Source: Desulfurococcales archaeon (GTDB lineage: Archaea > Thermoproteota > Thermoprotei_A > Sulfolobales > Fervidicoccaceae). Taken from it: 41,035 nt of DNA. This document shows, one piece after another, positions 1-41,035 of this stretch (within the stretch, counting starts at the first letter, position 1; each line of letters begins with the position of its first letter). The position numbers and the translations under genes were made by a program. The DNA lies in contig JALTXS010000138.1 in NCBI GenBank assembly GCA_027048265.1, positions 1 through 41,035 of the forward strand, read 5' to 3'. A model generated the notes under the pieces. The model ran no database searches, was not told the origin of the DNA, and saw only the letters and a program-made list of their open reading frames with translations.

Positions 1-1099
1 CTCCCCCCACCCTCTCGCCCCAAGCCCTGTTATAGACTATGCTGTTCTCCAAGAACTCTCTCAGACTCCGCGCTGCCTCTATCTGGTTGGAAAGGGGTGC
101 TAGGAAAGAGAGGGCGTCCACCTGGTTGGCCCCATACTGGGCCTCATCGCCTCCCCCAAACTCCAGGGCCCCCCTACGGGCCTGCTTGACGGCATCAAGG
201 TTATCGAGGGCCTGATCCACGAAGGCCCTCATCATGTCCTCGAAGCCTTTCCCCTCGAAGCCCTCCAGGTGGATTAGTGAGAGGGTGACCTCGGGGATCT
301 CTTGGACCTTGTAGTACCCTATATATGAGTCGACAATCAGCCGGCCTAGGTCCTCCGCGCTCATACCCGGCTCAGATGACAGCCTCTCAAGTATAGCGTG
401 GTAGGGCCATCCATCGCCTGGCTCGGTCTCCTCAGACGCAACCATGTATTCAGCCAACCCCCTGAGCGCGTAGGCGGTGTCCACACTTGCCATAAGGCAG
501 GCGTCGAACCCAATTATGTCAAACACCCTGCCAACGCCTTGAAGGGACTGTCTAAGCTCCCTGAGAGTGAGGAGATCGCCTCCATTGTCTACATCGAGTG
601 CCATCACACCTGGCCCGCTACCATGGTCCCAAATTATAAGAACCATGTGCTGCGAGGGGAAGTTATCAACCGCGTATCTGAGGAAGCGGGCAAGCGTCGT
701 GGGATCCCCCATGTTGACCTCTCCCCAGTCCTCCAGAACCTCTGATACAACTCCAGGCCCAGAGTCTGGGACTATTTTCAACACGCGCGCGGTGCTCCAC
801 TGGGGCGTGTTCTCCACAGACTCCAGAACACTCGGCGGTAGGTCTCCATACTCGTACTCCCTAGCACTTCTATCTACAAGCACAACCACGTTAACAGGGC
901 CCGAGCCACCTGCGGCAGCTAGCCCCCTCTCCATTTCATCAAGGTCTGCCAGAGCAAAGGCCTCCAGGTCATTGTCAGCCGCCATGTATACGAGGAGGGT
1001 CCACTCTGACCCGCTCTGCGATATTACGGCTGCTGGCGCCAAGAATGGTGTAAACAATAAAACGGCCAATGCAAGCCAACCTAGACTCGACCTTGCCAT
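1..1099 (-). CDS. Clostripain-like (peptidase family C11) secreted protease, C-terminus truncated by window edge
   Basis: Manual minus-strand translation from ATG at 1099 is open to position 1: signal peptide MARSSLGWLALAVLLFTPFLAPAA, then WTLLVYMAADNDLEAFALADLDEME...VNVVVLVDRS...HMVLIIWDHGSGPGV...FDIIGFDACLMASVDTAYAL. His (WDHG) and Cys (DACLM) C11 dyad motifs present. Missing from supplied ORF track. Confidence 0.88.
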   Translation of the reverse strand, partial: MARSSLGWLALAVLLFTPFLAPAAVISQSGSEWTLLVYMAADNDLEAFALADLDEMERGLAAAGGSGPVNVVVLVDRSAREYEYGDLPPSVLESVENTPQWSTARVLKIVPDSGPGVVSEVLEDWGEVNMGDPTTLARFLRYAVDNFPSQHMVLIIWDHGSGPGVMALDVDNGGDLLTLRELRQSLQGVGRVFDIIGFDACLMASVDTAYALRGLAEYMVASEETEPGDGWPYHAILERLSSEPGMSAEDLGRLIVDSYIGYYKVQEIPEVTLSLIHLEGFEGKGFEDMMRAFVDQALDNLDAVKQARRGALEFGGGDEAQYGANQVDALSFLAPLSNQIEAARSLREFLENSIVYNRAWGERVGG

Positions 1100-1445
1100 G
1101 ACCGGTCACCCTAGGCCCAACAGTTCAGATGAGAGAAAGCTCCGCCTGTGCTGTGGTATCCTTGGTCTCACTACGAGGCCCGGCGTATAATGGTTGGGAT
1201 TGACAAAAATTGTCAAACCCAGTACACTGGTATGGAGCCTCGCCTAGGAGCGGTGTTTTATGACGTTAATTTGAGTCAATGTAAAATGGTCGGATGTAAC
1301 TTTGTGAGAAAACGTTGTAGAAAGGTACTGAGGGGAGAGTAATATGAGGAGCTCTGTCTACGTAGGGCTTTCTGCACCGAATGTAACTGGATTCTGATAA
1401 AGCGCGTGCAACCCGTATTGAGAATAAGGAAGAATGAAGTAATGG

Positions 1446-1532
1446 AGCCGCCGCCGGGATTCGAACCCGGGACCTCCGCCTTACTGGGGGGTCTTACCAG
1501 GGCGGCGCTCCACCAGGCTGAGCTACGGCGGC
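1446..1532 (-). tRNA. tRNA-Thr (GGT anticodon) with 13-nt intron at canonical position 37/38
   Basis: Minus strand: GCCGCCG TA GCTC..GAGC G CCGCC CTGGTA[AGACCCCCCAGTA]A GGCGG AGGTC CCGGG TTCGAAT CCCGG CGGCGGC T. All four stems pair. Intron at plus 1482-1494; CTGG/CCAG 4-bp helix flanked by two TAA bulges forms a bulge-helix motif. Confidence 0.95.
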
Positions 1533-1635
1533 TCGTGTTTTGTGTTCTTGCGGTTGTGGTCTATTAATATTACGTGTGCGAGCTGTGCTTGGATTGTTGT
1601 TTTTTGTGTTTTATGCGTATTTTTTGTGGTTAAGT

Positions 1636-1661
1636 ATTTATACAACCGTATATACAGTTGT
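1636..1661 (+). promoter_or_regulatory. TATA box followed by near-perfect 20-bp palindrome upstream of the ABC transporter operon
   Basis: atttatac at 1636-1643; ACAACCGTATATACAGTTGT at 1642-1661 is palindromic at 9 of 10 base-pair positions; start codon at 1695. Confidence 0.5.
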
Positions 1662-1694
1662 TCACAAACGTACATATGGGGGGGATAGTTAGTT

Positions 1695-3203
1695 ATGTCT
1701 AATAGCAGGCTAGGTAGGGCCCAGCTCCAGGCGACTGCCATAGCTCTTCTCATAGTAGGATTGGTTATAGGGCTGGCCATCGGCTATGTGGCAGCCCCTG
1801 GGAAGACCACCGTGGAGACCGTTACTACAACAAAGACCGTTACGCAAGCGGCTGGCGGGACGGGAGCCACAGTAACTGTTACACAGACGGTCACCCAGAC
1901 TGTAGAGAAGGCTGCAGGTGGAGAGGGCGTTATCAGGATTAAGGCATGGGCCTCAGGCTCCCCAGTTGACACGACCAGGGTTGAGAACATAAAGAGGGCT
2001 GCAGAGGAGCTCAACAAGATACTAGCAGCAACGGGCTCGAACGTGAGGATAGAGGTAGAGACCCAGTTCTTCCGAGGAGACTACATGGACAAGCTCACAG
2101 CCGCGTTCTCAGCGGGCGAGGCACCCGACATAATAGCCATGAAAAACCTGCCCACGCTCGTCGATGGAGGCTATGTGATCGCCCTTGACGAGTATATTAA
2201 CAAGTACAGCAAGCTTCTAGAGGACGTGTTCCCCACCCTGTGGAACGCTGTCAAGTACAAGGGCAAGACATGGGCCCTCCCCCAGGACACTGAGGCTAGG
2301 CCCCTTTACTACAGGAAAGACGTGTTGAGGAAGCTGGGGTGGAGCGAGGAGGAGATAAACAGCCTCCCCGAGAGGATTAGGAGCGGAGAGGTCACCCTCC
2401 AGGACCTGATAGAGGTGGCCCGCCAAGCCAAGGAGCAGGGACTCGTGGAGTGGGGCTTCTACCACCGGCCCAACTGGGGAGGTACACCCTTCCTGATACT
2501 CTACTACCAGTACGGAGGGGCCTCTCAGGACCCCGCCTCGGGCAAGCTGGTTCTCGACAAGAACGCCGCCCTGAAGACACTCGAGCTCCTCTACCGTATG
2601 GCTCAGGAGGACAAGGTGCTCCCTGAGACCATGATAGGCACCGACTGGAGGACCATACACAGCGACTTTGTTAACGGCAGGGTTCTCTTCTGGTTTGGAG
2701 GAACCTGGCACTGGGCCGAGTGGCAGAGGGTCGAGTACCACGAGCAGCTTGGGGCTCTTCCTGAGGACTATGAGTGGGAGAACATAGGATTCGCACTGGT
2801 GCCCGCTCCTGAAAAGGGCCTCAAGCCAATGACGCTGAGCAGCCCCTATCTCTACTACGTGACCAGCCAGTCCAAGTATCCTGAGGTGGCCTTCCTGCTG
2901 ATACTACTAGCAACCTCGGCTCCCTTCGACGCCATACACGCTGTTGACAGTGCCCACCTGCCTGTAAGGACAACGACTGTGGAGCACCCCTACTACAAGC
3001 AATCCCGCTTCCACAGGGAGGTAGCCTACATGGTCGAGTACACAAGCTTCGAGCCACTGCATCCCAAGTACTCTATATACAAGGAGGCCTGGATTACCGC
3101 CATAGCCAAGGTTGAGAAGGGAGAGGCCACACCCCAGCAGGCCCTAGACGAGCTAGTTAGCACCCTTCAGGCAGAGCTAGGCGACGACGTCATAATAAGA
3201 TAA
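1695..3203 (+). CDS. ABC transporter extracellular solute-binding protein (family 1, sugar type), membrane anchored
   Basis: N-terminal TM helix, Thr/Val-rich linker, SBP_bac_1-like body (TAAFSAGEAPDIIAMKNLPTLVDGGYVIALDEYI); first gene of permease/permease/ATPase operon. Confidence 0.9.
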   Translation: MSNSRLGRAQLQATAIALLIVGLVIGLAIGYVAAPGKTTVETVTTTKTVTQAAGGTGATVTVTQTVTQTVEKAAGGEGVIRIKAWASGSPVDTTRVENIKRAAEELNKILAATGSNVRIEVETQFFRGDYMDKLTAAFSAGEAPDIIAMKNLPTLVDGGYVIALDEYINKYSKLLEDVFPTLWNAVKYKGKTWALPQDTEARPLYYRKDVLRKLGWSEEEINSLPERIRSGEVTLQDLIEVARQAKEQGLVEWGFYHRPNWGGTPFLILYYQYGGASQDPASGKLVLDKNAALKTLELLYRMAQEDKVLPETMIGTDWRTIHSDFVNGRVLFWFGGTWHWAEWQRVEYHEQLGALPEDYEWENIGFALVPAPEKGLKPMTLSSPYLYYVTSQSKYPEVAFLLILLATSAPFDAIHAVDSAHLPVRTTTVEHPYYKQSRFHREVAYMVEYTSFEPLHPKYSIYKEAWITAIAKVEKGEATPQQALDELVSTLQAELGDDVIIR

Positions 3204-3389
3204 GGCAACGCCCGCTTCCGGGAAACCCATTTATTTTTTCAACACATAAACCCATACGAACACAACTCCCATCCCCACCTCATATACTATCAAGTCCTTT
3301 TCAATAGGGAGTCATAGGAGCGTTCCTTAGAATATATGAAAACCTAATGGCATGACACCTGGTCCGCCCGTGGTGGAGGGTGGTCTTGT

Positions 3390-4364
3390 TTGGCAAAAAA
3401 GATACGTAGGTGGATACTCCCGCTCCTCTTCCTGACACCACTGTTCATAATGATTGGGCTAGCATGGGTCTCACCACTCGCGCTTACAGTTTACCTTGGG
3501 TTCACCGACCTCAGCATAAGGAATTTCCTCGCGTTCATACAGGACTTCTTCACAGACAAGGTTAGTCTCACCCTGGACAACTTCCGCCGCATATTCACGG
3601 CGGAGGACCCCAACATACCTCTGACGCTTAAGGTCACTGTGCTCTACGTGGTTTCGGTCCTGGCGATAAACGCTTTCTACGCGCTGGTTCTCTCCCTGGC
3701 TATTGCTTTCTTCGTGCGAAACGAGGTCCTCTCGATGATACTCAGGATAACGTGGCTTCTGCCCAGGATAACGCCGGGCATTATCTACGCGCTCATGTGG
3801 ATTTGGTTCATCGATCCCCGCAACGGGTTGCTCAATGACATGCTTAGGCTCATGGGGGTACCTGAAGACCTTCTTCCAGACAGCTGGTTGCTGAGAACCC
3901 CCTACTCACAGTTGCTCATGATAATGATAAACGGCTACGTGGGGGCCAGCTTCGGCATGATAGTCTACACGGCCGCCATAAAGTCCATACCCACCGACCT
4001 CATAAACGCCAGCTACGTGGACGGGGCCAACGAGTTCCAAGCGGCAAGGAGGGTCATAATACCCCTGCTCAAGTGGCCCATGCTCTTCGTCACTGCATGG
4101 CAAACCCTCAGCCTGCTATCCTCCTATGAGTACATCCTAATGGTCTGGGGAGCAGGGAGTGGTCAGGGCTACGGCATTGCTAGGAGTGCGGGCGTGATGG
4201 TCTGGAGCCTGTACTCGTACAGTAAGGCCTTCGCCGAGTACCTCTACGGCTACGCCAGCGCGCTATCCCTAATTCTCGTGATCATCGGCATTGTCCTGAT
4301 TGTACTGTACTTCAAGATATTCGGGTTCAGGAGAATGATGGAGCCCAGCAAGGTGGAGGTGTGA
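3390..4364 (+). CDS. ABC transporter permease (MalF/UgpA type)
   Basis: Multiple TM helices; EAA-like loop YVDGANEFQAARRVIIPLLKWP. Confidence 0.92.
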   Translation: MAKKIRRWILPLLFLTPLFIMIGLAWVSPLALTVYLGFTDLSIRNFLAFIQDFFTDKVSLTLDNFRRIFTAEDPNIPLTLKVTVLYVVSVLAINAFYALVLSLAIAFFVRNEVLSMILRITWLLPRITPGIIYALMWIWFIDPRNGLLNDMLRLMGVPEDLLPDSWLLRTPYSQLLMIMINGYVGASFGMIVYTAAIKSIPTDLINASYVDGANEFQAARRVIIPLLKWPMLFVTAWQTLSLLSSYEYILMVWGAGSGQGYGIARSAGVMVWSLYSYSKAFAEYLYGYASALSLILVIIGIVLIVLYFKIFGFRRMMEPSKVEV

Positions 4365-4367
4365 ACA

Positions 4368-5264
4368 GTGGGCCGCACGGGCGAAGACATTCGTAAAAGG
4401 ATTGCTAGAGCGCGGCTGGAGAGGATGATGGTAATAGCAGTGGTGATACTCGTAGCTGTGGTGCCGGCTATCCCCATTTGGCTGATGTACGGGTGGATAA
4501 TTTCGCAGAGCTTCAGCGGGAAGGTCATCCTAGGGATACTGCCCACGGACCTAACGCTGGACAACTGGAGGTTCCTGTGGTCCCCGATAAAGATGGGTGA
4601 GAAGGAGTACCCGAACATATGGCCCATAACCATAAACACGCTAGCCCTGGCACTAACCGTGTCAGGCCTAGTGGTCTTCGTGAGCAGCCTCTCCGGCTAT
4701 GCGCTGTCGCGGATGGAGTTCAAGGGAAGAACCGCTCTCATGCAGTTCATAATAGCACTGCACGCGTTCCCCAGCGTCATCCTACTCATAGCCCTCTTCG
4801 TAATACTGAACAAGCTGGGCCTATACGGCAAGGGATTCGTGACCCTAGTCGGCATAGCCTTGATAAAAGCGGGTCTCGAGATACCTATGGCCACGTGGAT
4901 AATAAAGGGGTTCTTCGACAACATCCCCTGGGACCTCGAGTGGGCCGCCCTGGTTGACGGGGCCAGCCGGTGGAAGGTTTGGAGGACCGTCATACTCCCC
5001 CTCGTGCTTCCCGGAATCGCTGCTGTGAGTATATTCTCCTTCCTCAGCGGGTGGAGCGAGTTTCTCCTAGTCTTCACATACGTGGCCCAGGAGGAGTACT
5101 ACACCCTCCCCGTGATGATATACTATATGATCGGGGAGTTCATACACATTGACTGGGGCATGCTAGCCGCACTTGGCCTCTTCTACGCTATCCCTACCCT
5201 CATATTCTTCAGCGTGTCCCAGAAGGTCCTCTTACGCATATACGTGGGCGGTGTGAAGGGGTGA
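4368..5264 (+). CDS. ABC transporter permease (MalG/UgpE type)
   Basis: Multiple TM helices; EAA loop AALVDGASRWKVWRTVILPLVLPG; 3 nt after previous stop. Confidence 0.92.
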   Translation: MGRTGEDIRKRIARARLERMMVIAVVILVAVVPAIPIWLMYGWIISQSFSGKVILGILPTDLTLDNWRFLWSPIKMGEKEYPNIWPITINTLALALTVSGLVVFVSSLSGYALSRMEFKGRTALMQFIIALHAFPSVILLIALFVILNKLGLYGKGFVTLVGIALIKAGLEIPMATWIIKGFFDNIPWDLEWAALVDGASRWKVWRTVILPLVLPGIAAVSIFSFLSGWSEFLLVFTYVAQEEYYTLPVMIYYMIGEFIHIDWGMLAALGLFYAIPTLIFFSVSQKVLLRIYVGGVKG

Positions 5265-5268
5265 TGAC

Positions 5269-6366
<1,098 letters not shown>

Positions 6367-6370
6367 AGTC

Positions 6371-6673
6371 CTAGGAGGAGTGTGCCTTCCAGTCGGCCAG
6401 GCCCCCCACATACCTGTAGACGTTGTTGAAGCCCTTCTCCGATAGAAGGCGGGCGGCCTTAAGGGAGGCTGTGCACCTGCTGCTCCCACAGTATACTACT
6501 ATGGGCTTGTCCCGGGGAAGCTCCTCTAGTTTCTCCTCAAGCTGGTCCAAGGGCATGTTAACGGCGCCGGGTATGTGCTCTTTCTCATACTGATCAGGGC
6601 TCCTCACATCAACCACGAGGGCCTTGTCCTTCAGATGCACGAAATCCTCATAGCCTATCGCCTTGTAAGACAT
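6371..6673 (-). CDS. Rhodanese-like domain protein
   Basis: VVDVRSPDQYEKEHIPGAVNMPLDQL ... VVYCGSSRCTASLKAARLLSEKGF; active-site Cys loop CGSSRC. Confidence 0.9.
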   Translation of the reverse strand: MSYKAIGYEDFVHLKDKALVVDVRSPDQYEKEHIPGAVNMPLDQLEEKLEELPRDKPIVVYCGSSRCTASLKAARLLSEKGFNNVYRYVGGLADWKAHSS

Positions 6674-6893
6674 CCTATCACCTTCTTTTGTACTCTGGCG
6701 TGTCTATGTTTGCTTGAGAACGTTTCTAGTATACACATATACTCCGTGGGAGGGAGAGAAGCAGGAGGCGGGAATGGTGTATGTATCTAGAGGTTAAATG
6801 CCTGGGTATCGTGATTCGGGGATTCTTGGTAAAAACACTGAATATTAGGTGGGAGCCACACTTGTTTCCAGGAAACGCTTGCTCCTGGAGTGG

Positions 6894-7238
6894 CTACTGT
6901 GCTGGGTTGCCCGTTACCCCGTACTGCTGCCTCCACTGTTCGAAGGCCTGCTTCTCCTCCTCGCTCAGCTCGCGGGAGAAGCGGTACCAACCATCCTTCG
7001 CCTTATGCTCGTCCGGGGCCTCGCTTGTCTTGTATATACAGTACACTGGGCAAACATCTACACAGCTGAAGTCGTCAACACACTTGTCCCAGATCAGCCT
7101 GGCCTTTGCTGTCTCCTCGTCGAGCTCCAGCGCGCCTGCAGGGCATACGCTGACGCATGCTCCGCAGCTTATGCACGTGTCTTGGTCGATTACTATCCTC
7201 TGGTATTTGAGAAGCTCCTCAGCGGCCATTGGGGACAC
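6894..7238 (-). CDS. Ferredoxin-like 4Fe-4S protein (start probably the internal MAAEELL)
   Basis: CISCGACVSVCP motif, then a variant second motif CVDDFSCVDVCPVYC. Confidence 0.85.
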   Translation of the reverse strand: MSPMAAEELLKYQRIVIDQDTCISCGACVSVCPAGALELDEETAKARLIWDKCVDDFSCVDVCPVYCIYKTSEAPDEHKAKDGWYRFSRELSEEEKQAFEQWRQQYGVTGNPAQ

Positions 7239-7403
7239 CTCCTTCTCGGGTTCTGTGTTTAGGCTTGTTGTATTATCTTAATAGTCTTTTGTATATCTTT
7301 TAAGGAGTTTGTCGCAGCATAATCGTTAACGGTTTTCCGGGGGGCTCATATACCCCTTAGGGGAGATAACTTATCTTGTCACCCCCTTTGGGAGGGCGGT
7401 AGT

Positions 7404-8789
7404 TTGCCCCGGTGGACCGTTCTCGAATACCTTAGAGAAAGGACCCAAGAGTACCGAGAGATGATCAGGAAGAGGAGGCTGGACCAGTCCATAGTCGACA
7501 GGGCGCTTGAGGTTGACAGGAGGTACCTCGCCCTACTGAGAGAGATAGAGGAGCTGAGGGCCAGGCACAACAAGTTCAGCCGCGAGATACGTGTAGCCAA
7601 GGGAGAGGAGAAAAAGAGGCTCATAGAGGAGGTAAGGGCTCTTGTCAAGCAGATAGAGCATCGGGAAGCGGAGTTCGAGGAAGTTAAAAGAGAGTGGGAG
7701 GCCGCCCTTCGGAGGCTCCCCAACATACTGGCCGACGACGTGCCCGAGGGGGATAGTGATGAAGACAACGTTCCCCTAAGGTTCCATGGCAGGCCCAAGG
7801 TTTACAGGGGTCACCTGGACCTATTTAGGGAACAGACGGAGAAATGGGGTCATAGAGTGGAGCACGAGGTTGTAGACAGGAAGCCTGTTCCCCACGCTGA
7901 TATGCTGGAGAACGTCCTACGCATGGGGGACACCTTGCAGGCTGCGAGAGTGGCGGGGTCCAGGTTCTACTACCTCTACGACGACCTCGTGTGGCTTGAC
8001 TTTGCGCTGAGCCTATACGCTCTAGAAGTAATAACCTCGCGGGGATACCGGCCGGTCATCCCCCCCTATCTTATAAGGACCAGGGTGCTCGAGGGGGCCA
8101 TTGACTACGAGACATTCAAGGACATGATATACAAGGTCGAAGGAGAGGACCTAAACCTAATAGGAACCGCCGAGCACCCCCTGATGGGCCTTCTCTACGA
8201 GAACCCTGCGAGGGAGGAGGACCTCCCCATAAAGCTCGCGGGGTGGAGCCCCTGCTTCCGCAAGGAGGCTGGAGCGGGAAACCGTGACCTGAAGGGTATA
8301 TTCAGGGTCCACCAGTTCCACAAGGTCGAGCAGTTCGTGTTCGCCCACCCGGATGACAGCTGGGAGTACCTAGAGGAGATGACGCGGAACACTGAGGATA
8401 TAATAAGGGGGCTGGAGCTGCCCTACAGGGTGGTGAACGTGGCGAGCGGCGAGCTTGGCATGGCAGCAGCGAAAAAATACGATATAGAAATATGGTACCC
8501 CGCACAGGGCAGATACAGGGAAATAGCAAGCATAAGCCAGGTGCTTGACTGGCAGGCCTTCCGCGCAAACCTCACCTATATGAGGAAGAAGGACGGGCGC
8601 AGAGAGTACGTTCACACCCTCAACGGCACAGGCTTGCCGAGCACGCGCGTTATAACCGCTATTCTCGAGAACCACCAGGATGAGGACGGAAGGGTGAGGA
8701 TACCCAAGGCGCTACGCAAGTATCTAGAGCCAATACACCAGGCCCCCAAGGATTACATAGAGCCACGGGGAGCCAAGGGGCGGAAATGA
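7404..8789 (+). CDS. serS: Seryl-tRNA synthetase
   Basis: N-terminal coiled coil; class II motifs LIGTAEHPLMG, CFRKEAGAGNRDLKGIFRVHQFHKVEQFVF, LNGTGLPSTRVITAILENHQ. Confidence 0.96.
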   Translation: MPRWTVLEYLRERTQEYREMIRKRRLDQSIVDRALEVDRRYLALLREIEELRARHNKFSREIRVAKGEEKKRLIEEVRALVKQIEHREAEFEEVKREWEAALRRLPNILADDVPEGDSDEDNVPLRFHGRPKVYRGHLDLFREQTEKWGHRVEHEVVDRKPVPHADMLENVLRMGDTLQAARVAGSRFYYLYDDLVWLDFALSLYALEVITSRGYRPVIPPYLIRTRVLEGAIDYETFKDMIYKVEGEDLNLIGTAEHPLMGLLYENPAREEDLPIKLAGWSPCFRKEAGAGNRDLKGIFRVHQFHKVEQFVFAHPDDSWEYLEEMTRNTEDIIRGLELPYRVVNVASGELGMAAAKKYDIEIWYPAQGRYREIASISQVLDWQAFRANLTYMRKKDGRREYVHTLNGTGLPSTRVITAILENHQDEDGRVRIPKALRKYLEPIHQAPKDYIEPRGAKGRK

Positions 8790-9376
8790 GGCTCCAAGCT
8801 GGGATAGACCTACACGTCTCTCCCAAGAAGCCCTCCCACCTTGTAGTATGCAGGCTCACCACCAGGGGTCTTATTGAGGTACACTACAAGTGTGAGGCCC
8901 ATCAGCTGGAGGACCTCATATACCCTCTCGGCAAACTAAAGCCCTCGACGATAGCAGTTGATGCCCCCCTATCGCTCCCTCCTCTAAGGGGGTTTAGGGA
9001 AGCCGAGCAAAGGGCCCTAAAGGCAGGAGCCCGCCTCCTACCCCCCTCCTTCCCATCCATGGTGATGCTCGCAAAAAGGGGCACTATCCTCACTGGTCTC
9101 CTCAGCTCACTTAGGTGGAGACCGAGGATAGTGGAGACCCACCCCACTAGCGCGGCTATCGTAACGGGGCTCCGCGGGTTGGATGACCTAGTTGAACGCA
9201 TTGCTCCAGTAGACCCGCAAAGGCCGTCTCGCCACGAGAAGGAGGCGCTTGCTGCATGCTGGGTTGCCGCATTGGCCGAGATGGGAAAAACAGTGTCCTA
9301 CGGGGGCTCGCCCGAGTTCCTGCTTCCAAGCCCGAGCTACGGGGTTCCGGCGCGCCAAGGATCCTTCCGTGCTTGA
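8786..9376 (+). CDS. DUF429-type (predicted RNase H-like fold nuclease) protein
   Basis: AGIDLHVSPKKPSH..., TIAVDAPLSLPP..., FREAEQRALKAGARLLPPSFPSM, ETHPTSAA; overlaps serS stop by 4 nt. Confidence 0.7.
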   Translation: MRLQAGIDLHVSPKKPSHLVVCRLTTRGLIEVHYKCEAHQLEDLIYPLGKLKPSTIAVDAPLSLPPLRGFREAEQRALKAGARLLPPSFPSMVMLAKRGTILTGLLSSLRWRPRIVETHPTSAAIVTGLRGLDDLVERIAPVDPQRPSRHEKEALAACWVAALAEMGKTVSYGGSPEFLLPSPSYGVPARQGSFRA

Positions 9377-9465
9377 GGATTTGTGGAACTAATGGTTGTG
9401 GTTGGAGGGTCTTTCTACAAGGACTCTGGGCAAATATGTGAAAGGGATATTCTGGAGGGCGTAGA

Positions 9466-9936
9466 GTGCATAGGAGGTATGCTGTCTTCGACTTTGACGG
9501 GGTCCTCAGGATCCCTGGGAGTAATGAGCCTAATGCCTTGGCAGTCGCGGTTGCTGAGTCGCTTGTAAGAGAGGGTGCGGTTCTAGTGCTTGTCAGCTAT
9601 AGGAGCCAGAAAGACAGGGACTTGGTAAATGGTTTCCTCTCCTACATTGGGGTTCCTCGGAAAGCATGGGGACACATCATGCTTAGGCCCGAGGGGTTTG
9701 AGGACGGTGAAATTGAGTGGAAAAGCATGGCGTATAAGAGACTTAGCGAGCGGGGCATTAAGGCTTGGGTAGTGAACGAGGATAACCCCGAGGTTCTGGA
9801 AATTGCGAGAAGCCTGTGGCCGGGAGCGTGCCTGTTCCTGTACGATGAGCAGGGGGTACCCAGAGTGTATGGGGGGCCTAGGGGGTGTCTAACCCTGTAT
9901 AATAGGGTAGTCCATGGTGTGGAAGGTGGGTGGTAG
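9466..9936 (+). CDS. HAD-superfamily phosphatase (polynucleotide-phosphatase-like)
   Basis: Motif I VFDFDGVLR, motif II VLVSYRS, EWKSMAYKRL lysine, VVNEDNPEVLEIA acidic motif. Confidence 0.7.
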   Translation: MHRRYAVFDFDGVLRIPGSNEPNALAVAVAESLVREGAVLVLVSYRSQKDRDLVNGFLSYIGVPRKAWGHIMLRPEGFEDGEIEWKSMAYKRLSERGIKAWVVNEDNPEVLEIARSLWPGACLFLYDEQGVPRVYGGPRGCLTLYNRVVHGVEGGW

Positions 9937-10219
9937 GAGGAGCCGCTTGTGGAACCTGGTGAGGCGTATAGTATGGGAAGCCCGTCAGGGGAGGGGGGAT
10001 GAGTACACCCTCTACATTGTCGATAGGGTGTCCCCTACGGGCTCTCGTTCGGTCCCGGGGAACATGGTGGCAGGATTTACGGGGACGGGTGGACTGATGC
10101 TTAGGGATGGGAGCGTGATTCCACTTCACCGTGTGTATCGTGTCGAGAGAAAGGGTGCCGTTCTCTTTGATAGGGAGTTGCGTGGGGAAGGAGAAGGCCA
10201 GTCATACCGTCAAGAATAA
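9914..10219 (+). CDS. DUF504/UPF0248 (MJ1316-type RNA end recognition) domain protein
   Basis: LVRRIVWEARQGRGDEYTLYIVDRVSPTGSRSVPGNMV...GGLMLRDGSVIPLHRVYRVE matches the small archaeal UPF0248 pattern; overlaps HAD CDS by 23 nt. Confidence 0.75.
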   Translation: MVWKVGGRRSRLWNLVRRIVWEARQGRGDEYTLYIVDRVSPTGSRSVPGNMVAGFTGTGGLMLRDGSVIPLHRVYRVERKGAVLFDRELRGEGEGQSYRQE

Positions 10220-10290
10220 GGCTCTCCATTACGATATTGTGCAATTAGGTCAGGCTTGACCCCTGGGAAATCCTAAGTATTGTATATTCT

Positions 10291-11451
10291 ATGAAACCGG
10301 GCGGTCATGGGAATATTCCACGGTACACTATGGAGCTGGGGTGTTGGGAATTGGCTCAGGCGGGCTCTCTTAGGCTGTTGTCTAAGCGCCACGTGAGGGA
10401 GGCGTTGCACTGGGAGCCGGTGGAGGGTAGGGAGGGCTACGTGCACTGCTACCTCTGCGCCCGACATTGTATAATAGCCCCGGGCCGCTATGGTGCCTGT
10501 GGGGTTAGGAAGAACGTTGATGGCAAGCTCTACACGCTGGTCTACGGACTCCTAAGCGCGGTCCATGTTGACCCCATTGAGAAGAAGCCTCTCCTACACT
10601 TCCTGCCCGGGGCAAGGATGCTCTCCATATCGACTGTGGGGTGTAACTTCTTCTGCCAGTTCTGCCAGAACTTCGAGATAAGCCAGTCCCGCCTGGAGAA
10701 GGGGCTCTACGGGAGGCTCCTGAAGCCGGAGGAGGTTGTGGAGCTGGCGGAGTCCTATGGGGCGGATGGCATAACCTACACGTACAACGAGCCCACGATA
10801 TTCTACGAGTTCATGCTCGACGTGGCCAAACTCGCCCACAGGAGGGGGCTCGTCAACACGATGGTCACCAACGGGTACATGACCCCACCCGTGATAAGGG
10901 AGTTCTCCCAGTACCTGGACGCGGCAACGGTTGACCTGAAGGGCGGGGGGAACCCGGATTTCTACCGGAAGGTAATGTTCGTCCCCGACCCCAGCCCCAT
11001 TTACGAGGCCATGAAGGCTTATAGGGAGAACGGGGTATTCGTGGAGGTCACCAACCTAGTGGTCCCACGGCTGGGCGACAGGGAGGAGGACGTGAGGAGG
11101 CTGGCTAGGTGGATTGTTGAGAACCTGGGCCCCGAGACCCCCTTCCACCTCCTCAGGTTCCACCCCGACTACAAGCTGATGGACGTGCCCCACACGCCCG
11201 TGGAGACGCTTGAGAGGCTGGCTCAGGCCGCTAAGGAGGAGGGCCTCCACTACGTCTACATAGGTAACGTGTGGGGACACCCCCTGGAAAACACACGTTG
11301 CCCCCACTGTGGCACCCTACTGATAAGGCGCTACGGGTTCTACGTTGAAGAGGTCAACCTAACCCGAGATGCGAGATGCCCCAGCTGTGGTGCCAAACAG
11401 AACATTGTACTCAAACACAGGAACCGCAGGGCACCAGCCTACCATAGTTAA
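10291..11451 (+). CDS. AmrS-like radical SAM protein (COG1180); start may be 10330
   Basis: CYLCARHCIIAPGRYGACGVRKN, radical SAM CNFFCQFCQN, C-terminal zinc ribbon CPHCG...CPSCG. TATA-like tattgtatatt just before 10291 favours ATG 10330. Confidence 0.88.
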   Translation: MKPGGHGNIPRYTMELGCWELAQAGSLRLLSKRHVREALHWEPVEGREGYVHCYLCARHCIIAPGRYGACGVRKNVDGKLYTLVYGLLSAVHVDPIEKKPLLHFLPGARMLSISTVGCNFFCQFCQNFEISQSRLEKGLYGRLLKPEEVVELAESYGADGITYTYNEPTIFYEFMLDVAKLAHRRGLVNTMVTNGYMTPPVIREFSQYLDAATVDLKGGGNPDFYRKVMFVPDPSPIYEAMKAYRENGVFVEVTNLVVPRLGDREEDVRRLARWIVENLGPETPFHLLRFHPDYKLMDVPHTPVETLERLAQAAKEEGLHYVYIGNVWGHPLENTRCPHCGTLLIRRYGFYVEEVNLTRDARCPSCGAKQNIVLKHRNRRAPAYHS

Positions 11452-11579
11452 TATAGTTAGCAAGAGCGTCTCGTATCCGCGTCCAAGGGTCTTTGTATAC
11501 ACGTATCTTTATATTTAGAAGGGTTGTTGTCGGGTTTTTATTGCCTAAAAATATCGTAGAAGGTGTTGGGTGGCCGGGT

Positions 11580-12371
11580 TTGGCTAGGGTCTTGGTACTG
11601 AGCGATATCCATGGAAACCTTGATGCTCTTGATAGGGTTATTGAGGACTCGGGTAAATGGGATGAAGTGGTGGTACTGGGGGATCTCGTTGACTATGGTC
11701 CAAGCCCGGGTGAGGTAATAGATTTTGCCCGCTCAGTGGGGGCTCTAGTTCTTAGGGGGAATCATGACCATGCTGTTGCCTATGGGGTTGACTGCAGGTG
11801 CGGCGAGGCCACTCATTGGCTTAGTGTATGGTTTCGGGAAAACGTGACACTCAGGCTCCTTGGAGAAGGGGATATTAGGTACCTGGCTAGCCTCCCAACG
11901 AAGGTTGTTAAGAACTGGGGTGGCATGACCACTGTGCTGACTCACGCAGCCCCCAGCAACCCGCTTTACGCATACCTATATCCTTGGCTTGCTGAGGAAG
12001 AGGTCTGTAGCTTACTGTCTGGAAGCTCGCTTAGGATTGAGGGTGTTGCTCGGGACGATTGTCCCGAGGGTATGTTTCTCGTCGGTCATACCCATATACA
12101 GTTCTACAAAACTGTTAATGGAGCCAAGATTGTTAACCCAGGTAGTGTGGGGCAGCCCAGGGACGGGGACCCCAGGGCCTCTTACATGATCTTGGATACT
12201 GATAGGGGAACGGTCGTGTTGAGGAGGGTTAAGTATGATGTACAGCAGGTGATTGCGAGGCTTGAAGGCCTTGGAGTCACCGGCCCCTATCTGGAGGCTC
12301 TTAGGCATATCCTTACCTTTGGAACTACTCGGGGCCTGGAAGAGTACGCCAGAAAGGCCTCAGGTATTTAG
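11580..12371 (+). CDS. Metallophosphoesterase (YfcE/ApaH-like); TTG start preferred over ORF-track 11493
   Basis: LVLSDIHGNLDAL, VVLGDLVDYGP, LRGNHDHA, VGHTHIQF. tctttatattta TATA at about 11504 argues against start 11493. Confidence 0.88.
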   Translation: MARVLVLSDIHGNLDALDRVIEDSGKWDEVVVLGDLVDYGPSPGEVIDFARSVGALVLRGNHDHAVAYGVDCRCGEATHWLSVWFRENVTLRLLGEGDIRYLASLPTKVVKNWGGMTTVLTHAAPSNPLYAYLYPWLAEEEVCSLLSGSSLRIEGVARDDCPEGMFLVGHTHIQFYKTVNGAKIVNPGSVGQPRDGDPRASYMILDTDRGTVVLRRVKYDVQQVIARLEGLGVTGPYLEALRHILTFGTTRGLEEYARKASGI

Positions 12372-12534
12372 GGGTCAGAGTTTTACCTTGTCCCGTAAAT
12401 TATGTCGATGTAGGCTACTTGGCATCAACTATATAAAAAGGATCATAGGACCTTTTCTATTATCCCAGGAGCCTGCTTTGAAGGATACTTGAGCCCACTG
12501 ACCCCCCGTCCCGCTCAGGTGGATCTCACGTCAT

Positions 12535-14421
12535 ATGGTGAGGATAATGAATGGGGTAAAGGGAGGCCTGACGGTTTTATTGATCCTCGTGATGATTGGA
12601 GGAGCCTTTGAAGAAGTGCGTGCATACGTTGGTGAGGAGCCTGCTGACGCTTTCGAGCCAGTAATGGAGTTTGAGACGAAGTCGATTACAGGGTATGTGG
12701 ATATTTCTAGGGATGGGAGATACGCTCTGCTCTGGCACTCAAAGGCAGCTTATCTGGCTGACAACATTGCGGGTAAGGTTCTGGGGGAAATACTCAGGAT
12801 AAGAGGCCTCACGGGTATTAATGATGTGGATTATGGTTCTTCTGGGAAGGCGGTGTTTGCTCTTAGCAACGAAAGCGTAGCCATGGTTGAGCCCCTGGAG
12901 AAAAGGGTATTGTGGGTGACAAGGGTTGCTGATGTGGTTTCAGCGATAGGGGTTTCGTTCAATCTTGAGGAGGACAGGGTCTTCGCACTTGATGCGGGTA
13001 GCGTGGTCCATGTGCTTAACGTAAGTGATGGCAGTATTCTCAAGGAGTTTAAATCCAAAGTCCTCCTCGGGAGGGTCGTGGGGGGACCTGGTGAGCTTGT
13101 GGTGGCAACTATTGTTGATGCCTATCCAACCAAGGGGTACAGCAATAGACTTATAGCAATAGACCTTGGCTCGGGGGAGGTTATGTGGAGAACAGAGTTG
13201 CCCGCGACTGCTTATGGGCTCTCGTGGAGCCCTGACGGTCGCCGCATAGCAGCGGGTGCGGGTGACGGAGTTGTTTATATAATAGACCGTCTCGAGGGGA
13301 GAGTCGTATACGAGATAAACCTAACCAAGCCGGTGCTCGATGTGGTATACAGGGGGGAGAGGGAGCTTTTGGCCCTGCTCTCAAATGGCACGGTCGCCAG
13401 GATTGACCCCGTATATGGGAAGGTTCTTGGCGCCTTGGGCCACAAGTTTAAGCAGGGAGAGCTTGCCTATGGCGTACTTTCGCCCAAGGGTACAATGTAT
13501 TATACAGTTTATGACACTGTTGTTTACAAGGCATACAAGCTATTCCCAGCCAATACCCTGAGCACTATAACCATCCTCGGGGTAAACAATACCTCGGTTG
13601 AGGGAATGGTTTTCAAGATAAGTGAAAACGGGTACACAGTGTTCTTCGAGGCGGGCGATAGGAGATCTCTCAAGCTATACGCCACTCCGGGCGTCTACAC
13701 GGTCTCTTATAGGTATGAAGAGGTGCCCCATAAAGTCTTCTTCATGTCACATCAGCCAATAGTTGATCCCCCTTCAGGCTCAGTAGAGATACGTACAGAA
13801 TCCCAGCAGAACGTTACTGTTGAGGTAAGGACCATGTACTCGGAGTTCGCCCTACTCCACGTGATTGGTCCTCCCGGCTACTACTTCATGGTGGAACATA
13901 ACGGAGACCTGTCCCTACAATTCCCCATTAGCGAGAATGGAGAGTATTACCTTTTCCTACACCCAGGCAAGTACAATGTAATCTTATCCAAAGTAGGCTA
14001 CGAACCCGTGGCGGAGCCCATTGAAGTCGTCCTAGAGAAGGGCAAGACCACCACTGTAGTACTAAGGCTGCCAGAGACTCCTACCCAGAGCCCCAAGGCC
14101 CACAAAGAATCCACCACACACTCTACCACAGAAGAGAGAAACGCGCCCTCAGATCAAACACGGAGCACAAGCATCACCTCTTCCCATACGAGCACCCAGA
14201 CAACAGCACCTGAGACGCGTATTATAGATGAAAGCACAGTGAGTGAAACCCGTGAGACCATTCACATTCAACCGAGCTCTTCAGAGCCTCTTGGTCAGAA
14301 GGAGGCATCTGGTGGCGGGGGTGGGGGATCCTTCGATGAGCTGTGGAGGGTTGCAGTTCTTGTCCTGCTTGGCATAATTGCATTGAGCTTGGCAGTTATT
14401 GCTGTCAAGATAAGGAGGTAG
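12535..14421 (+). CDS. Secreted, C-terminally anchored beta-propeller (WD40/PQQ-like) surface protein with PEGA-like domain
   Basis: Signal peptide; repeated blades (LSWSPDGRRIAAGAGDGVVYIIDRLEGRVVYEI); PGKYNVILSKVGYEPVAEPIEVVLEKGKTTTVVLRL; Ser/Thr-rich stalk; GGGGGG; C-terminal TM + KIRR. Confidence 0.8.
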   Translation: MVRIMNGVKGGLTVLLILVMIGGAFEEVRAYVGEEPADAFEPVMEFETKSITGYVDISRDGRYALLWHSKAAYLADNIAGKVLGEILRIRGLTGINDVDYGSSGKAVFALSNESVAMVEPLEKRVLWVTRVADVVSAIGVSFNLEEDRVFALDAGSVVHVLNVSDGSILKEFKSKVLLGRVVGGPGELVVATIVDAYPTKGYSNRLIAIDLGSGEVMWRTELPATAYGLSWSPDGRRIAAGAGDGVVYIIDRLEGRVVYEINLTKPVLDVVYRGERELLALLSNGTVARIDPVYGKVLGALGHKFKQGELAYGVLSPKGTMYYTVYDTVVYKAYKLFPANTLSTITILGVNNTSVEGMVFKISENGYTVFFEAGDRRSLKLYATPGVYTVSYRYEEVPHKVFFMSHQPIVDPPSGSVEIRTESQQNVTVEVRTMYSEFALLHVIGPPGYYFMVEHNGDLSLQFPISENGEYYLFLHPGKYNVILSKVGYEPVAEPIEVVLEKGKTTTVVLRLPETPTQSPKAHKESTTHSTTEERNAPSDQTRSTSITSSHTSTQTTAPETRIIDESTVSETRETIHIQPSSSEPLGQKEASGGGGGGSFDELWRVAVLVLLGIIALSLAVIAVKIRR

Positions 14422-14551
14422 ATGGTTACGGTTGGATTTTTCCTTGGAGTCCTGCTTTATAGAGCAGCAATTGGCCTGACGCTTATTATTCACTATTTTA
14501 TCTAGAAGAGTCAAAAAAAGCCCTATTTCTTAATCCAGCTGGTGAACCACT

Positions 14552-15337
14552 ATGCCGGGTCAAAGGTTTTACCTAGTGATAGCAGGGACTGCCGGCTCGG
14601 GTAAGACAAGGCTGGCCAAGGCATTAGGCGACTGGCTCGACAGTCAGGGTGTTGGGTTCTCGCGCGTAAACCTTGACCCAGCCGTGGAGTGGATCCCCTA
14701 TGACCCCGATGTTGATGTTAGGGACTATGTGAATGCCCGCAGGGTCATGGAGGAGCACCAGCTGGGGCCTAATGGCGCATTGCTCGTAAGCATTGACCTT
14801 CTCCACAACCATATTGATGAGATTGTGGAGGCCATTGGGAGCTCCCCTGGGCCCTACACTATAGTGGACACGCCCGGGCAGCTCGAGCTATTCGCGTTTA
14901 GGCGCTCGAGCCTAGAGGTAGTAAGGAGCATAGTGAACCCCTACACCACGGTAGTTATTTTCCTAATAGACGGCATCTTCCTAACAACACCCACTAACCT
15001 CGCAAGCCTGCTAGCACTTGCCCTTAGCATCCAGCTCAGGCTAGAATACCCCCAAGTGAACGCAATATCAAAAGCCGACCTCATTGAACCCGAGATGCTA
15101 GAACTCGTGGAAAAGCTTAACGAGGAGCCCGATAGCCTCCTAGACCTCATGGCTAGGGAAAGGGGCCCCTACAAGACATACGCGGAGAAGATATACCATA
15201 TCGTCGCGGAGGAGGGCATCAACCTGGTCCCCGTGTCATCCACTAGAGAGGAGGGTCTATCGACCGTATTCGGAGAGGCTCAGAAAGCGCTTGGTATAGA
15301 AGAAGGAGTAGAAACTAGTATTGAGGAGCCGATTTAG
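14552..15337 (+). CDS. GPN-loop GTPase
   Basis: P-loop GTAGSGKTRL, NLDPAVEWIPYDPDVDVRDYV, GPNGALL motif, DTPGQLELF. Confidence 0.95.
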   Translation: MPGQRFYLVIAGTAGSGKTRLAKALGDWLDSQGVGFSRVNLDPAVEWIPYDPDVDVRDYVNARRVMEEHQLGPNGALLVSIDLLHNHIDEIVEAIGSSPGPYTIVDTPGQLELFAFRRSSLEVVRSIVNPYTTVVIFLIDGIFLTTPTNLASLLALALSIQLRLEYPQVNAISKADLIEPEMLELVEKLNEEPDSLLDLMARERGPYKTYAEKIYHIVAEEGINLVPVSSTREEGLSTVFGEAQKALGIEEGVETSIEEPI

Positions 15338-15365
15338 CGTTTAGAGTGGTACCAGGAAAGATGTA

Positions 15366-15704
15366 TTATATTAGGTAGTCTTGGTTGTGTCTTACTAGGA
15401 GGCATAGGTGGCATATCTCTCGGCTTATCCTGAAGTCTAGGACTCTCTTTCCCCCGTCTTGTATGAAGAGGTCTGCTATGTATTCTATCCTTCTCCTGTA
15501 TTCGGGCTTGTTGAGTATGAGGTCTCTTAGCTTGCCTCCCCTTTTCTTGCTAACGTATTGGGAGACGGCTGCTGGGGTTATACCGAGTAGTTTGCTTACT
15601 CTGTACTCTGTTAGGCCTTTTTCTAGTAGGACCATTGCTATGGCTGCTCTGACGCTTGGTATAAGGTCTTTTGATACGAGCTCGCATGTTGTTAGGGGAC
15701 GCAT
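15366..15704 (-). CDS. HTH transcriptional regulator (COG2522-like archaeal family)
   Basis: AAIAMVLLEKGLTEYRVSKLLGITPAAVSQYVSKKRG helix-turn-helix; C-terminal CHLC. Confidence 0.85.
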   Translation of the reverse strand: MRPLTTCELVSKDLIPSVRAAIAMVLLEKGLTEYRVSKLLGITPAAVSQYVSKKRGGKLRDLILNKPEYRRRIEYIADLFIQDGGKRVLDFRISREICHLCLLVRHNQDYLI

Positions 15705-15896
15705 TGGTGTCGCACCGCTATACGATTATGTTATAAGCTTCCGGCGTTCACATTAATCCTATGCAACCTCCAATAAAAAACAGGCGTTAATACTTGATAG
15801 TGAAGAATACTTGTCTGCATCTGGTTTCAAAAAGTTTAGATAAAAATCATAAAAACCCCACGTAACCCCCCATAACGGTATGGTGAGGTGAATACT

Positions 15897-16616
15897 ATGA
15901 GTGCGGACGAGCTCACCCCACTGGAGACGGAGAACCCCATGGTGCCCGGAGGGGACCTGGACCCCGACATGCAGGAGGCCCTCAAGGAGGCACTTGCTGA
16001 CATGAAGGGGCCCGTGGAGGCCCTATTGTTCGTGAAGGACAGGTGCTACTACTGTGAGGAGACCAGGAAGCTCCTCCAGCACTTCGTCGACGCCAGCCCA
16101 ACCGTGGATGGGAAGAAGCTCTTCAGCTTCCGAGTGATCCACCTTGACAAAGACGGGGAGGAGGCAAAGAAGTATGGCATAACCAGGGCGCCCACGGTGG
16201 CGTTCATAGAGGGTTATATAAGGTACACGGGAATACCCTCGGGCGAGGAGATAAGGAGCCTGGTGGAGACTATAATAAGGCTCAGCGAGGGGGAACCTGG
16301 GCTGGAGGAGGAGTCCAAGGAGAAGCTCAAGCGCCTAGAAAAGCCCGTCAAGGTAGAAGTGATAATAACTCCCTCCTGCCCCTACTGCCCCTACGCCGCC
16401 CTGATGGCCAACATGGTGGCCTTCGAGAGCTATCTTCAGGGTAAGAAGCTGGTCATTGCCGACACGGTGGAGGCTTACGAGAACCCCGACATCGCTGACA
16501 AGTACCATGTTATGAGCGTGCCCGCCATAGCAATTAATGAGGTGGTCGCGTTCGTTGGCCTGCCTTATGAGCAGGACTTTGTCGACAAGATCCTAGAGCT
16601 GGCCAACAAGTCCTGA
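15897..16616 (+). CDS. Protein disulfide oxidoreductase (tandem thioredoxin/glutaredoxin folds)
   Basis: Two redox motifs CYYC and CPYC, cis-Pro regions RAPTVAF and SVPAIAI. ATG 15897 preferred over GTG 15888. Confidence 0.92.
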   Translation: MSADELTPLETENPMVPGGDLDPDMQEALKEALADMKGPVEALLFVKDRCYYCEETRKLLQHFVDASPTVDGKKLFSFRVIHLDKDGEEAKKYGITRAPTVAFIEGYIRYTGIPSGEEIRSLVETIIRLSEGEPGLEEESKEKLKRLEKPVKVEVIITPSCPYCPYAALMANMVAFESYLQGKKLVIADTVEAYENPDIADKYHVMSVPAIAINEVVAFVGLPYEQDFVDKILELANKS

Positions 16617-16730
16617 GCAACCCCCACTGAGAACTATCCGGGCCTCTCAAGGGAGTTTTTAACCCAGGGGGAGCCCGAGTAGGCTTAATTAGTCCTTGGG
16701 CCAATCTTCTCCCAGGCACAGCCCCCCATA

Positions 16731-17858
16731 GTGGTGCATGTGATGGCCAGCAACCTAGAGGTACTAACAGCGATTCTAGCATATTGGCTCGTGGTCCTCA
16801 TAATAGCCCGGCTATTGTCCCTGAAGGTTAGAAACCTTACCATTACCCCCATTATGGTAATGTACAAGAAGCCAGCCAGCTTCGGGATTTTCGAGAAGCT
16901 CGAAGGAAACAGGCTGTTCTCAGCTGTTCTCTGGGCCGGTGTGCTGCTAACCCTAGTCTCAATGGTTGCATTCTACCTCTTCGTTGGACAGATTGCCCTG
17001 CTAAGAATCTCCGGGGAAGCCCAAGAGGGGGTGGGGCTCGTCCCAGTAATACCTGGTGTAACGATAAAGGGAGTGGCCATCATATACATCCTGCTCAACC
17101 TAGGCATAGCCGTAGTCGTGCACGAGCTCTCCCATGCCGCAGCGTCTAAGGCGCTTAGGGTACCCGTCAAGTCAACGGGCCTCCTCCTCGCAGTTGTCCT
17201 CCCCGCGGCCTTCGTTGAACCAGATGAGGAGGCTTTCCGGAGGGCGAGGCTGAGGGACCGCATCCGGATTGTAGCGGCGGGGCCAGCCTCCAACCTCATA
17301 CTGGGCCTCCTCCTTCTGGGACTCTTCGCAGCCGTTTTCCAGGGTGGGGCGGGTGTCGAGATAATAGGTGTAGAGCCAGGGAGCCCCGCTGATGAGGCAG
17401 GTCTGGCTCCTGGGTTCGTGATAACCAAGGTAAATGGGGTGGAGGTCAGGAGCATTGCCGACCTACAGAAGGCCTTGGCGCCTCTTGCTGAGAGGGATGC
17501 TGAGATCCTGGTGGAGGGATATTGGAAGGATACTGGTATGCGTGATAAGATAGTCGTCTACAAGCCCGCTGAGAGAAGGCTTATAGGGATAACTATAAGG
17601 CAGGCAAACCCCCTGACCTGGATGCCTGATTCTATCTACTTCACCCTCGCGGCACTCGTCAGCTACGGTTATATCATAAACCTGAGCCTAGCCGTCATCA
17701 ATGCTGCCCCCCTATTCATAACCGATGGAGGGCGTATAATAGGGGATGTCCTTACGAGCAAGCTGGGCGACTTGAGGGGGAGGACCCTGTCCTTCTTCCT
17801 ACAAATACTAACACTACTCATACTGCTCTCGTCAATAACCTTCAGCCAGATAGGGTGA
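16731..17858 (+). CDS. Site-2 protease-like zinc metalloprotease (M50) with PDZ domain
   Basis: HELSHAA, PDZ segment GVEPGSPADEAGLAPGFVITKVNG, NAAPLFITDGGRI, multiple TM helices. Confidence 0.93.
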   Translation: MVHVMASNLEVLTAILAYWLVVLIIARLLSLKVRNLTITPIMVMYKKPASFGIFEKLEGNRLFSAVLWAGVLLTLVSMVAFYLFVGQIALLRISGEAQEGVGLVPVIPGVTIKGVAIIYILLNLGIAVVVHELSHAAASKALRVPVKSTGLLLAVVLPAAFVEPDEEAFRRARLRDRIRIVAAGPASNLILGLLLLGLFAAVFQGGAGVEIIGVEPGSPADEAGLAPGFVITKVNGVEVRSIADLQKALAPLAERDAEILVEGYWKDTGMRDKIVVYKPAERRLIGITIRQANPLTWMPDSIYFTLAALVSYGYIINLSLAVINAAPLFITDGGRIIGDVLTSKLGDLRGRTLSFFLQILTLLILLSSITFSQIG

Positions 17859-17879
17859 TGACAAGCAAACCGTCTGACC

Positions 17880-17903
17880 CCCTCCCACAATCTCCAGGGA
17901 GGG
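17880..17903. terminator. 7-bp GC hairpin between convergent genes (possible bidirectional terminator)
   Basis: CCCTCCC (17880-17886) acaatctcca GGGAGGG (17897-17903). Confidence 0.35.
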
Positions 17904-17945
17904 CGGGATGCTGTGGAGCTCTCTCACTGACTTCTTATAGAGATG

Positions 17946-19010
17946 TTATCTCTGTAGAACACTTGTAAATATGCTGAGGAGAGCCTTGGAGTAGGGGCCC
18001 GCATTGAGAAGCATGGCCCGCAGAGTCTCCCGGGTGAACTTGCCTAGGGCGAAGTCTAGCACCCATTCCCCCTTCATGGTCTTTAGGACCTGGGCCCTTT
18101 GCTCGGGCTTGACTTTCCTGAGTATCTCTAATAGTATCTTGTGGACTTTCATGGAGAAGAACAGGCCCATACGCTCGACCTCTTCCACATAACTGGTGCC
18201 CCTCTGCAGGGCGTTGGCCAGGGCCCTGCTGGTCATGATGGAGGGCCTGATACCCTCTCCTGTTAGTGGGAACACGGCTCCCGCCGCCTCTCCGACCACA
18301 TAGGTGTTGGGCTCTGGGTTGAGGAGCTCTCTCTTCAGACCACTCGCTATTATTGATGCGCCTTTCTCGTTTATCTTCTCACCAGCCGAGAGGATGGGAT
18401 GCCTCTTGATGAACGTGCTGAGGAGCCCCCGTAGTTCCGAGAAAGTCTTGAAACCACCTACCCCCACGTCAACCCTCTCGCGACTGTGGGGGAATACCCA
18501 GTAGTAGCCGACAAGGTTTTTGTCAAACCAGAACTCAATAGTATCATCATCTTTCCACGAGGCTACCTTAATCCACGACTGCACCGCGTTTATGCGCTCC
18601 CTAGGGGCTCTCGGGTAACTGTGGCCCACCGCTATTACACGGATGGACCCCTGGGGGGCGTTGAACTCGGGGGTCCTCCTCCTGTACTCGACCGGGACCC
18701 CGCTCAGGAGGTGGGATAGCCACTTGGGCTTGTCCACTACATAGCCCCAGGCACCATTCACGTCGAACTCGTACAAGAGAAGCCCGTCTAGATAGACCCT
18801 CACCCTCCTTATGGTCGTGAGGACCGCGCTGGGGGGTACAGGTACGAGCTCTTCAACCTCCTTGGGCACGGCCCAGCCGCAGGGCTTCATACCCGGTCTC
18901 TGGAGAGTCTCGTAGACCCTTACCCGCCAGTTAGTCTCGCTCTTCAACATGTATGCCAGGGAAGCCCCAGCAGGGCCTGCGCCGAATATCCTTATATCCT
19001 TCTGGGCCAC
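17946..19010 (-). CDS. Geranylgeranyl reductase family FAD-dependent oxidoreductase
   Basis: IRIFGAGPAGASLAYMLKS; PGMKPCGWAVPKE; YVVGEAAGAVFPLTGEGIRPSIMTSRALA. Confidence 0.92.
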   Translation of the reverse strand: MAQKDIRIFGAGPAGASLAYMLKSETNWRVRVYETLQRPGMKPCGWAVPKEVEELVPVPPSAVLTTIRRVRVYLDGLLLYEFDVNGAWGYVVDKPKWLSHLLSGVPVEYRRRTPEFNAPQGSIRVIAVGHSYPRAPRERINAVQSWIKVASWKDDDTIEFWFDKNLVGYYWVFPHSRERVDVGVGGFKTFSELRGLLSTFIKRHPILSAGEKINEKGASIIASGLKRELLNPEPNTYVVGEAAGAVFPLTGEGIRPSIMTSRALANALQRGTSYVEEVERMGLFFSMKVHKILLEILRKVKPEQRAQVLKTMKGEWVLDFALGKFTRETLRAMLLNAGPYSKALLSIFTSVLQR

Positions 19011-19131
19011 TGGGTCACCCTCCAGCCCCGGTCAAAGGGGCTTTTCCACGGGTTTGTTCATCCTGTGTTTAGTAGTGTTTTGAAAAGATGGGTCTTTTTT
19101 GGATAGTATGTACGTGGGGGAGAGGTGCTCC

Positions 19132-20067
19132 CTATATACTTATTGCCATTACCTCGAGCTGGGCGTCAGCCTCCCTCAGCATGCGTCTTGCCATATACCT
19201 AGGAAGCGCGTGCAACCAAGTTGACAGGCCCGGCTCATGTATGGAGAGGGCCTTTTCCTCTGCCTTTGAGAGAAGGTCCCGGAGCCTCCTAACGGCCTCC
19301 TCGACCACCTCGGTGACCTTAAAGGGGGTCCTTGACTCTGGGTCGAAGCCCAGCCACCTCACGAACCTTTTGAGAGCCTCCACCTCCCTCACCCCCTTCT
19401 TGTCCCTGTTCAGGAAGTCGGCGATGTCATCTGATACCTGGTATGCCATGCCAAGGTAGCGTCCATAATCCTTCAGGACAGGTAGCAGCTCCCCCCTCCC
19501 TGCAGATAGGGCTCCCAGGACGAGGCTCAGCTGGAAGAGGCTTGACGTCTTTAGCTTAACGATGTCCTCGTAGAGGGCCTGCTCGTGGAAGACCTCTAGG
19601 ATTTCGCCCCGCGTTATCTTAAGCCATGTGTCTATGACCTCGACCACGGCCGTTCTGCCCAGAGGCTCGACGAGCATCTGCGCGTATGGTATTAGAAGGT
19701 TGCTGACGAGGACGGTCTTGGATACCCCGTGTGCCACCCATGTCGATGGCATGCCCCTTCTCTGCGTGTCCAGGTCTATTATGTCGTCGACCGCCAGGCT
19801 ACTGGCATGGACAAGCTCAATCGCCACGGCGCTGGGCACGGCCTGGCTTAAGTCTCCGCCGAGTGCCTCATTGGTAAGAAGGACGAGAAGAGGCCTCAGC
19901 CTCTTTCCCCCCCGGACCATGTACGTGGATATGCCTAGTATTGTGGCCTCGAGGTTGTCTCCCAGGAACTTGTCTATCTGCTCGTCTATAAGCGGCTTCC
20001 TAGCCGCAAAGTACCTTTCAATATCGACATCGCTCTTAGCAGTACCGTTTATGCCCAAAAGCTCCAC
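19132..20067 (-). CDS. Polyprenyl (geranylgeranyl) diphosphate synthase
   Basis: GGKRLRPLL, first Asp-rich DDIIDLDTQRRGMPS, second Asp-rich YQVSDDIADF. Adjacent to geranylgeranyl reductase. Confidence 0.94.
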   Translation of the reverse strand: MELLGINGTAKSDVDIERYFAARKPLIDEQIDKFLGDNLEATILGISTYMVRGGKRLRPLLVLLTNEALGGDLSQAVPSAVAIELVHASSLAVDDIIDLDTQRRGMPSTWVAHGVSKTVLVSNLLIPYAQMLVEPLGRTAVVEVIDTWLKITRGEILEVFHEQALYEDIVKLKTSSLFQLSLVLGALSAGRGELLPVLKDYGRYLGMAYQVSDDIADFLNRDKKGVREVEALKRFVRWLGFDPESRTPFKVTEVVEEAVRRLRDLLSKAEEKALSIHEPGLSTWLHALPRYMARRMLREADAQLEVMAISI

Positions 20068-20167
20068 CGTTGCGGTTTGTATCGGGTAATCTCTTTGACT
20101 GGAAAGCTATTATTATTATGCCTATGAATCGTTCCTCAGAACACAGGGGTGAGCCGTCTTAGCAAGC

Positions 20168-20581
20168 ATAAGGTACAAACGCTGTCCCGGAGCCGAGGAC
20201 GCCCTAGCCCCCATTATTAGTGCTATTGGTACGGTATACATTGACCCAAGCAGGGTGAGAATAGTCGCGAGCCAAGGGGCGAGGACAAGGGCATACGCAC
20301 GCGTGTACGGGCTCCCGAAGGCCATACAGGAGGCCCATAGCCTGCCCCCGCTCTATACTATAGAGCTAATATGCGACAATCTGAGGAACGCGCCTTGTAG
20401 CGAGATAGCCAAGGTCATGGTACACGAGCTGCTCCACATACCCCAGACCTTCTCGGGCGGCCTTCGCCCCCATGGGCCCCTTGTTAACAACCGAAGGGCA
20501 AGGTCCCTAGCCCGGCGCATCCCGGAGAGCGTGGCAGAGTCGTTATGCGACTCTGTTGAGAAATGCTGTGGTAGTCTCTAG
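20168..20581 (+). CDS. Small HExxH putative metallopeptidase; 5' end uncertain (first canonical start is GTG 20255)
   Basis: VMVHELLHIPQTFSGGLRPHG. In-frame coding-like sequence IRYKRCPGAEDALAPIISAIGTVYIDPSRVRIV runs upstream of 20255 with no ATG/GTG/TTG before the TGA at 20150-20152. Confidence 0.7.
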   Translation: MRYKRCPGAEDALAPIISAIGTVYIDPSRVRIVASQGARTRAYARVYGLPKAIQEAHSLPPLYTIELICDNLRNAPCSEIAKVMVHELLHIPQTFSGGLRPHGPLVNNRRARSLARRIPESVAESLCDSVEKCCGSL

Positions 20582-21261
20582 CCCCGCTCTCCGAGCAAAC
20601 TCGTCACGGTCTCCTCTATTCTCTCTGCCTCGCCCCTGCGGAAGAGCCCTTTTGTCTTGACCGAAGGTATCCCTAGGCTACTGTATAATTGGACATCATA
20701 GTCTGCGTCTCCCACGTAAACCATCCTATTTCTGGGCACAGGGAAGGTTTTCGCAAGGCTCTCCAGGTGGGGTTTCCCTTTCTTGTGTTCGCGTCCGTCG
20801 TAGCATAGTATCAGGTTAAAGTGCTCAATCCCCCGGATAACAGAGACCACCTCGCATTCGTTGTTAGTAGAAATAACTGTGGCAATCCCCCTTGAGCGCA
20901 TCTTGTCAGAGAACCTTGCGACCGACACTGGCATACTAGCGTTCCGCATAAGCCGTTTCTTCGTCTCGACGAACTCCCTGTAAGCCCGTTCAATTGACTT
21001 GCCCTCGAGACCCATAGCCGCTAATTGGTCTCTGAAAGACATGCCAAGCAGTTCCCTGTACTTCCTAGCCGCAACTCTTCTATCCATTCCCGTATAGCGT
21101 GACACTATGTCGGCAACAAGGCCCAGGTATAGCCCCAGCGTGTCTATCAACGTGTCATCAAGATCAAGCAGAACAGCTCCCCTTGGGTTGGATGGCTCGT
21201 TGGCGCATATAATCATTTTTCCCTCTATAAGCCTGCAGCCCTCTCCGCCCAACCGGCTCAC
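20578..21261 (-). CDS. HAD-superfamily hydrolase (start may be internal MIICANE)
   Basis: LLDLDDTLIDTLG; VISTNNE; KKGKPHLESLAKTF; MVYVGDADYDV. Confidence 0.9.
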   Translation of the reverse strand: MSRLGGEGCRLIEGKMIICANEPSNPRGAVLLDLDDTLIDTLGLYLGLVADIVSRYTGMDRRVAARKYRELLGMSFRDQLAAMGLEGKSIERAYREFVETKKRLMRNASMPVSVARFSDKMRSRGIATVISTNNECEVVSVIRGIEHFNLILCYDGREHKKGKPHLESLAKTFPVPRNRMVYVGDADYDVQLYSSLGIPSVKTKGLFRRGEAERIEETVTSLLGERG

Positions 21262-21351
21262 CAGGTAGGGTCTCAGGAGTCATTTTATATCAAGGCCCCT
21301 AATGTGTATAGTAGTACGCTGACTCTATCCCATGAGCGCCCAACTCTTTAG

Positions 21352-23412
21352 GTGCAAATGGATATGGCTTACCTTGACGAGGAGTCTCTGGACAGGTTCG
21401 AAGACTATAACCTTGGGAAGAGCAGGGAGAGCCCACGGCAAAGGCTGCTAGCTGTCGTCATACTATTAGTGGTGGTCCTCAGCACAGGAGCAGCCGCCTA
21501 CTACTTCTTGATAAAGCGAGGAGAACCCCAGGTTAGTCTCCACGACAAAGCTATAAGCCATACCAGTATGTCCAGCACCGTTTTCCCCAAAAACACTGCC
21601 CAGGAGACTCGGCAACAAGCTGAATCCCAGAGAAGGGAGACCGTCAAGAGCACCCTCAGCCCTCTTAACAGCCAGGACACTGTCAGGGGGGAGGACAGCC
21701 AGCTTTTGAGGCCCTCCTCATCAACAGGTAGTGAGGAACCAGGAATGGAAACAGGGGAGAACAATGTCATTGTTGAGATAATGTCAACAGTCACATACAC
21801 AAGCCCCAGTAAAGTTGCTAGAGAGACTTTTAGCAGTACTGAAAGCGGCACCATTATAGAAACGGGGACCACCATGGAACCGGATGCCAACAAAACCGCC
21901 AGTCCATCGATAGAAACCGATATAGAACTGGACGCACAAAGCCGGACAACCACTAGTGCCCCTGCACTTCAAGAGACCACGATTACCCAGGAAACTGGTG
22001 AAAATACAGCAAATACCACCACAGTAAGGAATGGTGAAGAGGATTATCTTGAGAAACAATCCTACATGTTACCAAAGACCCCCCTAAGCCAGCCTCTTGT
22101 GCTCGAGGTCAACCCTTACGAGGCCTGTGAGAATATAGTGTCAACGACACTGGATGAGAATAGCATAATGTGCGCTATACACCAGTCCAGCAGACTAGAA
22201 GGCCTGGGGAAGAGCCTCAGAGGAGAAACACCCTTAGAGACAATGACCAACATTGCAAAATGGATCTATGAGAACATAGCTTACGACGCAGGCGAGAGAG
22301 GCCTAGAGCAGTACGTGTACATGCCTGAGGAAACCCTCGCACTCAAGAGGGGTGACTCTGAGGACTGGAGTCTACTCGGAATGGCCCTCTTGGAGGCAAG
22401 CGGTGAAATTGAGAGACCCCTGTTCGCGGAGATAGTGCTCAGCGACGGCAGTGTACATTATACCGCAGGTGCCCTCATAAACGGGAGCGTGCTGCTCATA
22501 GAACCGGCGCCAGACCCCTACCCTCAGGAACTGACCACGGACTATTATGGACACTGGAGATACTCGGGCTACGAGATACAGCGGGCTACACTATACGTCT
22601 ATGGAGGAAGCACTAAACTCCTCGTGTACAAGGTGGACGGACCCTGGAACGCGACCGTCCCCTACTGGCCTAGCCCCAAGGAACTCGACAAGGCCCTAGT
22701 GGAGGTTGGTAAGTGGCTATTGCTTATGGGCTTCTACGCGGACTGCCCCAACTATGCCGAGACGGTCGTGGAGGACATGTTGTCACATCTCCCCCATGAA
22801 GAGCCCGTGCTCCTCCTACCCTACACCATGCTAGTTATACCCATTGACTGGTTCACACCAAAGGATGCAGAATGGGTGGCTGACAGGATTTTGAAAGCCA
22901 TCACGGCACCGGAGAAGCGCCTATATGATAGGATATCGCTCATAGCCCCTAACAGCCTCTACTGTGTAAAGGCCGTAGGCGAGTTGGAGGATGTCGTTTC
23001 CAACAGGACGGTTTACAGACCCAACATGATGACACAGGTTGTGGAGAGAAGCGGTCCCTCCCTTGTCCTCTACTTTGTGTCTACGAACAGGGTTAGCCTC
23101 AATGTAACGGCGGCGGTCGAGAACAGCACTCTGGCCATAACGCTTGAGGGTAAATACGGTCCGGGTACTGTCAAAATCCTGGTAGTTAAGGGAAAGGAAA
23201 GCGTACTCGCTCTCACGCCACCCGGATGGGTATACTCTGGTATAGAAAACGTTCACTCCAAGGAATGGGGTTTCAATGGAACTCATACCGTTATAAAGTT
23301 TGACTATGGAGAGATATCCGATAAACTTGAGGAGGCTAGTATGTATGGGCTAAGGGTAGAGGTGGGGGACCTCATTGTTTATCTTGGCTATCTCCCCGTG
23401 CCCCCCGGCTAG
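21352..23412 (+). CDS. Membrane-anchored surface protein with transglutaminase-like domain
   Basis: N-terminal TM, about 200-aa Ser/Thr/Glu-rich linker, then TMTNIAKWIYENIAYD...LALKRGDSEDWSLLGMALLEASG...SVHYTAGALINGSVLLIEPAPDPYP. Catalytic-position Cys appears as Ser. Confidence 0.65.
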   Translation: MQMDMAYLDEESLDRFEDYNLGKSRESPRQRLLAVVILLVVVLSTGAAAYYFLIKRGEPQVSLHDKAISHTSMSSTVFPKNTAQETRQQAESQRRETVKSTLSPLNSQDTVRGEDSQLLRPSSSTGSEEPGMETGENNVIVEIMSTVTYTSPSKVARETFSSTESGTIIETGTTMEPDANKTASPSIETDIELDAQSRTTTSAPALQETTITQETGENTANTTTVRNGEEDYLEKQSYMLPKTPLSQPLVLEVNPYEACENIVSTTLDENSIMCAIHQSSRLEGLGKSLRGETPLETMTNIAKWIYENIAYDAGERGLEQYVYMPEETLALKRGDSEDWSLLGMALLEASGEIERPLFAEIVLSDGSVHYTAGALINGSVLLIEPAPDPYPQELTTDYYGHWRYSGYEIQRATLYVYGGSTKLLVYKVDGPWNATVPYWPSPKELDKALVEVGKWLLLMGFYADCPNYAETVVEDMLSHLPHEEPVLLLPYTMLVIPIDWFTPKDAEWVADRILKAITAPEKRLYDRISLIAPNSLYCVKAVGELEDVVSNRTVYRPNMMTQVVERSGPSLVLYFVSTNRVSLNVTAAVENSTLAITLEGKYGPGTVKILVVKGKESVLALTPPGWVYSGIENVHSKEWGFNGTHTVIKFDYGEISDKLEEASMYGLRVEVGDLIVYLGYLPVPPG

Positions 23413-24562
23413 GACCTCCGATGATTGCCTTTCCCTCCCTTCTGGGGGACCTCATTTCTCTGAGGTTCTGGAAGTACTTCTGCATGGGAGTCCTGGTGCC
23501 GCAGTCGGCCACGCATAGGTTCAGGGTCCTCATCTTGTCACAGTTGTAGGGGAGATACTTCTTGCCACTTCCCCGTGCGCCCATTAGGTGCTGCACTTGG
23601 TAGCGGGTCTTCTTCTCATTGAAGTCAGGGACGTTTCTGAACACATCTACAACCTCGTCCTCGCCCGCTCCGAGGCTTATCATGAATGTAGCTATAGCGA
23701 ACCGCTGGTGGTGGCTAAGGTTGGCGCCTCTTCTCGCCTCTTCCAGTATTCTGGCCATGCATGGGGGGAAGGCCTCCAGGACTAGGGGTCCCTTGTACTC
23801 CGACCGTGCTCCCCCCATAAAAGGCCTGGGTGGGGGGGCCTCTTTTTCCAGGACCTCTGAAACCCTGTTCTTAACTAGATCAAGAGGGTGAGGGAGCTGT
23901 CCAGACTGGATAAGGGAGCTGCTATACCTGTCTATTAGCTCCTCTATCCTTTTGGAGATTGCCTCCTCAACCAGCCTGGCGAGCTGATCCCTGTCCACGA
24001 ACACTCTAGAGGCTATTAGGAGCTGGTTGGTGATCTTCCAACGCGGGTCGCCTGAGAGCCTCCTTGTCCACCTGGCATAGTCGATGTAATGCAGGCTGAA
24101 GTTGTACTCGGCGCTTATAAGGCGCCCCCTGTAGCTGCGGTAGGGTATCCTGAGGGGGTTGCGGTCGTGTACCTCGACGTCTATGCCCATTAAGCGTGCT
24201 ACCAGGGCTAGTTCCCGGTCTCCCAGTTTGGAGAGTTTCTCGCCAGAGGATTTGGCGACTACTAGGGCGAACCTCTTAGAATACCACTGGGGGAGGGCCG
24301 CTAGGACAAGGAGGGCCGCATGAAATGATACTATTATCCTGCTGACATCCGTCTTCTCCACCAGCTTCGGGGGAGGGTATCTTTCATTTACCACCGCATG
24401 TATCACTATGTCCTCAACATGTTCATCAACCCCTAGTATGTCAACCGCCTTCCACAGGGGCATTCTCAGGGCTAGTCTACCAGTCTTGACAAGGTAGGAT
24501 ATGGGGTCGCTTACAAGGTAAGGATAGTCTTGAACCCTCAGTGCCTCGATTGCTTTGCTCAT
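23372..24562 (-). CDS. priL: DNA primase large subunit PriL
   Basis: N-terminal YPYLVSDPISYLV; Fe-S Cys set CMARILEEARRGANLSHHQRFAIATFMISLG...YNCDKMRTLNLCVADCGTRTPMQKY. Confidence 0.93.
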   Translation of the reverse strand: MSKAIEALRVQDYPYLVSDPISYLVKTGRLALRMPLWKAVDILGVDEHVEDIVIHAVVNERYPPPKLVEKTDVSRIIVSFHAALLVLAALPQWYSKRFALVVAKSSGEKLSKLGDRELALVARLMGIDVEVHDRNPLRIPYRSYRGRLISAEYNFSLHYIDYARWTRRLSGDPRWKITNQLLIASRVFVDRDQLARLVEEAISKRIEELIDRYSSSLIQSGQLPHPLDLVKNRVSEVLEKEAPPPRPFMGGARSEYKGPLVLEAFPPCMARILEEARRGANLSHHQRFAIATFMISLGAGEDEVVDVFRNVPDFNEKKTRYQVQHLMGARGSGKKYLPYNCDKMRTLNLCVADCGTRTPMQKYFQNLREMRSPRREGKAIIGGPSRGARGDSQDKQ

Positions 24563-24665
24563 TCTCTCGTCATCCGGCTTCCTGCTCCTTGCTAAATGTG
24601 TTGGTCCATAGTTTAATATTTACCCCATTAAAACCGGGGAAACAAAACGGTTTCAATCCATAGAT

Positions 24666-26003
24666 TCAATATAGGAGCCCCCATATGAGGAAGCCCAGGG
24701 GAAAAGTAAAGATGCTTGAGAGTATCGCGTATGTTACTGTTAGCTTCAGGAACCTCCTGGCGGGCAGGGGGATCCCATTTTTCTTCAGTATTACGTATGC
24801 TACGTAGAGGGCAGGTGCTCCTGCCACGGAGGCGTTGCTCCCCAGGGTACCCCCCCATACAAGGGCCCAGTTAAGGGGCCAGGGGTCTATTCCCGTGGTC
24901 TCCGCTAAGTCGCGTATGACTAGCAGCATCGTGAGTATGTAGGCATCGTGCTCGATAACGGCGCTTATGGGCACGCTTATCCAGTACATGAATGCGAATC
25001 CCTTAACCGGGTCCCCGGCAACGAAGTTGGCCAGGTCCTCTGCCAGGGTTTCTAGGAAGCTCGACTTCTCGAGGCCTCCCACCAGGGCGAACAGGCTTGC
25101 ATAGAAGATGAGGGCTTTCCACTCGAGCTTTTCCACTATGTCCTCGAATGAAGGTGCGTTCGTCTTACCCATCTTCTTGAGAATCTCCACCGTCACGCCG
25201 AGGAGGGTTGCTCCCATTATGGTTATCGCTCCCAGGGGTAGTCCTATCAAGGGCCTTATGCTCATCAGGAAAATGGTTAGCAGGAAGAAGAAGAGAACCA
25301 CTAGGGTAAGCCTGCGGTCGAATTTATGGCTCAGCGCCTCCGTCGTATCCTGTAGTTTAGCTTGCGATTTTGGTGGTTGGGTTAGTTCCATTCGTTTCTT
25401 CTCTATGAAGACCTTGTAGAACGCCCAACTCGAGAGTATGAAACCCAAAGTTAGTATGGGGAAGCTGCTGGGACGACCATTCATCCAAAGGAAGTCCAGG
25501 AACTCAGCCCCCGCTATACTGTGCAGGAGCTGGGGCGGTAGGTCACCCAGCAGAAGTGCTGTCCCCATGAAGTTGGCAGAGAGGGCTACGAACACCACTG
25601 GGACCGTGGGGTCCTTCCTCTGGCTAAGGGCGGTGCTAATCACTATCGTGCCTATGAGTAATATGACGAGGACGTTGTCAACGAATATTGAAAGGAACCC
25701 GGCGAGTATGCCAATGACTAGCACGAATTTGTCGAAATTGTAACCCTTCTCAGAGAGCCTGTTTATAACGTAGATGGGCGCTCCTGCCTCCACGAGGTAC
25801 TGTGTGATTACCCACATACCCAACAGTATGGCTATAACGTTCCAGTCTACAGAGGAGAATGCTTCTCCTGGAGTCATGACGCCGGCGACTATCATGAGCA
25901 CGACGCCGAGGAGGCTCACGACAAGCCGGTCGACCAAACCCGTTATCACTAGAGCTATTGTGGCAGAGAATATCAGGAGAGCCCAGGTGGCTGCCTCCTC
26001 CAT
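24666..26003 (-). CDS. ArsB/SLC13-like ion transporter, about 11 TM helices; start MEEAATW at 26003 preferred over 26063
   Basis: SSVDWNVIAILLGMWVITQYLVEAGAP, FLSIFVDNVLVILLI, SAVIEHDAYILTMLLV, ALVWGGTLGSNASVAGAPALYVA. Confidence 0.88.
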   Translation of the reverse strand: MEEAATWALLIFSATIALVITGLVDRLVVSLLGVVLMIVAGVMTPGEAFSSVDWNVIAILLGMWVITQYLVEAGAPIYVINRLSEKGYNFDKFVLVIGILAGFLSIFVDNVLVILLIGTIVISTALSQRKDPTVPVVFVALSANFMGTALLLGDLPPQLLHSIAGAEFLDFLWMNGRPSSFPILTLGFILSSWAFYKVFIEKKRMELTQPPKSQAKLQDTTEALSHKFDRRLTLVVLFFFLLTIFLMSIRPLIGLPLGAITIMGATLLGVTVEILKKMGKTNAPSFEDIVEKLEWKALIFYASLFALVGGLEKSSFLETLAEDLANFVAGDPVKGFAFMYWISVPISAVIEHDAYILTMLLVIRDLAETTGIDPWPLNWALVWGGTLGSNASVAGAPALYVAYVILKKNGIPLPARRFLKLTVTYAILSSIFTFPLGFLIWGLLY

Positions 26004-26137
26004 CACCGGCCCCTCAGGACCCCGGCGAGGGGTTATCGGCTTACCCTGTAGTAGGTGGGCCAAAATTAATTTAATTACTACAAGGGACCCTGTTATGAAT
26101 AATCACTTATTGATCATGTTCAACAGGTGGTCTTGGC

Positions 26138-26968
26138 ATGACGTTCAGGGCCGACGCTCCCACTATAGAGGGGGGGAAGCAGTACCACATTGAGGTAGCG
26201 CCTGGGGAGGTCTCCCGCTATGTGCTCCTGCCCGGCGACCCAGGGAGGGCGGAGAGGATTGCCAGGACTTGGGACGAGCACATGCTGGTTGCAAGGCACC
26301 GGGAGTATACGACCTTCACGGGGACATACAAGGGTGTACCTATAAGCGTGACCTCTACTGGAATAGGCTCTCCAAGCGCCGCCATTGCAGTTGAGGAGCT
26401 CCTTAGGGTGGGGGCCGATACTTTCATAAGAGTGGGCACTACTGGCAGCATACAGCCCGGAGTGGGTCTTGGGGACCTTATAATAAGCTTGGCTGCCGTG
26501 AGGCTTGAGGGGACTTCGAAACAGTATGTTATGCCAGAGTACCCGGCCGTTGCTAGCCCCGAGGTGGTTATGGCCCTGGTCGAGGCGGCTGAGAGCCTTG
26601 GGGTCAGGTACTGGGTGGGCATCACCGCGTCGACGGACAGCTTCTACCTGGGCCAGGGCAGGCCGGGGTTCAAGGGATACATGCAGTCCTGGGCCAAGAC
26701 CATCGTAGACGACCTTAGGGCGGCTGGTGTCATGAACTTTGAGATGGAGTCCGCCACCATATTCACCCTCTCGAACATATACGGGGCACGAGCGGGGACC
26801 GTGTGTGCTGTAATAGCCAACAGGGTTGACAACACCTTCCAGCCTGGTGTGGGCGTCGACGATGCCATAAGGGTAGCCAATGAGGCGGTTAAGATTCTTA
26901 GCGAGTGGGATGAGGTCAAGAGGGAGCGTGGTAAGAGGTACTTCTATCCCAGCTTGTGGAGGAAATGA
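26138..26968 (+). CDS. Uridine phosphorylase-type nucleoside phosphorylase
   Basis: VLLPGDPGRAERIA, STGIGSPSAAIAVEELLRVGADTFIRVGTTGSIQP, MNFEMESATIFTLS. Confidence 0.95.
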   Translation: MTFRADAPTIEGGKQYHIEVAPGEVSRYVLLPGDPGRAERIARTWDEHMLVARHREYTTFTGTYKGVPISVTSTGIGSPSAAIAVEELLRVGADTFIRVGTTGSIQPGVGLGDLIISLAAVRLEGTSKQYVMPEYPAVASPEVVMALVEAAESLGVRYWVGITASTDSFYLGQGRPGFKGYMQSWAKTIVDDLRAAGVMNFEMESATIFTLSNIYGARAGTVCAVIANRVDNTFQPGVGVDDAIRVANEAVKILSEWDEVKRERGKRYFYPSLWRK

Positions 26969-26972
26969 TGCG

Positions 26973-27887
26973 GTGAAGCTACAGGCCGCCATTGGTAATG
27001 TTAACATCGACGTTATAGTATGGGTTGGTGAAATACCCCCACCTGACGGCAGTGTGAAGGCCGACAGGATACTCCACACGATGGGCGGTGGTGCCGTCAA
27101 CTATAGCGTAGCCGTGGCACGCATGGGCCACAAGGTACTACTACACGGGGCCGTCGCAGACGTTTTTAACCGTCTAGGATTCCGCAGGTGGCTGGAGGAG
27201 CAGGGCGTTAACACCAGTCTTCTAGTAGAAATGGAGGGTGACCCCGGAACAACAGTCGTGCTTAACGTTGGGGGCCAGCCTAGGCGGATAATATCCTACC
27301 GGGGGGTCAACTCCCTGCTACATCCAAAGCACGTGGCACAGGCTTTTTCAAGTCTTGAGAGAGAGCCCCACCTGGTCCACCTGGCAAGCACTCGACTAGA
27401 CATTACCAATGCCTTCCTGGAGACCAGAGAGAGGCTCGGGTGGAGGAGCCTGGCCTCACTAGACCCAGGTAGTGAGACTCCCAGCCTCGCCCAACATCTC
27501 GCTGAGCTACTTGAGCAGATAGACATACTTCTAATGAACAGGGAAGAGTACAGCATGGTATTCAACTCTCCACCAGGAGAGCTTGTTCAGACGCATCCCC
27601 ACCTAATACTCGTTCTTAAAGAGGGTAGGAGAGGCGCCACCGTATACTGGAAGGAGGGGCGGGCACACGCGACGCCTCCTCCAGTGAAAGCGGTGGACAC
27701 CACTGGCTCTGGTGATGCGTTCAACGCGGCCTTCAACACCTGTATGCTGGAGCGAATGGAGCCCCGAGAATGCGTTAGAATGGGGGTTGCCGCGGGGAGC
27801 CTCAAAGCTATGAGAGAGGGGTCTACCTCAAGCCCCTTGAGGGACGAGGTGGAGGAGTTCGCCCAAAGGGTAGCCTTGGGGCCCTGA
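26973..27887 (+). CDS. PfkB-family sugar/nucleoside kinase; GTG start preferred over ORF-track 26880
   Basis: AAIGNVNIDVIVWVGEIP, MGGGAVNYSVAVARMG, signature AVDTTGSGDAFNAAFN. 26973 starts 4 nt after the phosphorylase stop. Confidence 0.92.
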   Translation: MKLQAAIGNVNIDVIVWVGEIPPPDGSVKADRILHTMGGGAVNYSVAVARMGHKVLLHGAVADVFNRLGFRRWLEEQGVNTSLLVEMEGDPGTTVVLNVGGQPRRIISYRGVNSLLHPKHVAQAFSSLEREPHLVHLASTRLDITNAFLETRERLGWRSLASLDPGSETPSLAQHLAELLEQIDILLMNREEYSMVFNSPPGELVQTHPHLILVLKEGRRGATVYWKEGRAHATPPPVKAVDTTGSGDAFNAAFNTCMLERMEPRECVRMGVAAGSLKAMREGSTSSPLRDEVEEFAQRVALGP

Positions 27888-27983
27888 TTTGCAACGTTTG
27901 TGGAACAATGCTTTTAATCTGCTTAACGCTTGAAAAGAACCCTCGCTTGCTCCATTTCTCGGCAGTAGCGTGGTGCGGGTGAT

Positions 27984-29375
27984 GTGGTTGGAAACGAGGT
28001 TGTGAACCCTGGGCTCATTGTTGTCAAGTTCGGAGGATCCATACTTGACAGCGGAGAAGGCTATCGCCGAGCCGCCGCCTACGTTGAGGGGCTGAGGAGG
28101 AAGGGCTTCCAGGTCATCGTAGTGGTCTCCGCCCTCAAGGGCGTAACCGATGCACTTATAGAGGCATATGAGAGGTCCTCCAGGGACGCCCTTCTCACCG
28201 TTATAAAGAAACACGACAAGGTTATAAGTGAGCTTGGAGGAGAGAGCCCCTACTTGGATAGAGCTAGGGAGCTCCTCGTGCACTTGGAGAACATTCACAA
28301 GGCCTACCTCTACTTGGGCCTAGGCGATTCGAGGATAAAGGACCTGATTGTTAGCTTCGGCGAGCGAATTTCTACCCAGCTTATGGCAACGGCGCTTGAC
28401 TCCATGGGCATGAAGGCGAAGCCCCTCTTCGGCAGGGAGGCAGGCATTATTACCAACGATAAATTCGGGGAGGCAAACCCCCTGCCCGAGTCCAGAAGCA
28501 TGGTAGCAGAGAGGCTCGGGGTGCTTGTTAAGACCGACTGGGTCCCCGTTGTCGCGGGCTTTATAGGGGAAACAAGGGAGGGCAAGGTCACAACTATGGG
28601 TAGAGGGGGAAGCGATTTCACCGCTACTTTCATAGCGTCGAGCATAGGCGCGGGCGAGGTCCATCTTGTGACAGATGTCGAGGGGGTCAAGACAGGTGAT
28701 CCCAGAGTCTTCGAAAACGCCCGTCTAATACCCGTTATCAGTTATGACGAAGCAATAGAGCTGGCCCACCTGGGGGGGAAGAAGTTCCACCCGAGGACCT
28801 TCGAGCCCCTGAGGGAGAGCCCCATTGTCACGAGGGTCAGGAGCCTAGAGAGCGAAAAATCGACCAGCATTGTCAAGACCTGGAGAAAGCCCCCGCTCAA
28901 GGCGGTGACAATCCTTAATGGTCTGGAGCTCGTCATGGTCAGAGGCGCGGGCATGGTGGGGCGCCTGGGCACCGCGGCGCGGGTTATGAAGGCCTTCAGC
29001 GAGGCCGGGGTCAACATAATAGCAATTAGCCAGCCCGTGAGCGAAACCAGTATCAACCTGGTGGTGAAGCAGGGGAGCGGAGAGAGGCTTTCCAGCAAAC
29101 TCGACTCACTTGTGGAGGAGAGGATTATACGCGACTACGAGATACTTGATCAGGCGAGTGCTATCTCACTAGTAGGCTACGGGCTCAGGCAACCCGGTGT
29201 CATAGGCGAGATGCTGGGGGTCCTAAGAGGTCATGATGTATACATGCTCGCTAAGGGGCCCATGGAGGTCAGCTTGAGCGTCGTGGCCCCAGGGAAGGAG
29301 GCAAGGGGTATAGCTAACAAGTATCACGACCTTGTCATTTCCCAAGAGTGGGAAGACGTCCAGGGCATATTATAG
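27984..29375 (+). CDS. Aspartate kinase with C-terminal ACT domains
   Basis: VVKFGGSIL, VSFGERISTQLMATAL, TTMGRGGSDFTAT, ACT-like MVGRLGTAARVMKAFSEAGVNIIAISQP. Confidence 0.95.
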   Translation: MVGNEVVNPGLIVVKFGGSILDSGEGYRRAAAYVEGLRRKGFQVIVVVSALKGVTDALIEAYERSSRDALLTVIKKHDKVISELGGESPYLDRARELLVHLENIHKAYLYLGLGDSRIKDLIVSFGERISTQLMATALDSMGMKAKPLFGREAGIITNDKFGEANPLPESRSMVAERLGVLVKTDWVPVVAGFIGETREGKVTTMGRGGSDFTATFIASSIGAGEVHLVTDVEGVKTGDPRVFENARLIPVISYDEAIELAHLGGKKFHPRTFEPLRESPIVTRVRSLESEKSTSIVKTWRKPPLKAVTILNGLELVMVRGAGMVGRLGTAARVMKAFSEAGVNIIAISQPVSETSINLVVKQGSGERLSSKLDSLVEERIIRDYEILDQASAISLVGYGLRQPGVIGEMLGVLRGHDVYMLAKGPMEVSLSVVAPGKEARGIANKYHDLVISQEWEDVQGIL

Positions 29376-29389
29376 ATGAGTTGCCGGTT

Positions 29390-29701
29390 TTACGGGTTTA
29401 TTGTCAACTCTAGCTTCTCAATTGTCCTCCCGCCGGACTGGTAGTACACCCTGACTGTATTTATTGAAGAACGTGCAAGCCCCGTCTTCACCACGTAGGT
29501 TCTCCCGGGTTGTAAGACCGTGTCAGGCTTGAACCCCTCCTTGACCCTAAGTCTGCGGCTCTTCTCTCCCGTGTAGAGAGTCCCCGGGAGGCTACTGGTA
29601 TACTCGACCTCAACTTTCCACAGCCTAGCCTCCCTGTCCCCCTTGTTTGTTATGGCTATGCTGCCCTTTTCATCGACCACGACCTCTAGCAACACGTCCA
29701 C
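29390..29701 (-). CDS. Hypothetical small beta-rich protein
   Basis: 103-aa ORF between neighbours, beta-sandwich-like composition; no family recognised. Confidence 0.5.
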   Translation of the reverse strand: MDVLLEVVVDEKGSIAITNKGDREARLWKVEVEYTSSLPGTLYTGEKSRRLRVKEGFKPDTVLQPGRTYVVKTGLARSSINTVRVYYQSGGRTIEKLELTINP

Positions 29702-29924
29702 CCTGTAGGCTACTCGTATTTACTTGGGTCCTCGTTTAAATTGGCCAGCCTGGTATAAATTATGATCTGGGGGAGAGGGTCGGGGACAGCTTTTATACAT
29801 AGAGATACCTGGGGCTTTTGCGAAAGCGCACACAGTCTAGCATAACGCATTACTCGAGGTGTCCCGACATCCAGAATTGCATGAGTTGACTGGTTGAATA
29901 CGTGTTAGGGGGTCTGGCCCATTC

Positions 29925-30038
29925 GTGGAACCACTAATTGAGGAGCTGGGCTCTGTTATAACGGCCTTCTCCACCCAATCCCTGTTTGCAGATAAGGGTC
30001 CTGTCAAGAGGGGTAATACGTTGACCAAACGCCTGTAG
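29925..30038 (+). CDS. Possible 37-aa leader ORF upstream of the ESCRT-III-like gene
   Basis: GTG start: (M)EPLIEELGSVITAFSTQSLFADKGPVKRGNTLTKRL; same frame as the downstream ORF, separated by two TAG stops; TATA-like cttttataca at about 29790. Confidence 0.2.
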   Translation: MEPLIEELGSVITAFSTQSLFADKGPVKRGNTLTKRL

Positions 30039-30065
30039 ACCTCCTAGGTCTTGGAGGTGGGTACC

Positions 30066-30638
30066 TTGGCGAGTAATGGTGCCCTGAAGACGCTCGTCCA
30101 TGCACAGACTGTTGTGAGGGGGCTCCTGAGAGAGATAGAGATGCTCGTATCTAAGATTGAGAAGGCAGAGGAAAAGATGTTTGACAAAGCAATATTAATT
30201 GACGAACTTTGGCCGAGCCTTTCGTCAGCCCTTGAGTATTTCGCCGAGAGACTGGAGATGTTCAGTACATTAAGGTCCCTTTATGTTTCCAAGTACGTGA
30301 TGGAGGCACTTGATTCCATGCTGGAGAGCATAGAGGACCCCGCCAGGATACCCGTGGTGCTGAGGGCCACTATTATGGCCCTGGAGAGGACGGGTTCCAT
30401 GCTAATGGAGTCTCACCAGGCGGAGGGCCTGTACCTGAGGATAGTTGCTGCAGAGCTTGAGGGAATGGCTGAGGCCCATGCAGTGGAGCTAGGTAACCAG
30501 GAGGAGAGCCAGGCCATAGTAGAAAGCCTGCTAACAAGCGCACTCCAGTATGGGGAAATAGAGGCGCGTAGGAAGATGCCCCCCACCCCAATCATCCGTA
30601 GCCTGAGCCCCGAGGAGCTCCTAGCTGGTCAAGTGTAG
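30066..30638 (+). CDS. Helical protein, possible divergent ESCRT-III/CdvB paralogue
   Basis: Start TTG 30066 preceded by ggaggtggg. LREIEMLVSKIEKAEEKMFDKAILID...ALEYFAERLEMFSTLRSLYVSKYVMEALDSMLES resembles the CdvB alpha1-alpha2 pattern, by memory. Confidence 0.45.
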   Translation: MASNGALKTLVHAQTVVRGLLREIEMLVSKIEKAEEKMFDKAILIDELWPSLSSALEYFAERLEMFSTLRSLYVSKYVMEALDSMLESIEDPARIPVVLRATIMALERTGSMLMESHQAEGLYLRIVAAELEGMAEAHAVELGNQEESQAIVESLLTSALQYGEIEARRKMPPTPIIRSLSPEELLAGQV

Positions 30639-31267
30639 CCCATTTTTTCAAGCCTGTCCAAGTCAGCCCAATCTGGGAGCCTGCCCGATTTCAGCTCTCC
30701 AGCAAGCCTTCTGAGCACTCCATACAGTGCATCAACCGGGTCCCTCCCCTTGTTCACTACTTCCTCGAAAACGAACCTGTAGTGCATCCTCATCTCCTCC
30801 ACATACTGGCGATAGAGGTGGGGAGGCACGCTGCTCTCCTCCCCCTCGCCTGCCTCTTCAAGTCCCGGGCACTTCGTGTCCAGCTCTAACTCCTCGTTGC
30901 CAGGTGCTATGGGGAGGCCTGGATAGAGCCGGCACTTCATGGGCCGTGCGGGGTATATTTTACAATAGGTTCTGCCCTCGCCATTGAATCCCAGAAAAAC
31001 ACAACGCCCGTTCACGTCACCCGCAAGGCCAATGTGGGGGATGTGGGCCGCTATTATCAGGTTAGTGTAAACATGGAGAAACGTCACAACATCCACATCA
31101 AGATAACGGGCCATCCTCACCACGTCGAACACGGAGAGGTGAACGTTAGGCCCCGTCCCACAGCATACGTCACACCTTATACATTTGAACCTAAATGGCC
31201 TTCCGGGTCGTATCCTCGGGTTCTTCCTAACCTCGTCATAGTCCTCCAGCCTAACGCTCTTGACCAC
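30629..31267 (-). CDS. YkgJ-type cysteine-cluster protein
   Basis: FKCIRCDVCCGTGPNVHLSVFDVVRMA...GRCVFLGFNGEGRTYCKIYPARPMKCRLYP. Confidence 0.88.
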   Translation of the reverse strand: MVKSVRLEDYDEVRKNPRIRPGRPFRFKCIRCDVCCGTGPNVHLSVFDVVRMARYLDVDVVTFLHVYTNLIIAAHIPHIGLAGDVNGRCVFLGFNGEGRTYCKIYPARPMKCRLYPGLPIAPGNEELELDTKCPGLEEAGEGEESSVPPHLYRQYVEEMRMHYRFVFEEVVNKGRDPVDALYGVLRRLAGELKSGRLPDWADLDRLEKMGYT

Positions 31268-31338
31268 AGCCTGTCACCATTACACTAAACACTTTACCCA
31301 CGCAGACGGTCTATATTTTAACAGCGGCACCACTACCG

Positions 31339-32250
31339 GTGGGCGTCTTGTCGTCAAAACCCTCGCTAAGACTACAGGTGCCCAAGAAGGGGGCTGGAGG
31401 CGCTGGGGGAGCCCCCTCTACCAGGGGAGGTCCTGGGATAGAGGTGCTCTTCCAAAGGGCCCATGAGAAGCTAAGCAGGTTCAAGGCACACCTCATAGTC
31501 TTGAGCGGCAAGGGAGGTGTTGGCAAGACATTTATCGCCACAAGCCTCGCCCTCTACCTAGCTAGGAAGGGGCTGAAGGTTGGTCTTTTCGACGCCGACG
31601 AGACGGGGGCAGCCGTCCCATTCGTACTGGGGGAGAGGAACGCCGAGGTCCTGGTCGTGGAGAAGACCAAGGAGCTGCTCCCGCTCGAGTCCCGTTATGG
31701 CATAAAGTTCATGAGCATAGAGCCATTCCTACCAGAGGGAGAAACACCACTGCTTTGGGAAGGAGCCCTACGGACACGGTTCATCGTTGACACGCTTTCT
31801 AACACGCGGTGGGGGGACCTGGACGTAATGGTCTATGACCTCCCCCCGGGGACGGGAGACGAAGTAATAACTATCGCCCAGGTTATCCCGCCACCGCGGT
31901 TCGCTATAATAGTGTCATCACCGGGCCAGATCGCTGAGAGCGTTGTGAGAAAAGCTATAGTCTTTGCCCAGAAGATGCAGTTGCCGATAATGGGTCTAGT
32001 GGAGAACATGAGTTATGTGAACTGCAATGGAGAGAAGGTAGAGGTGCTGGGCGAGAGCACTGCTGATAAGCTTGCCAGGGAATACGATATAGAGGTTCTG
32101 GCGAGGATACCCCTGGATCCGGCTATAAGGAGGGCACATGACGAGGGGAGGCCCATATACGAGGTGGCGCCGGGGAGCGAGATTGACTACACATTAGCCG
32201 AGCTTGCTGAAAGGGTCTATGGACTTCTACGGGTCATGAAAATACTGTGA
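31339..32250 (+). CDS. Mrp/NBP35-like P-loop ATPase
   Basis: VLSGKGGVGKTFIATSLALYLARKGLKVGLFDADETG, MVYDLPPGTGDE, GLVENMSYVNCNG. Start uncertain. Confidence 0.9.
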   Translation: MGVLSSKPSLRLQVPKKGAGGAGGAPSTRGGPGIEVLFQRAHEKLSRFKAHLIVLSGKGGVGKTFIATSLALYLARKGLKVGLFDADETGAAVPFVLGERNAEVLVVEKTKELLPLESRYGIKFMSIEPFLPEGETPLLWEGALRTRFIVDTLSNTRWGDLDVMVYDLPPGTGDEVITIAQVIPPPRFAIIVSSPGQIAESVVRKAIVFAQKMQLPIMGLVENMSYVNCNGEKVEVLGESTADKLAREYDIEVLARIPLDPAIRRAHDEGRPIYEVAPGSEIDYTLAELAERVYGLLRVMKIL

Positions 32251-32253
32251 GCT

Positions 32254-32565
32254 CTACAGGAGCTCCTCCGACAGGCTCATTATATGCTCTCTCCTTACCC
32301 GACCCCTCTCGTCAAACGAGACCCCTTCTAACTCCAGTAGCCTTCTCTTGAACTCAACTCCTCCGGGACCCGAGTATCCCACCAGCTCGCCCCGTGACCC
32401 CACAACCCTGTGACATGGAACCACGGGGGCCTCATCATTCATAGCCACAAGCCTCCCCACTGCCCGTGGGCTGGTTCCGAGGACGCGGGCCATGTCTCCG
32501 TAAGTCACAACACGGCCTGGGGGAATTAGGAGCAAGAGGGTCTTGAGGAGGGACAGCTTGTCCAA
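32254..32565 (-). CDS. Methylated-DNA--protein-cysteine methyltransferase, catalytic domain only
   Basis: IPPGRVVTYGDMARVLGTSPRAVGRLVAMNDEAPVVPCHRVVGSRGELVGYSGPGGVEFKRRLLELEG. Confidence 0.93.
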   Translation of the reverse strand: MDKLSLLKTLLLLIPPGRVVTYGDMARVLGTSPRAVGRLVAMNDEAPVVPCHRVVGSRGELVGYSGPGGVEFKRRLLELEGVSFDERGRVRREHIMSLSEELL

Positions 32566-32677
32566 CTGCTTTCACCCTGTTTAGAGAAAATGATATGAGT
32601 CCCCTATCCCAAGTACTAACATGCCTCATGCTTGCCTAATGGCTGTTATCCTCTAAACTGGTCTCTCAGAGAACTGT

Positions 32678-33925
32678 GTGTTTTCTAATTTCCCCGTCTG
32701 GCGGGGTGGCTGGCCCCCGGATGGCCGTGTTACGCTTATGACTTGCTGTGGGGTGCATGTCTTGATTATTGAGAGGCCGGGAGAGTTTGAAAGCTACGGG
32801 AGACTTAGGATATACAGGCCCGTAAAGGTACTTGAACTCGATGGGACTGGTGCCGACTCGGACCCCAATACGCTCGTCTACAGTCACGCCATGTTGGCTG
32901 ACACCGCTCTCAGAACTGCCATTGTTGTCCCCGTTAAGGACGAGGAGCTCATCAAGCTAAGAGGCGTTGTACAGGCGATTCCCCATCCCTCGACTGTGAT
33001 AGTGGTGTCGGCCTCCCGTAGGGAGCCGACCGACGTTTACAGGGACGAGGTAGACATGTTGTCGGAAATACATAGGAGGACGGGTAAGAGGATTATCGCC
33101 ACCTGGCAGAGGGACCCCGCATGGGGAGAGGCGTTAAAGGGGACCCCTCTCGAGCCTCTTTTGGGAGACGATGGCCTCGTCAGGTATGGGAAAGGGGAGG
33201 GCATGCTCCTCGGCGCCCTCCTCGCATACAGTATGGGCTTGGACTACCTCGGGTTTATAGATAGCGATAACTTTAGCCCCGGCAGCGTCCTGGAATACAG
33301 TCTCACATATTACGCGGGGTTCCTGGCTGTTGAAAGCGAGCTCTCCATGGTCAGGCTCAAGTGGCCCTACAAGGGCAAGCTCGAGTCGAGCGAAATACCC
33401 TACCTAAGGAAAAGGGGACGGGTCTCCACAGTTACAAACGAGTACCTCAACACCGCCATTAGCAGGAGGAGGGGTCTTGAGACAATAATAGTGGAGACGG
33501 CCAACAGCGGCGAGCACGCTCTGACGACAAAACTCGCCGTCAGAATGCCCTGGGCGGGTGGATACGCTGTGGAGCCCTACCAGCTGGTGAGTCTCCTAGA
33601 ACGGTGCTGGCTATCGCTTGAGCCTCCATGCGACGACCTTGAGGGGGCGGTCGAGGTCCTCCAGGTGGAGACACTCAGTCCCCACATACACAGCGAGAGG
33701 GGCGAGGAACACATTGCTAAAATGATAGGGGTAAGCCTGGCGAGCATATACTGGTCGAAGCTAGCCACCGAGGACTTGAGGGAAGCTATAAAGGAGAAGG
33801 TCACTGAAGCAGGACTCCAGGACGTCCCCTCCATGATGATATACCCTCCTCCGGGAGAGACCTGGCCCGCAAGGATAGTCAAGGCCTTCGAATCCAATAG
33901 CGAGCTCTACACAGTACTCGGGTAG
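32678..33925 (+). CDS. mpgS: Mannosyl-3-phosphoglycerate synthase; real start probably downstream of 32678, e.g. TTG 32761
   Basis: AIVVPVKDEELIKLRGVVQAIPHPSTVIVVSASRRE, RYGKGEGMLLGALLA, GFIDSDNFSPGSV, QVETLSPHIHSERGEEHIAKM. Confidence 0.93.
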   Translation: MFSNFPVWRGGWPPDGRVTLMTCCGVHVLIIERPGEFESYGRLRIYRPVKVLELDGTGADSDPNTLVYSHAMLADTALRTAIVVPVKDEELIKLRGVVQAIPHPSTVIVVSASRREPTDVYRDEVDMLSEIHRRTGKRIIATWQRDPAWGEALKGTPLEPLLGDDGLVRYGKGEGMLLGALLAYSMGLDYLGFIDSDNFSPGSVLEYSLTYYAGFLAVESELSMVRLKWPYKGKLESSEIPYLRKRGRVSTVTNEYLNTAISRRRGLETIIVETANSGEHALTTKLAVRMPWAGGYAVEPYQLVSLLERCWLSLEPPCDDLEGAVEVLQVETLSPHIHSERGEEHIAKMIGVSLASIYWSKLATEDLREAIKEKVTEAGLQDVPSMMIYPPPGETWPARIVKAFESNSELYTVLG

Positions 33926-33933
33926 AAGGTGCC

Positions 33934-34797
33934 ATGAGCGTTGACGTGGGGAGGACAGTTATTTTCACCGACCTAGATGGGACCATGCTTGGCAAGGACC
34001 TTAACATGGAGCCGCTAAGACCCCTCCTCAGCGAGCTACATAGTCTGGGTATCCCGGTAATACCCGTTACCAGCAAGACTCTGGGCGAGATAGCACTGCT
34101 AAGCAGGAAAACGACCCTAGCAAAGCTGCCCCGGAGAGGCTTCGTAGCTGTCAGCGAGATGGGGGGAGCAATCCACGCGACCCAGGGACTCCTGGTTCTC
34201 CGGAGAGGGTATAGGCCAACCGGTTTGGGAGATATTGTTGAATATCCCCTGGCTACCCCCTTAGAGGAGCTCTCCGATAAAATAGACAAGCTGATTAAAA
34301 TAAGCGGGTGCGGGGAAAGGGTTCTCAGAGTATCACAGGCGTCGCCGGGAGAGCTTGTTGATGAAATGGGGATCCCCCTAGAACATGCAAGCAAGGCCAT
34401 TGTAAGAAAGTATGACGAGGTCCTCATACCAGGGGATCGGTCCTGTGTGAGGAAAATCGTTAAGGGGGCCTCGAGGCTGGGCCTGGACGCTATCGCGGGG
34501 GCCCGGCATGTCCATGTTGGTAAAGGTATAGGGAAGGGTCGGGCCCTGCTTCTATTGGAAGAAGGTCTGCGTCATATGTATCCAGGGGGTGTTCTGGGTC
34601 AGAGTATATGCCTGGGTGACGCGCCTATTGACTGGAGCTTCCTCTCCCTGTGTAGAACTGCTGTGATAATAGGTATTCGTGGCAGTGGAGGGCTCCATGG
34701 TAGGGACCATAGTGTAAAGTTCAGCTATTACCCCTCACCCTATCCCGCCCCGCTTGGATGGGCTTGGGCGGTTTCACGCATTCTTCTGGCGAAGTAA
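33934..34797 (+). CDS. mpgP: Mannosyl-3-phosphoglycerate phosphatase (HAD)
   Basis: VIFTDLDGTMLGKD, VIPVTSKTLGEI, GKGIGKGRALLLL, CLGDAPIDWSFLS; directly downstream of mpgS. Confidence 0.92.
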   Translation: MSVDVGRTVIFTDLDGTMLGKDLNMEPLRPLLSELHSLGIPVIPVTSKTLGEIALLSRKTTLAKLPRRGFVAVSEMGGAIHATQGLLVLRRGYRPTGLGDIVEYPLATPLEELSDKIDKLIKISGCGERVLRVSQASPGELVDEMGIPLEHASKAIVRKYDEVLIPGDRSCVRKIVKGASRLGLDAIAGARHVHVGKGIGKGRALLLLEEGLRHMYPGGVLGQSICLGDAPIDWSFLSLCRTAVIIGIRGSGGLHGRDHSVKFSYYPSPYPAPLGWAWAVSRILLAK

Positions 34798-34814
34798 GGC
34801 TGGGGGCCCGTATA

Positions 34815-35477
34815 ATGGAGATGAAGAAGCTATATGCGAATACTGCTTTAATAGTGTTAGCCATACTCTTACTAGCGCAGATATCTTACACTTCCAGCGC
34901 CTCCCGGACACATGCACTAGAGGTTGACGCCCTATGCTACGTGTACAGGGTTGTTGACGGTGACACGCTCTGGTGCAAACTGGTTGAAATATCGGAAAAA
35001 TTCGCTGGGTTAGGACCTGAATTGAAGGTCAGGCTCGCCGATGTAAACGCGCCCGAACTGAGACCTGAGAGGGAGCCAGGAGCCCTCGAGGCCATGGAGC
35101 GCCTTGGGGAACTTGTATACGAGAAGACTGTTGCCCTGGACATAGACGACCGCGGCATTACAGACAGGTACGGGCGCGTGGTGGCGATAGTTCTTGCCCC
35201 CTGGAATGATACTCACTGGGTTAATGTTAACCTCCTCCTGGTCAGAGAGGGCCTAGCCAGAATTTGGGAGCATGACAACGAGTGGAGGCTTGTCGACACA
35301 CCCCTCTTTGTTCAACTTGGTGTAAACGATAGAGTTAAGGAAAGGTGGACTGATGCTCTCTCCCTGCCCGGGGCTAGGGGGTTGCTGGGGCTATTGCTTT
35401 CAGGTGCCTTGGTACTCTTCTTCGTCAAGCTTGTCCTTATTTACAGGAGAAGAACTCGCTGGTTCCCTCGTCCTTAA
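34815..35477 (+). CDS. Secreted/membrane-anchored thermonuclease (SNase-like)
   Basis: ATG 34815 gives signal/TM MEMKKLYANTALIVLAILLLA; YRVVDGDTLWCKL, RLADVNAPELRPEREPGALEAMERL, DRYGRVVAIVL; C-terminal TM. Confidence 0.85.
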   Translation: MEMKKLYANTALIVLAILLLAQISYTSSASRTHALEVDALCYVYRVVDGDTLWCKLVEISEKFAGLGPELKVRLADVNAPELRPEREPGALEAMERLGELVYEKTVALDIDDRGITDRYGRVVAIVLAPWNDTHWVNVNLLLVREGLARIWEHDNEWRLVDTPLFVQLGVNDRVKERWTDALSLPGARGLLGLLLSGALVLFFVKLVLIYRRRTRWFPRP

Positions 35478-35840
35478 CGCAAGTCTAGCCACAATGTACG
35501 CGGCAAGCGCTGTCGTTATGCCATGGTATGCCTGCAAAGCCGACGCTATGGGCGTGGTAAGGTATTCCCCCGCTACAAGGAGGTGGAGATCCAGAGAGCC
35601 AAGGCCTAGCGGAATTGCCAGGGCTCCGATGACGCCCGCTATCAGGCCCGCGAGAATAATGCCTCGGCCACCAAGCCCGGGGATGCGTGTAGATAGGAGC
35701 CCTATTATGGACCCCGTGGCGACTGGAGCTATGGTAAGGCTCAGAGGAAGGCGTGTAACGTACAGGAGGACCCCATAAGCCAGAGCCCCGGTAAGCGCAA
35801 TGGAAAACAGTGCCAGGATCCTCTTCGAAAAGTCCTCCAC
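35400..35840 (-). CDS. Hypothetical membrane protein, about 4 TM helices
   Basis: 146-aa hydrophobic ORF, stop 3 nt before penicillin acylase-side neighbour region; overlaps SNase 3' end by 78 nt. Confidence 0.6.
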   Translation of the reverse strand: MEDFSKRILALFSIALTGALAYGVLLYVTRLPLSLTIAPVATGSIIGLLSTRIPGLGGRGIILAGLIAGVIGALAIPLGLGSLDLHLLVAGEYLTTPIASALQAYHGITTALAAYIVARLALRTREPASSSPVNKDKLDEEEYQGT

Positions 35841-35842
35841 GC

Positions 35843-38359
35843 CTAGTCACCTCCTTCCCCGAACACCATTGTGGGGAACCCTCTGCCCCTGAGGTCCTCT
35901 TCTAGGTCTATACCTATGTAGAGTCCCTTGGTCCACATCTTGTAAAGGTCCTGATAGTGGGGGCTAAGGGGGTTGGACGACTGGCCCCCGGGAAGTGAAA
36001 GTAGTATTAGGTTGTCAGATAGGGGGCTGATGATTTCGACGCTGGGCCCGACCTCCACAGGGGCTCCTTCTAGCTCGTTTAACCTGGAGGGGGGAGCCAC
36101 TTTTACCGTGAAGGGACCTCCTACGGCTGGTTCCTTATCGTAGCCCAGGGGGGCGACCGGGTTTCTTATGTTGTAGTAGCGGAAGGACTCTACCCCCAGT
36201 ATTATGGGAGAATTGTATTCTTCGTAGAAGGCCGTGACGAGCGACCAGGCCTTCCTGATAGACTCTAGGGCAACCTGGCGCACGTCTCTACCCAGTAGCC
36301 TGTGGGGCCAGTCCTCTCCTTTAAGGTAGGCGTCCAGTAGTTCCTCCATCATTTCCACCTTGAAAAAATACTTGTCAGCGCTCTCGCCATAAATGAGGCT
36401 CCAAAGCTCATCGTGGAATATCATTGCAGATGCCAGGGCTAGACGGGCCCTTGGCGAGTTGGGCTTCATCAGGGGGTTTTCAGAAAACTCCCTGAGAAGA
36501 CCCAAGGGCTCTGCTAGGTCCTTCGGGACCTCTTCGCCAACCAAACGCAACATGTACATTATCACAGTTTTCAGGCCCAGGTCCACTATGTCTGTCTGTA
36601 TTGACTTGGAGTCGGTGACACTAATGGTGCCGTCCCTGGAGAGCTCCTCTAGCATCTCGTAGATACGCTGGGTCCTGAACCGGTCATGATAACTCCACCC
36701 GAGCGATGCTAGGCACTCTCCCTCCCAGGGCTTGCTATTAGCCGTTGCTATGTATGGTATGTCGCCCTCTGGTCCTGAGAGTATCAGTGGGAGTTGGCTG
36801 AAAGGTATGAAGCCCCTCCACTCTCCCTCCCCCCTGCTCCCATTGTAGGGGAGGAAGCCCGTGTTCGCCAACTCTGCTCCGTTGGCGAAGCGTATCACTG
36901 TTATGTTGGTCCTGTTGGGATAGGCTCCGTTGGGACTGTATGCAATGTTACCCTCCCTGTCCGCTATTACTAAGTTCTGCACAGGCGCCCTGAAGTAAAG
37001 AGCCTGTGCTCTCAAGGCCTCCTCTACAGATGAGACCCTGTTCAGGGCCCAGATGAAGGCGACCTCAAGGCTAGGAAGGGAACCGGTGAACGCCACCGCA
37101 TAGCGTTCCTCACCCTCACCCAGAAGGGGTCCATGGACAGTTCGCTGTATAACCAGTGTACGTGTCTCCATTTTTCGCGAAAGAGGGTTCCACACTCTCA
37201 GCTCAAGCGGCTCCTCCTCTACCTTGAGTACCCTTCCCTTGTAGAAATAGTGGGTCTCGTTAACCCACTTGTAGAAGTAGAAGTCCGTGAAGTCACTGCC
37301 CACGTTAGTGAACCCCCAGGCTAAGCTGGGTGTCCTGCCTATAATGACCAAAGGGGACCCGGGTATCGCCACACCTGCAGCCGTCCAGCCAGGCGCCCTC
37401 ACTTCCTGTATGAACCATATGGGTGGCGCCTGAAGTGCTAGGTGGGGATCGTTGGCAACCAAAGGCTTTCCCTCAGGACCGAGCTTGGCTGATACTACCC
37501 AGTTGTTCGAGAAACCCTTGGTAGCATATAGGGCGCCATCCTCCAGGGCTTTAGTGGGGTCAGGTATTTCTGCCGGGTCATACATGACACCTGATAGGCT
37601 GAGCTCGCCGCTGATGTTCACGAGCTCGCCGAAAGGGGATGCATCGCTGCAATTAGCGTGAGCAAGGTTCCGCTTCCTCCCCACTATGTCAAGCCACTGT
37701 ATAACCTCTACTCCCTTTCTCTTCACAAGCTTGGCCAGGATGAGGTCATCCCTGTCCCACGCCAGCATGAGTGTGAGTAGCTTGGCGAGGGCTACGCTAT
37801 CCTGGGGCCTCCATGGTAGAGGATCTGTACCCAGTATCCTGTATTCTAGGGGGAGCTTCGCCTCTCCGAGAGCCTTTTCCATGTACATGTTTACGCCATC
37901 TGAGAATGCTAGGAGTATTTTTTCAAGTTCATCAAGGTCAGGGTCTTCCACGATAGCTCTCCAGGCCTCCTCTATCGCCTGTGGGATACCAAGCTTGTTA
38001 ACCAACACATCATTGTCAATACCCGCCTCCCCCACAAGTCCGCTCAGGTTACCAAGAGCTACTCGTCGGTACAGGTCCATCTGGAAAAGCCTCTGACTGG
38101 CCTGGATGTAGCCGAGGGCAAAGGCTGCGGCCTCGGGGGAATCCGCGTACACGTGAGGCACGCCATGCGCGTCCCATACAACAACCGCCCTGCCGTGGGG
38201 GGAGTAAACACGTCCCGTTGGCAGGTCCTTGTCAAACCCTATCCCTCCATAGCCGTTTACAGGGTCAATCATGGGCTGAAGCGAGGGGACCGCGTAGGGC
38301 ACTGCGAGTATCAGTAACAAGAGTACCATTGATGCGAGAAAAGAGGCTCTGGAGGTCAA
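35843..38359 (-). CDS. Penicillin acylase family protein (Ntn hydrolase), secreted
   Basis: Signal peptide; VVWDAHGVPHVYADSPEAAAFALGYIQASQRLFQMDLYRR; G-Ser cleavage/nucleophile KGFSNNWVVSAKLGPEGKPLVANDPHL. Confidence 0.93.
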   Translation of the reverse strand: MTSRASFLASMVLLLLILAVPYAVPSLQPMIDPVNGYGGIGFDKDLPTGRVYSPHGRAVVVWDAHGVPHVYADSPEAAAFALGYIQASQRLFQMDLYRRVALGNLSGLVGEAGIDNDVLVNKLGIPQAIEEAWRAIVEDPDLDELEKILLAFSDGVNMYMEKALGEAKLPLEYRILGTDPLPWRPQDSVALAKLLTLMLAWDRDDLILAKLVKRKGVEVIQWLDIVGRKRNLAHANCSDASPFGELVNISGELSLSGVMYDPAEIPDPTKALEDGALYATKGFSNNWVVSAKLGPEGKPLVANDPHLALQAPPIWFIQEVRAPGWTAAGVAIPGSPLVIIGRTPSLAWGFTNVGSDFTDFYFYKWVNETHYFYKGRVLKVEEEPLELRVWNPLSRKMETRTLVIQRTVHGPLLGEGEERYAVAFTGSLPSLEVAFIWALNRVSSVEEALRAQALYFRAPVQNLVIADREGNIAYSPNGAYPNRTNITVIRFANGAELANTGFLPYNGSRGEGEWRGFIPFSQLPLILSGPEGDIPYIATANSKPWEGECLASLGWSYHDRFRTQRIYEMLEELSRDGTISVTDSKSIQTDIVDLGLKTVIMYMLRLVGEEVPKDLAEPLGLLREFSENPLMKPNSPRARLALASAMIFHDELWSLIYGESADKYFFKVEMMEELLDAYLKGEDWPHRLLGRDVRQVALESIRKAWSLVTAFYEEYNSPIILGVESFRYYNIRNPVAPLGYDKEPAVGGPFTVKVAPPSRLNELEGAPVEVGPSVEIISPLSDNLILLSLPGGQSSNPLSPHYQDLYKMWTKGLYIGIDLEEDLRGRGFPTMVFGEGGD

Positions 38360-38414
38360 TGCTCTCCCCCCAAGCGCTGGCTAGGTATTTATGAAAGTCC
38401 TTGTACTTATTGTT

Positions 38415-38486
38415 TGGCTCAGCGGAGTAACTCCCAATCATCCCCCCGGCGCAGGGTCAGCTGTCCCAATGGCCCTCATCATGCCC
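38415..38486 (-). ncRNA. C/D-box sRNA (2'-O-methylation guide)
   Basis: Minus: GGGC-ATGATGA(C)-GGGCCATTGGGACAG-CTGA(D')-CCCTGCGCCGGGGGG-ATGATTG(C')-GGAGTTACTCCG-CTGA(D)-GCC. GGC/GCC closing stem. Intergenic. Guides complement rRNA-like CUGUCCC and GGAGUAACU. Confidence 0.8.
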
Positions 38487-38522
38487 GCCCCCAATCGGGA
38501 GCAGGGGCCGGGTCATGTTTTC

Positions 38523-39341
38523 TCAGGTATGTAGAAATATCCAGTCGCGTAGCGAGTGCTTCTCTACGTACAACTTTTCCGCGTTCTCTATGATGTTCGA
38601 ATCAAGGCCCGACCTCACTGGTTTAAGCGAGAGGGCCTGGGAGAAGCCATCCACGATTTTATCGAGCATGGAGCCTATGCTGGGAACCCCATACCCGAGG
38701 TTTCTCAGACCAGCGAACTTCTTTTCGAGAACCGGTGGAGGTGGTGTGCCTTTTATCACGTCGTGCCAGTCCTCGTAGACGGCCTCGATCATCAGGGTCC
38801 CGTGCTGTAGGAGTGAGCGGGGGCCTCTCACCTGTGCGCTTCCGCTTACCTTTCTCCCCTCGACAAGTATGTCGCTGGAGCCCTCGTTTAGCAGGCAGAG
38901 CTCCCCTCCCTCGCCAAACCGGGGGGAGGCCTCCATGCGGGTGGTCGAGCTTATCCCCATGTTCTCCAGGGCGATCCTTATGCCCTCCGCTATTAGGGCG
39001 GCCGAGCGCCCCACGGGTTCGCCATATAGAGGGTGTGTAGACGGTAACACTACACTATATGTTATCTCGAGTCCCTCCGCGTGTATCAGCGCCAAGCCCC
39101 CCGTGGGGCGGCGTGCTATCTTCCATCCCCTCTTAGAGACCTCGTTTAGGTTTACACTCTTAGAGATGCTCTGCCCCCGGCCCACTGTCACGCCAGTCGG
39201 TCTCCACGTGTATAGCCTTAATATGGGCTCCTGCCCGGGGCCCATGCCCAGCCAGAGGGCCTCGTCAAGCGCCATGTTGAACTGGGGATCCCGGGGCCCG
39301 TCCACTATTACCCTCAGGATGCCTTTCTCGGACCCGCTCAT
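38523..39341 (-). CDS. lplA: Lipoate--protein ligase, N-terminal (LplA) domain type
   Basis: NMALDEALW, LRLYTWRPTGVTVGRGQ, IARRPTGGLALIHAEGLEITYSVV, KVSGSAQVRGPRSLLQHGTLMI. Confidence 0.9.
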   Translation of the reverse strand: MSGSEKGILRVIVDGPRDPQFNMALDEALWLGMGPGQEPILRLYTWRPTGVTVGRGQSISKSVNLNEVSKRGWKIARRPTGGLALIHAEGLEITYSVVLPSTHPLYGEPVGRSAALIAEGIRIALENMGISSTTRMEASPRFGEGGELCLLNEGSSDILVEGRKVSGSAQVRGPRSLLQHGTLMIEAVYEDWHDVIKGTPPPPVLEKKFAGLRNLGYGVPSIGSMLDKIVDGFSQALSLKPVRSGLDSNIIENAEKLYVEKHSLRDWIFLHT

Positions 39342-40255
39342 CAGGCTCCTGCACCCTGTCTTGGAGCTTGGCGCTGGGAAAGGGCGGCGAAGTAGGCTTG
39401 CTTTGCCTTATAACTCGTCCTAGCCAGGGGGGTGCTAACCACGTACGCGAATCCCAGCTCAATTCCCTTCCGCTCAAGCTCTTTGAACTCGCTCGGCTTG
39501 TAAAGTTTAGCCACAGGCAGTTGCCTGTGGCTGGGCCTGAGATATTGGCCCAGTACGAGTATGTCTACCTCTACTGACCTTAGATCCCTCATGGCCTCGA
39601 TTATTTCATCCCACTCCTCCCCCATGCCGAGTATTATGCTCGACTTGGTGACTAAGTTGGGGCTTATCTCCTTCGCAAGCTGGAGGGTGCGTAGGCTCCT
39701 CTCGTATGAGAACCTGCGGTCCCTGACCATGGGGGTTAGGCGGCGGACCGTCTCAATGTTATGCCCGTAGACGTCTACCCCCGCGCCTATGACGGTTTCC
39801 AGGAGGTCCCTACGGGCGTCGAAATCGGGGGTAAGCACCTCGACCAGGGTTTGGGGGCTATGCTTTTTTATCAGCCTAACAGTCTCTGCAAAAATACCGG
39901 CACCTCCGTCGGGGAGGTCGTCCCTGGTGACGCTCGTTATGGTCACGTAGTCTAGCTTCATTTCTCTAACAGCATTAGCCACCTTCATCGGTTCCCCCCA
40001 GTCTACAAGCCCCCCGGGAGAGCCCGTCTTGACATAACAGAACCTGCAGTTCCTGGTACACGTGTCACCGAGGAGCATAAAGGTGGCAGTGCCCTCGTTC
40101 CAACACTCCCAAATGTTCGGGCAAAGCGCCTCCTCACAGACCGTCGCCACGGGGTACCTGCGCGAGAGCATATCCTTTACGCGGTGATAGTCTCTGCCTG
40201 CCCTGACCCTTATCCTCGGCTTGAGCGTCTCCATAGCATACACCGCCTTGACCAA
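39341..40255 (-). CDS. lipA: Lipoyl synthase
   Basis: [70 protein letters not shown]. Confidence 0.96.
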
Positions 40256-40270
40256 TCATGGGACAATGAG

Positions 40271-40531
40271 CTAGCCCCTAGGGGGGTGGATTTCCGCAAT
40301 AACCGTCTCGGGCCCAACTTCGTCGCCTTCGGATACTCTAAAGGTTATCCTACCCCCCACGGGAGCTTCAATGACCAGCACCGCTTTCTCTATCTCTACT
40401 TCGGCAATCTCCTCCCCCTCTTTGACCACATCTCCATCCTTTCTCAGAACGCGTGTGACCCTCCCTTTCCAATCCCCCCTACGTGGCCAAGCCTCTATGG
40501 GGACCCTGACCGCGACAACTTGCTCCTCCAC
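40271..40531 (-). CDS. Free-standing lipoyl (biotinyl/lipoyl attachment) domain protein
   Basis: GRVTRVLRKDGDVVKEGEEIAEVEIEKAVLVIEAPVGGRITFRVSEGDEVGPETVIAEI; EIEKA lipoylation hairpin; no E2 core. Confidence 0.88.
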   Translation of the reverse strand: MEEQVVAVRVPIEAWPRRGDWKGRVTRVLRKDGDVVKEGEEIAEVEIEKAVLVIEAPVGGRITFRVSEGDEVGPETVIAEIHPPRG

Positions 40532-40661
40532 CTAGACCACCCTATGATTATTGGCCTTCCTCTTTGCAATGCTGTTTAATCCCTGGAAGGTTGTTGCCTA
40601 TAACAGTTACCCACAGTGGGAATGTGGAGTCCGTCTAGGCTGGAATAGGTCAGGGCTGCCG

Positions 40662-41035
40662 TTATCCTCTGAGATAACTCTTATCGTAGTGAGGCACCAG
40701 TTCTACATGGACCTCCCTCCCACAGGGGCATAGGAGAACCTTTACAGGTCTGAAGAGTGGGGCCTCGGGTCCCTCATAGCCCTCGCCATCGAAGAGCACA
40801 GGACCGGCGCCGTAGACTGTCCCCACATAGGTTATTGAGAGCCTGTCTATCAGCTTCTCCCTTAGAAGGCTCCACAGCAGCCTTCCCCCGCCCTCGACTA
40901 AAACCGACGATATCCCCTCACGCAGGAGTAATTGTAACGCCCTTTTCATCGGTATGCGCGTGTTTTCTACGGGTTCCACCTTTAGTACCCTAACCCCCTT
41001 GTTCTCGAGCTCCTCGACTAGTCTACTCTTATGCT
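40662..41035 (-). CDS. RibD C-terminal-type pyrimidine reductase (riboflavin pathway), N-terminus beyond window edge
   Basis: Frame open to the right edge: KSRLVEELENKGVRVLKVEPVENTRIPMKRALQLLLREGISSVLVEGGGRLLWSLLREKLIDRLSITYVGTVYGAGPVLFDG. Confidence 0.82.
   Translation of the reverse strand, partial: HKSRLVEELENKGVRVLKVEPVENTRIPMKRALQLLLREGISSVLVEGGGRLLWSLLREKLIDRLSITYVGTVYGAGPVLFDGEGYEGPEAPLFRPVKVLLCPCGREVHVELVPHYDKSYLRG

Follow-up and report, generated by a model that had tools for sequence, protein, structure and literature searches.

The short gap between two genes on an archaeal contig raises the question of whether it carries a guide RNA and, if so, which nucleotides of the ribosome this RNA would address. 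The gap lies in the window (the whole stretch of 41,035 nucleotides of DNA analysed here), in which 163 nt separate the stop of a lipoate-protein ligase-like gene (lplA; 38523..39341, minus strand) from the start, at 38359, of a penicillin-acylase-like gene (35843..38359, minus strand). Both are open reading frames whose names are taken from the initial annotation, and their layout bears out its placement of a C/D-box sRNA between them. The complete architecture of such an sRNA occupies the minus strand at 38482-38416, for which the initial annotation gave no strand, and the four boxes and the GGC/GCC flanks described earlier are all present there. Read along the minus strand, box C (AUGAUGA, 38476..38482) agrees exactly with the consensus RUGAUGA and is followed by a D' guide of 15 nt (GGGCCAUUGGGACAG, 38461..38475), the 3' part of which is complementary to CUGUCCC of 23S rRNA with N+5 at the equivalent of E. 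coli C1994. Box D' (CUGA, 38457..38460), a near-consensus box C' (AUGAUUG, 38435..38441), a D guide of 12 nt (GGAGUUACUCCG, 38423..38434), complementary to the helix 69 sequence GGAGUAACUC(U) with N+5 at E. coli G1910, and an exact box D (CUGA, 38419..38422) complete the series, and the full order is GGGC-AUGAUGA-GGGCCAUUGGGACAG-CUGA-CCCUGCGCCGGGGGG-AUGAUUG-GGAGUUACUCCG-CUGA-GCC. This register of box C' is that of the initial annotation; in an alternative register, which is that of the Rfam sR1 alignment, the box reads GGGAUGA (38438..38444, minus strand) and the D guide extends to 15 nt, and the spacer between D' and C' thus measures 11-15 nt. The RNA measures 64 nt between the outer ends of boxes C and D and 67 nt with the GCC of the terminal stem (38416..38482, minus strand), for a class range of about 50-70 nt, and its mature ends probably extend a few nucleotides further on either side. 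The lplA-like stop sits 40 nt ahead of box C, and the acylase-like reading frame begins 57 nt past the sRNA on the same strand.

The initial annotation had suggested looking for a homolog in sister genomes, and a syntenic copy was found on a contig (L001) of a same-genus metagenome-assembled genome, also named 'Desulfurococcales archaeon' (G001), which was reached via its lipA neighbour. The core, which runs from box C through the GC that follows box D, is identical at 65 of its 66 bases, boxes C and D included, and the D' guide is preserved in all 15 positions. The intergenic flanks retain 23 of 41 bases (56%) on the lplA side and 43 of 57 (75%) on the acylase side, significantly less than the core (Fisher p = 1.6e-7), and the flanking genes, at 89% and 85% identity, also remain below it; across the 3.5-kb segment shared by the two contigs, the sRNA core is the 66-bp interval of highest identity. 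The terminal-stem flanks GGC/GCC are replaced by GGU/GCU (one Watson-Crick and two wobble pairs) in the sister contig. The only change within the core turns box D' from CUGA (window position 38460) into AUGA (at about position 7800 of L001). In the AUGAUUG register this change would create an A-U pair with position 6 of box C', at which the window has C opposite U, and in the GGGAUGA register a C-G pair would be lost; a single change of this kind cannot decide between the two registers. Since architecture, synteny and conservation agree, the identification of the locus as a C/D-box sRNA is strongly supported.

The arrangement is also specific within the window. A permissive C-D'-C'-D descriptor, applied to both strands of the 41 kb, matched once, at the sRNA, which is thus the sole such site; the mean number of matches in 300 first-order shuffles of the window was 0.01, an expectation that is somewhat flattering as the descriptor was composed after the site had been seen. 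No Rfam family exceeds its threshold at the locus, the best being sR1 (RF01152; 14.4 bits against a gathering score of 45), with sR3 (RF01133) at 12.2 bits against 41. These two match over the full length, and they and other C/D sRNA models all match on the same strand and far below threshold, as is expected because C/D sRNAs share their boxes and not their guides; the guides of the present sRNA differ from those of sR1 and sR3, and it is therefore a member of neither. Its folding energy is no better than that of shuffled sequences, which is expected of C/D sRNAs and says nothing either way. The proteins needed by such an RNA are encoded in the same genome, where genes for fibrillarin (7e-98) and Nop (8e-77) lie side by side on contig 19 and two genes belong to the L7Ae family.

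The targets of the guides were assessed on the 23S rRNAs of three genomes of the same family (G002, G003 and G004) in place of the organism's own. The window's genome is 61% complete, and neither it nor the sister genome yielded a 23S gene in an Rfam LSU search or with a 601-base domain IV query, the latter run on these two genomes alone and without a positive control. In all three family members helix 69 reads GGCCGGGAGUAACUCUGAC. The initial annotation had given helix 69 as GGGAGUAACUAUGAC, and the three rRNAs have GGGAGUAACUCUGAC instead; the C in the latter lengthens the duplex with the D guide, which therefore comprises 10 Watson-Crick pairs and one G-U pair, contiguous over guide positions 2-12 counted from box D. 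By contiguous pairing as well as by duplex energy, helix 69 is the best site of the D guide in each of the three 23S rRNAs, and the N+5 position, itself in a Watson-Crick pair, falls on the G aligned to E. coli G1910; the assignment of the D guide to this nucleotide is thus supported. About 2% of shuffled D guides pair equally well somewhere in 23S rRNA (the shuffle percentages given here cover 23S only, 16S rows being left aside), and among all 306 13-mers that precede CTGA in the window, six reach the level of the D guide. Taken alone, the match is unremarkable for this reason, and it gains weight because it is set in a conserved C/D sRNA. That the locus encodes an archaeal C/D sRNA whose guide addresses helix 69 is accordingly our main reading, to which we assign a probability of roughly 0.88; under it, helix 69 of the genus itself would be expected to read GGGAGUAACUC. 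As an observation on the rRNA genes themselves, the 23S gene of G002 (L014, reverse strand) contains about 141 nt of extra sequence directly after helix 69 (GGGAGTAACTCTGACTCTCTTAACGGGAG...), flanked by ...CTCTT and AAGGTAGCC and bearing complementary GGGAG/CTCCC close to its two ends, and is probably interrupted there by a small rRNA intron; a similar insertion start (CTCTTAACGGGAGAATCCC) is seen in another genome (G025, L026).

The second guide is a more delicate matter. The partner of the D' guide is CUGUCCC(A/G)G, located 84 nt downstream of the helix 69 target where no intron intervenes; the pairing comprises 7-8 Watson-Crick and 1-2 G-U pairs, begins at position 1 and includes no mismatch, and its N+5 position is the C aligned to E. 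coli C1994. The position claimed by the initial annotation, the bracketed C in CUGU[C]CC, is hence recovered, while the pairing behind it is weak in isolation: between 13 and 21% of shuffled guides match it across 23S rRNA (2% within 150 nt of helix 69), a competing site exists, and by itself the pairing is not significant. Both sites being this good within 150 nt of each other is rare, occurring in 4 of 3000 and 1 of 3000 shuffles (0.03-0.13%). The earlier description of two independent matches therefore holds in that the pair is jointly unlikely, and is better worded as one good match accompanied by a modest one. We favour, with some reserve, an sRNA that guides modification at both helix 69 G1910 and C1994, and in that event the C1994 segment of the genus should read CUGUCCCA or CUGUCCCG. 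The length of the D' guide may have a simple background: without its CAU it becomes GGGCUGGGACAG, the exact 12-nt complement of CUGUCCCAGCCC, which is the sequence at the C1994 segment in G003 and several other members of the order. That three nucleotides were inserted into a guide of 12 nt is only a suggestion, as an equal duplex energy is attained by random 5' halves of the D' guide in 5-27% of trials, the figure varying with the target.

Several other explanations have to be weighed against guidance of both sites. The one that survives best retains the C/D sRNA and its D guide on G1910 as the only part functional in methylation, and treats the D' guide as an orphan, as decayed, or as directed to another target such as GGGUCCCAAAGGGCC. 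It draws on the ease with which shuffled guides equal the C1994 pairing, on the AUGA that stands for box D' in the sister contig, and on GGGUCCCAAAGGGCC itself, which lies at about position 780 of 23S rRNA (E. coli about 1005) and is equal or better in duplex energy (-22.2 to -24.9, compared with about -21 at C1994). Pairing at GGGUCCCAAAGGGCC, however, begins only at position 3 and contains a mismatch, unlike that at C1994; the D' guide is identical in both genomes despite their diverged flanks, and an 84-nt distance between targets is as in many double-guide sRNAs, so that we consider a single working guide possible and on the whole doubtful. Quite improbable, in our estimate, is an extension of the two-target reading in which a genus-specific double guide would pair with helix 69 and with the C1994 strand at the same time, its unusually long D' guide bulging out the 3-nt CAU from an otherwise perfect 12-nt complement, and would be no less a clamp for folding the intersubunit face than a methylation guide.

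The conserved element could also be a leader in the 5' UTR of the acylase mRNA, riboswitch-like or a kink-turn autoregulatory site, and not a trans-acting guide. Its position 57 nt upstream of the acylase frame on the same strand would suit this role, and kink-turns bind L7Ae, which regulates some mRNAs. Four ordered boxes together with an rRNA-complementary guide of correct N+5 geometry are nevertheless unexpected of a leader, the locus matches no Rfam riboswitch, and a helix-69 guide occurs in another candidate sRNA (see below), all of which makes a leader very improbable. A chance arrangement conserved through protein coding or recent common descent is barely credible, even with two genomes of one genus as the only basis for comparison, given the (slightly flattering) descriptor expectation of 0.01 per window, and a core far above both flanks and either flanking gene. 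The two genomes share no reading frame that stays open across the core, and protein coding was rejected on this ground as the cause of its conservation.

The sRNA that guides from this locus, as we read it, can be placed in a mechanism by homology to its class. Through its C/D and C'/D' motifs the RNA would form two kink-turn-like elements to which L7Ae, Nop5 and fibrillarin bind, presumably with L7Ae settling on the kink-turns before Nop5 and fibrillarin join. The resulting RNP would pair with nascent 23S rRNA and direct 2'-O-methylation to the N+5 nucleotides: with the D guide on helix 69, fibrillarin would modify the counterpart of E. coli G1910, and with the D' guide 84 nt downstream, C1994, the yeast Cm2337 equivalent, would be methylated. 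Inspection by eye upstream of the sRNA showed no TATA-like box, no other promoter was recognised either, and a scan for bacterial promoters and terminators, uninformative for archaea, was empty. As no promoter was recognised, the sRNA is most likely made within the lplA-acylase transcript or cut out of it; a TATA-like box is seen at only some 20% of archaeal C/D genes (PMC7994747). Transcription, RNP assembly and methylation are steps beyond sequence and pairing that we infer, and a search of the literature available found no archaeal RiboMeth-seq work.

The distribution of the sRNA appears narrow. A sequence model built from the two copies and run against 199 genomes of the order detected no homolog beyond the genus, the leftover matches being weak (E 0.005 and above), and patterns of the D' guide outside the genus stayed at the control level. 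The D guide followed by CTGA was found in 13 genomes, compared with 7 for the reversed control; most of these matches look coding or random on inspection and were dismissed, and only the two genus copies and one further locus are C/D-like. The latter (L036:1450-1515, on contig 13 of G196, a genome of another family) is a different candidate C/D sRNA with the same helix-69 guide and the same N+5 position, of the form AUGAAGA...CUGA...GAUGAAG-AAGAGUUACUCCC-CUGA, in which boxes and guide overlap as written; this candidate (AGTTACTCCC-CTGA) has no Rfam match. With the guide present in an unrelated sRNA, the repeated targeting of helix 69 gains one more, minor example.

Comparison with known systems points in the same direction. 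One archaeal study covers 489 C/D sRNAs, with 128 for Ignicoccus hospitalis and 61 for Sulfolobus acidocaldarius, and reports helices 68, 69 and 71 as methylation hotspots in hyperthermophilic archaea, with sites dense around A1912 (PMC4644070). With these RNAs the present sRNA shares the ordered boxes C, D', C' and D, two guides with N+5 targets (here predicted) in 23S rRNA, a position between open reading frames or at their margins, two targets close together and the domain IV hotspot (H68-H71) (PMC4644070). It differs from them in its 15-nt D' guide, archaeal guides being usually 10-12 nt (PMC7994747), in its D'-C' spacer and in having no ortholog by sequence outside the genus among the 199 genomes. 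It is therefore a new member, confined to the genus so far, of a class that is known and very numerous, not a new class, and because both predicted sites lie in the published archaeal hotspot region it fits the present picture without changing it. Its contribution is a guide RNA that can be placed with confidence and has probably gone unannotated, from an archaeal lineage not in culture, together with two predicted ribose methylations, one adjacent to the helix 69 loop and one at the yeast Cm2337 site. For the yeast equivalents, we take the 84-nt spacing to set E. coli C1994 at position 2337 and A1913 at 2256 of 25S rRNA. Both Cm2337, guided by snR64, and Am2256, guided by snR63, are real yeast sites (PMC5199042). 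The link to Cm2337 made by the initial annotation thus concerns an existing modification, of which C1994 is the probable equivalent. On that spacing snR64 would correspond to the predicted D' site, and snR63 also addresses helix 69, at the equivalent of A1913, three nucleotides from the predicted G1910; the exact helix 69 position accordingly differs, and the correspondence to snR63 and snR64 is one of sites, with no sequence homology shown.

Two minor observations concern other features of the window. The acylase start codons in the window (38359) and in the sister contig (7815) are not equivalent; the latter has a longer in-frame reading frame from an ATG within the C' box of the sRNA, in a frame that is shifted in the window, and of the two starts the downstream one is probably genuine. 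At 1446-1532 on the minus strand, Rfam identifies a tRNA gene missed by ARAGORN (57.9 bits, E 4e-10), which, with 87 bases for a model of 71 positions, may contain an intron or a long variable arm.
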